Below the pieces are notes generated by a model. It was not told where the DNA came from, made no database searches, and saw nothing but the letters and a program-made list of their open reading frames with translations. A program made the translations under genes and the position numbers. A stretch of 64,000 nt of DNA from Bacteroidota bacterium (GTDB lineage: Bacteria > Bacteroidota > Bacteroidia > NS11-12g > UBA955), in assembly GCA_963169345.1 (NCBI GenBank), contig CAUJCT010000053.1:62001-126000 (forward strand), read 5' to 3'. This document shows positions 1 through 64,000 of the stretch, one piece after another. Numbering within the stretch: the first letter of the stretch is position 1; every line of letters starts with the position of its first letter.

Positions 1-347
1 TCTTTTGTGTTTAATTCGATGTCAAAAACATCAATATCTGCAAATATTTTAAACAATACTCCTTTACCTTCCATGACCGGTTTGGAAGCTTCAGGACCAA
101 TATCCCCCAATCCAAGTACTGCAGTTCCATTGCTAATAACAGCAACTAAATTTCCTTTAGCAGTGTATTTGTATACATCATCTGTATTTTCTGCTATTTT
201 CAAACACGGTTCGGCAACACCTGGCGAATAAGCTAAACTAAGGTCACGCTTTGTTTGTGTTGGTTTAGTTGATATAACTTCTATTTTACCCGGCCTACCC
301 GTACTATGATAGTCGAGGGCATCTTTCTGCAACTTCGAATTTGACAT
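1..347 (-). CDS. maeB: NADP-dependent malic enzyme, N-terminal part (runs off the window)
   Basis: This leftward reading frame opens with ATG at 347 and continues past base 1, giving about 115 residues. The translation has the malic-enzyme N-domain: a [12 protein letters not shown] opening, [11 protein letters not shown] around residues 40-50, then [19 protein letters not shown] and a [16 protein letters not shown] segment. Malic enzyme oxidatively decarboxylates malate to pyruvate with NAD(P); this sequence style is that of the MaeB type, which usually carries a C-terminal phosphotransacetylase-like domain that cannot be seen here. It is divergent from the WD40 gene, with about 160 bases between them. 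The family call is secure; the cofactor preference and full architecture are inferred. Confidence 0.9.
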
Positions 348-505
348 ATTGAACTTGCGAATTAACAGATATTTTTTAGAAATTCAACTGACTAAAAACA
401 TTCTTTACCCTTTCAACAGACACCTTTGTCGAAGAAGGTCAATCTCAACAAACTTGTTGAAATCTATTGACCAAAATTCAGTATCTTGCCAATCAAATAC
501 AAGTT

Positions 506-1585
506 ATGCTTTTTCTCCGATCATTTATCTTGTCATATTTAGTTCTGTGCGTCAATTTCATTGATTGTCAAACGTTTAAAACCAAATTGACAGAGCACAC
601 AGCAAATGTTGAAACTGTTGCTTTTTCGTATGATGGAAAATCTTTTGCAAGTGGAGGATGGGATGGCAGTGTTAATTTATACACATTTGACTCATCAAAC
701 AACCCAAAATTAAAACAAACTTTTAATGGCCATTTAGGTGCCGTAACCTCTTTATCTTTCTCTAAAAACGGCAAATACCTGGTGAGTGCAAGTAAAGATT
801 ATTCTGCAAGAGTATGGAACATAGATACACCTGCAAAAAACAAAACTTTTAATCTACATCTCGAACCTGTAACTGCTGCTTTCCTCGACCCGAGTAACAA
901 ATATATTATAACTGCCAGTCTGGACGGCACTATCAGAACCACCAATCTCAATGATGCAATGAAATCAAAAATCTTAAAGCTTACAGGACCTATCATGGAC
1001 CTGCAACTGAGCCGAGATTTTAAATTTTATTTTGTTGCTTTTAAAGGCGGTACTATTAAAAAAATTCAAACCTCAGGAAAAAATCTCGAAATGATGACTT
1101 ATTCAGGTCATACAGATGATATCAACGATATTCAAATTTCTCCGGATGGTTTGTTTTTGGCAAGTGCCTCAAATGATAAAAGTATTATCGTTTGGGATAT
1201 CGAATCTGGAAAAGTTTTTAAAAAATTAAGTGGTTTTGAATGGAAAGTGACTTCCATTAAATTCAGCAGCGATGGTAAATACATCCTTGGTGGCTGCAAT
1301 AATGGAATAGCAAAACTATTCGAAATTTCTAACAGTAAAGTCATTGCCGAATTTAAAGATATGGGAATGAATGTTCGTGATGTGGCAATAAACAGAGATG
1401 GCTCTCTGGTGATTATTGCAACTCACATGACTGCCCAAAACTACGGAGCTTTAGTCTATAATACCGGCATCTCCACTACTCCATTACCTGAACCTGGCGC
1501 TCCTAAGGTTAAAAAAGCTGAATCTGCAACTCCTGCTAAAGGTACTGGAAAACCTGTCGTAAAAAAATCAAATGGAACAAAATAG
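506..1585 (+). CDS. Secreted WD40-repeat beta-propeller protein
   Basis: I chose the ATG at 506, because it begins a good signal peptide (hydrophobic LFLRSFILSYLVLC followed by DCQ); the longer frame from a TTG at 467 adds a polar extension. The mature part contains seven WD40-type repeats, seen as recurring ...VxxxxFSxDGKxxxSxSxDxxxxVW... units, enough for one seven-bladed propeller. A Lys/Pro/Ala-rich tail of about 35 residues follows. WD40 propellers are protein-interaction platforms; the signal peptide places this one in the periplasm or outside, unlike most bacterial WD40 proteins. Its last 14 bases overlap the RidA gene, so the two are probably co-transcribed. The specific role is unknown. 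Confidence 0.85.
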   Translation: MLFLRSFILSYLVLCVNFIDCQTFKTKLTEHTANVETVAFSYDGKSFASGGWDGSVNLYTFDSSNNPKLKQTFNGHLGAVTSLSFSKNGKYLVSASKDYSARVWNIDTPAKNKTFNLHLEPVTAAFLDPSNKYIITASLDGTIRTTNLNDAMKSKILKLTGPIMDLQLSRDFKFYFVAFKGGTIKKIQTSGKNLEMMTYSGHTDDINDIQISPDGLFLASASNDKSIIVWDIESGKVFKKLSGFEWKVTSIKFSSDGKYILGGCNNGIAKLFEISNSKVIAEFKDMGMNVRDVAINRDGSLVIIATHMTAQNYGALVYNTGISTTPLPEPGAPKVKKAESATPAKGTGKPVVKKSNGTK

Positions 1586-1988
1586 TATCGAATCTGGTAA
1601 AGCACCAGAACCTGTAGGACTCTATCCTCATGCCAGACGCGTTGGCAATCTACTTTTCCTTAGTGGGGTCGGACCAAGAGAAAAAGGCACCAAGAAAATT
1701 CCAGGTGTTGAACTCGATCAAAATAACAATATTATTTCTTATGATATAGCCGAACAATGCCACAGCGTTTTTAGGAATATCCGATATATTCTAGAAGATG
1801 CCGGCAGTAGCTGGGATAAAATAGTTGACGTTACTGTGTTTCTTACCAATATGAAAGATGATTTTCCAATCTACAATAAAATTTGGGCAGAATACTTCAA
1901 GGAAAATCCTCCATGCAGAACAACTATTGAAATAAATTGCCTCCCTACTCCAATTGCTATTGAACTAAAAGTTATAGCAACTGTTTAA
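1572..1988 (+). CDS. RidA/YjgF family imine deaminase (possibly 2-aminomuconate deaminase type)
   Basis: The 138-residue product is a full-length RidA-family protein. It has the N-terminal SGKAPEPVGLYPHARRVGNLLFLSG segment, the central VFRNIRYILEDAGSSWDKIV helix region, and the C-terminal ENPPCRTTIEI segment with the family arginine (Arg116) that binds the carboxylate of enamine/imine substrates. RidA enzymes hydrolyse reactive 2-imino acids to 2-oxoacids. The PHARRVGNLLFLSGVGPR pattern recalls the 2-aminomuconate deaminase subgroup of the kynurenine pathway, but no other kynurenine genes are nearby, so that is only a suggestion. The ATG lies inside the end of the WD40 gene, a translational-coupling arrangement. 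Confidence 0.9.
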   Translation: MEQNSIESGKAPEPVGLYPHARRVGNLLFLSGVGPREKGTKKIPGVELDQNNNIISYDIAEQCHSVFRNIRYILEDAGSSWDKIVDVTVFLTNMKDDFPIYNKIWAEYFKENPPCRTTIEINCLPTPIAIELKVIATV

Positions 1989-1999
1989 GAGCTCTTAAT

Positions 2000-2836
2000 C
2001 TACATAAAATAGTAAACCAGCGTTGTCAGAGGTAAGGAAATAAACAACGCATCAAAACGATCTAAAACGCCTCCATGTCCCGGCAAAATCTGACCGGAGT
2101 CCTTGATGCCGTATTGTCGCTTCAACATACTTTCTACTAAATCTCCAAGCGTTCCGAAAACGACAGTTAAAAATGCTATTAATAAATTTTGAAATATTGG
2201 AATCTTAAAATAGTGTGACAGAATAACCGAAAACAAAATGGTTAAAACAGTACCTCCAATAAATCCTTCCCAGGTCTTCTTTGGAGATACACTCTCAAAC
2301 AACTTACGCTTACCAAAGGCCCTTCCCGCAAGATATGCAAAAGTATCACTGCTCCAAATCAGAATAAACAAATTAAGTGCTTTTAAAGCCTTATTGAAGT
2401 GGCTCAGCTCAGATACTTTGCAACAATCGTATTGCGTATTCAATAAGTAAGACTCGGCTCCGTAAATAGAATGATAAAACATCATCAATGGCAATGGAAC
2501 ATAAAATAATACCAGAAACAAATTGCCAATATTCTGCCAGATTCTCTCTTTAGATAGCAATACCTGAACTGCTGTAATCGAAAATATTGCCGGTAATACC
2601 AACAACAATTTTAAATTAAGTGCAGGTGCTAAAATCAAAATGGCAGACAATGCAATGAATGCAAAATGAATAGCGCCTAATTTATTTTGGAAAACGATTC
2701 TATAGTATTCCCAAACACCCACCATCCCTATAAACAACAACAATGCTAAAAAAGAATATCTGCTGTATAGTGTGGCTCCAACTACGACTGCAACAAACAC
2801 CAAACCCGTTAAAGCTCTCTGCCAAAAATTATTCAT
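2000..2836 (-). CDS. cdsA: Phosphatidate cytidylyltransferase
   Basis: CdsA makes CDP-diacylglycerol from CTP and phosphatidic acid in the inner membrane, the branch point for all phospholipids. The 278-residue product has about eight hydrophobic segments. Near the C-terminus it has the complete family signature: SMLKRxxxIKDSG, then LPGHGGVLDRFD, including the Lys-Asp and Asp-Arg-x-Asp metal and substrate residues. SPKKTWEGFIGG, another CdsA hallmark, lies about 45 residues upstream of that. It follows the CPBP protease gene with an 8-base overlap, so the two form an operon read leftward. A second gene of the same pathway, pssA, is in this window at 36834-37523. Confidence 0.97.
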   Translation of the reverse strand: MNNFWQRALTGLVFVAVVVGATLYSRYSFLALLLFIGMVGVWEYYRIVFQNKLGAIHFAFIALSAILILAPALNLKLLLVLPAIFSITAVQVLLSKERIWQNIGNLFLVLFYVPLPLMMFYHSIYGAESYLLNTQYDCCKVSELSHFNKALKALNLFILIWSSDTFAYLAGRAFGKRKLFESVSPKKTWEGFIGGTVLTILFSVILSHYFKIPIFQNLLIAFLTVVFGTLGDLVESMLKRQYGIKDSGQILPGHGGVLDRFDALFISLPLTTLVYYFM

Positions 2837-3782
2837 AAATATCTTTTTCTTTTCTAATCGACATTCTGTTCAGTACAAACATACATATTGCAAAACACAC
2901 AATGACTATTATTAAATGAGGCTGATACCTGTCTTCTACTAATTCCTTGGCAATGATAAAGTCATTCTCGTAATAATTCAAAGTAACAGCTAAAGCATTG
3001 TTTAGAAAATGCAAACCAATACTAAGCCATATACTTCCGCTGTAATGATATAAGTAACCAAGCATGGCTGCTAAAAACAACATGGCTAAAAACTGGACCG
3101 GATGCAAATGAATGGCTGCAAATATGAGGGAGGTTACAGCTACTCCCAGATGTACATTGCCACTCCCTTTAATTAAAAGATTTTGCAAAACACCTCTGAA
3201 AAATATTTCCTCAAATACTGCAGGCACCAATGCAAGAAAGAAAATGTTCAGTAATAAATCTGCAGGACCTTGCATCTCCAGCATTTTTTTAAGAATAGCG
3301 CCTGAACCATCATTCATTTGTTCTTGCATGTTTTTAAACAAAGGCAAATTGGAGTTGACAGTGATCAGATAGGCAGACACAATAGTGGCACAAACGGTAA
3401 TAACCAGCATATAAATCCAGTCAATTGAATAGACAGGCTTAGCGGTTTTAACGAATGAAGCAAATCTCCATTTTTTAAAATAAAGAAAAAACCAGGCTGA
3501 AAATCCCCATGCCCATATAGCTGAAGTTGTGTTGTAAATCTTGAAAGCCATGATTTGCTTGGGTTGATTTAAATCGAATATCATGTTTTTGACATCGTTA
3601 AAATCAAGTCCAAAAAGAAAAGAAATGCCCATCAGACTCAAATAATTGAAAATATTAGCACCCACGATGCACATACCCAGCAACACCAAAATGTCGCCTA
3701 TATATTGAATTCTGCCTTGTTCTTCGTAATTTTGCAATTTATTTAAAATCTGTTCGGCAAAGTTGGTAAAAATCGGTGACAT
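2829..3782 (-). CDS. CPBP-family intramembrane glutamic protease (Abi/Rce1-like)
   Basis: A multi-pass membrane protein with the three CPBP motifs: EEIFFRG (EExxxR) in motif 1, FAAIHLH (FxxxH) in motif 2, and HFLNN (HxxxN) in motif 3. The family includes Rce1-like prenyl-protein proteases and bacteriocin self-immunity proteins; the substrate here is unknown. The frame extends upstream to 3857, but that would run deep into dusB. The ATG at 3782, giving MSPIFTNFAEQIL, is the likely start and already overlaps the divergent dusB start by 20 bases. Downstream it overlaps cdsA by 8 bases. Its pairing with cdsA suggests a membrane-maintenance role. Confidence 0.9.
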   Translation of the reverse strand: MSPIFTNFAEQILNKLQNYEEQGRIQYIGDILVLLGMCIVGANIFNYLSLMGISFLFGLDFNDVKNMIFDLNQPKQIMAFKIYNTTSAIWAWGFSAWFFLYFKKWRFASFVKTAKPVYSIDWIYMLVITVCATIVSAYLITVNSNLPLFKNMQEQMNDGSGAILKKMLEMQGPADLLLNIFFLALVPAVFEEIFFRGVLQNLLIKGSGNVHLGVAVTSLIFAAIHLHPVQFLAMLFLAAMLGYLYHYSGSIWLSIGLHFLNNALAVTLNYYENDFIIAKELVEDRYQPHLIIVIVCFAICMFVLNRMSIRKEKDIYE

Positions 3783-4812
3783 ATCTTTGGGAAGTTTTCC
3801 CCTGCTATTAGCGCCAATGGAGGATGTAAGCGATCCTCCCTTTAGATATGTGTGCAAAAAGAATGGCGCCGATCTTATGTATACAGAATTTATCAGCTCA
3901 GAAGGTTTAATCAGAGATGCTGCTAAAAGTGTTCAAAAACTGGATATTTTCGAATATGAGCGACCAATAGGGATACAGCTTTTTGGTGGAGAACCGGACA
4001 GTATGGTTGAAGCAGCTAAAATTGCCGCTGCAGCCAATCCTGATTTAATAGATATTAATTACGGTTGTCCTGTAAAAAAAGTGGTTTGCAAAGGTGGTGG
4101 TGCTGCTATCCTTCAAGATATTCCTAAAATGGTCTCCATGACCAAAGCAATAGTTGACTCAACTCATTTGCCTGTGACTGTTAAAACCAGACTAGGTTGG
4201 GATGATAGAACTAAAAATATTGAAGAAGTCGCAGAGCGTTTACAGGATATAGGCATCAAAGCGCTCACCATACATGGCAGAACCAGAGTACAACTCTATA
4301 AAGGTGATGCCGACTGGACACTAATTGGTAAAATCAAAAACAATCCAAGAATTCAAATTCCGATTTTTGGCAATGGGGATATTGACACACCGGAAAAAGC
4401 ACTTGAATATAAAAACAGATATGGAATTGACGGGATTATGATTGGCAGAGCCAGCATTGGTCATCCCTGGATATTTAATGAAATCAAGCATTACCTGCAA
4501 ACCGGTACTCATTTAGCTCCTCCTACTCTTTCAGACCGAGTAGAAGCCTGCCTTATACATTTCGAAAAATCACTTGAATGGAAAGGTCCTGTAATTGCAG
4601 TCAATGAAATGAAAAGACATTATGCCAACTACTTTAAAGGTATACCAAACTTTAAAGCCTACAGAACAGCTTTAGTCACCAGCAATGATGTCAACCAAAT
4701 CAGAGAATTACTTGAAATCATCCGAAATACCGATTTCTACAACATGAGTTCAGAGCTTTCTGGCCATCATGATACCATCCCGTACAGGGAGCAAGAGGTT
4801 CTCAACTCTTGA
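3763..4812 (+). CDS. dusB: tRNA-dihydrouridine synthase
   Basis: This FMN enzyme reduces uridine to dihydrouridine in the D-loop of tRNA. Visible motifs in order: LLAPMEDVSDPPFR near the N-terminus (FMN phosphate region), NYGCPVKKVVCKGGGA with the catalytic Cys109, TVKTRLGW, IHGRTRVQLYKG, GNGDI and MIGRASIGHPWIF. At 349 residues the length is normal for DusB. The start is a TTG at 3763, giving MVKIGDISLG, which matches the usual N-terminus of the family; no ATG fits better. The gene's start overlaps the divergent CPBP gene by 20 bases, and its 3' end overlaps the convergent methyltransferase gene by 63 bases. Confidence 0.95.
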   Translation: MVKIGDISLGSFPLLLAPMEDVSDPPFRYVCKKNGADLMYTEFISSEGLIRDAAKSVQKLDIFEYERPIGIQLFGGEPDSMVEAAKIAAAANPDLIDINYGCPVKKVVCKGGGAAILQDIPKMVSMTKAIVDSTHLPVTVKTRLGWDDRTKNIEEVAERLQDIGIKALTIHGRTRVQLYKGDADWTLIGKIKNNPRIQIPIFGNGDIDTPEKALEYKNRYGIDGIMIGRASIGHPWIFNEIKHYLQTGTHLAPPTLSDRVEACLIHFEKSLEWKGPVIAVNEMKRHYANYFKGIPNFKAYRTALVTSNDVNQIRELLEIIRNTDFYNMSSELSGHHDTIPYREQEVLNS

Positions 4813-5403
4813 ATCTTCCAGTAACTGCTTATTAAATGCATCCAGAATGGCAGTATCCTGATCTTTTGCCAGTTCACTTGCGTTGACAACCTTACCACTC
4901 CATAAGACATTATCGGCCATAATCAAACCACCAGGTCTTAATTTTTCAATAACAGCTTCGTAATAGGCCGGGTATTCCGACTTTTCAGCATCCATCCAAA
5001 TTATGTCCCAATGTTCAATAGTTTTATTGATTTGTTCGATGATTGACAAAGCATCTCCAACATGTGGTTTAATCTGATTGTGAAAAGGAGATTCTGAGAA
5101 AAACTTTTCAGCTGTTGACATGACCTCTTCATTGATATCAATTGTATGCACAATTCCATCAATTGTTAAACCCTCTGCAAGGCATAGTGCCGAATACCCG
5201 GTATAAGTACCAATATCCAGCACATATTTCGGTTTCATTAAACAACTCATCATACTAATGAATCGACCTTGCAAATGCCCACTCAGCATTCTTGGCTTTA
5301 AGACACTGGTATGTGTGTATCGGTTCAGTTGGTTTAAAACATTACTTTCCTTTTTGGTATGTGCTTCTGCATATTGCTGTATTGCCTTATCAATGAATTC
5401 CAT
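4750..5403 (-). CDS. Class I SAM-dependent O-methyltransferase (catechol/caffeoyl-CoA OMT family)
   Basis: From the ATG at 5403 the product is 217 residues, typical for the Methyltransf_3 family. Motif I (VLDIGTYTGYSAL) binds S-adenosylmethionine. The DIIWMDAEKSEYPAYYE segment carries the metal-binding aspartate, and GGLIMADNVLWSGKV is the characteristic DN pair. The frame continues upstream to 5484, but the extra residues are unlike the family and would cross the promoter of the divergent EI24 gene. The acceptor (catechol-like or other) cannot be read from the sequence. TACTTTGCA lies only a few bases before the start codon. Confidence 0.92.
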   Translation of the reverse strand: MEFIDKAIQQYAEAHTKKESNVLNQLNRYTHTSVLKPRMLSGHLQGRFISMMSCLMKPKYVLDIGTYTGYSALCLAEGLTIDGIVHTIDINEEVMSTAEKFFSESPFHNQIKPHVGDALSIIEQINKTIEHWDIIWMDAEKSEYPAYYEAVIEKLRPGGLIMADNVLWSGKVVNASELAKDQDTAILDAFNKQLLEDSRVENLLLPVRDGIMMARKL

Positions 5404-5451
5404 GTTGCAAAGTAATAATAATATTAGCTGACTATCGACTATTTTTGAATC

Positions 5452-6228
5452 ATGATAAAGGAATTCGTAACAGGAGTTGTCCATTTTTTTACAGCTTTTG
5501 GTTTTATATTTAACAACAGACTGGCTAAATATTACTTCTATCCAATAATAGCTGCTCTTTTATTATACTTTGGTTTGTTTTCATATCTGATAGTTTACTC
5601 TAAGGCACTGCTAACTTATTTAATTGGACCCTATTTACCTGAACACCTTCCCGAAGTTAAAGGCCTTGGCTCCATTGGTACCCTTATTGCAAATTTTTCA
5701 TTATACGGACTGGCAGCCATTTTATTTTCAATATTAATCATCCTGCTGGCAAGCAAATTTTCTAAATATATCATTCTTATCCTGCTTTCTCCTGTATTTG
5801 CTTTTCTAAGTGAAGCTGTAGAAGAAAAACTGACCGGCAAATCTTATCCATTCAGATTGCATGAGTTCATAAGTGATGTTATCAGAGGTATAATTTTAGC
5901 ATTGCGCAATTTGTTTATAGAGTTATTATGGATAATGTTAATTGGAATTATAGGGCTATTTGTTCCTGCTTTGGGTTTGTTATTAACGCCATTGGGCATT
6001 TTGATCAGCGCGTATTTTTATGGATTCAGCATGATTGATTACATCAATGAGCGCAGACGGATGAATATTTCAGAAAGTGTACAGAAGATAAGAAAATATA
6101 AATGGTTTGCTATAGGTAATGGTCTGATGTACTGGTTTTTCGATAGTATTCCAATTGTGGGTTGGTTCATAGCACCAGTAAATTCAGTCACAGGAGCATG
6201 TACTGGCATGCACGAATTGGAACAATAA
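5452..6228 (+). CDS. EI24-domain integral membrane protein (CysZ-like)
   Basis: The 258-residue product has about four to five long hydrophobic segments and the EI24 layout: an amphipathic N-terminal stretch (FVTGVVHFFTAFGFIF), long paired membrane helices, and a conserved end with RKYKWFAIGNGLMYWFFDSIPI and a final VNSVTGACTGMHE. The family includes CysZ sulfate permeases, but Bacteroidota members are of unknown substrate. No cysteine-biosynthesis genes are near. A TATTTTTG element at 5440-5447 stands only four bases before the ATG, so the mRNA may have no leader. Confidence 0.85.
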   Translation: MIKEFVTGVVHFFTAFGFIFNNRLAKYYFYPIIAALLLYFGLFSYLIVYSKALLTYLIGPYLPEHLPEVKGLGSIGTLIANFSLYGLAAILFSILIILLASKFSKYIILILLSPVFAFLSEAVEEKLTGKSYPFRLHEFISDVIRGIILALRNLFIELLWIMLIGIIGLFVPALGLLLTPLGILISAYFYGFSMIDYINERRRMNISESVQKIRKYKWFAIGNGLMYWFFDSIPIVGWFIAPVNSVTGACTGMHELEQ

Positions 6229-6402
6229 TTGCGGCAAAGGGGCTTCTGACACCTGCTATACAACATTTATTTGAATAATGCAAGTTCTTTTTTCAACCTA
6301 AAATTCCAGAGAATTGACTATAATTGATTTTATTATATATATACTATATAGATAATAATTGCAGAGGTTTTCAGCGATTCTATAAAAATAGTTAGGTTAA
6401 AA

Positions 6403-6436
6403 TTTGAGATTTTCAGAAAAAATTGTATTATCTTTG
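6403..6436 (+). promoter_or_regulatory. Probable promoter of the glycogen-synthase-like gene
   Basis: TTTG at 6403-6406 and TATCTTTG at 6429-6436 match the Bacteroidota -33 and -7 elements. The 22-base gap is slightly longer than the usual 19-20, so the -33 assignment is less secure than the -7. The start codon is 30 bases downstream. Confidence 0.55.
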
Positions 6437-6466
6437 TGAATAGAAAATCCTTAAAAAACAACACAC

Positions 6467-7279
6467 ATGAGCAATCCAAAGAAAAGAGTACTTTTTGTGT
6501 CATCGGAAATGACACCATTCTTAAATGAATCACCTTTAGCTACGGTTGCAAGACACCTTCCGCAGGCGATTCAGGAAAAAGATCACGAAATCCGCGTATT
6601 AGTTCCGCGCTTTGGTGTGATTAACGAAAGGAGAAACCGCCTACATGAAGTAGTGCGTTTATCGGGCATTAACATTTCCATCGACGACAAAGACAACCCG
6701 CTCATGATTAAAGTCGCTTCACTTCAAGAAGCCAGAATGCAGGTTTATTTCCTGGACAACGAAGATTACTTCCATCGCAAGTTTGTTTTCACTGATGAAA
6801 AGAACAAATTCTTTGACGACAACGACGAGAGAGTAATATTCTTTTGTAAAGGTGTACTGGAAACAGTAAAGAAATTGGGATGGGCTCCTGATATTATTCA
6901 TTGTCAGGGTTGGATGACCAGTTTAATCCCAGCTTATCTTAAAACTTTGTATAAAGATGAGCCGGTATTTAAAAATGCAAAAATCGTTTATTCTATTTTT
7001 GAGAATGAATTCAAAGAAGACCTTGGTAAAGATTTTGGTCGCAAGGCTTCATTGAATGAAATCGAAGATAAATTCCTTGAAACTTATGCAAACGGCGATT
7101 GTACCAGTCTCCACAAAGGTGGTATTCAAAACGCTGATGCCGTTGTTGACTGCACATCTAATCTGGATCCGGAATTAGCTAAAATGATTAAAGCTAAACC
7201 TCACATGACTCATGACAGTGAGAATTTAGCCGAAAAATATGTAGCATTCTACGACCAGGTGATGACTTCTGCAAAATAA
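6467..7279 (+). CDS. Stand-alone glycogen/starch synthase N-terminal domain protein (GT5-like)
   Basis: The 270-residue protein resembles the first Rossmann domain of ADP-glucose glycogen synthase: KKRVLFVSSEMTPF at the N-terminus, HEIRVLVPRFG, a VIFFCKGVLE segment, and PDIIHCQGWMTSLIPAYLK. The second GT-B domain, which binds the nucleotide sugar, is absent. The N-terminal KxGGLGD loop of true synthases is replaced by LNESPLATVARHLP, and the usual HxHDW is HCQGW. It is therefore unlikely to be a normal glycogen synthase. It is followed after 17 bases by a DUF4270 lipoprotein gene, a pairing I associate with Bacteroidota genomes; a regulatory or binding role is inferred. Confidence 0.8.
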   Translation: MSNPKKRVLFVSSEMTPFLNESPLATVARHLPQAIQEKDHEIRVLVPRFGVINERRNRLHEVVRLSGINISIDDKDNPLMIKVASLQEARMQVYFLDNEDYFHRKFVFTDEKNKFFDDNDERVIFFCKGVLETVKKLGWAPDIIHCQGWMTSLIPAYLKTLYKDEPVFKNAKIVYSIFENEFKEDLGKDFGRKASLNEIEDKFLETYANGDCTSLHKGGIQNADAVVDCTSNLDPELAKMIKAKPHMTHDSENLAEKYVAFYDQVMTSAK

Positions 7280-7296
7280 TTACTTATTTTGCAGTC

Positions 7297-8616
7297 GTGA
7301 ATTTTAGAACTGCTTGTGCTCTCATCTTAAGTATTGTTTTTATTACTGCCTGCAAAAAGCAGGATGACAATGTGTTCCTACAAAACGAAACCACCGCTGG
7401 TTTCGAAGGATATAGTTATGTCGATAGCTTAAAGATTCAAACTTGTACGGTTAGAGAAGATTCTCTTAAAACCGATAGTTTAAGTCACAACCTGCTCGGT
7501 ATTATTAACGACCCAGATTTTGGTGTCTACACCGCTTCCAGTTTTGTTCAATTTAAATTACCTCAGTTGGGTAATGTGATTTCAAGTAATACCCTCGACT
7601 CAGCTGTGCTTTTCCTGCAGTTTACTTCCAATACCGCTTATTATGGTGATATCAACTCAGATGTAATTTTTAATGTTTTCGAACTGAGTGAGAGTATGAA
7701 CAACACTATTTCGCATTCCAATCAGACATACAATTACGACCCTAATCCTATTGGTACTTTTACAGGTCGCTTGAACGTCACTGATAGTTTAACACAAAGA
7801 AGTCTGGGCAAAACCATCAAGGGTGCACCGGGTATATCCATAAAACTCAGCAGCGCTTTCGCTCAAAAACTCTTCAATGCCAATTCAAGTAATTTGTCGA
7901 GTCAGGACAATTTTTTAAGCTTTCTGAAAGGAATAGCTTTAGTCCCTGTATCCATCCCTGCTGTAGGTAAAGGCGCCATTGCAGCTATCAATTTAAAAGG
8001 CTCGTTTACAAAAATCAGAGTCTATTACAACGATACCATGCAAAGTGATTTTAATGTACAAACAGATTCCAAAAGATTTTCTTCTTATGCTATTACCGGA
8101 CAAGGTGCTCAGATTATGCTGCAAAAATCCTTTGCCGGAAATGCCAACTTCGATACCACTTTTGTAATGGCAATGGCTGGAGCAAAAACAAAAATTAAGC
8201 TTCCAAACTTATTTAGTATCATAAAAAACAATGGAAAACTGATTTCTGTTGGTAAAGCTGAAGTCATTATTCGACCATTGGCTGGCTCTAATACCAGTAT
8301 TTTTCCATTGCCTACCCGATTGTTATTGTTTAGTCAGGATGAAGCTACAGGACTTAATGCTGGTCTTATCGACCTAATTGAACCCTTTTATGGAGGTTCA
8401 TATAACTCAGCAAACAATTACTACAAATTTAATATTACCCGATACATTCAAAGTCTGTTTACCGATTATCAAAATAAGGGTGTGAACAATAATCGCGGAT
8501 TATTCCTCACAATTCCATCCGATTTTCCGGTTGCACCAAGCCGATTAATGATTGATGCCCGCAAAGGACTTCAAAATGCAGGCATAGAATTCAGATTAGT
8601 GTTCACTGAACTTTGA
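7297..8616 (+). CDS. DUF4270 family lipoprotein
   Basis: The GTG start at 7297 begins MNFRTACALILSIVFITAC, a lipoprotein signal peptide with the lipobox ITAC and Lys-Lys-Gln next. The 439-residue product is Ser/Thr/Asn-rich with extended beta-strand patterns, as in DUF4270 proteins of Bacteroidota, whose function is unknown. It is probably anchored on the outer membrane. It lies 17 bases after the GT5-like gene and probably shares its mRNA. A TTTTGCAGTC stretch directly before the GTG resembles the promoter-proximal TTTGCA motif seen elsewhere here but is one base short of TAnnTTTG. Confidence 0.85.
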   Translation: MNFRTACALILSIVFITACKKQDDNVFLQNETTAGFEGYSYVDSLKIQTCTVREDSLKTDSLSHNLLGIINDPDFGVYTASSFVQFKLPQLGNVISSNTLDSAVLFLQFTSNTAYYGDINSDVIFNVFELSESMNNTISHSNQTYNYDPNPIGTFTGRLNVTDSLTQRSLGKTIKGAPGISIKLSSAFAQKLFNANSSNLSSQDNFLSFLKGIALVPVSIPAVGKGAIAAINLKGSFTKIRVYYNDTMQSDFNVQTDSKRFSSYAITGQGAQIMLQKSFAGNANFDTTFVMAMAGAKTKIKLPNLFSIIKNNGKLISVGKAEVIIRPLAGSNTSIFPLPTRLLLFSQDEATGLNAGLIDLIEPFYGGSYNSANNYYKFNITRYIQSLFTDYQNKGVNNNRGLFLTIPSDFPVAPSRLMIDARKGLQNAGIEFRLVFTEL

Positions 8617-8640
8617 TGTACTAACTTTGTTAACTTTATA

Positions 8641-9498
8641 ATGGAAAATAAAAGGAAGCCCTACCAACTGGTATCCAGAGAATGGAAGAAGGAAAATACA
8701 GTCATACAGCTAAAAAACACCAGTATCGGCGACGGAACTCTTAGCGTCATTGCAGGCCCATGTGCAGTTGAAAATGAAGATCAAATCTTCACTATTTGTG
8801 AGTTTTTAAATAAACATCAGGTAAAAATTCTTAGAGGTGGTGCATACAAACCACGTACTTCACCATATTCTTTTCAGGGTTTAAAAAAAGACGGACTCAT
8901 CTTAATGCGCAATGCGGCAGATAAGTACGGCATGAATGTCATAACAGAGGTGATGGATACCAATCTAGTTGAAGAGGTAGCTCAATATGCCGATATTCTT
9001 CAGGTTGGAACCCGTAATATGCAGAACTATCAGTTGCTGAGAGCACTTAGTAAAATAGATAAGCCGGTTATGCTGAAACGCGGCATGAGCAGTACCATGG
9101 AAGAATGGTTATTGGCAGCAGAATACATTTTATCTGGTGGCAATTATAAAGTTATCATGTGCGAAAGAGGTATTCGTACTTTCGAAAATGCTACTAGAAA
9201 TACATTGGATCTTAGCATAGTGCCGTTGTTAAAAAGCGTATCTCATCTACCGGTAATTGTTGACCCAAGTCAGGGTACTGGAGTAAGAGAACTGGTATTA
9301 CCAATGAGCCTGGCATCGGTTGCTTCAGGAGCTGATGGTATAATGGTAGAAGTGCACAATCAGCCAGAGGAAGCACTTTCAGATGGGGCTCAAAGTTTGT
9401 ATTTTGACCAATTCGGAGAACTCATGGGACGACTAAAAACAGTTGCACCAGTCTTTGGTAAATCCTTAGATTTAGAATCAGAAAAGATTTTATCATAA
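8641..9498 (+). CDS. aroF: 3-deoxy-7-phosphoheptulonate (DAHP) synthase, KDO8P-synthase-like type
   Basis: DAHP synthase condenses phosphoenolpyruvate and erythrose-4-phosphate, the first step of the shikimate pathway. Motifs seen in order: VIAGPCAVEN (PEP binding), KILRGGAYKPRTSPYSFQGL, DILQVGTRNMQNY, KPVMLKRGMS and IVDPSQGTG near the end, where the family metal ligand Asp lies. At 285 residues it has the short type I-beta form with a small N-terminal segment and no fused chorismate mutase, which many Bacteroidota homologues carry. A TAACTTTG element at 8622-8629 lies 11 bases before the ATG, so it probably has its own promoter. No other aro genes are nearby. Confidence 0.95.
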   Translation: MENKRKPYQLVSREWKKENTVIQLKNTSIGDGTLSVIAGPCAVENEDQIFTICEFLNKHQVKILRGGAYKPRTSPYSFQGLKKDGLILMRNAADKYGMNVITEVMDTNLVEEVAQYADILQVGTRNMQNYQLLRALSKIDKPVMLKRGMSSTMEEWLLAAEYILSGGNYKVIMCERGIRTFENATRNTLDLSIVPLLKSVSHLPVIVDPSQGTGVRELVLPMSLASVASGADGIMVEVHNQPEEALSDGAQSLYFDQFGELMGRLKTVAPVFGKSLDLESEKILS

Positions 9499-9502
9499 TT
9501 TT

Positions 9503-9532
9503 TTTGCAAATACGGATTTTCCGTTATCTTTG
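9503..9532 (+). promoter_or_regulatory. Promoter of tRNA-Asp
   Basis: TTTG at 9503-9506 and TATCTTTG at 9525-9532 are separated by 18 bases and match the Bacteroidota sigma-ABfr consensus. The tRNA begins 20 bases further on. The extended TTTGCAC at the end is shared with the rimP and guaB promoters of this window. Confidence 0.8.
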
Positions 9533-9551
9533 CACTCCCAAAAACCAGAAT

Positions 9552-9625
9552 GGTGTGGTAGTTCAGCTGGTTAGAATACTGCCCTGTCACGGCAGGGGTC
9601 GCGGGTTCGAATCCCGTCCACACCG
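9552..9625 (+). tRNA. tRNA-Asp (anticodon GTC)
   Basis: The 74-base sequence folds as a canonical cloverleaf. The acceptor pair is 9552-9558 with 9618-9624 (GGTGTGG/CCACACC). The D arm begins at 9561. The anticodon stem is CTGCC/GGCAG around the loop CTGTCAC with GTC at 9586-9588. The T arm has loop TTCGAAT. The discriminator base is G, as required for Asp, and CCA is not encoded. It sits between its own promoter and a strong terminator. Confidence 0.97.
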
Positions 9626-9627
9626 CA

Positions 9628-9694
9628 ACCAAAATTAAAAAAGCCCATCGCCCAAGCGATGGGTTTTTTGTTTCCATCCAATTTTCCCAAGTCG
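9628..9694 (-). repeat. Inverted partial copy of the 175-bp repeat core
   Basis: Read on the minus strand, this stretch gives GCGACTTGGGAAAATTGGAT, then GGAAACAAAAAA, a stem-loop, and CTTTTTTAATTTTGG. The direct repeats downstream have the same order on the plus strand, with only the stem sequence and a few flank bases changed. The terminator of tRNA-Asp is therefore a member of the same repeat family in opposite orientation. Confidence 0.85.
9644..9669 (+). terminator. Rho-independent terminator of tRNA-Asp
   Basis: A perfect 8-bp stem CCCATCGC/GCGATGGG (9644-9651 with 9656-9663) around the loop CCAA is followed by six T and preceded by an A-run, so it could work on both strands. Its flanks are an inverted copy of the core of the direct repeats that follow. 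Confidence 0.92.
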
Positions 9695-9721
9695 CCCCAA
9701 ATCATCCAAAAAGATCATCTT

Positions 9722-10395
9722 AAAATGTTACCTCTGTACCTAAATATACCCAAGCGACTTGAAGAAAATTGGATGAAACAAAAAATCATCACGGCCCAAG
9801 TCGTGATGGACTTTTTTAATTTTGGTTTAGCACCTCCCTCTCGGGTTCAAGGCCTTAGCCTTAATCCTTTCTTATTTTTACTTCAATACATCCTTTAAAA
9901 TGTTACCTCTGCACTTAAATATACCCAAGCGACTTGAAGAAAATTGGATGAAACAAAAAATCAGCACGGCCCAAGCCGTGATGGTCTTTTTTAATTTTGG
10001 TTTAGCACCTCCCTCTCGGGTTCAAAGCCTTAGCCTTAATCCTTTCTTATTTTTACAACAATACATTCTTTAAAAAGTTACCTCTGTCTTAAATAAGCAC
10101 TAGCAACTTGAAGAAAATTGGATGAAACAAAAAATCATCACGGCCCAAGTCGTGATGGACTTTTTTAATTTTGGTTTAGCACCTCCCTCTCGGGTTCAAG
10201 GCCTTAGCCTTAATCCTTTCCTATTTTTTACTACAATACATTCTTTAAAATGTTACTTCTACACTTAAATAAGCACTAGCGACTTGAAGAAAATTGGATG
10301 GAAACAAAAAATCAGCACGGCCCAAGCCGTGATGGACTTTTTTAATTTTGGTTTAGCACCTCCCTCTCGGGTTCAAGGCCTTAGCCTTAATCCTA
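9722..10395 (+). repeat. Four direct repeats of 175 bp, each with a terminator-like hairpin
   Basis: Units start at 9722, 9897, 10072 and 10247; the first three are exactly 175 bases and the last is cut off at about 10395. Each contains GAAGAAAATTGGATG, an A-run, a hairpin (9787-9808, 9962-9983, 10137-10158, 10313-10334), a T-run, TTTAATTTTGGTTTAGC, and a conserved block CACCTCCCTCTCGGGTTCAA. Two stem versions alternate, CATCACGG/TCGTGATG in units 1 and 3 and CAGCACGG/CCGTGATG in units 2 and 4. Unit 4 has one extra G. Open frames through the repeats do not look like genes. The region from 9672 to 10435 holds nothing else that I recognise. Confidence 0.95.
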
Positions 10396-10435
10396 AATTA
10401 TAACCCAATAAGATTGAAATGCAACGTTTTGATTA

Positions 10436-11122
10436 TTGCTTAGTATTTTCAAATATCCCTTAACTTTGTATCCCTTGCGCCTCCTTGCCCTCATATCGCT
10501 TTTTATAGCTTCCTCCATACAGGCTCAAATGTGTCCCTGTGAATTTGGAAAATCTGGTAAAATTCGCAGACACGAAATCGGCTGGAACTTGCTTAGTTTA
10601 TATGGAGAGCCTGGCAGCTATCGTTTGCCTGATAAAGCAATACTGCCCATTTATCTTAGCGGTATTCAATACAAATACCACGCTGACAACTTTTCACTAA
10701 GAACTCATATTGCTTTTAAACCTTATACATTCGACGATCAACAAATCTTTGCTCCACAAACTTTTACCGAGAAAACCAAAGGCAATGCCAACTTTTATGA
10801 ATTAAAACTGGGAATAGAAAAAACCATCAAATCCGGAAAATGGCGGTGGTATGCAGCTCTGGATTTACTTTATGGCTTTGGACGAGCAAGTGGCTCCCAG
10901 GTGCGCTACAACGACTTGAAAACTGAAATAAACACCAAAATAAGCTATGCGGGTTTATCAATGGTTACGGGATTGAATTATCGACTCAATGAGCGCTTAT
11001 CATTGAATCTGGAACCTTGTTTTAATATGACTCAAAACAAGCAAAATGCTCAAGGTAGAACTGAAACTTATTTCAGATCATATATTCTGCTGAACGCATT
11101 ATCTCTTAATTACCACTTCTAG
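10436..11122 (+). CDS. Secreted outer-membrane beta-barrel-like protein, unknown function
   Basis: The frame has no ATG near its start; TTG codons at 10436, 10466 or 10475 are possible, and each leaves a hydrophobic signal peptide (LRLLALISLFIASSIQAQ). The mature part of about 190 residues has alternating aromatic/polar strands and ends in LNALSLNYHF, with the terminal Phe usual for outer-membrane barrels. Two cysteines sit directly after the signal peptide (MCPCEF). I do not recognise a family. A TAACTTTG at 10461-10468 lies inside the longest version, which would favour the TTG at 10475. The stop overlaps the convergent folA stop by four bases. Confidence 0.7.
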   Translation: MLSIFKYPLTLYPLRLLALISLFIASSIQAQMCPCEFGKSGKIRRHEIGWNLLSLYGEPGSYRLPDKAILPIYLSGIQYKYHADNFSLRTHIAFKPYTFDDQQIFAPQTFTEKTKGNANFYELKLGIEKTIKSGKWRWYAALDLLYGFGRASGSQVRYNDLKTEINTKISYAGLSMVTGLNYRLNERLSLNLEPCFNMTQNKQNAQGRTETYFRSYILLNALSLNYHF

Positions 11123-11610
11123 ATCCTCTCATAAATCTCGAAGTCGAACGAATAGGCGTGCCTGTCATCTGCGGCATGATTTTGTGAAAATGTTCTGTGC
11201 CATTCTTCTTCTGACCATTTAGGGAAAAATGTATCCATATCCTCAAATGCATGATGTATGCGTGTGATGTACAAACAGTCGGTCTTATCAAGCAATGAAG
11301 CATATACCTGACCTCCTCCAATAATAAATACTTCCTCGGTCTCCTTCGCTATCAGTTTCAATGCTTCTTCTAAATTGGGTGCATATTCAAAACCTTCGAG
11401 AATATGATCTGGCTTAGAGGATATGACAATATTTTGTCTTTTAGGTAATGGTTTTCCAAGGGATTGCATGGTATTGCGACCCATTATCATTGGTTTACCC
11501 ATTGTTTGCTGTTTAAACCATTTGAAGTCGTCGGGCAAGTGCCAAACCAATTGATTCTTCGACCCAATTGCATTGTTTTGGTCGAGCGCCACTATCATCG
11601 AAATTTTCAT
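11119..11610 (-). CDS. folA: Dihydrofolate reductase
   Basis: DHFR reduces dihydrofolate to tetrahydrofolate with NADPH. The 163-residue product is the usual length. It has the N-terminal ISMIVALDQNNAIGSKNQLVWHLPDDFKWF region with the substrate Asp, MIMGRNTMQSLGKPLP (NADPH site), VFIIGGGQVYA and the C-terminal YSFDFEIYER strand. CAAATTTA at 11616-11623, which is TAAATTTG on the coding strand, ends five bases before the ATG, suggesting an almost leaderless mRNA. The gene stands alone; thyA is not adjacent. Confidence 0.97.
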   Translation of the reverse strand: MKISMIVALDQNNAIGSKNQLVWHLPDDFKWFKQQTMGKPMIMGRNTMQSLGKPLPKRQNIVISSKPDHILEGFEYAPNLEEALKLIAKETEEVFIIGGGQVYASLLDKTDCLYITRIHHAFEDMDTFFPKWSEEEWHRTFSQNHAADDRHAYSFDFEIYERI

Positions 11611-11660
11611 TACAGCAAATTTAATATTAAAGCTGTAAATGAGTTGAAAAGATTGTTAAT

Positions 11661-12863
11661 TTAGAATGTCATTACCCATGACAACCTGTAAATAAGCGTT
11701 TCCTTTGAACCTACTTTCATATAAGTGCAATCTGTTTGAAGTTTCAGATTGTGTTTAAGAAAGTATCTTGAAAATCCCAATGCATACTCTTCCTGCTTTG
11801 GAAAAAGACTTATAATTTTACTGGAAGGATCAATCCTGGCGTAACGAACTGCAATTTCACTGCGCTTAGATATAAACATACCTGATTGTAGTAAAAATGT
11901 TCTTCCGGATGTGAAATAATTCTTCTGGGTTGAATCCTTTGAATTTACAACAACACCTTTATTGGTCTCTCTGTTGTACAATTCACCTTCAAAAGAAAAA
12001 CCCCTATATTTAAACAAAACATCTCCTCCATAATATTTGAGGTTACCATGTATGTTATTATACAGGTATTCTCCAAGTTGACCCATTGTTCGGTTGTTAT
12101 TGGAATTGTAACTATACACACCTGCTATGGCAAGTTTTGGTTTTGCTTCTTTTTCCTGATCCGATTCAATATAATCTCCAGAGTTTGTAAAGTTGCCAAA
12201 AGGGAAAAACTCAGCTCTGCCACTGTAGCACAATTCTCCGTTTTTATTTGAATTAATTCTGCCTTCACCACTACTTACAGCTAATGTAGTTTTCAATACA
12301 GAGGAACCAAGTTTAAAATTCAAATAAGCCCAAATACCTTTGTCACGATCTAATGTAAAGTTATTATTAGCAATTGATCTTTCTACCATCTGGAGGTTTG
12401 CCGAAGACACTTGTCTTTGTCTGTTTCCGGGTAACTTTGTTTGCCCAAAGCCAAGTTTCAACCATTTATTTGGTGAATAAAATAACATAGCATCACGAAG
12501 AATCAGATTATTCTGGCTAGCTGTGTTATCTGCGGTGATATCCCTTTGTGCAAATCCGATTTGAATTCTATAAGAAAATGATGGATGAAAGGCATTTCCC
12601 TGAATATTTAAACGGCATCTCCTTACAAAAAAATCAGCCCCAGTAGTATTGGTATTTAATTCATGTTTAACCTCAGCCATACTTTGTATACGTCCATTAA
12701 GTGCCAAAGTGAATGTGCTATCTCCTGATGCAAATCCAATTCCTTTGCCAAATGAAGCTTTTGTATATGTGCCTGGTTTTTGTGCTTTCACTGGATTGAT
12801 TCCTAGAAAACAGAACAACACAGGAATACATATTTGAAAAATTGTTTTTGTTTGAATGTTCAT
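11661..12863 (-). CDS. Porin of the O/P (phosphate-selective) family
   Basis: A signal peptide ending in VKAQ is followed by a barrel-type sequence. FTLALNGRIQSMAEVK, FFVRRCRLNIQGNAF, YRIQIGFAQRD and LGFGQTKLPGNRQR are the typical N-terminal strands of the OprP/OprO-like family, and the protein ends in LIYRLSWVMTF with a terminal Phe. Homologues form outer-membrane channels, often selective for phosphate or polyphosphate. It lies directly downstream of the PiT phosphate transporter gene on the same strand but beyond a terminator-like hairpin, so the two may be one functional phosphate-uptake module with partly independent transcription. Confidence 0.88.
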   Translation of the reverse strand: MNIQTKTIFQICIPVLFCFLGINPVKAQKPGTYTKASFGKGIGFASGDSTFTLALNGRIQSMAEVKHELNTNTTGADFFVRRCRLNIQGNAFHPSFSYRIQIGFAQRDITADNTASQNNLILRDAMLFYSPNKWLKLGFGQTKLPGNRQRQVSSANLQMVERSIANNNFTLDRDKGIWAYLNFKLGSSVLKTTLAVSSGEGRINSNKNGELCYSGRAEFFPFGNFTNSGDYIESDQEKEAKPKLAIAGVYSYNSNNNRTMGQLGEYLYNNIHGNLKYYGGDVLFKYRGFSFEGELYNRETNKGVVVNSKDSTQKNYFTSGRTFLLQSGMFISKRSEIAVRYARIDPSSKIISLFPKQEEYALGFSRYFLKHNLKLQTDCTYMKVGSKETLIYRLSWVMTF

Positions 12864-12950
12864 ATTTTATCTTCTTAATATTAAACTTAATACTTGATTG
12901 ACTTTAAAATTTGTTTTTCCTAACGATTTATTAATATACTATCCCCTTAA

Positions 12951-12976
12951 AATGCCCTTTTTTGGAGGGCATTTTT
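12951..12976. terminator. Hairpin between the PiT and porin genes
   Basis: An 8-bp perfect stem AATGCCCT/AGGGCATT (12951-12958 with 12966-12973) has A/T runs on both sides. On the minus strand it follows the PiT stop codon by 20 bases, so it probably ends or weakens that transcript before the porin gene. Confidence 0.7.
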
Positions 12977-12995
12977 AAGAAATTTATAAAAATTC

Positions 12996-14393
12996 TTACT
13001 TCATGAATAATTGTAGAATGTAATAGAATCCACCTGCCAGTACTATAGTGACAGGCAAAGTCAGAATCCAGGCAATTGCAATACTTTTAATGGTATCCGG
13101 TTGCAAATTCTTCACACCCTTAGATGCTGTCATAGCTCCTGCAACACCTGAAGACAAAACGTGTGTTGTAGAAACCGGCAATCCAAAACCTGAACTTAAT
13201 CCAATGGTTGCAGCAGCTGTTAACTCTGCAGTTGCACCTTCCGCATACGTCATGTGACGTTTACCTATTTTTTCTCCAATTGTAATAGCAATACGCTTCC
13301 AACCGATCATGGTTCCTAATCCTAAACACAGGGCAATCATGATGGTCACCCACTTTGGAGAGTATTCAATATCTTCTTTTAAATAACTTAGTTCAGTTTT
13401 TATAGCTTTTGTATTTGATTTATTCTCAAAAAATGTAGGGTTTTTAACCTCTGAGCCTATTTTCTTGGAAATTTTTGTCAATGATGTTCTTACATCAATA
13501 ACAGCTTTTTTCATTTCCTTATCAGAAACATTCTCCATAGCCTTATATTCTTTTAATTTAGTCAAACTGGCTTTTGTTTCCTGAGTTTTTAAAACTAAAT
13601 CCGTTTTATTTTCCTGAACCAGCACTTGTTCCATTCTATCAAGTGAAGCCAGTGATTTATCGACATCAAAAGACTCATTCAAGGCAAACCTAACTGGCAT
13701 AAATGCAATCAGAATAATCAACATTAAACCGATACCCTTTTGACCATCATTGTTACCATGAAAGAAACTCACCAAAGTACAAGTAGTAATCAATATCGCT
13801 CTGATCCACATCGGAGGTTTTGAACCAGCTTCCGGCTCTTTAAAAATTTGTTTTCTGGTTTTGACAACCCTCCTTAATATGTACATTAAAAGAATAGTAA
13901 CGGAGAATCCAAAAAGTGGAGATACTAGCAAAGACAAACCAATGTCACCTGCTTTACCCCAATTGACTCCATCTCCACCATGTAACCAGTAAAACACAAG
14001 TCCGGCACCAAGAATAGAACCTATTAAAGTATGAGAAGAACTACACGGAATACCCAGGTACCAGGTACCAATATTCCATACAATTCCGGAAATCAACATA
14101 CCCAATACTAAGGAAACACTTTCACCTGTGCTCAACTGAATCAAATCAGACATAGGCAATAAATTTACAATACCCATGGCTACTTTATATCCCCAAAAAC
14201 CACTAAGGAATAAACCTATGAAATTCCACAAACCTGACCAAACAACAGCATAAGTCGGTTTTAATGATCCCGTATATATAACGGTAGCAACTGCGTTTGC
14301 TGTATCGTGAAAGCCATTGGCAAACTCGAAAATACAGACTGCTAAAACGCAGACAATGAGTAGTACGGCAACGCCGGTTTCTAGTCCAAACAT
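12996..14393 (-). CDS. Low-affinity inorganic phosphate transporter (PiT family)
   Basis: The 465-residue protein has the two PiT signature copies: FEFANGFHDTANAVAT near residue 25 and FFHGNNDGQKGIGL near residue 215. It also has PCSSSHTLIGSILGAG and, in the second half, GLPVSTTHVLSSGVAGAM. PiT proteins co-transport metal-phosphate or phosphate with a proton or sodium ion across the inner membrane. Roughly ten to twelve membrane segments are split by a soluble central loop of about 110 residues (about 235-345), which is rich in Lys/Glu and predicted helical. No pst or phoU gene is adjacent. The start ATG at 14393 gives the expected short periplasmic N-terminus. Confidence 0.95.
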   Translation of the reverse strand: MFGLETGVAVLLIVCVLAVCIFEFANGFHDTANAVATVIYTGSLKPTYAVVWSGLWNFIGLFLSGFWGYKVAMGIVNLLPMSDLIQLSTGESVSLVLGMLISGIVWNIGTWYLGIPCSSSHTLIGSILGAGLVFYWLHGGDGVNWGKAGDIGLSLLVSPLFGFSVTILLMYILRRVVKTRKQIFKEPEAGSKPPMWIRAILITTCTLVSFFHGNNDGQKGIGLMLIILIAFMPVRFALNESFDVDKSLASLDRMEQVLVQENKTDLVLKTQETKASLTKLKEYKAMENVSDKEMKKAVIDVRTSLTKISKKIGSEVKNPTFFENKSNTKAIKTELSYLKEDIEYSPKWVTIMIALCLGLGTMIGWKRIAITIGEKIGKRHMTYAEGATAELTAAATIGLSSGFGLPVSTTHVLSSGVAGAMTASKGVKNLQPDTIKSIAIAWILTLPVTIVLAGGFYYILQLFMK

Positions 14394-14529
14394 ATTGTCG
14401 GCAAAATTGATTATGCAATGTTACCAAATTGTTAAGCCATAAACATTATATTGTTACCGAAAGGATTTCACTATAATCCCTTAATATTAAGTTAATTATT
14501 TTGAAATAATTTAGAATGTCCATTTTTTG

Positions 14530-14587
14530 GTACAATACTTGTCTAACCATCCGTGAAGCCATGTTTATTTTTGCTTCACCATTGTAC
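14530..14587 (+). promoter_or_regulatory. Nested inverted repeats upstream of the barrel/coiled-coil gene
   Basis: GTACAAT (14530-14536) pairs with ATTGTAC (14581-14587), and inside it GTGAAGC (14553-14559) pairs with GCTTCAC (14573-14579). Both lie within 80 bases before the ATG at 14607. They could form a leader hairpin or be a protein-binding site; which is not decidable from sequence. The rest of the 14394-14606 gap shows nothing else I can name. Confidence 0.4.
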
Positions 14588-14606
14588 AATTAATTTATCA
14601 AGCCTT

Positions 14607-17600
14607 ATGCAAAAGAAACTTACTAAACACATTTTAATCTTCTCAATTCTGCTCTTTGGGTTAAATACTCTTAAAGCACAACAATGGCTGGGAAGAACCC
14701 TCGGCAATTACAGTGGCACCTATGGCCTTTATTCAAACGCCGCTTCTATAGGTGATTCTAAATACAGATATTATTTCAATTTCTGGGGTAGAGGTGTCAA
14801 CTTCTACAACAATTATCTGCTTTATAATGCCCCAATAAAAATCAACAGATGGGCCAATGATAATTATGACCTCCAATACAAAAATCTGGATGGCAAGGCA
14901 GATTATCAAAGAGACTGGCTTCTCGAATCGTTTAATGGCAAAACCAAACAATTCAGTTTCAATCAGGATATTTGGGGACCAGCCTTTATGTTTCCTGTTT
15001 CCAAAAACTGGAATATGTCAATAAACACCCGCCAAAGAGGTGGCCTGCAAATGTTTGGAATAAGCGAATCTGCAGCCAGGCTGGCATTTGGTGCTAAAAT
15101 GGATTCAACAAAGTCTGCGAACATGGACGGTAAATTTGGCATCAATGCACAAACATATCAGGAATTGAGTTTTACTTTAGGAGGCATATTGGCCAAAAAC
15201 GAACGCAATCAATTAACCGGTGGTGCCACAGTTAAATTTATTCGTGGATTAGGCGCCGCTTATTTCAGAGGTGATAATTTATCTGTACAAGGAACTGGTA
15301 GTAACAGCGCAAATGTCAATGGTGACTTCGTTTATGCTTATACTGATAATAAATCTCTTATCGACCCATTTAACAGACCTTATGGTGTCTTTTCACTTAA
15401 CTCCAGAGGAATAGGATTTGGTGTCGACCTTGGATTAAGCTATACATACAGATCTGAACGCGCTAAATATGCCGTTAAAAACAGATGTGATTTAAACGAC
15501 AGAAGAAGTGACCACGATTTTAAACTGGCAGTGGCTTTCAATGATCTGGGTGGTATCAGATTTGGTAAATTCAGTACACAATACACTTATAGCTCTAATA
15601 TCAACTCAAATGTAACTGTTCCAAATTCTGTACTCGACCCTTTCCACGCTGGCAATCAAAATGCATTTGACAGTATTGGCCAAAATGTCTTCGCACAAAT
15701 GGGTGCAACTACTTCAAGAGGATTCAGCACCATGCTTCCAGCTTCTGCTAACATTCAACTCGACTTCAGAATGTCAAAAAATCTCTATACTTCTGTATTC
15801 TGGAATCAAAGCTTAAAAGGCAGAAACAGCAGCGGTTTGAGAAGTACATCTATGGTTTCAGTTGTTCCAAGATTTGAATCCCGTGGATTTGAATTCAGTA
15901 TGCCACTTACTCTAAGTGAAAACTACAGAAACTTCTACGTTGGTGCTTATACTCGTATAGGACCTGTGTTCTTTGGTAGTGATAATCTGGGTGGTTTACT
16001 AAACGTAGCATCTGCCAGTCAGTTCAGTGGAGCTGATATCTATGGTGGCGTCTCTTTTGGTATAGGACATTGCGTCACTTATCAGGAAAAAAATGTTGTT
16101 GATCCGGTTTATCTTGATAGCACCGACAGTGTGAAAATTGTTAAACGCGACACTCTTATAAAACGTGATACTGTGAGAATAGTAGTGCGCGATACCATCA
16201 TCATTGAAAAAACCATTACCAATAAAACCCTTGCTGAAAAGGAAAAAGAACTTAAACTGAAAGAAGAAGAGCTCAACAGAAGGAAAGTTCAATTGGATAC
16301 CAGAGAAAGAGATATTAATAATAAAGAAAATACTACCAATCCAACTGAACTTAACAAATGTAAAGATCAGAACATAATATTAGTAAAGGAAAACACTACT
16401 CTCAAAGAGAAAAATAAAACTCAGAACGATGCCATAATAGCTGCTAATAAAAAGATTACAGAGCTCGAAAATGAATTGAAAAAATGCAAAACGTCTGAGC
16501 CTAATAAAGTCAACAATGATATAGTTGTACTTCAAAGAAGAATTGACTCTCTGAACAATATATTGGTTGTTACTAAAATGGAGCTTGATAACTGCAAGAA
16601 GAACTGTGGCAAAACCAATAATGATGCTACCAGAATGCAGAAGAAAATTGACTCTTTGACTTACGTGATTGTGCTTACCAAAGCAGATTACGAAAACTGC
16701 AAAAAGAATGCTATTCAGACCAATGCTGAAGTTATGAAGAAAACTGAAGCTGAAAAGAAAAAAGCTGAAAACGATGCTATGTGGGCTAAGAGAAAATCTG
16801 ACAGTTTGTACACCGTTCTCGTGCTCAGAGATCAGGAACTGGAAAGATGTAAAAAGACCAGTACAATGTCTCAGAATGATGCGGTTAAAAAAGCCGAAGC
16901 AGACAGAGCTAAAGCTGAGAACGATGCCAGAATAGCTAAAAAACAAGCTGATAGTCTGAGATTAATACTCGTCCAAAAAGAAACTGAATACGAAAAATGT
17001 AAGCAGAGCGTTCAGAACAATGCTGAAGTTGTTAAAAAACTTGAAAATGATAAAGCAAAAGCTGAAAACGATGCAAAAGTAGCTCGAAGACAGGCTGACT
17101 CTCTGAACAATCTACTCGGATTAAAAATTATCGAACTCGACAACTGTAAAAAGAACAGCACTCAAAATAATGCTGAAGTAGTCAGAAAATTAGAAACCGA
17201 AAAAGCCAAAGCAGAAAATGATGCTAAAGTAGCCAGAAAACAAGCTGACTCATTAAGTGTAATCGTTGTCAATCTTAATACCGAGCTCGACAATTGCAAA
17301 AAGAACAGCAGTAACAGCACCGATGCTCAGAAACTGAAACAATGTGAAGATAACAACGCTTTACTAAAAGCAGAAATGGGCGAAATGACCAAAACCATCA
17401 ACCGACTCAACACTAAGAATTACGAATTGAGTAACAGGGTGGATAGTTTGAGCAATGCTTTGAAAAATTGCTGCAAAAATTGTGGAACAGGCAGTAATGA
17501 TGCAAATGACGAACTTTTGAAAAAATGTCAGGAAACCAATACTGCACTCAATGCTCAAATCACTCAAATGAAAGCTACTATTGCTGCAAAAGACAAGTCT

Positions 17601-18467
17601 CTGGATAGCATGAAAACTATCGTAAGTGATTTAAATAAACGCAAAGCCGAACTGGATGCTCAAATCAGCAAACTAAATACTGAAATTACTGATTTGAAAG
17701 GCAAAAACACCGATTGCTCTGAATTGCAAAAACAATTGGATGCTAAGAGCGCTGAAGTAGCTAAATTGAAAACTGAAAATACTGCTTTACAAAACCAGAT
17801 TAATACGCTTAACAACCAACTAAATGAATACAAAACTGAATACAGTTTCATGGTAAAACAAAACCAGAAATGTAATGCAAAACTCGATAGTTGTATGAGA
17901 GGCTTATATAATACTGAACCTAAAAATGGTGGAAGTGATGGCAGCGGTGGACCAAATCCTCCAACAGAAGAAGGGTCGAACAACAGCACCGGAGATGATG
18001 TATACGGAACCAATAATTCAGGCACTAAAGAATCCAGCGGAAATACTACTGAGACCAAGCCTCGTAAAGGTCTTGAAATAGGCGCCAAAATCATCGGTGC
18101 CATATTAGAAGGTAGCACTAACTCAGGCAACAGTGGCAGTACATCAGGCAATACAAGAACTTCAGGAAGTACAGGGGGCTCTAACACCAATCAGAATACA
18201 AAAAATCCGGGAACAGTGGATTCAGGGTCGACTAGTAACGGCAGCAATGGCACAAGTACTACCAATCGCAGTGGTTCAACCGGTTCTGCCAATAACAATG
18301 GAGGTTCCAGTTCAGCTTCAGGCTCTACTACAACTTCAGGTAACAACAATAGTGGTCGAACCGGAAATCCCGGCAGTGGAGCCAATACCGGAGGCACTAA
18401 TGGCACTAATGGCAGCAGTACTTCAGGAGCGGGGACTACCAAGCCTAGTAGCGGTGTAGCAAGATAA
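14607..18467 (+). CDS. Giant outer-membrane barrel protein with long coiled coil and Ser/Gly/Asn tail
   Basis: I chose the ATG at 14607, which starts a clear signal peptide (QKKLTKHILIFSILLFGLNTLKAQ). Residues about 25-510 look like a DUF5723-type beta-barrel: repeated aromatic-flanked strands and Gly-rich turns. Residues about 530-1100 are a charged coiled coil with repeats of roughly 50 residues, each with KAENDA, a QADSL or similar, and a single CKK/CKQ cysteine. After about residue 1115 the protein is almost only Gly, Ser, Thr and Asn, interrupted by RKGLEIGAKIIGAILEGS. The likely site is the outer membrane with a periplasmic or surface coiled coil; function unknown. The gene is followed directly by the rimP promoter. 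Confidence 0.85.
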   Translation: MQKKLTKHILIFSILLFGLNTLKAQQWLGRTLGNYSGTYGLYSNAASIGDSKYRYYFNFWGRGVNFYNNYLLYNAPIKINRWANDNYDLQYKNLDGKADYQRDWLLESFNGKTKQFSFNQDIWGPAFMFPVSKNWNMSINTRQRGGLQMFGISESAARLAFGAKMDSTKSANMDGKFGINAQTYQELSFTLGGILAKNERNQLTGGATVKFIRGLGAAYFRGDNLSVQGTGSNSANVNGDFVYAYTDNKSLIDPFNRPYGVFSLNSRGIGFGVDLGLSYTYRSERAKYAVKNRCDLNDRRSDHDFKLAVAFNDLGGIRFGKFSTQYTYSSNINSNVTVPNSVLDPFHAGNQNAFDSIGQNVFAQMGATTSRGFSTMLPASANIQLDFRMSKNLYTSVFWNQSLKGRNSSGLRSTSMVSVVPRFESRGFEFSMPLTLSENYRNFYVGAYTRIGPVFFGSDNLGGLLNVASASQFSGADIYGGVSFGIGHCVTYQEKNVVDPVYLDSTDSVKIVKRDTLIKRDTVRIVVRDTIIIEKTITNKTLAEKEKELKLKEEELNRRKVQLDTRERDINNKENTTNPTELNKCKDQNIILVKENTTLKEKNKTQNDAIIAANKKITELENELKKCKTSEPNKVNNDIVVLQRRIDSLNNILVVTKMELDNCKKNCGKTNNDATRMQKKIDSLTYVIVLTKADYENCKKNAIQTNAEVMKKTEAEKKKAENDAMWAKRKSDSLYTVLVLRDQELERCKKTSTMSQNDAVKKAEADRAKAENDARIAKKQADSLRLILVQKETEYEKCKQSVQNNAEVVKKLENDKAKAENDAKVARRQADSLNNLLGLKIIELDNCKKNSTQNNAEVVRKLETEKAKAENDAKVARKQADSLSVIVVNLNTELDNCKKNSSNSTDAQKLKQCEDNNALLKAEMGEMTKTINRLNTKNYELSNRVDSLSNALKNCCKNCGTGSNDANDELLKKCQETNTALNAQITQMKATIAAKDKSLDSMKTIVSDLNKRKAELDAQISKLNTEITDLKGKNTDCSELQKQLDAKSAEVAKLKTENTALQNQINTLNNQLNEYKTEYSFMVKQNQKCNAKLDSCMRGLYNTEPKNGGSDGSGGPNPPTEEGSNNSTGDDVYGTNNSGTKESSGNTTETKPRKGLEIGAKIIGAILEGSTNSGNSGSTSGNTRTSGSTGGSNTNQNTKNPGTVDSGSTSNGSNGTSTTNRSGSTGSANNNGGSSSASGSTTTSGNNNSGRTGNPGSGANTGGTNGTNGSSTSGAGTTKPSSGVAR

Positions 18468-18472
18468 GATTC

Positions 18473-18502
18473 TTGATTTTTTAAATAAAAGGTGTATATT
18501 TG
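18473..18502 (+). promoter_or_regulatory. Promoter of rimP-nusA
   Basis: TTG at 18473-18475 and TATATTTG at 18495-18502 have the ideal 19-base gap of Bacteroidota promoters, and TTTGCACC follows as in the guaB promoter. The expected start point near 18507 gives a leader of about 55 bases. Confidence 0.75.
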
Positions 18503-18528
18503 CACCAACTTATTATCCAAATTATTGA

Positions 18529-18551
18529 TGAGGGGCCCTAAAAGCCCCTCA
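18529..18551 (+). promoter_or_regulatory. GC-rich hairpin in the rimP leader
   Basis: TGAGGGGC (18529-18536) pairs perfectly with GCCCCTCA (18544-18551) around the loop CCTAAAA. It lies between the promoter and the ATG at 18562, and no T-run follows, so it is not an ordinary terminator. A structural role in translation or mRNA stability is possible. Confidence 0.6.
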
Positions 18552-18561
18552 CTTGTTATAT

Positions 18562-19023
18562 ATGAATGTAGACAGACAACTCGAGGAAATTGTTGCTAAA
18601 GTTCTGGAGAACCATCCTGGCGTATTTCTGGTGGAATCCAGGCATATAAAAACCAAGCATGAATTCGTCATTGACGGCGATCAGGCGCTTGGTATATATG
18701 ATATTTCTGAAATCGGCAGGTCGGTCAACCACATAGCAGATGAAACAATGCCGGATGAAAATTACACACTTGATATTTGCTCTCCCGGTGCCGATAGCGA
18801 CCTTAAAATGCTGAGACAATATCCAAAGCATATCGGACGCGAATTCACTGTCTTGTTAAAAGACGAGTCCACTTTCAATGGTCATCTGAAAGCAGTCGAT
18901 GGTCAAATCCTACGTTTCGAATACTTTCAAAACGCCAAACCTAAGAAAAATGAAACACCCGTTGTTTCCGATATAGAATTTGAAAACATTAAAAAAGCTC
19001 ATATAATATTATCATTCAAATGA
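18562..19023 (+). CDS. rimP: Ribosome maturation factor RimP
   Basis: RimP is needed for 30S subunit maturation. The 153-residue product has the RimP pattern: an N-terminal alpha/beta domain (HPGVFLVESRHIKTKHEFVIDGD), the conserved YTLDICSPGADSDLK (equivalent to the usual LEVSSPGLDRPL), and a C-terminal SH3-like domain with HIGREFTVLLKD and a GHLKAVDGQILRF strand. I chose the ATG at 18562 over the TTG at 18553, which touches the leader hairpin. The stop overlaps the nusA start by ATGA, a classic coupled pair. Confidence 0.93.
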   Translation: MNVDRQLEEIVAKVLENHPGVFLVESRHIKTKHEFVIDGDQALGIYDISEIGRSVNHIADETMPDENYTLDICSPGADSDLKMLRQYPKHIGREFTVLLKDESTFNGHLKAVDGQILRFEYFQNAKPKKNETPVVSDIEFENIKKAHIILSFK

Positions 19024-20276
19024 CAAGCCCACAAATATTAACCGTAAGAGGACTCGTGGATTCTTTCTCCGAATTCAAGGAGTTCAAGAACATCGACAGA
19101 GCTACTCTCATGAGAGTGCTCGAGGAAGTGTTCCGTAATATGTTGAAAAAACGTTACGGCGACGATTCCAACTTCGATATCATCATCAACACCGATCAGG
19201 GTGACCTCGAAATTTACAGAAACCGTCTGATTGTTGACGATGGTGAAGTAGAAGATGAAAACCTTCAGATCAGTATTTCTGATGCAAGAAAAATTGAACC
19301 AGACTACGAAATTGGTGAAGAAGCAATTGACCAGGTGCCAATGGATTTCTTTGGAAGAAGAAACATTCTTGCTGCCCGTCAAACTCTGATGACGAAAGTG
19401 CTCGAACTTGAAAAAGACGAACTCTTCAGAAAATACTCCGACAGAATTGGTGAAATCGTTACCGGTGAAGTTTACCAAATCTGGAAAAAGGAAATCATGG
19501 TACTGGACGACGAAGGCAATGAATTAATTTTACCTAAAAATGAAATGATTCCTGCCGACTTCTACAAGAAAGGTGAAGCTCTTAAAGCCATCGTTCACGA
19601 AGTTTCCATGATCAATGGTTCACCTAAAATTATACTTTCCAGAACCTCCCCTGTTTTCCTTGAAAAACTTATGGAGCTGGAAGTTCCTGAAATACTTGAT
19701 GGTTTAATCACCATTAAGAAAATTGTCAGAGAACCAGGTGAAAGAGCTAAAATTGCTGTTGAAAGTTACGACGACAGAATTGACCCTGTAGGTGCTTGCG
19801 TTGGTATGAAAGGTAGCCGTATTCATGGTATTGTACGTGAATTGCGCAACGAAAACATCGACGTAATCAACTTTACAACCAATATTTCACTCTTCATTCA
19901 ACGTGCTTTGAATCCGGCAAAAATTTCTTCTATAACATTAGATGAAACCAATAGAAAAGCCAATGTGTTTTTAAGCCCTGATCAGGTAAGTCTGGCTATT
20001 GGTAAAGGAGGTTTCAACATCCGTCTGGCCAGCCGTTTGGTAGGTTATGATATCGAAGTATACAGAGAAGATGCAGGTGCAGACGATTCAGATATTGATC
20101 TGGATGAATTTGCAGATGAAATTGACAGCTGGATCATCGACGAATTGAAATCAATTGGTCTTGATACTGCTAAATCTGTACTTGAAGTTTCCAATGACGA
20201 TCTGGTAAACAGAACTGAACTGGAAGAAGAAACAGTAATTGAAATCAAGAAGATTCTTCAGGCAGAATTTGAATAA
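19020..20276 (+). CDS. nusA: Transcription termination/antitermination factor NusA
   Basis: NusA binds RNA polymerase and nascent RNA and controls pausing, termination and rRNA antitermination. In the 418-residue product the N-terminal RNAP-binding domain runs to about residue 135. The S1 domain follows (GEIVTGEVYQIWKKEIMVLDDEG), and then two KH domains carrying GACVGMKGSRIHGIVREL and LSPDQVSLAIGKGGFNIRLASRL. The C-terminal tail is acidic (DADDSDIDLDEF-like) with one helix-hairpin-helix-like repeat. It overlaps rimP by four bases. In most bacteria infB follows; here a terminator and an M4 peptidase gene follow instead. Confidence 0.97.
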   Translation: MTSPQILTVRGLVDSFSEFKEFKNIDRATLMRVLEEVFRNMLKKRYGDDSNFDIIINTDQGDLEIYRNRLIVDDGEVEDENLQISISDARKIEPDYEIGEEAIDQVPMDFFGRRNILAARQTLMTKVLELEKDELFRKYSDRIGEIVTGEVYQIWKKEIMVLDDEGNELILPKNEMIPADFYKKGEALKAIVHEVSMINGSPKIILSRTSPVFLEKLMELEVPEILDGLITIKKIVREPGERAKIAVESYDDRIDPVGACVGMKGSRIHGIVRELRNENIDVINFTTNISLFIQRALNPAKISSITLDETNRKANVFLSPDQVSLAIGKGGFNIRLASRLVGYDIEVYREDAGADDSDIDLDEFADEIDSWIIDELKSIGLDTAKSVLEVSNDDLVNRTELEEETVIEIKKILQAEFE

Positions 20277-20302
20277 AATTGCTCATTAACAAATATAAAA
20301 AA

Positions 20303-20328
20303 AGGCCATCTCAACGGATGGCCTTTTT
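20303..20328 (+). terminator. Rho-independent terminator after nusA
   Basis: A perfect 8-bp stem AGGCCATC/GATGGCCT (20303-20310 with 20317-20324) around TCAACG is followed by a T-run and preceded by A-run, 27 bases past the nusA stop. It closes the rimP-nusA unit. Confidence 0.93.
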
Positions 20329-20462
20329 TATTGTCTTCAAAGTACCGTATTGCTTACAATCTGTTTTATTAAATTTAGATTTTTATTTAACAAATTGATT
20401 TTTATTCACTTTGACCTTATTTGTCAAAATTAATATACTTATTTGTAAAAAATAAAAATATT

Positions 20463-22343
20463 ATGAGAATTCCTAAATTGATAGTTTTACTATTAGCAAA
20501 TGTATTTTTGACAAATATTAAAAGCCAAAGTCCTACATTATTAGATTCAAATAACACTTTCATAAAAAATAAATGTTATGAAATAACTGAAAGAGGATCT
20601 AATTGGTGGCTATGCGGAGAAATGCTTAAAGGACAACTATTTATGCAATATAAACAATATACGGGACTATCAAGTGATGACAGTATGCATATAATTCACG
20701 AATTTGAAGATTCTGTGACTAATTTCTTAAACATTAAATACCAACAGTACTACAAAGGTTTGCCTATCGAATTTGTTATATACCACGAACATTCCATCCG
20801 CGATACGGTCGTTTTAACTACTGGTTTTTTGTGTGAAGGAATGGTTAAAAACTCAACTCCAAATATTGAAGAAGATAGTGCACTTTCAATTGCTATAAAT
20901 TATTTAAATGCCGAGGAATATGCTTGGGAAAATGACAGTTTAGAATTTGAACTAAAAAATGACTCAAATGCATCAGATACAACTTATTATCCTAGAGGAA
21001 CTTTAATATGGGCGTTCAAAAATGATACTTTAAAAGAAATTAAGCCTAACAATTTTGAATTAGCTTGGCTTTTCAAAATATATAGGACAGATAGTTTTGA
21101 AGGATTCTATGATGTATATGTAAATGCACAGACAGGAATAATCCTGAAATCAGACAATGTTGGTAGACAAGGAAATTTTAACCATTACATTTATGGTTCC
21201 AAATCATTCGACACTAAATGGCTCGGTGGATCATATAGTAAGTATTATCTTGAAACTGATGAAGATGGCATAAGAATAAAAACAAAAAACAATAATTTCG
21301 GAGGAAGCTATAATACAAGTAGATTACCAAATGATGAAGATGACAATTGGGGGAATGACTATTGGGCCGCGACTGCGGTGCATTGGGGTGTTACAGAAGC
21401 CTGGAAGTTTTGGAGAAGCACATTTAAAAGAAATGGTTTTGATGATGGGGCAGTTACTATAAGAGTCAGGGCGGATTATTCAAATAATAGTAATACACAT
21501 ACAACTTTAACAAAGAAAGGGACAGGATATGATATCATGACTTTTGACAGAAAAGACGGATATTATGATGGTGTTATTGACATTATTGGACACGAATTTA
21601 CTCATGGCGTTATAGGGTATACCTGTCAATTGAGGAATGAAGGTGAGCCTGGTAGTGTTGCTGAAAGTACAGCTGATATTTTTGGGTTGCTCCTAGAAGC
21701 TAACTTATTCGGACTCAATAATTTTACAATAGGTGAAGACGCCAATCCCAATTATAAACGGGATCTTCAAAACCCTCAAAACAATGCGCCACCCACAGGT
21801 GGCTGTATGTCAAAATACCCTAGATTTTATATGGAATCTGGTGCTATGGCTTCCTATCTATGTAAAGGAGGTGTACATCACAATGCTTCAATTCAAAATC
21901 AGTGTTTTTTCTTTCTATCTTTTGGGGGAACATTAAATGGGGTAAGTTTATCTGGTATTGGGATTGATAAGGCAACTCAAATTCTCCATTTAGCTTTGAT
22001 TGAAGAATATAAACCAATAACTTTGTTTTCTGATAGCAGAGAAGGATGGATTAATGCTGCGATAAAACTTTTTGGCAGATGCTCAAATGAACATATAGAA
22101 ACGTGTAAAGCTTGGGCAGCAGTTAATGTAGGAAATACTTGTTTTTGTGTCCCGCCTAGTGCTGCTAATTTGCCTTGTTGGAGAGAAACTCTAAGATACC
22201 CAATGGAAGATCCTGAGGGGCCAAGACTAAGCCTTGAAAAGAGAGATATCGCTCAATTCCAAAAACTTATCAATGTTTTTCCTTCTCCAACAGAGGATAT
22301 AATTAATATAGATTTGGGGGGGGTTATTCAAATATTATATTAA
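20463..22343 (+). CDS. M4 (thermolysin-like) metallopeptidase, T9SS substrate with frameshifted end
   Basis: The ATG at 20463 starts a signal peptide (MRIPKLIVLLLANVFLTNIKSQ). A propeptide of about 225 residues follows, then the zinc peptidase domain. HEFTH at residues 377-381 gives two zinc ligands and Glu378. ESTADIFG at 401-408 supplies the third ligand at exactly the thermolysin spacing. GGVHHNASI matches the catalytic-histidine region. Such enzymes are secreted endopeptidases. The frame ends in NVFPSPTEDIINIDLGG, the beginning of a type A T9SS sorting domain, and then goes out of frame inside eight G (22316-22323); the rest of the domain lies in another frame up to 22518. Confidence 0.9.
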   Translation: MRIPKLIVLLLANVFLTNIKSQSPTLLDSNNTFIKNKCYEITERGSNWWLCGEMLKGQLFMQYKQYTGLSSDDSMHIIHEFEDSVTNFLNIKYQQYYKGLPIEFVIYHEHSIRDTVVLTTGFLCEGMVKNSTPNIEEDSALSIAINYLNAEEYAWENDSLEFELKNDSNASDTTYYPRGTLIWAFKNDTLKEIKPNNFELAWLFKIYRTDSFEGFYDVYVNAQTGIILKSDNVGRQGNFNHYIYGSKSFDTKWLGGSYSKYYLETDEDGIRIKTKNNNFGGSYNTSRLPNDEDDNWGNDYWAATAVHWGVTEAWKFWRSTFKRNGFDDGAVTIRVRADYSNNSNTHTTLTKKGTGYDIMTFDRKDGYYDGVIDIIGHEFTHGVIGYTCQLRNEGEPGSVAESTADIFGLLLEANLFGLNNFTIGEDANPNYKRDLQNPQNNAPPTGGCMSKYPRFYMESGAMASYLCKGGVHHNASIQNQCFFFLSFGGTLNGVSLSGIGIDKATQILHLALIEEYKPITLFSDSREGWINAAIKLFGRCSNEHIETCKAWAAVNVGNTCFCVPPSAANLPCWRETLRYPMEDPEGPRLSLEKRDIAQFQKLINVFPSPTEDIINIDLGGVIQILY

Positions 22344-22518
22344 TACAAATACTGAGATTGTAGTTCTAGATAATTTAGGTAATTCCGTTTATAATAGTAC
22401 ATTTTTAATAAATTCTCAAATCTCAGAAATTAATATCTTGGATTTAAACTCAGGTGTATATACCTTGTGTATAAAAATTGGAGATGCATATTTAAGATTC
22501 CGATTTATTAAATTATGA
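22316..22518 (+). pseudogene. Out-of-frame remainder of the T9SS type A sorting domain of the M4 peptidase
   Basis: If one G of the run at 22316-22323 is removed, the peptidase frame continues as GGLFKYYINTNTEIVVLDNL, then a GNSVYNS turn, SEINILDLNSGVYTLCIK and a final LRFRFIKL, stopping at TGA 22516-22518. This is a complete sorting domain with the expected NSGVY motif. The restored stop overlaps the next gene's start as ATGA. Therefore the real gene is probably 20463-22518 and the break is a sequencing or assembly indel, a recent mutation, or a slippage switch. Confidence 0.85.
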
Positions 22519-23201
22519 GAATAATTTTTTTTATACTTATTTTGTCACTCCCTCAAAATGAATATTCCCAAATCATTCAAAATAAATCTCTTAAATCCAT
22601 ATCTTTTGAAGTAGTAAAATCGATACCCTGGTTCTTACAAGACCAAAATCTCAATTTTGTCTACCATCAAAAACCATTACCTTCTGGCGGTAGAATATCC
22701 TTAAACAACAGAGGTCATTATTTTGGAGTAGGATTTGATGTAGTGCATTATCATATTGCAGCAGCTACTTTTGACAAGGGTGATGTTGCTGGGCGATATT
22801 GCAGGACTGCTACTTTTATTTACGGCAGAAATTATTCAGTTAATAAAATACAGTTGAATATCACACCTTTCGCGTCAATGTCTTTCAGATATGGAGAAGA
22901 AAGTATTTTTATGGATCCTGGATGGGGAGGACACCATGGAATAAATGGTTTTTATTTAAGCTATAACAGCCCTGGAGTAGGATTAGGATTTAACATCAAT
23001 AAATCTATTTCCCGGTTTTTCTATGTAGGGATAGAATCTCAGTATTCTCATTATTTTGAAAAAAAAGAACCATTTGGTGATAGAGGAACATGGCCTGAAT
23101 TTATTAGTGACTACAAAGTCAAAAAAGATGTAATATTTTGTTTTCTAAAACTAGGTTTTTACATTTCAAAAATAAATAAACCTCTTACATCAAGCCCTTG
23201 A
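22515..23201 (+). CDS. Secreted beta-barrel-like protein, unknown function
   Basis: The 228-residue product begins with a short signal peptide (MRIIFFILILSLPQNEYSQ). The rest has alternating strands with many aromatic and glycine residues (GHYFGVGFDVVHYHIA, YNSPGVGLGFNINKS, FFYVGIESQYSHYF), consistent with a small outer-membrane barrel. It lacks the terminal Phe; its last residues are Ser/Pro. No family is recognised. It overlaps the restored end of the M4 peptidase gene by four bases and so is likely co-expressed with it. Its 3' end overlaps the convergent moxR gene by 17 bases. Confidence 0.65.
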   Translation: MRIIFFILILSLPQNEYSQIIQNKSLKSISFEVVKSIPWFLQDQNLNFVYHQKPLPSGGRISLNNRGHYFGVGFDVVHYHIAAATFDKGDVAGRYCRTATFIYGRNYSVNKIQLNITPFASMSFRYGEESIFMDPGWGGHHGINGFYLSYNSPGVGLGFNINKSISRFFYVGIESQYSHYFEKKEPFGDRGTWPEFISDYKVKKDVIFCFLKLGFYISKINKPLTSSP

Positions 23202-24138
23202 TGATCTCATCAACGCTGATGCCTTCTGCCTCTGCTTTGTAATTTTTAACCAATCTGTGGCGCAATACGCTTAAAGCAACTGCTCTCACATCTTCAATAT
23301 CCGGCGATAATTTGCCATTTAACAATGCATGACATTTAGCTCCTAAAACCAGGAATTGTCCTGCTCTTGGACCAGCTCCATAGCTGATTAATTCATCTAC
23401 TCTTGCACCGGCTCTGCTTGTGCCCGGACGAGTTTTGCTTACCAGATTTACCGCATACTCCACTACATTATCAGCGATTGGCGCCTTGCGTACCAATGCC
23501 TGAAACTCTAATATATCAGCTGCATTCAATACCTTCGAAGGACTTGCCTGAATATTGGAAGTTGTATTCTTTATAATGGATAACTCTTCCTCAAAACTTG
23601 GATAATCCAAAACCAGATTCAGCATAAAACGATCCAGTTGAGCTTCTGGCAATGGATAAGTTCCTTCTTGTTCTATAGGATTCTGTGTGGCTAAAACAAA
23701 AAAAGGATTGTCCAAAGGATACGCTTTACCACTGACTGTCACATTGCGCTCCTGCATGGCTTCCAGCAAAGCTGCCTGTGTTTTTGGTGGTGTTCTGTTT
23801 ATCTCATCGGCCAATACAATGTTTGCAAATAATGGCCCCTTTATGAATTTGAAATGTCTGTTTTCATCCAGAATCTCATTACCTGTTATATCACCTGGCA
23901 TTAAATCAGGTGTAAACTGAATTCTGTTGAACTTTAAATCCAGAACTTCAGAAATGGTCTTAATCAACAACGTTTTTGCTAATCCGGGTACCCCAACCAG
24001 TAAGGCGTGACTGTTGCAAAACAACGCTGTTAATACACCATTAACTGCATCTTTTTGACCAACAATAACCGTTGCAATTTCTTTTTGTATGTCTTTGTAT
24101 TTGGCGGTAAATTTTTCCGCACTCGCTATATCACTCAT
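23185..24138 (-). CDS. MoxR-family AAA+ ATPase
   Basis: MoxR ATPases act as chaperones that help assemble or activate protein complexes, often with DUF58 or von Willebrand A partners. The 317-residue product has Walker A GVPGLAKT at residues 49-56, Walker B with DEINRTPPKTQAALLEAMQE, sensor ATQNPIEQEGTYPLPEAQLDRF, and the C-terminal lid with GASPR-like RPGTSRAGARVDELISYGAGPRA. The family length is normal. It is the last gene of a leftward operon behind three SurA/PpiC proteins, nine bases after the stop of the previous gene; the usual DUF58 partner is not present here. Confidence 0.95.
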   Translation of the reverse strand: MSDIASAEKFTAKYKDIQKEIATVIVGQKDAVNGVLTALFCNSHALLVGVPGLAKTLLIKTISEVLDLKFNRIQFTPDLMPGDITGNEILDENRHFKFIKGPLFANIVLADEINRTPPKTQAALLEAMQERNVTVSGKAYPLDNPFFVLATQNPIEQEGTYPLPEAQLDRFMLNLVLDYPSFEEELSIIKNTTSNIQASPSKVLNAADILEFQALVRKAPIADNVVEYAVNLVSKTRPGTSRAGARVDELISYGAGPRAGQFLVLGAKCHALLNGKLSPDIEDVRAVALSVLRHRLVKNYKAEAEGISVDEIIKGLM

Positions 24139-24147
24139 GTTTTAATT

Positions 24148-25491
24148 CTATTTTGTATTCCATTCGGCAAACCATCCACAACTTAAATAATCTGAAGATA
24201 TGTGAATATAAGTGTCTTTGCGTTTCTTTTCTGCCCAAACAGTCAACTCATCATCTCTCTTTTCATCCAGTGCCATCGATTGTATGCGTTGCCAATCGAG
24301 TTCAAGATTTGCTACGTGAGGTTTAGTTTCGAGCTTCAGGTAAAAAATCCTGTAAAATGGTGAGCCATCAGGTCCATAACCGATAACTGGTTCAGAATAT
24401 TGTCCAGGTTTTAATTTTACAATGACAGTAGCCATGTCCTTATCGAGATAATCGAAAGGAATGCGCTGAGAACCTATGTTTGGATCTGTAAAATAACCGC
24501 AGTTTGGCTTTGTTTCTTCATCCTCCGAAAATTCTTTAACAGCGTCACATAACTTGATTTTACCTGACCTTAGATTCATAAGCAAAGTATCCAGCTTAGC
24601 CTTGGCAGCTTCCATATCCGTGTCAACCAGTTTTGGTCGAATCAAAATATGTCTGACTATGACCTTGTCACCACGCTTATCAATAAGTTTCAAGATATGA
24701 TAACCATACTTTGTTTCAATAACCTCCGAGACACTGTCTTTCTTCATTGTAAAGGCTGCCCTCTCAAATTCCGGCACCATATCACCTCTTCCAAACTCTG
24801 GCAATAATCCACCTTGAGTCTTACTGCCCGGGTCTTCTGAATAGATTGAAGCCAGCCTGTTGAAACTTTCTCCTCTTAAAATTCTCTTCCTCAATTCAGT
24901 GAGTTCTTCCAAAGCAAAATCTTTAGCTTCTTTGGAATAGGTTGGTTTTATTACAATATGCGCTATCTCAACTTCTGATGAGATAAACGGCAAACTGTCT
25001 TTTGGCATTTTGTTGAAATAATCGCGGACTTCCTTTGGTGTGATTTTAATCTCACTTTGCACCTTTTGTTGCATCTTCTCTTTCAACATTTGTGCCTTTA
25101 CCTTGGGAAAAATTTGTTTTTTGTAAGCCTCAATTGACATACCCAGATATTTTTCGATATTGGCTCTGCTGTTCATCTGACGTTCAAAAAAGCGAATATT
25201 GTTATCTATCCTGTCGTTGACTTCATCATCTGTAATGGTAATACTATCAATCTCCGCCTGATGTATCAGCATTTTATCAATGATTAACTCCTGAAGTAAT
25301 TCGCACTTCAATTCATCTGTAACTTCAATATCCGGGTCAATCTGTGAAACCAATATATCAAATTCCGATCTTAAAATTGGTGTATTTCCTACCACCGCAA
25401 TTACTTCATCAATAATTTGTGGCTGGCTTTTTACAGCCAACGAGATAAAACAAGTGAATAGTATTAGTATTAATTTTTTTGACAGTTTCAT
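24148..25491 (-). CDS. SurA-like periplasmic peptidyl-prolyl isomerase
   Basis: The 447-residue protein has a signal peptide (MKLSKKLILILFTCFISLAVKSQ), a SurA N-domain (IIDEVIAVVGNTPILRSEFD and ELLQELIIDKMLIHQAE are characteristic) and two PpiC rotamase domains. The first runs from about residue 170 (VEIAHIVIKPTYS ... GGLLPEFGRGDMVPEFE ... YGYHILKLIDKRGD), and the second starts at VIVRHILIRPKLV. SurA-type chaperones carry unfolded beta-barrel proteins to the outer membrane. Its start codon shares one base with the stop of the upstream lipoprotein gene (TAATG). Of the three chaperones in this operon it is closest to true SurA. Confidence 0.93.
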   Translation of the reverse strand: MKLSKKLILILFTCFISLAVKSQPQIIDEVIAVVGNTPILRSEFDILVSQIDPDIEVTDELKCELLQELIIDKMLIHQAEIDSITITDDEVNDRIDNNIRFFERQMNSRANIEKYLGMSIEAYKKQIFPKVKAQMLKEKMQQKVQSEIKITPKEVRDYFNKMPKDSLPFISSEVEIAHIVIKPTYSKEAKDFALEELTELRKRILRGESFNRLASIYSEDPGSKTQGGLLPEFGRGDMVPEFERAAFTMKKDSVSEVIETKYGYHILKLIDKRGDKVIVRHILIRPKLVDTDMEAAKAKLDTLLMNLRSGKIKLCDAVKEFSEDEETKPNCGYFTDPNIGSQRIPFDYLDKDMATVIVKLKPGQYSEPVIGYGPDGSPFYRIFYLKLETKPHVANLELDWQRIQSMALDEKRDDELTVWAEKKRKDTYIHISSDYLSCGWFAEWNTK

Positions 25492-26354
25492 TACTTGATC
25501 TGATGGTATTTTATATCGCCTGAGTTAAGGGCTTTTTCAAAAATAGATTTATTATTAGTCTTGAGCATATCTAAACGCCTCTTGTGTAAAATGATATCGC
25601 GAATTTTATCCTTCTCAAATTCTAAAGGTGATGTGGCATTTTTTATTCTGAAATCAATAATGTAGAGCAAATACAAGGTATTATTTTCCTCAAGCTGCAC
25701 AAATTTACTATTGCTCAAAAATCTCTGTTGATCGTAATTAGCGTCTAATGGAATTTCCTTTGTTATATCATCAAGATACAACCAGTTCGAATCCAGATAA
25801 AAATTATCTGCTTCCTTCTCAGCAAAAGCCATTAAAGAAGCATCATTTTGCTCACTTGGGTTTTGCATCAGCTTACGCAACTTGGCAACATCGGCTTTTT
25901 GCTTATTGATTTTAAGATATTTTATTTTTACAATGTTCTTTCTCAACTGAAAAGTACTGAGGTTTTCTTCATAGAACGCTTTAATCTCCTCTTCAGTTAC
26001 AGTTGTATCCATCTTTTCCCGCATCAACTTTTGCTCATATTCATAAATGAGCAATGAGTTGCGGTAATCTTCAATTAACTTTTCCTTGTCTTTTTCTGTA
26101 TCACTTAAACTCAGTTCAGCGGCATCTACCAATACTTGCTTCTCGAGCCATTTATCTATATAAGATTTCAGCAATCCAGTACTGTCTCCTTCTCTGAATT
26201 TGCCCCAAATATCTTCAGGTATATCGCTTCTGTAAAGAAATTTTCCTTTGTATTCAGCCAACACTTCCTCACTCTTCTGTTGTTGTTTGTTACATGCAGC
26301 AACATGCAAAACCAGAATGGTCAACAACGATATCTTGAGAAATTGAAGTTTCAA
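25491..26354 (-). CDS. Lipoprotein related to PpiC/SurA chaperones
   Basis: The 287-residue product has a lipoprotein signal peptide with lipobox HVAAC (LQFLKISLLTILVLHVAAC), followed by a Lys/Gln-rich linker. The remaining sequence is mostly helical and charged (DKEKLIEDYRNSLLIYEYEQKLMREKMD, then TVTEEEIKAFYEENLSTF), a pattern of the SurA N-domain core; a convincing catalytic rotamase motif is missing. It is probably a membrane-anchored chaperone-like protein rather than an active isomerase. It sits between two PpiC genes with spacings of 5 and -1 bases. Confidence 0.8.
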   Translation of the reverse strand: MKLQFLKISLLTILVLHVAACNKQQQKSEEVLAEYKGKFLYRSDIPEDIWGKFREGDSTGLLKSYIDKWLEKQVLVDAAELSLSDTEKDKEKLIEDYRNSLLIYEYEQKLMREKMDTTVTEEEIKAFYEENLSTFQLRKNIVKIKYLKINKQKADVAKLRKLMQNPSEQNDASLMAFAEKEADNFYLDSNWLYLDDITKEIPLDANYDQQRFLSNSKFVQLEENNTLYLLYIIDFRIKNATSPLEFEKDKIRDIILHKRRLDMLKTNNKSIFEKALNSGDIKYHQIK

Positions 26355-26359
26355 AAAAA

Positions 26360-28375
26360 CTATGGCTTTAACATTTTGGCTTTAATGGCTTCGAATGCCA
26401 CCATATCCACTTGAATCGGGTATCTCTGCATCAACTCATCCAACCATAATTTTTCAAGGTAGGATTGATAATCACTTATAATCATGCCTCTGGCTTCATT
26501 AAGTGTTTTTTTAACTGCCGGAATAAAGCTATGAATCTGAATCACAGCAAATCTGCCGGCAACTACAGGATCTTCAACAATTAAATATTTGGTAGATGGC
26601 TTTGCAAATTGAAATGCTAAATCAACTATCTGATTGTCACCTTGCTCAAATTTGCCAGTTGTAGGCGTACTAACTGTTAGAGGACTGTTCTTGTTGTATT
26701 TCTTCATAATAGAGTCGATGATCATACCACTTTCCAAATCCCTCTTCAACTCTTCAGCTATTGCTCTGCTGGCACATTTAAATACAGTCGCATCATAACG
26801 ATTGCCATAAACATATTTATCGCTGTTCTGAGTATAGAAGTTTTTAAGACCCACTGTGTCCTCTACACTCTTACTCCAAACCTTTTTATCTGTTAAGGTA
26901 AACAGCAATATGCCCTCCTTATATTCTTTATAGAGAGAAGCAAACTTTTCACTGGTATTCTCCAAATCACCTTCATAATAATCCATAACCATTTGAAGCT
27001 TGTATGCATCATAATAATTTTTGGTTAAGCTGCTTAAAGCTCTGGAAGTTGTTGGTTTCTGAATAGCAGATATCCAGTTTGCAAAACTGTCCAAGGTATA
27101 TACTCTTTTAACTTTTTTAAGTGAGAACAGTACAGTACCTCCTAATTCAGGATGAGTCATTTTTAACATGTGCGTGTCCAATGAGCCTTGCAGCAAACTG
27201 CTGTCAAAATACATCTTAAACACTTTGCTCAATTTGGTGTTCTCCTTAAATTTATACATGACTTTGGCTTTTTCGTAAACAGCCATCGTATTTTTGTATT
27301 GTCTGCTGTCTCTGCTAATTTTATTGACAATGGTTCCTTTGATTTTCCCTAACGAGTCTAAAGGTTTCAATGCTATTCGCTGAATGATATAAAACCCACT
27401 GGCCGTTTGAATCGGCATTGTATAATCACCATCGTGCTGCAAAGCAAAAGCACTGTTTTTGAAATTTTCAGGGTATCTGGCAGATGTCATTGTAAACGGT
27501 GCAATTGCGCCATTCTTTAATACAGAGGCAGGATCTTCTGAATATTGATGTACAAGGCTTGTGAAAACTTCACCGCTTTGAAGCTTCTTGTATACTTCAT
27601 TGATTTTGGCTCTGCCTTCTTCAACTTCTTCAGTTGATGGACTTGGATTCAATTCTATCTTGATAATTCGGGCACTCAATTCACCCATGCTTGGTCGTTT
27701 GTCATAAACTTTCACGATGTGATATCCAAATTCCGTTCTGAAAACTTTGGAAACCTTTCCAACCTGCGTATTGTAAGCCTGAGTTTCAAATTCATAAATC
27801 ATTTGAAAACAGGTAAAATAACCCAAACTTCCCAGATTGTCCTGAGCAGAAGGGTCTTCGCTATATTTAAGTGCTGCATTTTCGAAGGAAATAGAATCAC
27901 TTTCTATAAGCCTCTTAACCTCCAACATTCTTTTGTAAGCTTTCAGTGTATCTTCAGGAGATGCATCAGGACGAGCAAAAACCAAAATATGACTTGCTTT
28001 GATTTCATATTTCATTCTTTCGTAAGCTTCATTGATAAGTTTCTCATTGACATTGGCATCCATCAAAAACTGTTTGGCAATCTGCTTGCGGTAAGTAGCA
28101 AGCTCAGCTTTGAAAGTTTCAGTTGTGTCCAAACCTAAATCATAAGCATCCTGAACTTTTAGTTTGAATTTTTTGTAAAGTTCGAGGTATTCATCTACCT
28201 CTTTAGGCTTTACAGCAGAATCCTTATGTTTGTTCTTATTGAATCCTTTTGCAAATTCTCTGGTAGTAACCTTGTGATTGCCATAGGTGAAAAGAGTGGT
28301 ATCCTTCGGTTGTTTTCCGGCATGTACAGAAAGAGCCAAACCTGACAGGAATACTAGCAAAACAAAACGCTTCAT
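26360..28375 (-). CDS. Periplasmic peptidyl-prolyl isomerase (PpiC/SurA type, large)
   Basis: I chose the ATG at 28375, which starts the signal peptide [19 protein letters not shown]; the ATG at 28387 adds four residues. The product of about 671 residues has an N-terminal helical domain and two consecutive PpiC domains: [15 protein letters not shown] ... [19 protein letters not shown] ... [14 protein letters not shown], then [13 protein letters not shown] ... [20 protein letters not shown]-terminal segment of about 300 residues with weak similarity to further SurA-like folds follows. It is first in the operon, promoter-proximal, and likely helps outer-membrane protein assembly. Confidence 0.92.
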
Positions 28376-28403
28376 ATATCTCAGCATAATTTTTATAAGC
28401 TTA

Positions 28404-28432
28404 CAAAAATAGGTTTTTTTAAATTACTTTTG
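28404..28432. promoter_or_regulatory. Divergent -7 elements of the chaperone operon and cysS
   Basis: CAAAAATA at 28404-28411 is TATTTTTG on the minus strand, 16-28 bases before the chaperone start. TACTTTTG at 28425-28432 precedes the cysS ATG by 15 bases. Good -33 boxes are not evident for cysS; a TTG for the minus strand lies at 28433-28435. Confidence 0.6.
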
Positions 28433-28447
28433 CAATCTTTATTCGCT

Positions 28448-29920
28448 ATGTCAGACTTGAAAATATACGACACTTACAAAAGAGAAATCAGGGTTTTTAA
28501 ACCTATCAGACATCCCTTTGTTGGTATCTATATTTGTGGACCTACGGTTTATGGACATCCTCACTTAGGTCATGCCCGCGGACCAATCGTTTTCGATGTA
28601 CTTCACAGATATCTCGTTTACAAAGGATACAAGGTCAGGTTTGTAAGAAATATTACCGACGTCGGACATCTGGTCAATGATGCTGACGAAGGGGAAGATA
28701 AAATTGCCAAAAAAGCAAGAGTTGAGCAACTCGAACCAATGGAAATTGCTCAATTCTATACGGATTCCTATCATCAAATGCTGCAGGCCTTAAACGTGCG
28801 CCCGGCTTCAATTGAACCTCGTGCCAGTGGTCATATAATCGAACAAATCGATATGATTAAAACCATTATCGATAAAGGATTCGCCTATGAATCTAATGGG
28901 TCTGTTTACTTTGATGTTATGAAATACAGCAAAGACCACGATTATGGCAAACTTTCGGGTAGAATATTAGAGGACCTTATTGCTGGTGCAGGGAATGAGG
29001 CACGTGAACTGGAAGGTCAGGATGAAAAACATCACCCTAATGATTTCGCACTTTGGAAAAAAGCCGGTCCAGAACACATCATGCGCTGGCCTAGTCCTTG
29101 GAGCACTGGTTTCCCTGGCTGGCATATCGAATGTTCTGCCATGAGTCGCAAATACCTGGGTGACACTTTCGATATTCACGGTGGTGGTATGGATTTGCTG
29201 TTTCCTCACCATGAATCAGAAATTGCTCAATCACATGCTTGCACCGGGCATCAACCTGTCAATTATTGGATTCATCACAATATGATTACCGTTAACGGTC
29301 AGAAAATGGCTAAATCACTGAATAATGGTATTTCAATTGATGAATTTTTCTCCGGAAATCACCATCTCCTTGAAAAAGCGTATACACCAATGACACTTAA
29401 GTTCTTTATTCTGCAAGCACATTACAGAGGGACTCTCGACTTCAGTAATACCGCTTTGCAAGCCAGTGAAAAAGGACTGAATCGTCTGTTGCAGGCTGGT
29501 GAAACACTTAACAGAATAAATCCGGGCAATTCCAGTGATTTAAATGCCGATACTTTGAAAGTTGAATTGGAAGCTGCATTAGATGATGATTTAAATACGC
29601 CAATCCTGATTGCTGGGTTATTTGATCTTGTTACTAAAATCAATACGATTGCTGCAGGTCAGATGTCTATTGACAGTGAAAATCTGATAAAGTTAAAAGC
29701 TTTATACCAAACCTTTGTTTATGATATTCTTGGACTTAAAAATGAAACAGAAAGTAGTTCAGATAAAGTGAAAGGGGTTATGGATATTCTGATTGAACTC
29801 AGACAAGTAGCCAAACAAGAAAAGAATTATCCTTTATCAGATACCATTCGTATGAAACTTTCAGAAATTGGTATAGAACTTAAAGATGGTAAAGACGGTA
29901 CGACGTATACCTTTAACTAA
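28448..29920 (+). CDS. cysS: Cysteine-tRNA ligase
   Basis: The start is the ATG at 28448 ([19 protein letters not shown]); a TTG at 28430 in the same frame overlaps the promoter. The 490-residue enzyme has the class I HIGH motif as HLGH (residues 39-42) inside [15 protein letters not shown], which also carries the zinc cysteine. [17 protein letters not shown] holds further zinc ligands, and KMAKS (286-290) replaces the KMSKS loop, as is common in Bacteroidota. It charges tRNA-Cys. The 3' end faces the convergent DUF3108 gene with 19 bases between. Confidence 0.97.
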
Positions 29921-29939
29921 ACCAGTTCTTCAAAGAATT

Positions 29940-30782
29940 CTATTTTTTTATCAGAGCTTTAAACTCATTTTTTAAACCACTGTAACTGGTAATATCCACC
30001 TTTACAGACCCAACCATAATTTTGGCTTTAACACGAATCGGAATTTTATTTTCGTCGTCACTAACCCAAACTGTCATATCATCCTGATCTTTAAAAACTC
30101 TGTCTACTACTAGTGTTGGCACAAATTTTAGACACTTCACTTTACCAATATCAGTGGAAATGGTTTCCTTTCCTGCATACTTAAAACCAAGATTGTAAAT
30201 TTTGTTATCCAGATAAACATCTATTGGATATTTGTCGCCAATTTTAGCTTTGCTGAAATCCAGATTTCTTACATAGTAAAGTGCAGAGATAATATCGTGT
30301 GTGTAAACTGGCATATCTAAGATGCCCTTTACGCCGTATAGTTTCTTTTTAGGATGTTTAAATACCACCAAATCATTGTCGGTGTATTTGTCTTCCTGCA
30401 CATTTTTATTGTAGGTAATTGGCGCCATGGCCTCATTATCAATATAAGTTTCAAATCTGTCTCTTACTTTATAAGCCCAGTCGAATGACTTTAAGGTGCG
30501 GCCATCAGCCTGAATATTGTAACATTTGCGTTCACTTTTTTCAACAAAAGCTGCCCCGACACTTAAATCAATTGTGGCAGCATTTATGACACCATAATGC
30601 ACTCTGTAAGACAATTTTTCATTGAAAGTAAATGCAGAATTGGACATTTTTCTATAAACGAAATTGTCGTCTGCAGTTTGCTTGGTAGGACTAGAATCAA
30701 CAAAGGTAAATGCACTCAGGATAATTGCTCCCGGTAAGATACCCAGTTTAACGAATCGTTGAATTGAAGCCACTTTGAACAT
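29940..30782 (-). CDS. DUF3108 domain-containing periplasmic protein
   Basis: The 280-residue product has an N-terminal hydrophobic segment after a charged start (MFKVASIQRFVKLGILPGAIILSAFTF), acting as a signal peptide or anchor. The rest fits DUF3108: FNEKLSYRVHYGVINAATIDL, YKVRDRFETYID, DMPVYTHDIISALYYVRNLDF and VWVSDDENKIPIRVKAKI. The family is found in Gram-negative envelopes; its function is unknown, and a large curved beta-sheet of lipid- or polysaccharide-binding type is often suggested. It is divergent from the barrel gene at 30851, with 68 bases between. Confidence 0.85.
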   Translation of the reverse strand: MFKVASIQRFVKLGILPGAIILSAFTFVDSSPTKQTADDNFVYRKMSNSAFTFNEKLSYRVHYGVINAATIDLSVGAAFVEKSERKCYNIQADGRTLKSFDWAYKVRDRFETYIDNEAMAPITYNKNVQEDKYTDNDLVVFKHPKKKLYGVKGILDMPVYTHDIISALYYVRNLDFSKAKIGDKYPIDVYLDNKIYNLGFKYAGKETISTDIGKVKCLKFVPTLVVDRVFKDQDDMTVWVSDDENKIPIRVKAKIMVGSVKVDITSYSGLKNEFKALIKK

Positions 30783-30850
30783 AGTAATCTGTTATTTTTA
30801 ATACCTAAAATCAATAATCGTTCCAAAATATTACATTTGAACCTGTATTA

Positions 30851-31972
30851 ATGAAACGTAGCTACAAAATTAAAATTGCACTTTTAATCCTGGTAATAGC
30901 CTGCTCATGGAAAGTTGAGGCTCAAATCAATAACCGCGTTTTCGAACAGGATGACACTTTAATTCCGAATGACACTCAAACCATCAAATTGCATTTTGAG
31001 ATGTTAAATTATTTGAGAAATACCGAATACTTTGACTTGATAGAAAAAGGACAAACTTTGTTTGGATCATTGGTTCAGGCTCATCTTGCCTACCAGCCTT
31101 ATAAAAATGTTCTTCTCAAAGGCGGTATTCAAACTCGTCAGGATTTCGGAAGTACTAATTTTTACTCCGTTCAACCTGTTTTCACCATTTCCATTTTCAA
31201 AAAAAACTGGCGTTATAATTTTGGTGCTATGCAAGGCACCACTAACTATGGTTTCATTGAACCTATGTACAACATCGACAGAGCCATTACCAATCGAATC
31301 GAAAATGGTATTCAAAGCATCTACAAAACTGATAAATTCTATTTCAATAATTTTCTGGTATGGAATGAACCCACTTACAGAACAACAAGCAATCAGGAAA
31401 AATTTACAACCGGAATAGTTCTAGAACGCCAATTGCTCAACAAAAAAGGTGTGTTTATAGGTCTGCCATTCCAAGGAACATTAGCCCACAGAGGTGGACA
31501 GCTCAACAACAACCCTAATCCAATATTTACAAGGATAAATGCCACTATTGGTCTTAAATTAAATTACACCTTTGCTTCAGGATTTAAAATCAGAACCGAA
31601 AACTACTGGCTGGCAAGTGGCGACTTTTCTCCTAATATCACTCAACCTTATAAAAATGGATTTGCCTCCTGGCACACTCTGAGTTTCATGCACAAAGGAT
31701 TTGAACTGATGTTTAATTATTGGGCCGGAAGAGAGTGGCAATCTCCAGTTGGTACCCAAATTTACAACAACTATAATTTCTATAATATTACCGAATTTCG
31801 TCAGCATAGACACATGCTGATGTCGCGTTTATTTTATACCCAAAAGCTGAATGAAAAATTCATGCTGGATCTGAGATTTGAACCATTTTACGATTTCGAA
31901 TACAAACAGATTCAGTACAGTTATTCGGTCTATCTTAAACTCAAATTAGATAAAGTGTTAGGTAAAATATGA
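30851..31972 (+). CDS. Outer-membrane beta-barrel protein, unknown function
   Basis: The 373-residue product begins with a signal peptide (KRSYKIKIALLILVIACSWKVEAQ). The mature protein shows regular barrel strands with aromatic girdles (LVQAHLAYQPYKNVLLKGGI, FSVYLKLKLDK-like end) and no Pfam family I can name. It ends in LKLDKVLGKI rather than a terminal Phe. TACATTTG at 30832-30839 is 11 bases before the ATG. Its stop overlaps the next gene by ATGA, so the pair is translated together and probably forms one envelope complex. Confidence 0.7.
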   Translation: MKRSYKIKIALLILVIACSWKVEAQINNRVFEQDDTLIPNDTQTIKLHFEMLNYLRNTEYFDLIEKGQTLFGSLVQAHLAYQPYKNVLLKGGIQTRQDFGSTNFYSVQPVFTISIFKKNWRYNFGAMQGTTNYGFIEPMYNIDRAITNRIENGIQSIYKTDKFYFNNFLVWNEPTYRTTSNQEKFTTGIVLERQLLNKKGVFIGLPFQGTLAHRGGQLNNNPNPIFTRINATIGLKLNYTFASGFKIRTENYWLASGDFSPNITQPYKNGFASWHTLSFMHKGFELMFNYWAGREWQSPVGTQIYNNYNFYNITEFRQHRHMLMSRLFYTQKLNEKFMLDLRFEPFYDFEYKQIQYSYSVYLKLKLDKVLGKI

Positions 31973-32889
31973 AAATCAAAATCATTCTTTTCTTATTGAC
32001 ACTTCCATTGATGAAGCTCAGCACTGCTCAAATCAGCTGTGGATTTGTCAAAAGTTCTTCGATCATTATTGATAACAATCCAATTGCTATAGTCCCTTTG
32101 ATAAGTGGTTTAAAACCTCATTCTGAAATTAAAATTGAGTACTTTGAAAATGAAATTCTAACACATACAGAAGATAATACCGATACTTTCTGGTTTAAAC
32201 CCGGTAACTCTCTCAGCTATAGTTTATCTGCTGTAGTTACCTTGTTTCAGAAGGGTAAAGTATATTATACAGATACGCATACTTTGCAACTCACAGATTA
32301 TAGATTTCTAACAATTGATATGCTGGTTGACCAAAAAATGCAATATGTATATGCAGATGTAGCGAACCTGGTTAAAATTGTCACTCCTGGAATTCACCCT
32401 GTCAATATTGTAGTCACCACAACCGCCAATGTCAGATCATTGGGTAATTATGAATATGAAATCAAACCAGGAAGTCATCAGATAGGTCAAGAAATCAAGT
32501 TCATCCTTTCTTATAAACAAGCGGATGGCAGCATGTCTGTATTAAAGAGTTTTGTTTTTCCGGTAATTGCAGCTCCTGCTCCTGTCATGGGCGTTAAATT
32601 TCATGGGTTGTCCTCCGATTCAGCATTCGTTCTTAATGCTTATCCTGAAAAGCCATTCCCATATTCCTATAAGACCGGAGTCGATTCTTTTACTCTTGTC
32701 TACACACTAAACGGTAAAACCTACAGGAGCACTCAATATGGTAAAACAATCCATTCTGAAACCATTAAAGATTTACGACTATTGCCATCAGATTCATGGA
32801 TTTATTTTGAAAATATATACTGCTGGATTCAATACTCAGAAAACAACAAAATCCTGGTCGTGGGCAATACTGCATTTAAACTGCCCTAG
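31969..32889 (+). CDS. Secreted protein resembling the C-terminal domains of gliding protein GldM
   Basis: A signal peptide (MKIKIILFLLTLPLMKLSTAQ) leads 285 residues of beta-rich sequence. The segment YVYADVANLVKIVTPGIHPV followed by NYEYEIKPGS and IGQEIKFILSY resembles the GldM C-terminal beta domain, where a ...NVFYxGVxNPVxIxxPG... strand is followed by a KPG turn. GldM/PorM is the periplasmic shaft of the T9SS motor. This protein has no N-terminal membrane helix of the GldM kind, so it is at most a relative. It follows the barrel gene with a four-base overlap. Confidence 0.55.
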   Translation: MKIKIILFLLTLPLMKLSTAQISCGFVKSSSIIIDNNPIAIVPLISGLKPHSEIKIEYFENEILTHTEDNTDTFWFKPGNSLSYSLSAVVTLFQKGKVYYTDTHTLQLTDYRFLTIDMLVDQKMQYVYADVANLVKIVTPGIHPVNIVVTTTANVRSLGNYEYEIKPGSHQIGQEIKFILSYKQADGSMSVLKSFVFPVIAAPAPVMGVKFHGLSSDSAFVLNAYPEKPFPYSYKTGVDSFTLVYTLNGKTYRSTQYGKTIHSETIKDLRLLPSDSWIYFENIYCWIQYSENNKILVVGNTAFKLP

Positions 32890-33899
32890 TTGTTTTCTTT
32901 GGCGTAGTTTCTAAGTTCCTCTAACAGTTTATAGATACTTTTAAAGAACTGATTTCTTTGCTTTTCTGAGACTAAACTAATTAATGTGCTCCTTGAAATC
33001 AGGTTGTTCATCCACATTTCATTTTGCGCATTAAACTCTGCATTGGTTGTCTGCATAAAATTAAATGTACTATAACTGATAAATGAGGTTCTGAAATCAT
33101 TCGCTTTGACAAAAATACTGTTGGTGCCAATCATTACATCGCTCACAAACAACTTATAGTTGGATGCAGTCATAGTGCCGTTAGATGAGAATTTATGACC
33201 AGTTTCAGCTTGTTTCTGAATGACCTTGATACTCGCTTCCAGGTCGTTGATAACACTTAACAATGTATCCAGCTTTTCGAAAAAACCTGCATCCCAGTAA
33301 AACCTGATTTGCTTGATGGTGCTGAGTGCAGTCTCTGCGGTCCATACTTCAGTAGAGTGTATCTTACTAAATGATTTAAATATATCGCTGGCCAATGTTA
33401 TAAATTCTTCAGGTAATTCTATCTCCTCAAAATGCCTGTTCTGAAATTCAGGTACCAGCAACAATGACTTGAGCCAATACACCATCTTAAATTTCATTAA
33501 TGCAGGTTGACTGTAGTGGTAAAAAACAGGGATGTCTTCAGCTCCAAAAAATATTTCAGCGGATTCAAAACTCTCCAACCTCTTCATGTTTGCCAACATA
33601 TTTGAAAGGTATTCTCTATAGGAATTTGAATCACTGTTTAGTGGGTTCGTTTTAAAACTGACTATTGAATGTCGTTCATTATTTAAGGCTTCCAGAGGAA
33701 GATTAAAATGATTGGCAATTTTGGCTGCTTCATCCAGAGTATAATCTGTTTCATTGCGCAAACGTCGGTAGGCACTGTCCTGACTGATGTCCAGTAATTC
33801 ACTGATTTCTCTTGCAATTGAGATGTTCGCCGGAGCATGTTTCAGTAAAATCTCGTTCCATAAAGTTTGGAAATTATTGCTATTTTTTGAGGTAGACAT
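32886..33899 (-). CDS. XRE-like helix-turn-helix regulator with large C-terminal domain
   Basis: Residues about 18-75 form a helix-turn-helix domain (ANISIAREISELLDISQDSAYRRLRNET, then YTLDEAAKIANHFNLPLEAL) of the BetR/XRE kind. The other 260 residues are alpha-helical with many aromatic residues and no known domain, a layout common in Bacteroidota regulators thought to sense small ligands or act by protein contacts. The gene is convergent with the secreted pair (stop overlap CTAG) and divergent from the envelope protein at 34096, either of which could be its target. A textbook promoter lies four bases before the ATG. Confidence 0.8.
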   Translation of the reverse strand: MSTSKNSNNFQTLWNEILLKHAPANISIAREISELLDISQDSAYRRLRNETDYTLDEAAKIANHFNLPLEALNNERHSIVSFKTNPLNSDSNSYREYLSNMLANMKRLESFESAEIFFGAEDIPVFYHYSQPALMKFKMVYWLKSLLLVPEFQNRHFEEIELPEEFITLASDIFKSFSKIHSTEVWTAETALSTIKQIRFYWDAGFFEKLDTLLSVINDLEASIKVIQKQAETGHKFSSNGTMTASNYKLFVSDVMIGTNSIFVKANDFRTSFISYSTFNFMQTTNAEFNAQNEMWMNNLISRSTLISLVSEKQRNQFFKSIYKLLEELRNYAKENN

Positions 33900-33903
33900 A
33901 AAA

Positions 33904-33934
33904 CAAATTTAGTATTTTTTGCAAAACTGCCAAA
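33904..33934 (-). promoter_or_regulatory. Promoter of the helix-turn-helix gene, implying a leaderless mRNA
   Basis: On the minus strand TTTG (33931-33934) and TAAATTTG (33904-33911) are 19 bases apart, the ideal Bacteroidota spacing. The start codon at 33899 is only four bases downstream, so transcription should begin at or inside the start codon. Confidence 0.75.
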
Positions 33935-34095
33935 TGTTCCTTAAAAATAATGCAATAAACAATCACAACATCAACCACTGAATCGCCTTTTTTACAATTA
34001 ATAAATATCTACTGATTTTGACATGCATACTTTACAAAAATCTATCTGTGATTGTCCCTGAATTTTGCCTCAGTAAATTTTAAAAAAACATCATC

Positions 34096-35238
34096 ATGAA
34101 AAAGTTAAATTTAATCTGTTTGTTCGTTCTGGCTTTTGCTTTTACATATAAATCGCAAGCACAAAACACAAGTAAACCCAAAATGGCATTAATAGAAATC
34201 GATACCCGGGGTTTATCTGGTTTACAAATCAATTTATCAGATATGCCATTGACAGCCATTACAAAACTGGAGCTTGAAAAACTAGGCATCTATGCAATGA
34301 TCGATAACTATGACATAGAATATCTGGCTAAAAGAGATAGTCTTCATCTCGACAAATGCTTCAGCACCTATTGTATCTCAGAAATTGCCAATAAACTAAA
34401 ATGTGAAAAACTGTTTACAGGCAATATCAGCAAGATTGGCGAGCGCATAGTTATCACTTATAAAATCTATGACACAGAAAGAAAGGATTATGAAAAAGTC
34501 ATAGTAAAAGAGTTCCTCAATTTACCTCAATCTTTACCTTCAATGATTAGAATCACGCTGAATGATATGTTTGGTCTGCCTAATAATGAAGAAGAGGTCA
34601 ACACATTAACAAAGAATTTTTTATTTGACGAAGCCAGAAACAATCCATTTAAAAACAGACTTAGAGCAGATGGCCCTAGAATGGGCTTAACCTACTTTAC
34701 TGGAGAAGCTTCAACATTACTAAGTAAACCTCGCAAAGATGGTGGTTTCAATGCCATGCCACTGATGTTTCAATTCGGGTATCAATTCGAAAAACAGTAT
34801 TTAAATCAGGGTAATTTTCAGGCATTATTTGAAGTAGTTCCTATGATCACCGGTCTCGATCAGGGACTGTTTATTCCAAGTTTAACGCTTATGAATGGTA
34901 TGCGCAACAATCAAAACGGATGGGAATTTGCTTTTGGTCCATCAGTATCTTTAACAAGAAAATCGAATGGTTTTTACGATGAATTCAACAACTGGCGACT
35001 TGCGAGTGACACAGTTGGAATGAGTAGCCGACCATTTATTGAAAGCAGAATTGATAGCAGAGGTGACTGGGCGCTTCATCCATCATTTGTGTTTGCATTA
35101 GGAAAAACTTTTAAATCCGGTAAACTGAACATTCCTGTCAATGCTTACTTTGTGCCCAGCAATGATGGTTATCGATTTGGTATATCTTTCGGATTCAACA
35201 GCAGAGAACGTTATGAAACACCAGGAATTAAAAACTAA
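34096..35238 (+). CDS. Envelope protein: TolB-N/CsgG-like domain plus barrel-like C-terminus
   Basis: The 380-residue product has a signal peptide (MKKLNLICLFVLAFAFTYKSQAQ). Residues about 28-160 read like a small alpha/beta domain of the TolB-N/CsgG type: KMALIEIDTRGLSGLQINLS, LTAITKLELEKLGIYAMID, then CEKLFTGNISKIGERIVITY. From about residue 190 the sequence changes to barrel-like strands (MPLMFQFGYQFEKQYLNQG ... GYRFGISFGFNS). The function is unknown; by analogy the first domain may contact periplasmic partners. It lies divergent to the helix-turn-helix gene with a 196-base gap in which I see no clear operator. Confidence 0.65.
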   Translation: MKKLNLICLFVLAFAFTYKSQAQNTSKPKMALIEIDTRGLSGLQINLSDMPLTAITKLELEKLGIYAMIDNYDIEYLAKRDSLHLDKCFSTYCISEIANKLKCEKLFTGNISKIGERIVITYKIYDTERKDYEKVIVKEFLNLPQSLPSMIRITLNDMFGLPNNEEEVNTLTKNFLFDEARNNPFKNRLRADGPRMGLTYFTGEASTLLSKPRKDGGFNAMPLMFQFGYQFEKQYLNQGNFQALFEVVPMITGLDQGLFIPSLTLMNGMRNNQNGWEFAFGPSVSLTRKSNGFYDEFNNWRLASDTVGMSSRPFIESRIDSRGDWALHPSFVFALGKTFKSGKLNIPVNAYFVPSNDGYRFGISFGFNSRERYETPGIKN

Positions 35239-35270
35239 AGAAAACACTTTATAAAAAATATTTTACTTTT

Positions 35271-35306
35271 CATGAGCATCGGCGTGTTAATCATGCCATG
35301 CTCATG
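35271..35306. repeat. Inverted repeat between convergent genes
   Basis: CATGAGCAT (35271-35279) pairs with ATGCTCATG (35298-35306), and after a one-base bulge GGC and its neighbours continue the stem. There is no T-run on either side, so termination is uncertain, but it is the only structure between the two convergent genes. Confidence 0.5.
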
Positions 35307-35333
35307 ATGTATTTACAACCTTGCTATTTTCGC

Positions 35334-36572
35334 TTATTGTACAGACTGACTTATGATCCAAGCTTCACTCCAGGCCGCTTGAAAATTAAAACCTCCTGTA
35401 AGTGCATCTATATTCAAAACCTCACCTGCCATATATAAACCTTTAACCAATTTACTCTCCATGGTTCTAAAATCAATTTCCTTTAAATCAACTCCACCAG
35501 CTGTAACGAATTCTTCCTTAAATGTACTCTTACCATTTACCTGCAAGTTAAGTGCACTCAGGTTGACTGCTAATGTCATTAAATCTTTTTTTGAACTGTC
35601 AGCCCAAATAACATCGGCACTACCAAATGAAAATTCAACTATTTTATACCATAAACGAGAAGGTATGCCATACAAACTGGTATTTAAAATGAGTTTCCTT
35701 CCGTTGTCATTTTTATGTTTAATCAGTTCTGCCTGGGTAAGTTCTGTATTTAAACCGCTTAAATTAATTTGAATTTCAAACTTATAATTTAACTGATTAA
35801 GCAGCCTTGCAGCAACTGAAGACAATTTTAAAACGGATGGTCCACTCAAGCCCCAATGCGTTATTAACATTGGTCCTTCCTGTATAAGCATACTTTCCTT
35901 CAGGCGCATAGATTGCATAGTTGCCTTATCTGCCAATAATTTTATTTTGGCTTTTGCAACACTTAGACCCATTAATCCATCAATTATGGGATGTTGAATA
36001 TTAAATGTAAATAATGAAGGAACAGGATGTACAATCTGGTGGCCTAAATCTTTTAATATCTTCCAGAAAAACTCACTGCTGCCTGTTGCAACAACAATAT
36101 TCCGGCTTCTGCATTTAACAGCATCAACTTCAAATTCGAAATTATTTTCGGTGCGTACAACAGATTTAACTCCTGACTTTACGTGAATTTTAATACTGTG
36201 CTTTGAGCAAGCCTCATAAAAACAATCTATAATAGTTTGAGAATCATCGGTAACAGGAAACATTCTTCCATCCGGTTCCGCTTTAATCTGTACACCTTTA
36301 GCAGCGAACCAATCTATGGTTGATTTAGGATTGAATCTATTGAAAACTGAAAGGAGTTCACGACCACCACGGGGATAAAAATTGCAGAGCAGTATAGGAT
36401 CGAAACAATTGTGCGTGACATTGCATCTGCCACCTCCGCTTACTTTAACTTTACCGAGACAAGATGGACTCTTCTCAAAAATTTCAACTTTCCAATTTGG
36501 ATGTTTTTCTTTGATATTTATAGCTGCAAAGAAACCGGCAGCACCACCACCTATGATGGATACATCCAGCAT
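35334..36572 (-). CDS. HI0933/BaiN-family FAD flavoprotein
   Basis: The 412-residue protein starts with the dinucleotide-binding fold VSIIGGGAAGFFAAINIKEK, followed by KVKVSGGGRCNVTHNCFDP, which is diagnostic for the HI0933 family. Near the C-terminus comes FVTAGGVDLKEIDFRTMESK, and then LYMAGEVLNIDALTGGFNFQAAWSEAW, the second FAD-binding motif. Members reduce C=C bonds (BaiN in bile acid metabolism) or act on still unknown substrates. It is the last of three leftward genes (pssA, purS, this one), 10 bases after the purS stop. Confidence 0.93.
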   Translation of the reverse strand: MLDVSIIGGGAAGFFAAINIKEKHPNWKVEIFEKSPSCLGKVKVSGGGRCNVTHNCFDPILLCNFYPRGGRELLSVFNRFNPKSTIDWFAAKGVQIKAEPDGRMFPVTDDSQTIIDCFYEACSKHSIKIHVKSGVKSVVRTENNFEFEVDAVKCRSRNIVVATGSSEFFWKILKDLGHQIVHPVPSLFTFNIQHPIIDGLMGLSVAKAKIKLLADKATMQSMRLKESMLIQEGPMLITHWGLSGPSVLKLSSVAARLLNQLNYKFEIQINLSGLNTELTQAELIKHKNDNGRKLILNTSLYGIPSRLWYKIVEFSFGSADVIWADSSKKDLMTLAVNLSALNLQVNGKSTFKEEFVTAGGVDLKEIDFRTMESKLVKGLYMAGEVLNIDALTGGFNFQAAWSEAWIISQSVQ

Positions 36573-36582
36573 ATTTTGAAGC

Positions 36583-36834
36583 TTAGAGGGCTTTTACTCT
36601 GATGGTATAGCTTTCCATTACCAGGTTAGCTAAAAGTTTTTTACTGGCCTCTTCCGCCTGAGCATGTGCTTCGCTTTCAGAGGCAGCATTTGTTTCGTAC
36701 ATGATGCATTTACCAACACGAACGTTGTCAATACCATTAAATCCAATACTGTGTAAACCTGTAGTGACGGCTTTACCCTGTGGATCTAACAATTCCTTGC
36801 GCGGCATAACTTCTATTTCAACGGAAAATTTCAT
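36583..36834 (-). CDS. purS: Phosphoribosylformylglycinamidine synthase subunit PurS
   Basis: PurS is the small subunit of the FGAM synthase complex with PurL and PurQ in purine synthesis. The 83-residue product fits the family in length and pattern: FSVEIEVMPRKELLDPQGKA, GLHSIGFNGIDNVRVGKC and a C-terminal LLANLVMESYTIRVK strand. Its ATG overlaps the pssA stop by one base (TAATG). purL and purQ are not in this window, so the complex is encoded at separate places. Confidence 0.92.
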   Translation of the reverse strand: MKFSVEIEVMPRKELLDPQGKAVTTGLHSIGFNGIDNVRVGKCIMYETNAASESEAHAQAEEASKKLLANLVMESYTIRVKAL

Positions 36835-37523
36835 TACTTTCTTTTTGCGGCAAAATTAATTAGAATAGATGACAAAACATAGGCTGCATAAAATATTGGT
36901 ATACACAACCAACCAAAAAAGAGCAGAGACGCCACTCCTGTTAATAATAAAAATACAAATTGAGCGACAGGTTGCTCTTTACCTTTTTTAAATTTAAGAG
37001 CCGGCATTGGTATTTCACTTACCAGAAGTAATGATACAATTACACAATATAAAATGAAAATCCAGGCGTGTTCAAAGATAAAATCCTTAACAGGCGAATC
37101 TATGATGCCCCAAGCTACACAGCTAAGTCCGGTAATAGGTGTAGGCACTCCGATAAATGAACTGCTTTGACGGGTATCTACATTAAATTTTGCCAGTCTG
37201 TAAGCTGAAAATAATGCCAGTAATATGAATGCATAACGTGCAGTTCCCTCTATCAAATCAGCCGAATAGTATAACATAAATGCCGGTGCAACACCAAATG
37301 TTACAAGATCTGCCAGTGAATCGAGTTGCTTTCCCAACTCACCATCTGCTTTGAGTAAACGCGCCAGAAAACCATCAAAAAAATCTAATACAGCCGCTAA
37401 AATTGTGAGATAAACGGCATTCTCAGGATGACCATTAAAAATCTGATGGATGGATAAAACGCCACAACTAAGATTACCGAGGGTAAATAAGTTCGGTATT
37501 TGTTTAATAGCCTTCAAATACAT
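36834..37523 (-). CDS. pssA: CDP-diacylglycerol-serine O-phosphatidyltransferase
   Basis: This enzyme makes phosphatidylserine, the precursor of phosphatidylethanolamine, from CDP-diacylglycerol and serine. The 229-residue membrane protein starts KAIKQIPNLFTLGNLSCGVL. It has the CDP-alcohol phosphotransferase signature DFFDGFLARLLKADGELGKQ followed by LDSLAD (DGxxARxxxxxxxxGxxxDxxxD). About six membrane helices follow. It heads the pssA-purS-flavoprotein unit. TACTTTGCAGC stands immediately before the ATG, a promoter-like motif one base short of TAnnTTTG. cdsA, which makes its substrate, is at 2000-2836. Confidence 0.94.
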   Translation of the reverse strand: MYLKAIKQIPNLFTLGNLSCGVLSIHQIFNGHPENAVYLTILAAVLDFFDGFLARLLKADGELGKQLDSLADLVTFGVAPAFMLYYSADLIEGTARYAFILLALFSAYRLAKFNVDTRQSSSFIGVPTPITGLSCVAWGIIDSPVKDFIFEHAWIFILYCVIVSLLLVSEIPMPALKFKKGKEQPVAQFVFLLLTGVASLLFFGWLCIPIFYAAYVLSSILINFAAKRK

Positions 37524-37574
37524 GCTGCAAAGTAAAGGAAATGCAAACGTATTTTATATTAATTTATCCTCCCT

Positions 37575-39368
37575 TCAATAGGTCATTATCGACAAACCTG
37601 CACTGAGTCCATAGTTGAACAAGGAAGTTTTTGGAGAAGCTTTATCAAGTGGATTAATACCCGAAACTGCTTGTCTCCAGTATTTATTGGAAATATCTGC
37701 CATAACATGACTCTTAATAGTTAAGGCTAACCAGCCACCAAGGGCAATTCTCAAATCCAGTCCCACACCCAATAACAGTGTACCGTTGTTGTACTGAGTT
37801 GTTTTAATTTTCGAAAATGCCGGAGACATCTGATAGGTACTTGAATCGTCCTGTACATTTAGTGCTAGTCTGGAATAACCAAACATACCATATAAAGTTG
37901 GTGCAAAATGCCTTGAAACAGATGGCATAACTCCTAAAACTTCATAAATACTAAACCCTCCCAGTTTATAATTGTATCGTCCGTTCTGAAACTTTTGTGT
38001 TTGAAATGATCTAAACATAAACCCTGCAGTGGAACCATGATTTTTTGCCACAAAACCAAATTCAAAAGTTAAAACATTAGGGTCAAATGCTTTTTTATTG
38101 ACAGGATCTAAAGCTGCATTCAGATTATCGAAATTGAAAACGGAAATTCCTACCCCAAAGTCAATTGAAGATAAAAACGGGTTCTTCATTTTATCTTTAG
38201 GATTATTGGTATATGGCAAATCTGGAGCGTAAAGTACTAAATACTGATAGTTAGATGCAAGAAGGCTGTCGTCTGCATCAATTTCAAACAGTTTGGTTGC
38301 AGCACCATCCATTTTAGTCTTGTATTTATAAATGATTTCACTCTCTTCATGAAAATCGCTTTCATAAGCATCGTATCCGTAATAAATAGCAATGTTCATG
38401 ACCTCACCTTTGTACTTACTGTCATTTAATCTTTTTGCCATTGGGCTGTGATCCCACCAGTCGCAATCACTTTTAACCTGATCAAATCCGATATGACATC
38501 TGCCAAATTGGCCAAATACAGTTCGATTAGAATCAGTATCCAAAATAGCACTTAAGTTTTTAAGCAAGAAACGCTCGCGATAGATGAACTGCTGAGGGGT
38601 ACGTTCATAACTCTTATAGAGCATATAGTCTCTAAGTGATTCCATTGATTTGTCAAAAACATCAAACTGATTTCCCAGATATGTTTTAAAGTCATTCCGC
38701 AACATTTTATAGTTGACTAAAATAGAATCGATTGTTTTTTCATCAGAAATACTTGGACCGGCCATATAGTAATTCATGAAACTGTACTGCAGATATTCCT
38801 CGGAATATTGTACACTTTGTTTATACTCAGCAAATGAGCGTATGGTTTCTCTTAAAAACTGAAGGGATTCTGGTACCATTGAATCGCTTTTAAGAATGCG
38901 GGCCATCAAAACAGGTGCATCATCAGGAAATCGCTCAATATCGACACCATGTACATGCACTTTTAATGAATCCGGTAATGTCTGATTCCAGGTTCTCAGA
39001 TTCTTGTAGAATTGAAGATAGGTATATGCCGTTGTTCTCACGAGTTGATCATAATAACTTGAATCACCGTTGATGTATTGGTCGATCATATAACCTCTGA
39101 CATAACCGAGCTCAATTACCAGATCCTTCACACCTCTGTGAGCGTGTAAATATTTTAATAACTGTAGTTCCAGATCATTGTTGAATTCAGCATAACTATG
39201 GTTTTCACCTGCTAAAAATATCCTGTATGGGCTTAAACTTGAATCAAGAATATCAAGATTATGCAATTTGTAAATTTCGGTATCCGGTTCATAGTAAAAG
39301 TCTTGTGCAGTTAAACTATTATTGGAGATAAACAGAAGAAAAAAGGTACAGAAGGAATAAAATTTCAT
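37575..39368 (-). CDS. Erythromycin-esterase/ChaN-like domain fused to an outer-membrane beta-barrel
   Basis: The ATG at 39368 gives the signal peptide MKFYSFCTFFLLFISNNSLTAQ; the longer frame to 39443 adds an unlikely segment. Residues about 45-390 resemble the EreA/ChaN/TIKI superfamily: IFLAGENHSYAEFNNDLELQ, VIELGYVRGYMIDQYI, HGVDIERF and a later GQFGRCHIGFDQ, supplying conserved Glu and His residues. From about residue 400 the sequence is barrel-like (SIDFGVGISVFNFDN, GSTAGFMFRSFQT, LLLGVGLDLRIALGG) and ends in LSAGLSIMTY. The domain family cleaves esters or peptides or binds heme; the substrate here is unknown. Confidence 0.7.
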   Translation of the reverse strand: MKFYSFCTFFLLFISNNSLTAQDFYYEPDTEIYKLHNLDILDSSLSPYRIFLAGENHSYAEFNNDLELQLLKYLHAHRGVKDLVIELGYVRGYMIDQYINGDSSYYDQLVRTTAYTYLQFYKNLRTWNQTLPDSLKVHVHGVDIERFPDDAPVLMARILKSDSMVPESLQFLRETIRSFAEYKQSVQYSEEYLQYSFMNYYMAGPSISDEKTIDSILVNYKMLRNDFKTYLGNQFDVFDKSMESLRDYMLYKSYERTPQQFIYRERFLLKNLSAILDTDSNRTVFGQFGRCHIGFDQVKSDCDWWDHSPMAKRLNDSKYKGEVMNIAIYYGYDAYESDFHEESEIIYKYKTKMDGAATKLFEIDADDSLLASNYQYLVLYAPDLPYTNNPKDKMKNPFLSSIDFGVGISVFNFDNLNAALDPVNKKAFDPNVLTFEFGFVAKNHGSTAGFMFRSFQTQKFQNGRYNYKLGGFSIYEVLGVMPSVSRHFAPTLYGMFGYSRLALNVQDDSSTYQMSPAFSKIKTTQYNNGTLLLGVGLDLRIALGGWLALTIKSHVMADISNKYWRQAVSGINPLDKASPKTSLFNYGLSAGLSIMTY

Positions 39369-39552
39369 ATTTCGAGCAAAAATAATCGAAAAACAAATCT
39401 TCACCTCATTTATTTCGATATACAAATAAAAGTTCCGATTCATTCCATTTACCTTTATTAATGACGAGTCTTATTGCATCGGAATTAGGACTACTATTAC
39501 AAAAAACTATAAATGAATAGATATTTTAATTCAAGGCCAATAGAGGTAAATT

Positions 39553-39582
39553 TTTGTATTAGGAAATAAAGTATTATCTTTG
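39553..39582 (+). promoter_or_regulatory. Promoter of guaB
   Basis: TTTG (39553-39556) and TATCTTTG (39575-39582) are 18 bases apart, followed by CACCGCA. The ATG is 28 bases past the -7 element. Confidence 0.8.
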
Positions 39583-39610
39583 CACCGCAAATAACAAAAC
39601 CATTATTTGC

Positions 39611-41101
39611 ATGGCCAAGTCCAAAAAATCCCCTATAGACTTTACGAACAAAATTGCCGGAGACAGCCTGACCTTTGATGATGTGCTGGTACTTCCACGA
39701 TTCAGCGAAATTCTTCCCAGAGACGTAGTCACCAAAACCAAACTAACTAAAAACATTTCAATTAACATTCCAATTGTTTCAGCAGCAATGGATACAGTTA
39801 CTGAGAGTACAATGGCAATAGCTATGGCCAGAGAAGGTGGTATTGGTATCATTCACAAAAATATGAGCATTTCTCAGCAAGCCAGAGAAGTTATGAAGGT
39901 GAAGCGCAGCGAAAGCGGCATGATTCAAAACCCTATAACTCTTACAGGCGAAGCTACTCTTAGAGATGCATTGAAATTAATGAAAGAACACCATATTGGT
40001 GGAATTCCAATTGTAGATTCTAAAAGCAATCTGGTTGGCATTATTACCAACCGCGATTTGAGGTTTGAAAAAAATACCGGTAAAAAAATCAAAGAGGTAA
40101 TGACTAAAAATAAATTAGTGACCGGTCAGATGGGCACTGATTTAATCATGGCAGAGGAAATTCTTCAAAAACACAAAATCGAAAAACTGCCGATAGTTGA
40201 CAAGAAAGGTAAACTGGTTGGATTAATTACCTACAAAGACATTCAAAAAGTTAAAAGCTATCCGAAAGCCTGTAAAGACAAATTTGGCAGATTAATCGCC
40301 GGTGCAGCCGTTGGTATAACTTCAGATACACTTGACAGGGTTAAAGCATTGGTAGATGCCGAAGTTGACGTCATTACTCTGGATACCGCTCACGGTCATT
40401 CGAAAGGTGTTATAGTTGAACTGAAAAAAATTAAGAAAGCGTTCCCTAAGTTAGATGTCATCGTTGGTAATGTGGCCACCGGAGCTGCTGCTAAAGCTTT
40501 GGCAGAAGCAGGTGCAGACGCCATTAAAGTTGGAGTTGGCCCGGGAAGTATTTGTACTACTCGTATCATTGCAGGTATTGGTGTACCTCAGCTTTCAGCC
40601 ATTATGGACAGTGCAGCTGCAGTGCAAGGAACCGGAGTACCAATCATCGCTGATGGAGGTATTCGTTACAGTGGCGATTTGGTTAAAGCTTTAGTTGCCG
40701 GTGCAAGTACGGTTATGGCAGGCAGTCTATTTGCAGGAACTGAAGAAAGTCCGGGAGAAACAAGCATCTACGAAGGCAGAATGGTTAAATCTTATCGCGG
40801 TATGGGTAGTATCGAAGCAATGAAAGAAGGCTCAAAAGATCGCTATTTTCAGGATGCTGAGGAAGAAATATCCAAACTGGTACCTGAAGGTATTGTGGGT
40901 ACAGTGCCTTTTAAAGGTCGCGTCGGAGAAGTATTGTATCAATATGTTGGTGGTCTGAGAGCAGGAATGGGCTACTGTGGTGCTGCAACTATTGAAGATT
41001 TACAAACTGCTCAGTTTGTAAGAATCAGCAATGCAGGTATCAAAGAAAGCCATCCCCACGATATAAAAATTACTAAAGAAGCTCCAAATTACAGCCGCTA
41101 A
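39611..41101 (+). CDS. guaB: Inosine-5'-monophosphate dehydrogenase
   Basis: IMPDH oxidises IMP to XMP, the committed step of GMP synthesis. In the 496-residue enzyme the barrel starts with [18 protein letters not shown]. Two CBS domains are inserted at about residues 100-220 ([20 protein letters not shown] and [19 protein letters not shown]). The active-site loop [15 protein letters not shown] has the catalytic Cys315. [14 protein letters not shown] and the flap [10 protein letters not shown] complete the active site. The length is normal. It has its own promoter and is followed after 47 bases by a DUF4340 gene on the same strand. Confidence 0.98.
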
Positions 41102-41148
41102 CGCAGCATTATAGTCTGTTTTGTTGTCTATATCCCTGCATAAACATC

Positions 41149-42168
41149 ATGAATAAAAAAACACTTTTTCTATTAGGCGCATTGGCTCTGGTGATTGCTT
41201 TGTTTTTTCTGCTAAGAAAGAATACAGGCAACACTCTTAAAGGCGATGAACATGATTTTGCTTATTCATCTACTAAGGATATAGATAAAATTTTTATTTC
41301 CAATAAAAGAACCGGTAAATATGTTATTCTGAAGAAAGTTGACAGTGCCAATTGGATTGTCAACGATAGTTTCAAGGTCAATATTCATCAGATTAATACG
41401 CTATTTGAAGGTTTCAGGAAGATGAAAGTAAAACGTCCTGCTTCAAAAAATGAACTTTTTACAGTTAAGAGAGAAATCGCTGTAAACGGCACCAAAGTTG
41501 AAGTATACGAAAATGGTCAGTTGTCTAAAGTATACTATGTTGGAAACAACACCAGAGATGAAATGGGCACCTTCTTTTTAATGGACAAAGCCGAAGAGCC
41601 CTATGTCATGCATATTCCCGGATTTAATGGATATATAGGTGGTCGTTACCATTATCAGTTAGAAGCCTGGAGAAGTAAAAATATTTTCAATCAAAAAGCT
41701 GAAGATATAGCCAGCATTCAAGTTCAATGGACAGGCGACCCTGCTGCTTCTTTTACAATTGATAACAATGGAAAAGACCCAATACTTTCAGGTAATGGCA
41801 AAAACTTTTCTAACAACTCAGAAGCAAATCTTAACAAGATTAAATCTTATCTTAAACTCTGGGAGAACTTGTCTTTTGAAGGATTTCCTATTGATTTGAA
41901 TCCTCAAAAAATAGACTCTATCTCTAAAACTACCCCGTTTCTAACGCTTATAGTTACCGACAAAAAGGGTAAAATTACTAAACTGAGTATACACAATAAA
42001 GGACTAAAGCGCGACTCCAATATTCAAATGGACGATAATGGAAATCCCCTTCAGTTTGATATCGAAACATTCTACGCTTTTATAAATGACAACAACAAAG
42101 AGGTAGTTCAGATTCAAGACTATGTCTTTGGTAAAGTTATGAAAAAACTATCTGAGTTCAGATTATGA
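41149..42168 (+). CDS. DUF4340-like membrane-anchored protein
   Basis: The 339-residue product has one N-terminal membrane segment (KTLFLLGALALVIALFFLL) and a large outside domain. The pattern STKDIDKIFISNKRTGKYVILKKVD followed by WIVNDSFKVN agrees with DUF4340 proteins, whose repeats of strand-rich units often accompany gliding-type ABC transporter genes (GldG). Neither GldF nor GldG is here. The function is unknown. Its stop overlaps the ApbE-like lipoprotein gene by ATGA, so the two are probably one unit. Confidence 0.7.
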   Translation: MNKKTLFLLGALALVIALFFLLRKNTGNTLKGDEHDFAYSSTKDIDKIFISNKRTGKYVILKKVDSANWIVNDSFKVNIHQINTLFEGFRKMKVKRPASKNELFTVKREIAVNGTKVEVYENGQLSKVYYVGNNTRDEMGTFFLMDKAEEPYVMHIPGFNGYIGGRYHYQLEAWRSKNIFNQKAEDIASIQVQWTGDPAASFTIDNNGKDPILSGNGKNFSNNSEANLNKIKSYLKLWENLSFEGFPIDLNPQKIDSISKTTPFLTLIVTDKKGKITKLSIHNKGLKRDSNIQMDDNGNPLQFDIETFYAFINDNNKEVVQIQDYVFGKVMKKLSEFRL

Positions 42169-43220
42169 CCTTAAGATTAAACTATATTAGTAACTTCATT
42201 CTTTTCATTTGCTCAGTTTCCCTTTTTATTTCCTGCTCCCGAACTGTTAAACAGGAAAATGGTTATACTGTTTTAAAAGGCAAATTTCTGGATGAAAAAT
42301 ATGAAATAGCCTATGACAGTACCATTGATCTTGGCCAGTTAGTAGATAGTTTAATTAAAGAATCCGTTGCACAACTGAGTTCTTCAACCCCTAATTCAAT
42401 CGTATTTAAGTACAATTCCAATCAGGCAATTAGTGCCGCGCAGTCTGTATTTTTTCACAACAACGTTCATTATTTGCAGAATTTTGATAGCATTTGTACC
42501 AATCTCATATTAAAAACAGAGGGACGTTTTAATCCAGGACTAGGACAACTTGAGCAATACTGGTTCGAGATTTTTAAAAACAACGACAAAACAGAATGGT
42601 CAAAATATATAAGCGATAGTCTCAAAAAATTAGATTTTGGATTGGGTATTGAGTTTAATAATTTGATTCCTTTAAAACCCAATCAGCAAAAACAAATATG
42701 GACTGACCCAATATTAGGCGGATGTATTGCTGATAAAATTGCTGTTTTATTTGATTCTGTTTATGGTTTCAAGCACTATTACATCAACATTGCCGGTACT
42801 ATAAAAGCAAAAGGAGGTAATGGCACAGACGCTTTCTGGCCGATTAAAATTGAAAAACCTCAAATCAATACCCAGAAGATTATTCATTTTGCAGAAATTC
42901 CATTAAAAAACTACGCTATATCCACTAAAACCAATTTCCGAAAATTCCATTTCTTAAAAGGTCATCGATACAGCCTGGCATTGGATGCCTTAGAAGGTTA
43001 TCCTGCCAAAAATGAAATTCTGAGTGTATCTATACAAGCCCCAAGTGCACTCGAAGCGACATCCGTTGCTTTAGCCTGTCAGGTTATTGGACTCGAGAAA
43101 TCAAAAGTCCTGGTAGAAAGTAACCCAAATTTGAAAGCTTTCATTATTTTTGAAAAAGATGGTATTTTAGAGCATTGGGCAACCTCAAATATATCTTTCG
43201 TATTAAACACAAAAGAGTAA
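42165..43220 (+). CDS. ApbE-like (FAD:protein FMN transferase family) lipoprotein, divergent
   Basis: A lipoprotein signal peptide with lipobox LFISC starts the 351-residue product. The middle agrees with ApbE: LKTEGRFNPGLGQLEQYWFE for the early family block, and HYYINIAGTIKAKGGNGTDAFWPIKIEKP for the nucleotide region. The last block LEATSVALACQVIGLEKSK matches the usual ADALATALFVMG. The Gly-Gly-Asp and Asp residues that bind magnesium in the active ApbE are changed (IAGT and LEATS), so activity is doubtful. ApbE attaches FMN to Rnf/Nqr subunits. It overlaps the DUF4340 gene. Confidence 0.7.
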   Translation: MTLRLNYISNFILFICSVSLFISCSRTVKQENGYTVLKGKFLDEKYEIAYDSTIDLGQLVDSLIKESVAQLSSSTPNSIVFKYNSNQAISAAQSVFFHNNVHYLQNFDSICTNLILKTEGRFNPGLGQLEQYWFEIFKNNDKTEWSKYISDSLKKLDFGLGIEFNNLIPLKPNQQKQIWTDPILGGCIADKIAVLFDSVYGFKHYYINIAGTIKAKGGNGTDAFWPIKIEKPQINTQKIIHFAEIPLKNYAISTKTNFRKFHFLKGHRYSLALDALEGYPAKNEILSVSIQAPSALEATSVALACQVIGLEKSKVLVESNPNLKAFIIFEKDGILEHWATSNISFVLNTKE

Positions 43221-43253
43221 TTTTAAAACTCAGTTTAGAAATTAAAGTCAATT

Positions 43254-43316
43254 TATTGACACATTTATCCAATTGTATACGTCTAAGTAAATAAAAGGGG
43301 TTAATTTGTGTCAATA
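43254..43316 (+). repeat. Long-spaced 10-bp inverted repeat upstream of the PKD adhesin gene
   Basis: TATTGACACA (43254-43263) and TGTGTCAATA (43307-43316) are exact inverted copies 43 bases apart, ending 19 bases before the ATG. This could be an operator or a leader stem. Confidence 0.5.
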
Positions 43317-43335
43317 CTAATAAATTTTTAAACCT

Positions 43336-46300
43336 ATGAATTCGTATTTGTGTTTTTACCGACTTTTAAAGTCCGCTATTTTACTTTTATTATTTACAGT
43401 TAGCTTGAATCTACAGGCTGGTATTATCGATGCTTCTGAAGATATCTGCATAGGCAACCTTGCCTACTTTAAAACAAAGGGCACTGGAAATATCACCAAT
43501 ATTAAATGGGAATTTGGGGATGGTTACACATCTCAAAGCAAAAGTCCGTTTCACTTATACAAAACAACAGGTTCGTTTTGGGTAAAAGTTGAAGTATCAA
43601 CTAATTCAGGTACTCAAATTGATTCAATAAAAGTGACAGTTCATGATCTGCCAACTGCAAAATTTACTATAGAGCACTTCGACTCTTGCTTCTATACAAA
43701 TGAATTAATAGTTAAAGACATCTCCAGCTCTTCAAACTCCAGCAATACCATAACAAAGCGACTGATAGTTTGGGGCGATGGTGAATTTTCACTGGATAAT
43801 AATCGTACATTAAATGAATTGGAAAGCCATCAATACAAAATGATGGATAAATATAAAATCAAAATGGAAATTACCGATAACAAGGGGTGTAAAGCCAATT
43901 ACACCGACTATGTTAGGATTTCCAATGGCACTAAAGCCAAAATAGATTATACCATCAATTATCCTTCCTGCACCGAATCTGAAGTTTGCTTTTCAAATAC
44001 CTCCAAAACAACCAATGGCAGCAGTCAGACTTATATCTGGCAATTTGATGGAGGAACACCTCAAAATCTGGCATACAATGATGTAAAGTGCTTCAAATCC
44101 AAACAAAATAAAGTTGTTACAGCAAAATTAATCATGAGTAATCCTGACAATACCTGTAAAACTTCTGATTCCATATCTGTCAGTTTAATTTCAGACAGCA
44201 TCAGTGGTAACTGGATTGTTAATGATACAGTATTTTGTTATGGCTCAGGAAAAAGTATAATGATATCTACACCTCCCGCTCAGGGATATTCTTATGAGTG
44301 GTCTATTAATAACATTAAAACCACCCATGTTCAAAGTTATATAAACAGTTTGCCTAAAGGTTTTAATTTACTTCCGGGTACACATCTGATTGAATGCACT
44401 GTATCTAAAGGTTCTTGTAAGTTAAATTATTCAACTAAAATCAAAGTAATAGGTCCGGTTGCACGTATGCGTATATATAACGACAAGCAATGTGATATAG
44501 ACGCCCGTGTGTTTTTTATAGATACTTCTTTAAATCTAAACAGAAAACATGCCATTTATCGTTGGACTGTTATAGATGCCGATGGGCCAAATTGTGAAAT
44601 TTACCGAGCACAAAACAAGAATAAATATCAAAACTGCAATATTTCACGCGATTGGTATGGAAAGCATGACTACACCACTCCAAGAGAATCTAACCCTATC
44701 CATTTGTTTGTTGCAGATACCTCTATAGGATGTTCCGATTCTACAACTGGAAAAATGGAGCATTTTCATTGTCTTTGCTGCAACCGAAATGGCAGTACCA
44801 GCATCTGTCAGGGTGATACATTTTTAACACTCAAAAAGAATGAAATCGGACCAAAAAGCTTTTCTCTGGATACCGGAAAAACATGGATGAAATTCCCTTC
44901 GCAAATCAATAAGCCTTATAAAGGTATGTATGGGGTGCTGTTTGCTTTCGAATTTAAAATACCAGACTGGGCCGAAGATTTTGGTGACGACTCCATTAAA
45001 ATCCACAGATACGATACCACAATTTTAGACACCATTTTTTCTCCTGATTTTTTATATGTAAAAGAGACAATGGATACAGCTTTGAGGCTTAGTGTTACCA
45101 ATATTTGCAAGCCTTTCAAGGCAAAAGTTGAATTTGTTAACCCTAAATTTAAAGCCGGAGATAAAATTATTATTAATTGGAAAGACAGTACCATACAGGA
45201 AATCAATTTCTACTCTGATTCTACTTTAGATTTTGTTACACATATTTACAATGTTCCGGGTCTTGATACAACTCTCGAATTTACATTTTACTCCAATGAA
45301 GGCTGTTTCAGAGCCAGAGGTTTAAAAATTAAATTTGGGAAAGGCCTCTTACTTCGAACTCTTGGACATCCTTGTCTGAATCAGGAGTTGTGTTTTAGTC
45401 CCGTTATAAGAAACTGGTTCAACGAGCCTAAATATAACGCATTAAAATCTGTTAAATGGTACTCAGAACTTGACTCCAACGGTTATAACGATTCTGAATA
45501 TTGTAGAATATTTAAAACGCATGGACCTAAGAACATCCGAATGATCTGTGAAGACTCCTTTGGTTGTTTGGATACCATTAATCAACTCATTCACATTAGG
45601 GAGTTAAAAGCAGGCATCTTTAATGACTCCAGAATATCTATATGCAGCGAACTCAAACAAATGTTCGACTCTTCCTACTATGTTTACAGCATTCCTGGTG
45701 ATGAAATCATAGAATATACATGGGATTTTGGTTCAGGTAAATACACAACCCTTGAAAAAGACCCTTTCCGTTCATTTGATGTAAAAGACAGTTTAATCAA
45801 AACTCAACACATTGTGATGGACAATAATGGCTGCTCAGACACTATCACTTACGACCTTATTGTAATAGGTTCTGTTCCGCAATTTGAACTTAAAGATACT
45901 ATTGGATGTGCACCACTAAAGGTCACATTTAGAAACACTTCATATAAATGTTCCAGTTATATTTGGGAATTCGACGATTATGACAATACGACACAAGAAG
46001 AAACATCCAAAAAAGATGCCTCGTTTATATATACCAAATCTGGAAAGTATTACCCTAAACTAATTGGTATAGATACTTTCTTCAATCCTTACACTGGTTC
46101 GGTCTACTATTGTCATGAAACCTATGACCCTAAGATTGCAGTAACAGTCTTTGATACAAAATTTGCAAAATTCACCTCACCAGATACTATTTGTTTAGGC
46201 GAAAATGCAGAGTTTATTTGTGAAGCTAATACCAATATGGTACGTTGGAATTTTGGCGATGGTGCTAAAGAGACCAGTACTTTTAAAGTAAGTAAAACCC

Positions 46301-46965
46301 ACAAATACTTTACAACGGGTACATTTACTGTAGAATTTGCACCTGTCTTTAATTTTCAAAATACTTCATTTATCTGTAAGGATTCATTTTCTAAAACTTT
46401 AACGGTTTTAGGAGTTAAAGCCGACTTTGAAATTAAAAACAACAGCTATGCCCCGGTATTTAACTTTAAAAATCTCTCCACTCCAAATTATGCTAATTTA
46501 TGGTGGGATTTTGGTGACCCGAATAGCAATTCGAACAACTCCACGGAACAAGAACCTTCACACAACTATGGATACGACAAAGGCCGTTATAATGTCTGTT
46601 TAACAGCCAGTATTTTCAGATGTTCTGATTCAATTTGCAAACCGGTTGAAAACGATTATGAAGAGTTTATTAAGCTTTATAACGTCTTTACACCTGAAAA
46701 ATCAGATGGTTTAAACGATGAATATGAAGTCAGTATTCTTGGTGAAGATTCATATAAACTGATTATCTACGACAGATGGGGTGTAGTGGTCTATTCGAGT
46801 GATAAAGACGGAGAAATCGGTGATGGAACCAACTGGAATGGGCTATTGAATAATAGTGGTGCAGAGTGCCCTTCCGGAACCTACTATTACATTTTCACCT
46901 ATTCGTTCCTGATTGATCCTGAAAAAGTTTATAATACCAATGGTACAATAACACTCATTCGATGA
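43336..46965 (+). CDS. Giant PKD-repeat surface protein with CHU_C-type T9SS C-terminal domain
   Basis: The 1209-residue product begins with a signal peptide (RLLKSAILLLLFTVSLNLQAG). It has at least seven PKD-like units, each with a WxFGDG-like core (IKWEFGDGY, RLIVWGDGEF, YIWQFDGG, YTWDFGSG, YIWEFDDY, VRWNFGDG, LWWDFGDP) and a HxYxxxGxYxV strand. The end is a gliding-associated CHU_C domain: YNVFTPEKSDGLNDEYEVSI, KLIIYDRWGVVVYSS, WNGLLNNSGAECPSGTYYY and a final ITLIR. Such proteins are exported by T9SS and act in adhesion or as cell-surface scaffolds. More than 40 cysteines are present, an unusually large number. Confidence 0.92.
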   Translation: MNSYLCFYRLLKSAILLLLFTVSLNLQAGIIDASEDICIGNLAYFKTKGTGNITNIKWEFGDGYTSQSKSPFHLYKTTGSFWVKVEVSTNSGTQIDSIKVTVHDLPTAKFTIEHFDSCFYTNELIVKDISSSSNSSNTITKRLIVWGDGEFSLDNNRTLNELESHQYKMMDKYKIKMEITDNKGCKANYTDYVRISNGTKAKIDYTINYPSCTESEVCFSNTSKTTNGSSQTYIWQFDGGTPQNLAYNDVKCFKSKQNKVVTAKLIMSNPDNTCKTSDSISVSLISDSISGNWIVNDTVFCYGSGKSIMISTPPAQGYSYEWSINNIKTTHVQSYINSLPKGFNLLPGTHLIECTVSKGSCKLNYSTKIKVIGPVARMRIYNDKQCDIDARVFFIDTSLNLNRKHAIYRWTVIDADGPNCEIYRAQNKNKYQNCNISRDWYGKHDYTTPRESNPIHLFVADTSIGCSDSTTGKMEHFHCLCCNRNGSTSICQGDTFLTLKKNEIGPKSFSLDTGKTWMKFPSQINKPYKGMYGVLFAFEFKIPDWAEDFGDDSIKIHRYDTTILDTIFSPDFLYVKETMDTALRLSVTNICKPFKAKVEFVNPKFKAGDKIIINWKDSTIQEINFYSDSTLDFVTHIYNVPGLDTTLEFTFYSNEGCFRARGLKIKFGKGLLLRTLGHPCLNQELCFSPVIRNWFNEPKYNALKSVKWYSELDSNGYNDSEYCRIFKTHGPKNIRMICEDSFGCLDTINQLIHIRELKAGIFNDSRISICSELKQMFDSSYYVYSIPGDEIIEYTWDFGSGKYTTLEKDPFRSFDVKDSLIKTQHIVMDNNGCSDTITYDLIVIGSVPQFELKDTIGCAPLKVTFRNTSYKCSSYIWEFDDYDNTTQEETSKKDASFIYTKSGKYYPKLIGIDTFFNPYTGSVYYCHETYDPKIAVTVFDTKFAKFTSPDTICLGENAEFICEANTNMVRWNFGDGAKETSTFKVSKTHKYFTTGTFTVEFAPVFNFQNTSFICKDSFSKTLTVLGVKADFEIKNNSYAPVFNFKNLSTPNYANLWWDFGDPNSNSNNSTEQEPSHNYGYDKGRYNVCLTASIFRCSDSICKPVENDYEEFIKLYNVFTPEKSDGLNDEYEVSILGEDSYKLIIYDRWGVVVYSSDKDGEIGDGTNWNGLLNNSGAECPSGTYYYIFTYSFLIDPEKVYNTNGTITLIR

Positions 46966-46979
46966 CCTGTAATCCACTG

Positions 46980-47020
46980 CTTTAGATTGCAAAAAAAAAC
47001 GTAGGTTTGCCAATCTAAAG
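46980..47020 (+). promoter_or_regulatory. 10-bp inverted repeat over the promoter and start region of the GT2 gene
   Basis: CTTTAGATTG (46980-46989) and CAATCTAAAG (47011-47020) are exact inverted copies with a 21-base spacer. TAGGTTTG at 47002-47009 looks like the -7 element, so the left arm may lie upstream of the transcription start; in that case the repeat is an operator rather than an RNA hairpin. Confidence 0.5.
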
Positions 47021-47022
47021 GG

Positions 47023-48993
47023 ATGGACCTCTCGGTAATAATAGTCAACTACAATGTCAAGGCGCTACTAGAACAGACTTTATTGTCTGTTTACAAAGCT
47101 ATTGGCTCTCTTCAAGTTGAAATTATTGTTGTCGATAATGCTTCAGCAGACGACTCTTGTCAGATGTTGAAGGAGAAATTTCCAAATGTCATTTTAATTG
47201 CCAATAAAGAAAACCTTGGATTCAGCAGGGCAAACAATCAGGGAATAGAAATTTCAATAGGTCGACATGTTCTGCTTCTCAATCCCGATACGGTTATCAG
47301 CGAGGATACTTTAGTAAAAACGGTTTATTTTCTGGACCATAATCCGCAAGCCGGCGCTTTGGGTGTCAGAATGATAGATGGCACTGGTAAATTTTTACCT
47401 GAATCCAAACGTGGATTGCCTACTCCAGCCGCAGCTTTTTACAAAATGAGTGGACTGGCTAAAATTTTTCCTAAGTCCAGAACATTTGGAGCGTATCATC
47501 AAGGTTTCCTGGATGAATTCAAAACCAATAAAGTAGATATTTTAAGTGGCGCTTTCATGATGATAAAAAGAGAAGTGCTGGATAAGGTTGGTTTGCTAGA
47601 TGAGTCTTTCTTTATGTATGGTGAAGACATTGACTTGAGCTACAGAATTGTAAAGGCAGGATACGATAATTACTATTTTGCAGATACAACCATCATTCAT
47701 TACAAGGGAGAAAGTACCAAAAAGCACAGCGTTAATTATGTCAAGATTTTCTATCAGGCAATGGCTAAGTTTGCTGCCAAACATTTCTCAAAGCAGAAAG
47801 GTTTGCTGTTTAACACATTAATTAATCTTGCCATTTTTGCCAGAGCTACAATTGCTTTATTGATAAGATTCTTTAATTCATCAAAGCTTTTTTTCCTCGA
47901 TTTCTCTTTCATTTTCGCAGGGTATTATGGTTTAATGCGTTATTGGGAAATCTACAATAAATACGTAGTAGGTGGATTTTATCCAAGTGAATACCTCGCA
48001 TTTCACGTACCGGCTTATATCCTTTTATGGCTTGGTGGAATTTGGATTAGCGGAGGCTACAAATCCCCTTTTAAGCTGAATAAATCCATAAGAGGTGTTA
48101 TCATTGGCAGTTTTGCCTTATTAGCTATTTACGCTCTGTTACCTGAAAATATGAGGTTTTCGAGAGCATTAATATTGTTAGGTTCAGTTTGGGCTTTGTT
48201 AATAACCGTATTTATCAGGCTTACTCTTCATTTTATAAAATTCGGCCACCTGGATACAGGAGCATCCGATAAATCTCAGGTACTGATAGTTGGTGGCACC
48301 GACGAATGCCAGAGAGTCAAAGGCATTTTACTCAATTATCCCAATCGATTCAGAATTCTTGGTTTTGTTAAACCATTTAACGATACCACTTCAGGTGATT
48401 GGATTGGTTCAATGGATAAGCTTCCATTGATTATTGAACTGTATAAAGCCAACGAAATCATCTTCTGCGCAAAAGATATTAGCAGCACCGACATTATGGA
48501 AATGATGGGTAAATCGGTATTGTCGGACATTAAATATAAAATAATGCCGGAAAAAGGTGCATACATCATAGGCAGTAACTCAAAAAACACTACCGGTGAA
48601 TTCTACAGCGTTGACATCACTCCTGCTTTAAGCAATCCTGAAATTCGTAAAAAGAAAAGATGGATGGATATTTTAATTTGTCTGATTAGCTTGCCATTTA
48701 CTCCATTCATGTTGTTTCGTTTAAGATTTTTTAAATCATATCTTCAAAACTGGATGGCTTGTCTGACAGGTAATAAAACCTGGGTAGGATACAATCAACA
48801 TGTTGATACCGGGCATCTGCCAAAACTAAAGCCAGGCGTATTTTCTGTAGGTCAAATCTTAGATGCTTCACATACAGACCATCAATTAATTCAAAACCTG
48901 AATTTAATGTACGCAGGCTCGTATCAGTGGCAGAATGATATGGACATACTTGTAAAAGCATTTTTTTCTAATAACTTCGCAACATCATTATAA
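47023..48993 (+). CDS. Glycosyltransferase family 2 fused to a degenerate sugar-1-phosphate transferase
   Basis: Residues 1 to about 255 are a complete GT2 domain of the rhamnosyltransferase-like kind (LSVIIVNYNVKALLEQTL, VVDNASADDS, NLGFSRANNQGI, LLNPDTVI, LSGAFMMIKREVLDKVGLLD, GEDIDLSYRI). Five or so membrane helices follow (about 260-410), then a Rossmann-like nucleotide domain (QVLIVGGTDECQRVKGIL). The C-terminal 110 residues resemble the ends of polyprenyl-phosphate sugar transferases (RWMDILICLISLPFTPFMLF, LKPGVFSVGQILDAS, NLNLMYAGSYQWQNDMDILV), but the middle with the catalytic Asp-Glu is missing. The enzyme is likely inner-membrane, making a surface glycan with the WecA-like gene two genes on. 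Confidence 0.85.
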   Translation: MDLSVIIVNYNVKALLEQTLLSVYKAIGSLQVEIIVVDNASADDSCQMLKEKFPNVILIANKENLGFSRANNQGIEISIGRHVLLLNPDTVISEDTLVKTVYFLDHNPQAGALGVRMIDGTGKFLPESKRGLPTPAAAFYKMSGLAKIFPKSRTFGAYHQGFLDEFKTNKVDILSGAFMMIKREVLDKVGLLDESFFMYGEDIDLSYRIVKAGYDNYYFADTTIIHYKGESTKKHSVNYVKIFYQAMAKFAAKHFSKQKGLLFNTLINLAIFARATIALLIRFFNSSKLFFLDFSFIFAGYYGLMRYWEIYNKYVVGGFYPSEYLAFHVPAYILLWLGGIWISGGYKSPFKLNKSIRGVIIGSFALLAIYALLPENMRFSRALILLGSVWALLITVFIRLTLHFIKFGHLDTGASDKSQVLIVGGTDECQRVKGILLNYPNRFRILGFVKPFNDTTSGDWIGSMDKLPLIIELYKANEIIFCAKDISSTDIMEMMGKSVLSDIKYKIMPEKGAYIIGSNSKNTTGEFYSVDITPALSNPEIRKKKRWMDILICLISLPFTPFMLFRLRFFKSYLQNWMACLTGNKTWVGYNQHVDTGHLPKLKPGVFSVGQILDASHTDHQLIQNLNLMYAGSYQWQNDMDILVKAFFSNNFATSL

Positions 48994-48998
48994 GACCT

Positions 48999-50888
48999 AT
49001 GGCAAAAAAAGACCCTGACTTTGGTTCCTTGCACGAATTCCTAATCAATTCGGCAAATACCATACACAAGCCAGACCATATTTTTCTGATGGAAAAAGAT
49101 GGCAAAGACTACAGGTCGATAAGTTATAGAGAAACATTTGAAAACATTGAGAAATGGGTAGCTTACCTCTATCATATCGGGGTCAGAAAAGGTGATAAGC
49201 TGGCAATAGTACTGGAAAATTGCCCGGAGTTTATCTACTTTGATCAAGCCTTACAAAAACTAGGAGCGGTTAATGTTTCCATTTACCCGACATTAACTCC
49301 GGATGAAACAGCTTTTATACTAAATGATAGCGAAAGCAGAGCCGTTTTAATTGGCAATCCTTTTTTACTGAAAAAGTTTCAAAAAGTTGAAAGCAAATGT
49401 CCGGGTATAAAAAATGTCTTCATGGCATTTGAGGCTCAAACCCCTGGTGAAAAATACATTACAGTTACTGAACTCAAAAATCAAGGTGCTGAACTTTGGC
49501 CAAAATACAAATCAGAAATTGAGGCAATTTTGCCAACTATCAAACACGATGATTTAGCGGCGCTTATCTACACTTCAGGTACAACTGGGGTTCCTAAAGG
49601 CACCATGCTCACTCATTACAATTTCATGAGTAATTGTTATGATGCCATCGATTTAATTCCCACAATAGGTAAAAATGATAGATTCTTATCATTCCTTCCG
49701 CTCAGCCATGTATACGAAAGAATGGCCGGTTACTATCTCCCGACTTATATCGGTGCTCAAATAGCCTATGCCGAAAGTATAGAAAAAATTGCTCAGAATT
49801 TTATGGAAGCCAAGCCAACGCTTATGACCTGTGTTCCGCGTTTGCTTGAAAGACTGGAAGCTAAAATAAGAGCCAATGCGGATGCTAAAGGCGGTATCAG
49901 TACTAAAATCTTCTATTGGAGTTTGTCCATAGGAGAAAAAGTGCGAATAAAGAAAGACAACAACGAATTCATTGGTCCGCTTTTAAAGATCAAACATGCC
50001 ATAGCTGAAAAACTGGTTTTCAGTAAAATTAAAAGTAAACTCGGAGGTAATCTTCGTTTGTTGGTTTCAGGAGGTGGTGCGTTGCCACAGCATATTGGTG
50101 AATTCTTTGGAAATGTAGGTATACGATGCCAGCAAGGATATGGACTAACCGAAACTTCTCCATTTATTACAGTAAATGAATTTCACAGACAAGTACATGG
50201 AACCAGTGGTCGTGTAGCTCCAAGACAACAAGTCGCTATTCAGGATATAGAAACCAAAGCACTCATAACTGTTCAAACCTTTGATAGTTTTAAACCTGAT
50301 TTTGAATCTGGTGAAGGTGAAATTCTGTGCAAGGGTCCAAACATTATGAAAGGGTATTATAACAATCCTGAAGAAACTGCTTTGGTTATGGATGCTGATG
50401 GCTGGTTTCATACCGGTGATATAGGTAAATTTGAAAAAGGATATTTAAAGATAACGGATAGATACAAAAACATGCTTAAAACCAGCCTTGGAAAAAACAT
50501 CTATCCAACACCTATTGAAAACACGTATTTGCAAAGTGAAAAAATTGAACAGATCTTTATAATAGGTGATAAAAAAGAATATGTAACTGCTATCATTATT
50601 CCAAAAGAAGACCACCTTAAAGATTTCTTTGGATTACATAAAGACTTTTTTGAAGCAGAAGATGATATCATCATTGACGAAAAAATTAAAGACTGGATTG
50701 AAGAGGATATTAAAAAACTTTCTCAATCACTTTCAAATTATGCACGTATCAGAGATTTTATTGTAAAAAGGAAACCATTTTCAATAGAAACCGGTGAACT
50801 CACTGTTACACTAAAACAAAAACGTAAGATCATAGAGGAGCGTTATAATTATTGGATAGAACAGCTATATCAAAAAGAAAATGCTTAA
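48999..50888 (+). CDS. Long-chain fatty acid-CoA ligase (AMP-forming)
   Basis: A 629-residue adenylate-forming enzyme with all family blocks: DLAALIYTSGTTGVPKGTML (P-loop), FLPLSHVYERMAGYY, RLLVSGGGALPQHIGEFF, GYGLTETSPFITVN, GWFHTGDIGKFEKGYLKITD and the final R-Y-K-N-M-L-K-T-S-L-G-K-N hinge. It activates fatty acids to acyl-CoA with ATP. It begins five bases after the GT2 fusion and overlaps the WecA-like gene by eight bases, so the fatty-acid ligase is embedded in a glycan operon, perhaps supplying acyl groups for a lipid or glycan modification; that is inference. Confidence 0.94.
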   Translation: MAKKDPDFGSLHEFLINSANTIHKPDHIFLMEKDGKDYRSISYRETFENIEKWVAYLYHIGVRKGDKLAIVLENCPEFIYFDQALQKLGAVNVSIYPTLTPDETAFILNDSESRAVLIGNPFLLKKFQKVESKCPGIKNVFMAFEAQTPGEKYITVTELKNQGAELWPKYKSEIEAILPTIKHDDLAALIYTSGTTGVPKGTMLTHYNFMSNCYDAIDLIPTIGKNDRFLSFLPLSHVYERMAGYYLPTYIGAQIAYAESIEKIAQNFMEAKPTLMTCVPRLLERLEAKIRANADAKGGISTKIFYWSLSIGEKVRIKKDNNEFIGPLLKIKHAIAEKLVFSKIKSKLGGNLRLLVSGGGALPQHIGEFFGNVGIRCQQGYGLTETSPFITVNEFHRQVHGTSGRVAPRQQVAIQDIETKALITVQTFDSFKPDFESGEGEILCKGPNIMKGYYNNPEETALVMDADGWFHTGDIGKFEKGYLKITDRYKNMLKTSLGKNIYPTPIENTYLQSEKIEQIFIIGDKKEYVTAIIIPKEDHLKDFFGLHKDFFEAEDDIIIDEKIKDWIEEDIKKLSQSLSNYARIRDFIVKRKPFSIETGELTVTLKQKRKIIEERYNYWIEQLYQKENA

Positions 50889-51918
50889 GCTATACTATTA
50901 CTTAATAGCTCCTGTTTGCTTCATCATATATACTTTGATGTATATAAGATCAGCTCATTATTTTAAAATTTACGATCACCCGGTTGGCAGAAGCTCTCAT
51001 AGCAACAGAACCATTACTGGTTTCGGAGTTTTTGTATTATTTGGACTGTTACTCTATAGCATTGCTTTCCCTTATACTCTGAAGTCCTTCTTTATTATAG
51101 GGCTTATCATGATATCTACCATAAGCTATATAGATGATCTGGTATTTGTCAAACACTTTATAAGATTGATATTTCAAATCTTCGCCCTAACGCTTATGGC
51201 TATAGAATTGCCATTTGACTATATGATGGATTTCGAAAAATGGCCTCTTATAATAGCTATAGTTATTCTTGGTATTGGTGTGTTGAATGCATTCAATTTT
51301 ATGGATGGTATTAACGGCATGCTGGGTTTAATGAGTCTGGTTATTTTATTGAGTTTCCTTTGGCTAAATTCTCATTCATTTGATGTTAATGGCAATGAAA
51401 TCACTTTCATTAGAAACGAATTTTTGTATACCAATATCATTGGAGTTTCGATATTTCTGGGACTTAATTTAAGGAGGAAAGCAATTGTATTTGCCGGAGA
51501 TACGGGCAGTATAGCTTTAGCATTTATTATCTTCTACTTAATGCTCAGCCTGATTTTCAAAACCGGCAACTACGCCTATCTGCTGCTGTTTTCTGTATTT
51601 GGAATAGATGCAGGTCTTACCGTCATTTTTAAACTGTTATTAAGAGAGAATATATTTGTACCTCACAGAGATTTTCTGTTTAAAAAACTCGTACATGTTG
51701 GCAAATACAAACACGTTAATATCGCTATTATATACGCCTCTCTTCAAGCTTTAATTAATATAATCGTAATTGCATTGCCTTTACAGGGAAGACTTTCGGC
51801 TCAGTTAAGTATATTGTTTATTTTTACAATTACACTTTGCTCTGTCTATATTTTCATCCGTAACAAATACACCAAAAAACGTGTTATCAGGTTACGTGAT
51901 AATGACGATCAGGATTAA
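50881..51918 (+). CDS. Polyprenyl-phosphate GlcNAc-1-phosphate transferase (WecA/MraY family, GT4)
   Basis: The 345-residue protein has about ten membrane helices and the family motifs: SYIDDLVFVKHFIRL with the DD pair, GVLNAFNFMDGINGMLG with the NxxNxxDGxNG core, VFAGDTGSIALAF with the GDxGS loop, and VPHRDFLFKKLVHVG near the end, matching the HRDH-type loop. It starts lipid-linked glycan synthesis by moving a sugar-1-phosphate from a UDP-sugar to undecaprenyl phosphate. It closes the GT2-ligase-WecA operon. Which sugar is used is unknown. Confidence 0.93.
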   Translation: MLKLYYYLIAPVCFIIYTLMYIRSAHYFKIYDHPVGRSSHSNRTITGFGVFVLFGLLLYSIAFPYTLKSFFIIGLIMISTISYIDDLVFVKHFIRLIFQIFALTLMAIELPFDYMMDFEKWPLIIAIVILGIGVLNAFNFMDGINGMLGLMSLVILLSFLWLNSHSFDVNGNEITFIRNEFLYTNIIGVSIFLGLNLRRKAIVFAGDTGSIALAFIIFYLMLSLIFKTGNYAYLLLFSVFGIDAGLTVIFKLLLRENIFVPHRDFLFKKLVHVGKYKHVNIAIIYASLQALINIIVIALPLQGRLSAQLSILFIFTITLCSVYIFIRNKYTKKRVIRLRDNDDQD

Positions 51919-51996
51919 GTAATTAATAACAGTACTAACACCAACAGTCAGTGGTGTAATGACTGAGAAAGCTGATAAATTTTAAATAATGAGTTT

Positions 51997-54393
51997 TTAA
52001 AACTCAGGGTACCTTTCAGGATTATACTCGTGCATCATATTGTAAATGCCCGTAAATATTTCTTCAGCATTAGGTTTAGAGAAATAATCTCCATCTGTTC
52101 CATAAGCTGGTCTGTGCGGCTTGGCAGAAATAGTAATAGGTTTGGCATCCAGATACAAGTATCCGTTTTGTTCTTCCAGAACTTTTTGCATCATATATGA
52201 AGTTGCTCCACCCGGAACATCTTCATCTATAAACACCACTTTATTGGTCTTCTTTAATGATTCGACTATATTGTGGTTGATATCAAATGGCAACAAAGTC
52301 TGTACATCTATTAATTCGCATGAAATACCCAATTTCTCAAGTCTGACCATGGCTTCCTGTATCACTCTCAAGGTGCTGCCATAACTCACTATTGTGACAT
52401 CAGTACCTTCTGATAATACTTCAGGAACACCCAATGGAACTGTGAACTCACCAACATTACTTGGTAATTTTTCCTTTAATCGGTAACCGTTAAGACATTC
52501 AACCACTAGTGCAGGTTCGTCAGCTTTTAATAAAAGATTATACATACCCGCAGCCTGAGTCATATTTCTTGGAACGCAAACATGCATACCTCTGACAGCG
52601 TGTACAATCATGCCCATTGGTGAACCACTGTGCCAGATTCCTTCCAGTCTGTGACCTCTTGTGCGTATGATGATAGGTGTCTTTTGTCCACCTTTAGTTC
52701 TGTATTGCATAGTAGCAATATCATCACTCATGATTTGCAGTGCATATAGCAAATAATCGAGATATTGAATTTCAGCAATTGGACGCAGGCCTCTCATGGC
52801 TGCTCCAATTCCCTGACCAATGATACTCAATTCTCTGATACCGGTATCTGAAACCCGCATCTCACCATACTTCTCCTGCATGCCTGCAAATCCTTGATTA
52901 ACATCGCCAATAGCCCCTACATCTTCTCCAAAGGCAAACACTCTAGGGTCTCTTCCCAAAGCAGCATCAAAACAAGCCAGGACAACTTCTCTACCATCCA
53001 CTACTTTATCATCATTGTATTCTGCTTTAATTTCAGGAATTGAATGAATATTGCTGTTTGATTCACTGAACAATTTTGAAGAATATCTTTCGTAATTATC
53101 GCGAATGAATTGACTCAAATAAGATTTCAATTCATTTCTTTCTTCGGTGTTTTCTCCGATAGTTGCTATCAAAGCTTTATTAACTGCAACGCCTATATCT
53201 TTTCTGATAGCGTCTTTAGTTGAGCTTAATTCAGATGCAATGGAGACAACTTCAGGATTAGAAAACTTATTGAGAATTTCAAGTACTTCAGATTTGTCCT
53301 TTTTCAAAGGTTCCAAATAAGATTCCCAGGCTTTCTTTTTACTTTCGTTGACGAATTCTACAGCCTCTTTCTCGATGTTATCAAGTTCTTCAGAAGTAGC
53401 AATGCTATTTTCCTCCATCCACTCTCTCATCTTTTTAAGACAATCAAAGTCCAACTCCCATTGTAATCTGTCTTTAGTTTTATATCTTTCGTGAGAACCT
53501 GAAGTACTGTGACCTTGAGGTTGAGTTACTTCAGTGATATGAATAAGAACAGGACGGTGATTGGTTCTGCAATGTTCTATAGCTTCCTGATAAACCCTGC
53601 AAAGTTCAGGATAATCCCAACCTTTTGCTTTGAAGATATCGACTCCAACCCCATTTTCATCAGAGTTAAAGCCATTGAGAATGGTACTGATATTTTCCTT
53701 GGTTGTCTGATATCTGGCAGGTACCGAAATTCCATAACCATCATCCCAAACACTCATTGCTAGAGGAACCTGTAGCACACCGGCTGCATTAATGACTTCC
53801 CAAAATCCACCTTCACTGGTACTCGCATTACCTATTGTTCCGAAAGCAACTTCATTTCCGTTTTTAGAAAATTCAGTATATGATTGTAATTCTTTATTCT
53901 GTCTGTACAATTTCGATGCGAGAGCTAAACCGAGTAAACGCGGCATTTGTCCTGCAGTTGGTGAAATATCAGAAGAAGAATTATAGCGATCTGTTTGTGG
54001 CAACCAGTTCCCATTATCATCCAGCAATCTTGAACCAAAGTGTCCATTCATACTACGTCCACCGCTATTTGGCTCAGCTTCAACATCGGTATGAGCATAC
54101 AATTGTGCAAAAAACTGCTGTATCGTGTTCATACCAGTAGCAAACATAAAAGTTTGGTCGCGGTAATAACCACTTCTCGTATCACCATGTTTAAATGCTT
54201 TAGCCATGGCTATTTGTGCAACTTCTTTTCCGTCTCCGAAAATTCCAAATTTAGCCTTGCCTGTTAATACTTCCTTTCTTCCAAGAAGACTGGCCTGACG
54301 GCTTTCAAATGCCAATTTGTAATCCTCTATGACTTCCTTTCTAAAAGCCTCAAAATCCATACTTTTCAAGTCTTTTGCCGTTGATAATGACAT
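51997..54393 (-). CDS. Fused alpha-beta 2-oxoacid dehydrogenase E1 component
   Basis: The ATG at 54393 gives a 798-residue protein. The N-terminal half is E1-alpha-like with the thiamine diphosphate region (KAKFGIFGDGKEVAQIAMAK, GDTRSGYYRDQTFMFATGM, AFGTIGNASTSEGGFWEVIN and MSVWDDGYGISVP). The C-terminal half is E1-beta-like (ALGRDPRVFAFGEDVGAIG, AAMRGLRPIAEIQYLDYLLY, IIIRTRGHRLEGIWHSGSPM, VTIVSYGSTLRVI). Such E1 fusions decarboxylate pyruvate or branched-chain 2-oxoacids; the actual substrate is not clear from sequence, and E2/E3 genes are elsewhere. It is divergent from dxs and has a mirrored promoter. Confidence 0.9.
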   Translation of the reverse strand: MSLSTAKDLKSMDFEAFRKEVIEDYKLAFESRQASLLGRKEVLTGKAKFGIFGDGKEVAQIAMAKAFKHGDTRSGYYRDQTFMFATGMNTIQQFFAQLYAHTDVEAEPNSGGRSMNGHFGSRLLDDNGNWLPQTDRYNSSSDISPTAGQMPRLLGLALASKLYRQNKELQSYTEFSKNGNEVAFGTIGNASTSEGGFWEVINAAGVLQVPLAMSVWDDGYGISVPARYQTTKENISTILNGFNSDENGVGVDIFKAKGWDYPELCRVYQEAIEHCRTNHRPVLIHITEVTQPQGHSTSGSHERYKTKDRLQWELDFDCLKKMREWMEENSIATSEELDNIEKEAVEFVNESKKKAWESYLEPLKKDKSEVLEILNKFSNPEVVSIASELSSTKDAIRKDIGVAVNKALIATIGENTEERNELKSYLSQFIRDNYERYSSKLFSESNSNIHSIPEIKAEYNDDKVVDGREVVLACFDAALGRDPRVFAFGEDVGAIGDVNQGFAGMQEKYGEMRVSDTGIRELSIIGQGIGAAMRGLRPIAEIQYLDYLLYALQIMSDDIATMQYRTKGGQKTPIIIRTRGHRLEGIWHSGSPMGMIVHAVRGMHVCVPRNMTQAAGMYNLLLKADEPALVVECLNGYRLKEKLPSNVGEFTVPLGVPEVLSEGTDVTIVSYGSTLRVIQEAMVRLEKLGISCELIDVQTLLPFDINHNIVESLKKTNKVVFIDEDVPGGATSYMMQKVLEEQNGYLYLDAKPITISAKPHRPAYGTDGDYFSKPNAEEIFTGIYNMMHEYNPERYPEF

Positions 54394-54397
54394 ACTG

Positions 54398-54428
54398 CAA
54401 AAGTACAAATAAACGTCTACTTGACAAA
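54398..54428 (-). promoter_or_regulatory. Promoter of the E1 gene
   Basis: On the minus strand TTTG (54425-54428) and TACTTTTG (54398-54405) stand 19 bases apart, ending four bases before the ATG at 54393. The mRNA should be leaderless. Confidence 0.75.
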
Positions 54429-54465
54429 GCCAAATTTGCGGGGGGTATATCCGCTAAAAATATAC

Positions 54466-54473
54466 TACTTTTG
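54466..54473 (+). promoter_or_regulatory. -7 element of dxs
   Basis: TACTTTTG, with GCAGT following, lies 11 bases before the ATG at 54485 and five bases before an alternative TTG at 54479. TACTTTTGCAGT is identical to the E1 promoter sequence in mirror orientation. A clear -33 TTTG at the right distance was not found. Confidence 0.6.
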
Positions 54474-54484
54474 CAGTCTTGCCA

Positions 54485-56218
54485 ATGCAATTCGAAGACA
54501 TAGACAGCCCCTTGAAACTCAAGAAACTGGAAGAAAATCAACTGCCAGATTATGCTGTTTGGCTGAGAGAATTCCTGATTGGTAAAATTGCTGAACTTGG
54601 TGGCCACTTTGCTGCCAATCTTGGTGTAGTCGAACTAACCATCGCTCTTCACTACGTATACAACGCCCCGGAAGATAAAATAATCTGGGATGTTGGACAT
54701 CAGTCTTACGCCCATAAAATCCTCACAAAAAGAAAATCCCTGTTCGATTCTCTAAGAAAATTAGACGGAATTAGTGGCTTCCCAAAAATGAGTGAAAGTG
54801 AATACGATGCATTTGGAACAGCACACTCCTCAACGTCAATTTCTGCGGCATTAGGCTATGCTCAAGCTGCTAAATTGCTAAAACTAAACAGACAACATAT
54901 AGCAGTTATTGGAGATGGTGCTATGAGTGCAGGTCAAGCTTTTGAAGCCCTCAATAACGCCGGAATCTCTGATACCAATATTACTGTTATCCTTAATGAT
55001 AATCATATTGGTATTGACCCCAGCCAAGGTGCTTTGGGCGAATACCTCGACCAACTCGATTATAAATCAGACAACCTGTTTACAGATTTTGGATTTCAAT
55101 ATTTCGGTCCTATAGATGGTCACCAGCTACCTCAATTACTGGAAGTATTTAAAAGATCGAAAGACATTACCGGACCTAAAGTGATTCATGTCAGGACCAT
55201 CAAAGGAAAAGGCTATGCGCCAGCTGAAGCTGAACAAACAAAATGGCACAGCACTTCCAAATTTGATAAGCTATCCGGAAAAGGAATTGAATCTTCTGAT
55301 AACCATATTAAATATCAGGACATCTTCGGTAAAACACTGTTGGAACTTGCAGAGAAAGATACAAAAGTAGTGGCCGTTACGCCGGCTATGGTTTCAGGAA
55401 GTTCCTTAAACTTTATGCAGGACAAGTTTCCTGATCGTGTATTTGATGTTGGAATTGCCGAACAGCATGCTTTAACTTTCAGTGCAGGTTTAGCAGCATC
55501 TGGATTAAAAACCTTTTGTTGCATCTATTCTACCTTCTTACAAAGAGCCTATGATCAATTGATTCATGATATTGCTCTCCAAAATCTTCCTGTAATTTTT
55601 GCGGTTGACAGAGCAGGCTTGGTTGGAGAAGACGGACCAACACATCATGGCGTTTTTGATTTAGCTTTTCTTCAAACCGTGCCTAACCTGACAATTCTGT
55701 CTCCTTCTAATCAGCTTGAGCTCAGAAATGCTATATATTTTGCCTATCAGCACATAAACGGACCAATTGTGATAAGATATCCAAGAGGTAAATCTTCTGA
55801 ACCATATATTGCAAGTGAAATACAAACTGAGAGCATTCCAAAGGCAAAGTTGGTGCATAAGGGTCAATCCAATACCGTCATTCTTTCAATTGGAACTATA
55901 CTTGAAGAAGCTTTGAAAGCTGCTGAAAAAACGGATGTTTCAGTAGTGGATTTGAGATTTGCAAAACCAATCGATGAAACTTTTATAAAAGATGTTTTCA
56001 ATACCTACCAAAATGTTCTGACACTTGAAGAAGCTCAGGTTCTCGGTGGTATTGGTTCTCATATTGCGCAACTGGCATTTGAAAATAAATTTAAAGGGAC
56101 TCTGAAGCAGTTGGGTATAAAAGACGAATTTGTGCAACATGGCACTATTGCTGAATTAAGAAAAATTCAGGGTATTGATGCTGAGTCACTTGTTAAAGTG
56201 ATAAATTCACAGTTTTAA
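54485..56218 (+). CDS. dxs: 1-deoxy-D-xylulose-5-phosphate synthase (short form)
   Basis: DXS condenses pyruvate and glyceraldehyde-3-phosphate in the first step of the MEP isoprenoid pathway. The product of about 577 residues has LREFLIGKIAELGGHFAANL, IIWDVGHQSYAHKIL, GTAHSSTSISAALGYAQAA, the thiamine diphosphate motif GDGAMSAGQAFEALNNAG and NDNHIGIDPSQGAL. It also has IAEQHALTFSAGLAASGLKT and DRAGLVGEDGPTHHGVFDLA, which is typical for DXS and not general transketolase. It is shorter than the usual 620-640 residues, mainly in the linker after the first domain. The start could also be TTG 54479, which adds two residues. Confidence 0.92.
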   Translation: MQFEDIDSPLKLKKLEENQLPDYAVWLREFLIGKIAELGGHFAANLGVVELTIALHYVYNAPEDKIIWDVGHQSYAHKILTKRKSLFDSLRKLDGISGFPKMSESEYDAFGTAHSSTSISAALGYAQAAKLLKLNRQHIAVIGDGAMSAGQAFEALNNAGISDTNITVILNDNHIGIDPSQGALGEYLDQLDYKSDNLFTDFGFQYFGPIDGHQLPQLLEVFKRSKDITGPKVIHVRTIKGKGYAPAEAEQTKWHSTSKFDKLSGKGIESSDNHIKYQDIFGKTLLELAEKDTKVVAVTPAMVSGSSLNFMQDKFPDRVFDVGIAEQHALTFSAGLAASGLKTFCCIYSTFLQRAYDQLIHDIALQNLPVIFAVDRAGLVGEDGPTHHGVFDLAFLQTVPNLTILSPSNQLELRNAIYFAYQHINGPIVIRYPRGKSSEPYIASEIQTESIPKAKLVHKGQSNTVILSIGTILEEALKAAEKTDVSVVDLRFAKPIDETFIKDVFNTYQNVLTLEEAQVLGGIGSHIAQLAFENKFKGTLKQLGIKDEFVQHGTIAELRKIQGIDAESLVKVINSQF

Positions 56219-56308
56219 ACTCATTAATAAACTAATATTCAAATTAAAAAATATTGCATTCTAAAATCAAACTGTTGTATTTTATTCTATTTTTGCTAAA
56301 AAAAAGTC

Positions 56309-56731
56309 ATGCATAATTTTATTCTCAGCACTCACTCTCATACAAGATGGCTCGTTATTCTAGCCGCTTTGATTGCAATCGTAGTTCCGTATTTAAATAA
56401 GACATTGAGCAGTAAATCCAAACTACCAGGATTAGCATTCATGATTATTTGCGATTTACAACTACTTCTTGGTTTGACTTTATATTTTATTTATAGTCCT
56501 ATGGGAGTTAGTGCATTTGAAACAGGCATGGCTAATGTGATGAAGACTGCTGCTTTAAGAAAAATAGCTGTCGAACATTTCATTTTAATGCTTGTCGCTA
56601 TTACGCTTGTACACATTGGATATTCTAAAATAAAGAAAGCTACCGATGCTTCTCAGGTTAGCAAGACAAGTCTGATTTTCTTTGGAATTGCTCTCGTACT
56701 AATGTTAGCTGGTATTCCCTGGGTTAGATAA
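56309..56731 (+). CDS. Small four-helix membrane protein with conserved histidines
   Basis: The 140-residue product has four hydrophobic segments and conserved His in HSHTRWLVIL, EHFILML and LVHIGYSK. This resembles small Bacteroidota membrane proteins sometimes labelled cytochrome b-like because of the paired histidines; heme binding is not proved. It follows dxs by 90 bases and ends before a strong terminator. I cannot assign a function. Confidence 0.75.
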   Translation: MHNFILSTHSHTRWLVILAALIAIVVPYLNKTLSSKSKLPGLAFMIICDLQLLLGLTLYFIYSPMGVSAFETGMANVMKTAALRKIAVEHFILMLVAITLVHIGYSKIKKATDASQVSKTSLIFFGIALVLMLAGIPWVR

Positions 56732-56816
56732 ATAAAGCTGGTCTCAAAAAAGGATTCAGAACAAAACAAGCATATTAATTCCTACGGGATTTCTCACAAT
56801 ACAAATTGCATAAAAA

Positions 56817-56849
56817 AAGCTTACAACCATTGATTGTAAGCTTTTTTTT
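56817..56849. terminator. Bidirectional terminator between convergent genes
   Basis: A perfect 10-bp stem AAGCTTACAA/TTGTAAGCTT (56817-56826 with 56834-56843) has a T-run on the right and A-run on the left, placed between the small membrane protein and the M16 peptidase gene, so it serves both. Confidence 0.93.
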
Positions 56850-56863
56850 ATTTCAAATTATTT

Positions 56864-59791
56864 TCAATATCCGAATATTTCCTCCAGAGTAACAAGTTTT
56901 AATTCACCGTATTTCTTCATGTCCTCTTGTGAGATTTTCTCCTTTGAACCCAATACCGCAATTGCCCATTTTTTACCTTTGATATTTTGCTCCTGGAAAG
57001 CTTTTACTTCAGCAAAAGTTATCTTACTAATTGCTTCGTAAAGCATTTTCCTGTAATCATAGTCTATACCCATATCCAGGGCTCCCAGGAAAGAAAAGAA
57101 AACATCTGCATCATTGATTCTTTCTGATTCAATTCCACTTAAGATCGACTGTTTAGCCTGATTGAAACTTTCTTCATTTAATGGCATGTTGTTTAATAAG
57201 TCGTTCATGGCATTTATGGCATCATTTAATTTATCCGCCTGTGTGCCTACATAAGCCATTATAAAATCATTCTTGCCTACTTCATAAGCTTGATTGTAAA
57301 CTGCATAAGTTGAATATGCCAAAGCTCTTGATTCCCTGATTTCCTGGAATACAACACTGCTCATACCACCACCGAAATACTCGTTGAAAGCACGGATATG
57401 TGGCATTTTATTCAGATCAAATACAGGTGCAGCACATCTCCAGTTTATCTCAGCCTGAACCATTTCGTGATGGGTAAAGAAAACTGTATTGGTAGTATAA
57501 GTAACAGGTTTAAATACATGAGCGGCAGGTGTTGCAAGAAAAGTCTCCGGAGTCTTATGTTTTGAACTGATAACTGAACTAATTTTGTCTTTTGGTTCAG
57601 GACCATAATACATAACCTTATGTTTATACTGGGTCAGACTTTTTATAATACTTACCAGTTCAGGTGCGGTTAATGCCTGTAACTCCGTATTGTTTAAAGT
57701 ATAAGTTCTTGGATTGTCTTTTCCGTATAATGCATAAGTACTTAATGCGCCTGAAATAGCGCGTTTGTTAAGTTTAGCATCGGCTCTGGATTTTAAGATT
57801 CTTCCTATATAATCGTTCAATGCACCAGCATCCGGTTTTGCATTGGCAAGCAACTCTTCGAATAGAGAGAGAGCCTCTTCAAAATTTTGTTGCGGTCCGC
57901 TCAGATACACATAACTTCTTTTGTCACCCGTCGAAATTCCAAAATTACAAGCCAACTTATAAAACTTCATACTGAGCTCTGATGCACTGTACTTATCTGT
58001 TCCAATGTACTGAAGATATTCCAGTGCAAAAGGCAGTTTCTTATTATTTAGTTTACCCATATCCACGACGTAATACAGAGTAAACAACTGATTTTTTGAG
58101 TTCTTTTTATACAACAATTCAGCTTTACCTACTTTTCCTCTTTCAATATCAGCCTGGTAATTGAGATAAACAGGACGAATTGTATCTGTTTCTTCATTCA
58201 ATAAGTCTGATACAAAAGCAGATGTTTTATCTCTGTTAAGTTCAACCTCAGTAATAGTTGGTTTCTGAATTTTTTCCTGCACAGTTTCTTCTCCTGTTCT
58301 TTTGTAGACAATTGAATAACCATTTGTATAATATTCATTGGCAAAATCCATGATCTGTTGCTTGGTTATCTTACTCATCTCATAATTGATATTGAGCAAA
58401 TCTCTCCATTTCCTGTCCGTAACAAAAGCATCCAGCAATGTATAGGCTAAACTGTTATAGGACGCAAAATTCTTAATCTCATCTACCATATTATTGGCAA
58501 TAATTCCTTTTAATAATTGCTCATCAAAATCACCTTTTTTAATCTTTTCAATTTGTGCCAAAAGTAAATTTCTGACTTCTTCCAGACTTTGACCTTCTTT
58601 TGGTTTACCGGTCAGGATATGAACACTGTAATCCTTCATGAAATCGGGCATTGAAGAAGCTGAGAGAACTTTTTGTTCTTTAACTAAGCTCAAATCGATG
58701 AGACCTGCCTTGCTATTGCTTAAAATTAAATCAATCAATCTAACCATCAGAGCTTCTTTGCTTGAAACGCCACCGAATCTCCATGCAAGCATTACACTGG
58801 CAGCATCAGGACCAACAACATTTATACTGTCAGGTACACCTCTTGGATATTCCATTTTATACTTAAACTCAGGCACAGTTTTATTGGTCATGTACGAAAA
58901 ATGTTTATCTATCATTTCAATGACATCTTCAGGATTGAAATCTCCAACCATTATTATGGCCATATTATTTGGCACATAATATTTATTGAAATAGTCTCTG
59001 ATTTTAATCAAAGATGGATTTTTAAGATGTTCGACAGTACCAATAGTAGTTTGTGTACCATAAGGATGCTCTCTGAACAGGCTGGCATATAATTTCTCCC
59101 AGGCTTCACTCATGTCATTATCCAAAGAAATATTCTTTTCTTCATATACAGCTTCCAACTCAGTATGAAACAATCTAAGTACAGGGTTTCTGTATCTCTC
59201 AGATTCAATTTCAATCCATTGATGTATACGATTGGAAGGTATATCATTCACATACACTGTTTGCTCAACACTGGTAAATGCATTGGTACCCTGAGCGCCG
59301 ATTCCCTGGCACATTTTATCAAATTCGTTTGCGATACTGAATTTAGATGCAAGTCCACTAATACTGTCAATTTGCCTGTAAATAGCGGCTCTTTGCTTTT
59401 CATCTTTTGTCTTATTATACTTTTCGTATAATGCATCTATTTGATCCAGATACACTTTTTCCTTCGCATAATCTTGTGTACCAAACTTATCAGTACCTTT
59501 AAACAGCATGTGCTCAAGATAGTGCGCCAGACCTGTATTATCGGCAGGGTCATTTTTACTACCGGCTTTAGTTGCAACTAATGTTTGAACTCTTGGCTGA
59601 TCCTTATTTACTGATAATATTACCGTTAATCCATTTGGCAATACATACCAGCGTGTCTGAGTAGGATCACCGGAAACAGTGGTGTAGGTATACTTACCGT
59701 GTGTCTTCGTTCCGTATGTGCCATAATACACCTGAGCTTTCAGGTTCAATGCCGAAACGAGTAAAACAAAACTTAAAATGAAGTTTTTCAT
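56864..59791 (-). CDS. Tandem M16 (insulinase/pitrilysin-like) zinc peptidase, secreted
   Basis: The 975-residue protein has a signal peptide (MKNFILSFVLLVSALNLKAQ) and two M16 halves. The active half has the inverted zinc motif HYLEH (His90, Glu93, His94) and a downstream ELEAVYEEKN supplying the third ligand. The second half (from about residue 540) lacks the motif, as in pitrilysin and paired M16 proteins, where the inactive half closes the chamber. It probably degrades peptides in the periplasm or at the cell surface. It stands alone with a terminator at its 3' end. Confidence 0.95.
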   Translation of the reverse strand: MKNFILSFVLLVSALNLKAQVYYGTYGTKTHGKYTYTTVSGDPTQTRWYVLPNGLTVILSVNKDQPRVQTLVATKAGSKNDPADNTGLAHYLEHMLFKGTDKFGTQDYAKEKVYLDQIDALYEKYNKTKDEKQRAAIYRQIDSISGLASKFSIANEFDKMCQGIGAQGTNAFTSVEQTVYVNDIPSNRIHQWIEIESERYRNPVLRLFHTELEAVYEEKNISLDNDMSEAWEKLYASLFREHPYGTQTTIGTVEHLKNPSLIKIRDYFNKYYVPNNMAIIMVGDFNPEDVIEMIDKHFSYMTNKTVPEFKYKMEYPRGVPDSINVVGPDAASVMLAWRFGGVSSKEALMVRLIDLILSNSKAGLIDLSLVKEQKVLSASSMPDFMKDYSVHILTGKPKEGQSLEEVRNLLLAQIEKIKKGDFDEQLLKGIIANNMVDEIKNFASYNSLAYTLLDAFVTDRKWRDLLNINYEMSKITKQQIMDFANEYYTNGYSIVYKRTGEETVQEKIQKPTITEVELNRDKTSAFVSDLLNEETDTIRPVYLNYQADIERGKVGKAELLYKKNSKNQLFTLYYVVDMGKLNNKKLPFALEYLQYIGTDKYSASELSMKFYKLACNFGISTGDKRSYVYLSGPQQNFEEALSLFEELLANAKPDAGALNDYIGRILKSRADAKLNKRAISGALSTYALYGKDNPRTYTLNNTELQALTAPELVSIIKSLTQYKHKVMYYGPEPKDKISSVISSKHKTPETFLATPAAHVFKPVTYTTNTVFFTHHEMVQAEINWRCAAPVFDLNKMPHIRAFNEYFGGGMSSVVFQEIRESRALAYSTYAVYNQAYEVGKNDFIMAYVGTQADKLNDAINAMNDLLNNMPLNEESFNQAKQSILSGIESERINDADVFFSFLGALDMGIDYDYRKMLYEAISKITFAEVKAFQEQNIKGKKWAIAVLGSKEKISQEDMKKYGELKLVTLEEIFGY

Positions 59792-59878
59792 ATTTTGTAT
59801 GTATAAAAAAGAATGCCAAATTAAAGTAAATAGCTGTAAAATGCTGAAAATTTCTATAAGTAATCGAAAAAAGATGAC

Positions 59879-62287
59879 TTAAAACAAGGTCAATCCAAAT
59901 CTAAAGCCCATTCTAAATGTAAAATATGCCCCAGTCCAATTCACCTGATCAAATCGCTTGTCTTCAAATACAGTTTTAGTTGCATCACTCAACTCTTCTT
60001 CCGAATGATTGGGGTCTCCATAAGTAAGCTGCCTGACTCCTGCCCCAACCCCATAATAAAACATTCCACTTACATGTGACTTCCAATTGAATGTATACAT
60101 TGAAAATGTAAACAACCCCTCGTATCTTGTAATCTTTGGATTTAACAACAAATTTGTGGAGTTACCATTGATACGTGCTACTACTGCTTCAGGGTCGGAT
60201 GAAAAATTACCATAAATAACATTTAATCCTCCTCCAATACTGGTGCATGATTTACTATAACTGCTGATTTCATTTTTAGCAAATATCAAACTGTATCCAT
60301 AATCAGCTCCTTTTAAATTTTTCCATCCTGCATTTAAATTTATTTCAGAACCTTCCAGTTTTCCTCCAACAAATCTGTTTTTTGCATCGAATCCATAAAA
60401 AGGATTGTACCTGAATTCATGCAGAGTTCCCTTGATTCGTAAAGTCGCGGACATTGGTAGAAATTTAAAAATCCTGTCCCCTTTTCCGGTATTCAATCCT
60501 GCGAATGGATTAGCCAGTACTGCAAAATTCATAGCGCGCTTACTGCTACTGCTGTAGCTTCCCGAGGATTTGCTCTTGTTAGACTTCTGTTCCTTCTTCC
60601 GTTTTTTTTCTAATGTCGATTGAGCTTTCGAACAATCAAATCCAGAATTCAAAGCTTTGCAATATTTAATGTAATTTTCGAGTTGAGTCATGGACATTAA
60701 TTCCAGTTTACCATCCATCAAGTGCATGGCAGTCTTTAAATTCTCTTTATCCAACTCATTATTATATGATGCCTCTGCATATTTAAAGGCAAACTCCAGA
60801 CTTTTCCCCACTCCGTTATTATATCCATTTTCAGCAATTTTCACAGCATTACTATAATCATTTAATCCCATAACAGCATCAATTGCTCTGTTTAAATCCG
60901 CTTCATTTCCGGGAACTAAGGTTTCAAAATTTTTCATCACATTCCGCATATAATCTATATTCATATCCTTTTCCTTTTGCTCAAGATATTTATAATTCTC
61001 TACCGAAATTACTATATAATGATACCTGTTAACATTATCTTCCTTAAACATATAATAATTGGAAACGTATGAAAACAAAACACACTTATCATCATTTTTC
61101 ATATTCCCCTCTCCTTTTAATACCCCATAAACATAAGGTTCCATTAAATAACTTTTATAGTTTTTAGTAAAATCTGTATTGGCATTTATACATCTAAACA
61201 TTGAATAATCCGTTTTCCAAAATTGTGTATAGTACGATTCATTTAAACCACTGAAATAGGCATCCAGTCCACTTCTTGGTATACTTTCAGGATATGGCCT
61301 CGCAAGAAAATAAGTATTCAGCAACTTCATTAATGACGGCAAACAATAACTGATTTTATCCATCTTCTGAGCATTGTCAAATAGCTTGTCAATTGCTGAT
61401 TTTGTATATACATTCAATAGGTATTTGTATACATTGATCATTGAAGGATTTTTAAGAATTATTTGCTCCAGTAATCCGTTTAGTGAGTCGAGCTTTTCAT
61501 TCATCTTTTTCTGATTTGGATTGGTATAAAGATAAAAACTATCCGGTACTTCAATAGCTCTCATTCTGTCTATTATATCCCAGGCGAATTCCCGCAGTTC
61601 CTTATCTGATTTGGAATCAATAAAACTTTTGCTGTAAAGATTAAAGTCCTTAAACCCGACAACATAAATTTCACCTGCTTCATTTTGCCTGGCTACTAAT
61701 CCAAAGTGCTTCAAAAAATACTCTTTACTTATTTTACCATTCTCATTATACTCTACTATAAGTATTCTTCTATCCTGCCCTGCAAATAACATGTTCTTAT
61801 AATAAGAAGTTGCGTTAACTGTCTGGTTTGATTTCGGATTGGTAAATGTCCAGCTTTGAGTCTGATAACTTTCACTGGGTACTTTAATAAAATTACTTCC
61901 ACTTAATGCCTGGTAATTTTCATTTTTGACATACTGACTGAAAAAAATTCCGCTTCTCAATTCATACTGACTATATCCACTCAACTGAGCATTTACACCG
62001 CTAAACTTTACATAATAAGCGCGATCTTCATAATAGCTTATGTCCAATCCAAAATAGATTATCTTATAACTGACTGAACCATCCTGTTCATATCGGGATG
62101 TTATCTGATATTTCATGCTGCCATAGCTTGAAGACTGATTGCAGATATCGCCGTTGAGTGCATTACCGGTAATTTTGAACAATTCCTTTTCACTTCGTAC
62201 TGAAGGTACTATATAATCAAAAGCATTTTCCTGAGCAGATACATGTCCTGCTATAAGCAACAACGCTAACAATAAAGGATTTTTCAT
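59879..62287 (-). CDS. Large secreted envelope protein, unknown, with barrel-like C-terminus
   Basis: The 802-residue product has a clean signal peptide (MKNPLLLALLLIAGHVSAQ). Residues about 20-230 are strand-rich with many Ser/Tyr. About 235-560 are helical and tetratricopeptide-like in rhythm (LDSLNGLLEQIILKNPSMINVYKYLLNVY, AIDAVMGLNDYSNAVKIAENGY, LEFAFKYAEASYNNELDKENLKTAMHLMD). A basic Lys/Ser linker (KKRKKEQKSNKSKSSGSYSS) follows. The last 200 residues show barrel strands and end in FRMGFRFGLTLF with a terminal Phe. No family is recognised. It is upstream of, and on the same strand as, the M16 gene, 87 bases apart. Confidence 0.7.
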   Translation of the reverse strand: MKNPLLLALLLIAGHVSAQENAFDYIVPSVRSEKELFKITGNALNGDICNQSSSYGSMKYQITSRYEQDGSVSYKIIYFGLDISYYEDRAYYVKFSGVNAQLSGYSQYELRSGIFFSQYVKNENYQALSGSNFIKVPSESYQTQSWTFTNPKSNQTVNATSYYKNMLFAGQDRRILIVEYNENGKISKEYFLKHFGLVARQNEAGEIYVVGFKDFNLYSKSFIDSKSDKELREFAWDIIDRMRAIEVPDSFYLYTNPNQKKMNEKLDSLNGLLEQIILKNPSMINVYKYLLNVYTKSAIDKLFDNAQKMDKISYCLPSLMKLLNTYFLARPYPESIPRSGLDAYFSGLNESYYTQFWKTDYSMFRCINANTDFTKNYKSYLMEPYVYGVLKGEGNMKNDDKCVLFSYVSNYYMFKEDNVNRYHYIVISVENYKYLEQKEKDMNIDYMRNVMKNFETLVPGNEADLNRAIDAVMGLNDYSNAVKIAENGYNNGVGKSLEFAFKYAEASYNNELDKENLKTAMHLMDGKLELMSMTQLENYIKYCKALNSGFDCSKAQSTLEKKRKKEQKSNKSKSSGSYSSSSKRAMNFAVLANPFAGLNTGKGDRIFKFLPMSATLRIKGTLHEFRYNPFYGFDAKNRFVGGKLEGSEINLNAGWKNLKGADYGYSLIFAKNEISSYSKSCTSIGGGLNVIYGNFSSDPEAVVARINGNSTNLLLNPKITRYEGLFTFSMYTFNWKSHVSGMFYYGVGAGVRQLTYGDPNHSEEELSDATKTVFEDKRFDQVNWTGAYFTFRMGFRFGLTLF

Positions 62288-62416
62288 GGCTGAAAATTAT
62301 AGCGTTTTCATAAAAATTGCTATAATTCATATGTACTATCAGCTTCATAAAGTGCAATAATATACACTTCTAAAATTCAATAATTTAAAATAGTGTAAGT
62401 TTAAAAAAACAGAAAT

Positions 62417-62884
62417 TTAAAGCTGCTTAATCATCCTTAAATGTGGAATACCAACCTCTAAAAATTCGTCACCTTCGACATGGTATCCAAGTTTTTCATA
62501 GAACGGAACAACATTTTTTCTTGCATGCAAATCAATAATTTTATAGCCATTTTGATTAGCCCACTTTTCAGAAAACTGAACCATTTTTTTTCCTATACCT
62601 TTGCTTTGAAAATCAGGAGACACTGCGACCTGTCTCATTTTCAAAATGTCGTCACTCAGGTCCTTCATGGTCTTTAATAATAGAACCCCGACTAATTTAT
62701 TACCTGCAAAAGCACCTATATGTATTTGATCAGATTCTTTATCCAAATCAGTTCTTTTAAAATCTAATCCAAGTGGTTGACGCAAGACTTCATATCTCAG
62801 CTCAATACTTTTTAATTGATCATCAGAATTGAAAACTAAAACTTTACAAATAATATCTTCCTGGTTCATGTTTGATATTGTCAT
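62417..62884 (-). CDS. GNAT-family N-acetyltransferase
   Basis: A product of about 155 residues with the GNAT fold: MRQVAVSPDFQSKGIGKKMVQ is motif A (Q/RxxGxG/A acetyl-CoA pyrophosphate loop), followed by NQNGYKIIDLHARKNVVPFYEKLGY (motif B). The start is uncertain: ATG at 62884 or 62869 are both possible, and a TTG at 62911 in the same frame is less likely as it approaches the divergent gene. It resembles the small ElaA-like acetyltransferases; the substrate is unknown. Confidence 0.85.
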   Translation of the reverse strand: MTISNMNQEDIICKVLVFNSDDQLKSIELRYEVLRQPLGLDFKRTDLDKESDQIHIGAFAGNKLVGVLLLKTMKDLSDDILKMRQVAVSPDFQSKGIGKKMVQFSEKWANQNGYKIIDLHARKNVVPFYEKLGYHVEGDEFLEVGIPHLRMIKQL

Positions 62885-62926
62885 CTTATTTCTGCTATTT
62901 TGAGCAATCAAATCTAAAGAATATTT

Positions 62927-63466
62927 ATGAATGATAATAAGGTCTTTGAACTAAAGTTGGAAATGGTCAAAGACCACGAACTACAAGAGATTGCTGAACT
63001 GGCTAAAGTTATCTGGCACGATCACTATACTTCAATAATCGGCAAAGAACAGATAGAGTATATGCTGAACAAATTTTATTCAGAGCAAGCTTTAAAAAAT
63101 CAGTTGAATGAAAATCAGGTTTTCAGATTTATCTATTCAGACGACAAAAAAATTGGGTTCATTGCAACAACGAATACTTCTCCTTGCAAATGTTTCATCA
63201 ACAAGTTCTATATACTCTCAGGCCAGCAATCACAATCGATTGGTACACTGGTAATGGATAAATTAAAAACTGAATTAAGACAATCAGGATGTTCAAAAAT
63301 GAAATTCAAACTAACTGTTAACAGACAAAATTTTAAAGCCATCAATTTTTATTTCAAGAACGGATTCAAGATTGAAAGTGTAGCTGACTTTGATATTGGG
63401 AATGGATATGAGATGAACGACTTCATTATGGTAATGCATTCTGAAAGCATTGAAAACAAAGGGTAA
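62927..63466 (+). CDS. GNAT-family N-acetyltransferase
   Basis: The 179-residue product follows the GNAT order: an N-terminal ELAKVIWHDHYTSIIGKEQI segment, the GFIATTNTSPCKCFINKFYI strand pair, SQSIGTLVMDKLKTELRQSG in the acetyl-CoA loop region, and NRQNFKAINFYFKNGFKIES in motif B. The glycine-rich loop is weaker than normal (SQSIGT instead of RGxGxG). It is divergent from the other GNAT gene across about 40 bases. Both products are probably small-molecule or peptide acetyltransferases. Confidence 0.82.
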   Translation: MNDNKVFELKLEMVKDHELQEIAELAKVIWHDHYTSIIGKEQIEYMLNKFYSEQALKNQLNENQVFRFIYSDDKKIGFIATTNTSPCKCFINKFYILSGQQSQSIGTLVMDKLKTELRQSGCSKMKFKLTVNRQNFKAINFYFKNGFKIESVADFDIGNGYEMNDFIMVMHSESIENKG

Positions 63467-63811
63467 GGCGGATATTGAAAACAGATAAAGTTAAAAGATA
63501 AGATCATTCAAAATTTGATTTTGAAAAGTACATTGTCAATAAAACTTACTTTAAAAAACTTTAAAAATTGAGACGACAAAATTGCTTTTTCAGGAAGGCG
63601 GTTTGCAGCGAAGTACCGAAATTAGGGCACTAAGAGATATGATATATGTTGATATCTATACAAACTAGAGGGCATATAAAAATGAGTTTGGAAAATTTTA
63701 GTCAACTATATTGACAATACCACCGCATTGATTTTGATAAGTTGTTAATACATTTTTACTAATGTTTTCAATAGTTTGCGAAAGTTATCTAATTTTGGCC
63801 CCTTATAAAGA
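63467..63811. other. Gap without recognisable gene
   Basis: 345 bases of AT-rich sequence hold no frame of note. A short GC-richer stretch around 63595-63630 and a TAATTTTG at 63790-63797, which is probably the -7 element of the SET-domain gene, are the only features I can point to. Confidence 0.5.
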
Positions 63812-64000
63812 ATGACGAAAGAAATAAAATTAATCACGAATGACCACCTATTTGTATCTAATGCAGGACACAAAGGAAGGGGTGTGTTTACATCTAAAGT
63901 TTTAAAGAAAGGAGATCTTATAGAAATTTGTCCTGTGATAGAGGTGAGTTATAAAGACCACCAGAAGTTAGTAGGAAATATTTTGGAGAACTATACGTTT
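63812..64000 (+). CDS. SET-domain protein, N-terminal part (runs off the window)
   Basis: The ATG at 63812 opens 63 codons that reach the window edge. FVSNAGHKGRGVFTSKVLKK followed by GDLIEICPVIEVS is the opening of the SET fold, where xGRGVFA and GxxIExxP are landmarks. SET proteins transfer methyl groups from S-adenosylmethionine to lysine; short bacterial forms exist in Bacteroidota with unknown substrates. The catalytic part lies outside. Position and promoter (63790-63797) support the start. Confidence 0.8.
   Translation, partial: MTKEIKLITNDHLFVSNAGHKGRGVFTSKVLKKGDLIEICPVIEVSYKDHQKLVGNILENYTF

Follow-up and report, generated by a model that had tools for sequence, protein, structure and literature searches.

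Tandem 175-bp repeats behind a tRNA-Asp gene in a Bacteroidota bacterium as the right half of a tRNA-anchored structured cassette

In the analyzed stretch of 64,000 nucleotides (the window), a tRNA-Asp gene is followed by a tandem repeat, which raises the question of what such an array is and how it arose. The original prediction described four direct units of 175 bp and offered three readings: an expanding terminator-derived repeat family, a remnant of tRNA-gene duplication or an array of small RNAs. Using Tandem Repeats Finder (TRF), the four units were confirmed as 3.9 copies with a period of 175 bp and 93% matches, and the pairwise identity between the units is 92.5–95.3%. Since TRF places the array at 9720-10394, its start is 9720 and not 9628, as had been assumed; the sequence 9627-9719 is the tRNA trailer and terminator and represents the left half of the fold described below. 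The array end (10394) is the final base of the 3′ strand (AATCC) of a fourth T-arm-like hairpin (T-hairpin), where the match of a covariance model (R1, see below) ends as well. Between 9627 and 10394 no integrase with cargo was found, and the ORFs listed there are short ones that overlap with the repeats. What is repeated four times is the right half of a structured cassette anchored at the tRNA gene (Table 1).

The 175-bp unit was found at this locus only in the 3.63-Mb genome and in none of 16 congeners (all genomes compared being draft or metagenome-assembled), and plasmid and phage records gave no match; the reading as a dispersed family was therefore rejected for the unit itself. The genome-wide search that had been proposed as a check thus returned a unique unit, but its architecture recurs elsewhere, so that the idea of a terminator origin survives.

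This idea rests on the claim that the core of each unit equals the minus strand of the tRNA-Asp terminator region, which was borne out by BLAST: the tRNA-proximal 69 bp match all four units on the opposite strand with 75–80% identity (E 7e-10 to 2e-13). The inverted copy lies 18.6 SD above block shuffles (z 18.6), and with E values of the 1e-10 class a chance similarity was rejected. By direct reading, the stem of the hairpin in this copy (S2) is CATCACGG/TCGTGATG in units 1 and 3 and CAGCACGG/CCGTGATG in units 2 and 4. In the latter, a T-A pair is changed to a G.A mismatch and a G.T pair to G-C. The observation that the stem differences mostly keep pairing was a correct comparison but a weak one, and direct reading of the four units gave no covariation within the array itself. 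The S2 loop CCCAAG is not inverted relative to the loop CCAA of the tRNA terminator (S1), so S2 is not simply a copied S1. As predicted, each unit is terminator-like on the minus strand, every unit having a bidirectional-terminator-like hairpin; by its sequence form, S2 of unit 1 is terminator-like on both strands. Of the proposed terminator-derived family, the relation to the terminator stands, yet the inverted copies make up one side of a larger, conserved cassette with a four-way junction.

This cassette became visible in the MFE fold of the tRNA trailer, the terminator and the first unit together. The region 9627-9870 folds as one structure (z −10.9), and no shuffle was equally good. The order from the base after the tRNA is P1, S1, P2, central arm, P2′, S2, P1′, box and T-hairpin. 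As a single strand, the cassette is predicted to form a four-way junction followed by a hairpin. A lone 175-nt unit folded no better than shuffled sequence (z −0.09). The box sequence between the junction and the T-hairpin is TTAGCACCTCCC in the window, and the hairpin resembles a tRNA T-arm with a palindrome in its loop. The main class of T-loop, GATCAC-n-GTAATC with a C.A mismatch, is lacking in the window, which has GGGTTCA-AGGCCTTAGCCT-TAATCC instead, a variant common in form to the tRNA-Asp cassettes of five congeners (G006, G009, G010, G011 and G016).

Table 1. Positions of the tRNA-Asp gene, the parts of the first cassette and the repeat units in the window.
Feature	Position	Strand	Evidence
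tRNA-Asp (GTC), anchoring gene	9552..9626	+	ARAGORN; Rfam RF00005, 68.5 bits
P1 left strand, from the base after the tRNA; partner 9811-9827	9627..9643	+	MFE fold
S1, tRNA-Asp intrinsic terminator hairpin, GCCCATCGCCCAAGCGATGGGTTTTTT	9644..9663	+	Fold; sequence
Left strand of P2 (T-run side) and of the central arm; partner 9754-9785	9664..9695	+	Fold
Repeat unit 1; comprises spacer and the right half of the first cassette, which is complete	9720..9894	+	TRF
Right strand of P2 / of the central arm; inverted copy of the tRNA terminator flank	9754..9785	+	BLAST minus strand; fold
S2 hairpin of unit 1, A-run left, T-run right	9787..9808	.	Fold; sequence
P1 right strand	9811..9827	+	MFE fold
'TTAGCACCTCCCTCT' box and T-arm-like hairpin GGGTTC-AAGGC-CTTA-GCCTT-AATCC	9828..9867	+	R1 covariance model; fold
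Repeat unit 2; box and T-hairpin 10001-10043	9895..10069	+	TRF; R1 15.0 bits
Repeat unit 3; box and T-hairpin 10175-10217	10070..10244	+	TRF; R1 15.2 bits
Repeat unit 4; box and T-hairpin 10352-10394	10245..10394	+	TRF; R1

For a blind test, the covariance model R1 of box and T-hairpin was used, which was built from 21 sequences, none of them from the window. With filters off, the top four matches in the 64-kb window were exactly the four units (unit 1: 9826-9868, 15.2 bits), each with a modest score of 15 bits and an E value of 0.05 over the window; the next-best match reached 9.4 bits. With R1, an 'AGCCnCTCCC' box followed by a T-arm-like hairpin was thus found in the window. Among 108 genomes of the order, 25 contain matches, all in the window's own family and distributed over eight genera. 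In genomes outside the training set, 18 of the 22 examined loci directly follow a tRNA gene on the same strand. The outer stem of the T-hairpin tracks the local tRNA (GAGAT..ATCTC, CGGAT..ATCCG) with two-sided changes (cells changed, 0/500 shuffles).

Within one Bacteroidota family, about eight genera have the same cassette layout behind genes for tRNA-Ser, Cys, Arg, Lys, Pro and Asp. In the genome of the window, the parts have the same order at tRNA-Ser-TGA, Ser-GCT and Cys, and a simpler form is present at Ser-GGA. The layout recurs with unrelated sequences, and each cassette in this genome and its congeners is built on the terminator flank of its local tRNA. In four genomes, 22 to 26 of 95 tRNA trailers carry an inverted flank of their own terminator (z above about 4), and the folds of the first cassettes have a mean z of −8.3, with values below −3 in 43 of 44 cases, both z-scores being based on block shuffles of two-base words rather than on exact dinucleotide shuffles. 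An outer helix enclosing exactly three branches was predicted for 34 of 44 first cassettes, and the conserved G-rich box is unpaired. The P1 and P2 arms match only within one cassette: the mean arm complementarity is 19.0 within a cassette, compared to 10.6 when cassettes of the same tRNA are swapped and 9.2 between different tRNAs. Between orthologous cassettes, 21 two-sided changes and 27 one-sided changes that keep the pair stand against 56 broken pairs (both directions summed); counts on alifold structures are skewed towards pairing, and the less biased projection count still contains the 56 broken cells. Selection on cassette pairing is likely but not proven, since pairs are kept by two-sided and wobble changes, yet broken cells occur. 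Because similar cassettes are found behind many tRNA genes across the family, they are apparently an undescribed kind of tRNA-tied repeat element.

At 12 of 43 loci, the 3′ end of the respective tRNA is repeated after the T-hairpin (0 in shuffles), and only to this extent does the reading as a remnant of tRNA-gene duplication hold. A second tRNA 3′ end after the hairpin is absent in the window (7/15), so the feature is not universal in the cassette family. Cassettes can also be stacked. At tRNA-Ser-GCT, two cassette types occur in opposite order in G006 and G016 (L194 and L224), with the tRNA 3′ end between them, and the array at tRNA-Ser-TGA of G011 (L275) contains three alternating cassettes that belong to two types. 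Tandem arrays of right halves are present at tRNA-Cys and Lys of G005, tRNA-Ser-TGA and Ser-GGA of G006 and tRNA-Ser-TGA and Arg-TCT of G016.

Further repeats were observed. Contig C251 of G011 (L262 1500-2083) contains at least four R1-type T-hairpins in tandem, with no tRNA within the fetched stretch. A second repeat type in the genome of the window lies behind tRNA-Met, Arg, Glu and Val genes (L058, L047, L077, L050, L054); it consists of the terminator followed by a GTCCCGTAGCGTGA..CTCTGCTACGGGAC hairpin and is tandemly repeated behind tRNA-Met (224 bp, period 180). Upstream of tRNA-Met (L042 1540-1767) and tRNA-Val (L054 1563-1811), pseudo-tRNA copies were found in which TCCCG..CGGGA or TCCGCC..GGCGGA palindromes take the place of the anticodon loop or of other loops.

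The slot occupied by the cassettes is used by protein-coding genes behind other tRNA genes. In seven genomes, 15 of 32 small GIY-YIG genes (Pfam PF01541) are located at most 600 bp downstream of a tRNA gene with the same orientation, compared to about 0.1 expected from the tRNA density; this tally was made by hand and excludes genes whose open frames are long, being of UvrC or about 470-aa size. The GIY-YIG genes run into a pseudo-tRNA whose anticodon or T loop contains hairpins (L052, L069, L202, L192). Their link to the cassettes is positional only. No PF01541 match was found in the window's part of contig C53, no GIY-YIG gene in the window array, and no single element with both a GIY-YIG gene and a four-way-junction cassette. 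Individual GIY-YIG ORFs lie right behind tRNA-Asn and tRNA-Arg (L052, C53:33999; L047, C20:19865 and 20341; L069, C47:19047 and 19570) and also inside tandem tRNA-fragment repeats, their C-terminus being encoded by the pseudo-tRNA; ORFs in the same tRNA slot were seen in six congeners. In another family of the order (G029, L029), tRNA-Asp is followed by a terminator, a GIY-YIG ORF and a tRNA-Asp 3′ fragment that has two palindromes in its T-loop, and the GIY-YIG arrangement therefore extends past the family containing R1. Some GIY-YIG proteins, such as Slx1, act on branched DNA, an activity that would suit a four-way junction. Standalone Slx1-like forms are treated in an earlier study (PMC1564403). 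Nothing matching tRNA-linked GIY-YIG genes or junction repeats was found in the open-access literature.

The best explanation, in which we place about even confidence, is a non-coding tRNA-anchored insertion cassette that was tandemly amplified; we infer both the mobility and the function of the cassette. Short non-coding cassettes would insert at the T-arm of a tRNA gene. The tRNA 3′ end and the terminator would then come from the left end of the inserted cassette, so that the tRNA remains intact, and the displaced 3′ end would stay behind a pseudo T-arm hairpin. The recombining enzyme would probably act on the folded DNA, either as a cruciform or as a single strand, and its best candidates are the small GIY-YIG nucleases in the same slot behind other tRNA genes. 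Unequal recombination or slippage of the right half may then have produced the window array, which ends together with the T-hairpin. The 3′ end that is needed differs between tRNAs, so the spread cannot be accounted for by simple transposition from one isotype to another, and some local copying would be needed.

A stronger version is put forward tentatively, namely that the cassettes represent a new class of very small mobile elements of 150–240 bp with T-loop entry, a cruciform and a GIY-YIG enzyme acting in trans. Such an element would rebuild the tRNA 3′ end and the terminator and close a four-way junction or cruciform using the local terminator flank. Small GIY-YIG junction nucleases would move or maintain it in trans, and stacked cassettes could change their order and have their right halves multiplied in tandem.

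Among the alternatives, it is unlikely that the minus strand of each unit encodes a small RNA and that the array consists of small RNA genes antisense to the tRNA trailer. Such an RNA would comprise the T-hairpin, a G-rich single strand 'GGGAGGTGC' and S2 with a T-run as its terminator. The T-run after S2 is indeed present on the minus strand, the G-rich box is both conserved and unpaired, and the amplified part is exactly the half that would encode the RNA. The sole conserved non-pair of the T-hairpin, C.A on the plus strand, corresponds to a G.U wobble when the minus strand is read, and minus-strand folds contain more G.U pairs than plus-strand folds (135 compared to 91; 26 compared to 10 cassettes), but this excess is largely due to that single T-hairpin position and the strand bias is weak. 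A promoter is harder to find: the Bacteroidota promoter motif TAnnTTTG (at least 5 of 6 matches) occurs upstream on the minus strand in 17 of 42 cases compared to 22% in shuffles, a weak enrichment across the cassettes, whereas the tRNA genes themselves have it in 39 of 42 and no such motif lies upstream of the window units. The small RNA reading of the original prediction was therefore not supported, as no convincing minus-strand promoter precedes the units and a lone unit folds like shuffled sequence. Above the Rfam threshold only the tRNA was detected. A known Rfam RNA was rejected, the sub-threshold matches being to unrelated families and looking like chance.

It is improbable that the cassette is a terminator or insulator. 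In this reading, two convergent terminators would shield the tRNA gene, S1 acting for the tRNA and S2 stopping antisense transcription; the P1/P2 pairing would follow incidentally from the mirrored flanks of the terminators, and the array would supply further terminators. By sequence form, S1 with its T-run would terminate on the plus strand and S2 with the complementary A-run on the minus strand, as in intrinsic or double terminators on opposite strands, and position and orientation fit at every locus. However, termination accounts neither for the outer helix P1, which lies 5′ of the T-runs, nor for the box, the conserved T-hairpin with its C.A mismatch and tRNA-matched stem or the trailing tRNA 3′ end, and at L064 S2 has no T-run on the plus strand.

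Similarly low is the probability of a neutral scar, left by tyrosine-recombinase islands that repeatedly integrated and decayed, with stacked tRNA ends slipping into tandem repeats: direct repeats of tRNA 3′ ends are present and the genome contains a tRNA-Arg-TCT island with a Phage_integrase gene beside the split copy, but decay would not yield arms pairing cassette by cassette, a four-way junction and box conserved across genera, or two-sided compensated changes between orthologous cassettes. Partial tRNA copies arising from integration are well documented (PMC9897764). The island is located on contig C19 of the window's genome (G000 C19:95433-158100; L082, L323, L324), spans roughly 62 kb and is apparently inserted in tRNA-Arg-TCT. 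Its left end shows the intact tRNA, an ATP-binding OLD-like protein and a UvrD-like helicase, which may be a Gabija-like pair; at its right end, the Phage_integrase gene adjoins a tRNA 3′-half fragment that still bears the old cassette. The sole apparent dispersed R1 copy in this genome (L282) was discarded as proof of mobility, as it is better explained as this displaced tRNA-Arg 3′ half at the far end of the island. The island shows that a cassette can be displaced without mobility of its own.

A comparison with known systems gave partial similarities. Elements integrating at tRNA 3′ ends (ICEs, prophages and islands) likewise have an intact tRNA at one end and a partial 3′ copy at the other and may occur in tandem; in contrast to the cassettes of about 150–240 bp, they are many kilobases long, and the cassettes lack an integrase, carry a palindrome within the T-loop of the partial tRNA copy and build their four-way junction on the terminator of the tRNA itself. 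REP/REPIN and MITE-type repeats are also short and non-coding, with imperfect hairpin ends and tandem arrays, whereas the cassettes are bound to tRNA trailers, have locus-specific arms and show no terminal inverted repeats common between loci. In seven genomes, Y1 transposase genes (PF01797) were not found beside cassettes, and a RAYT/REP mobilisation was rejected on this basis. In integron attC arrays, cassettes are bounded by folded single-strand sites and their order is shuffled between strains. Folded sites and reordered cassettes are thus shared; here, however, no attC consensus and no cargo gene were seen, and the location is nearly always at a tRNA. GIY-YIG homing-type genes use the same slot behind tRNA genes and end in a pseudo-tRNA with loop hairpins, but the cassettes carry no ORF.

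tRNA genes are classic landing sites of mobile DNA, and the guests known to us at these genes are kilobases long and bring an integrase. In the family described here, many tRNA genes hold a gene-free folded guest of roughly 150–240 bp whose distant arms pair. If the proposed mechanism is true, orphan standalone GIY-YIG genes would gain a defined target, and the cassettes would represent a compact system in which to follow the insertion, reshuffling and amplification of junction-forming DNA at an essential gene that stays intact.
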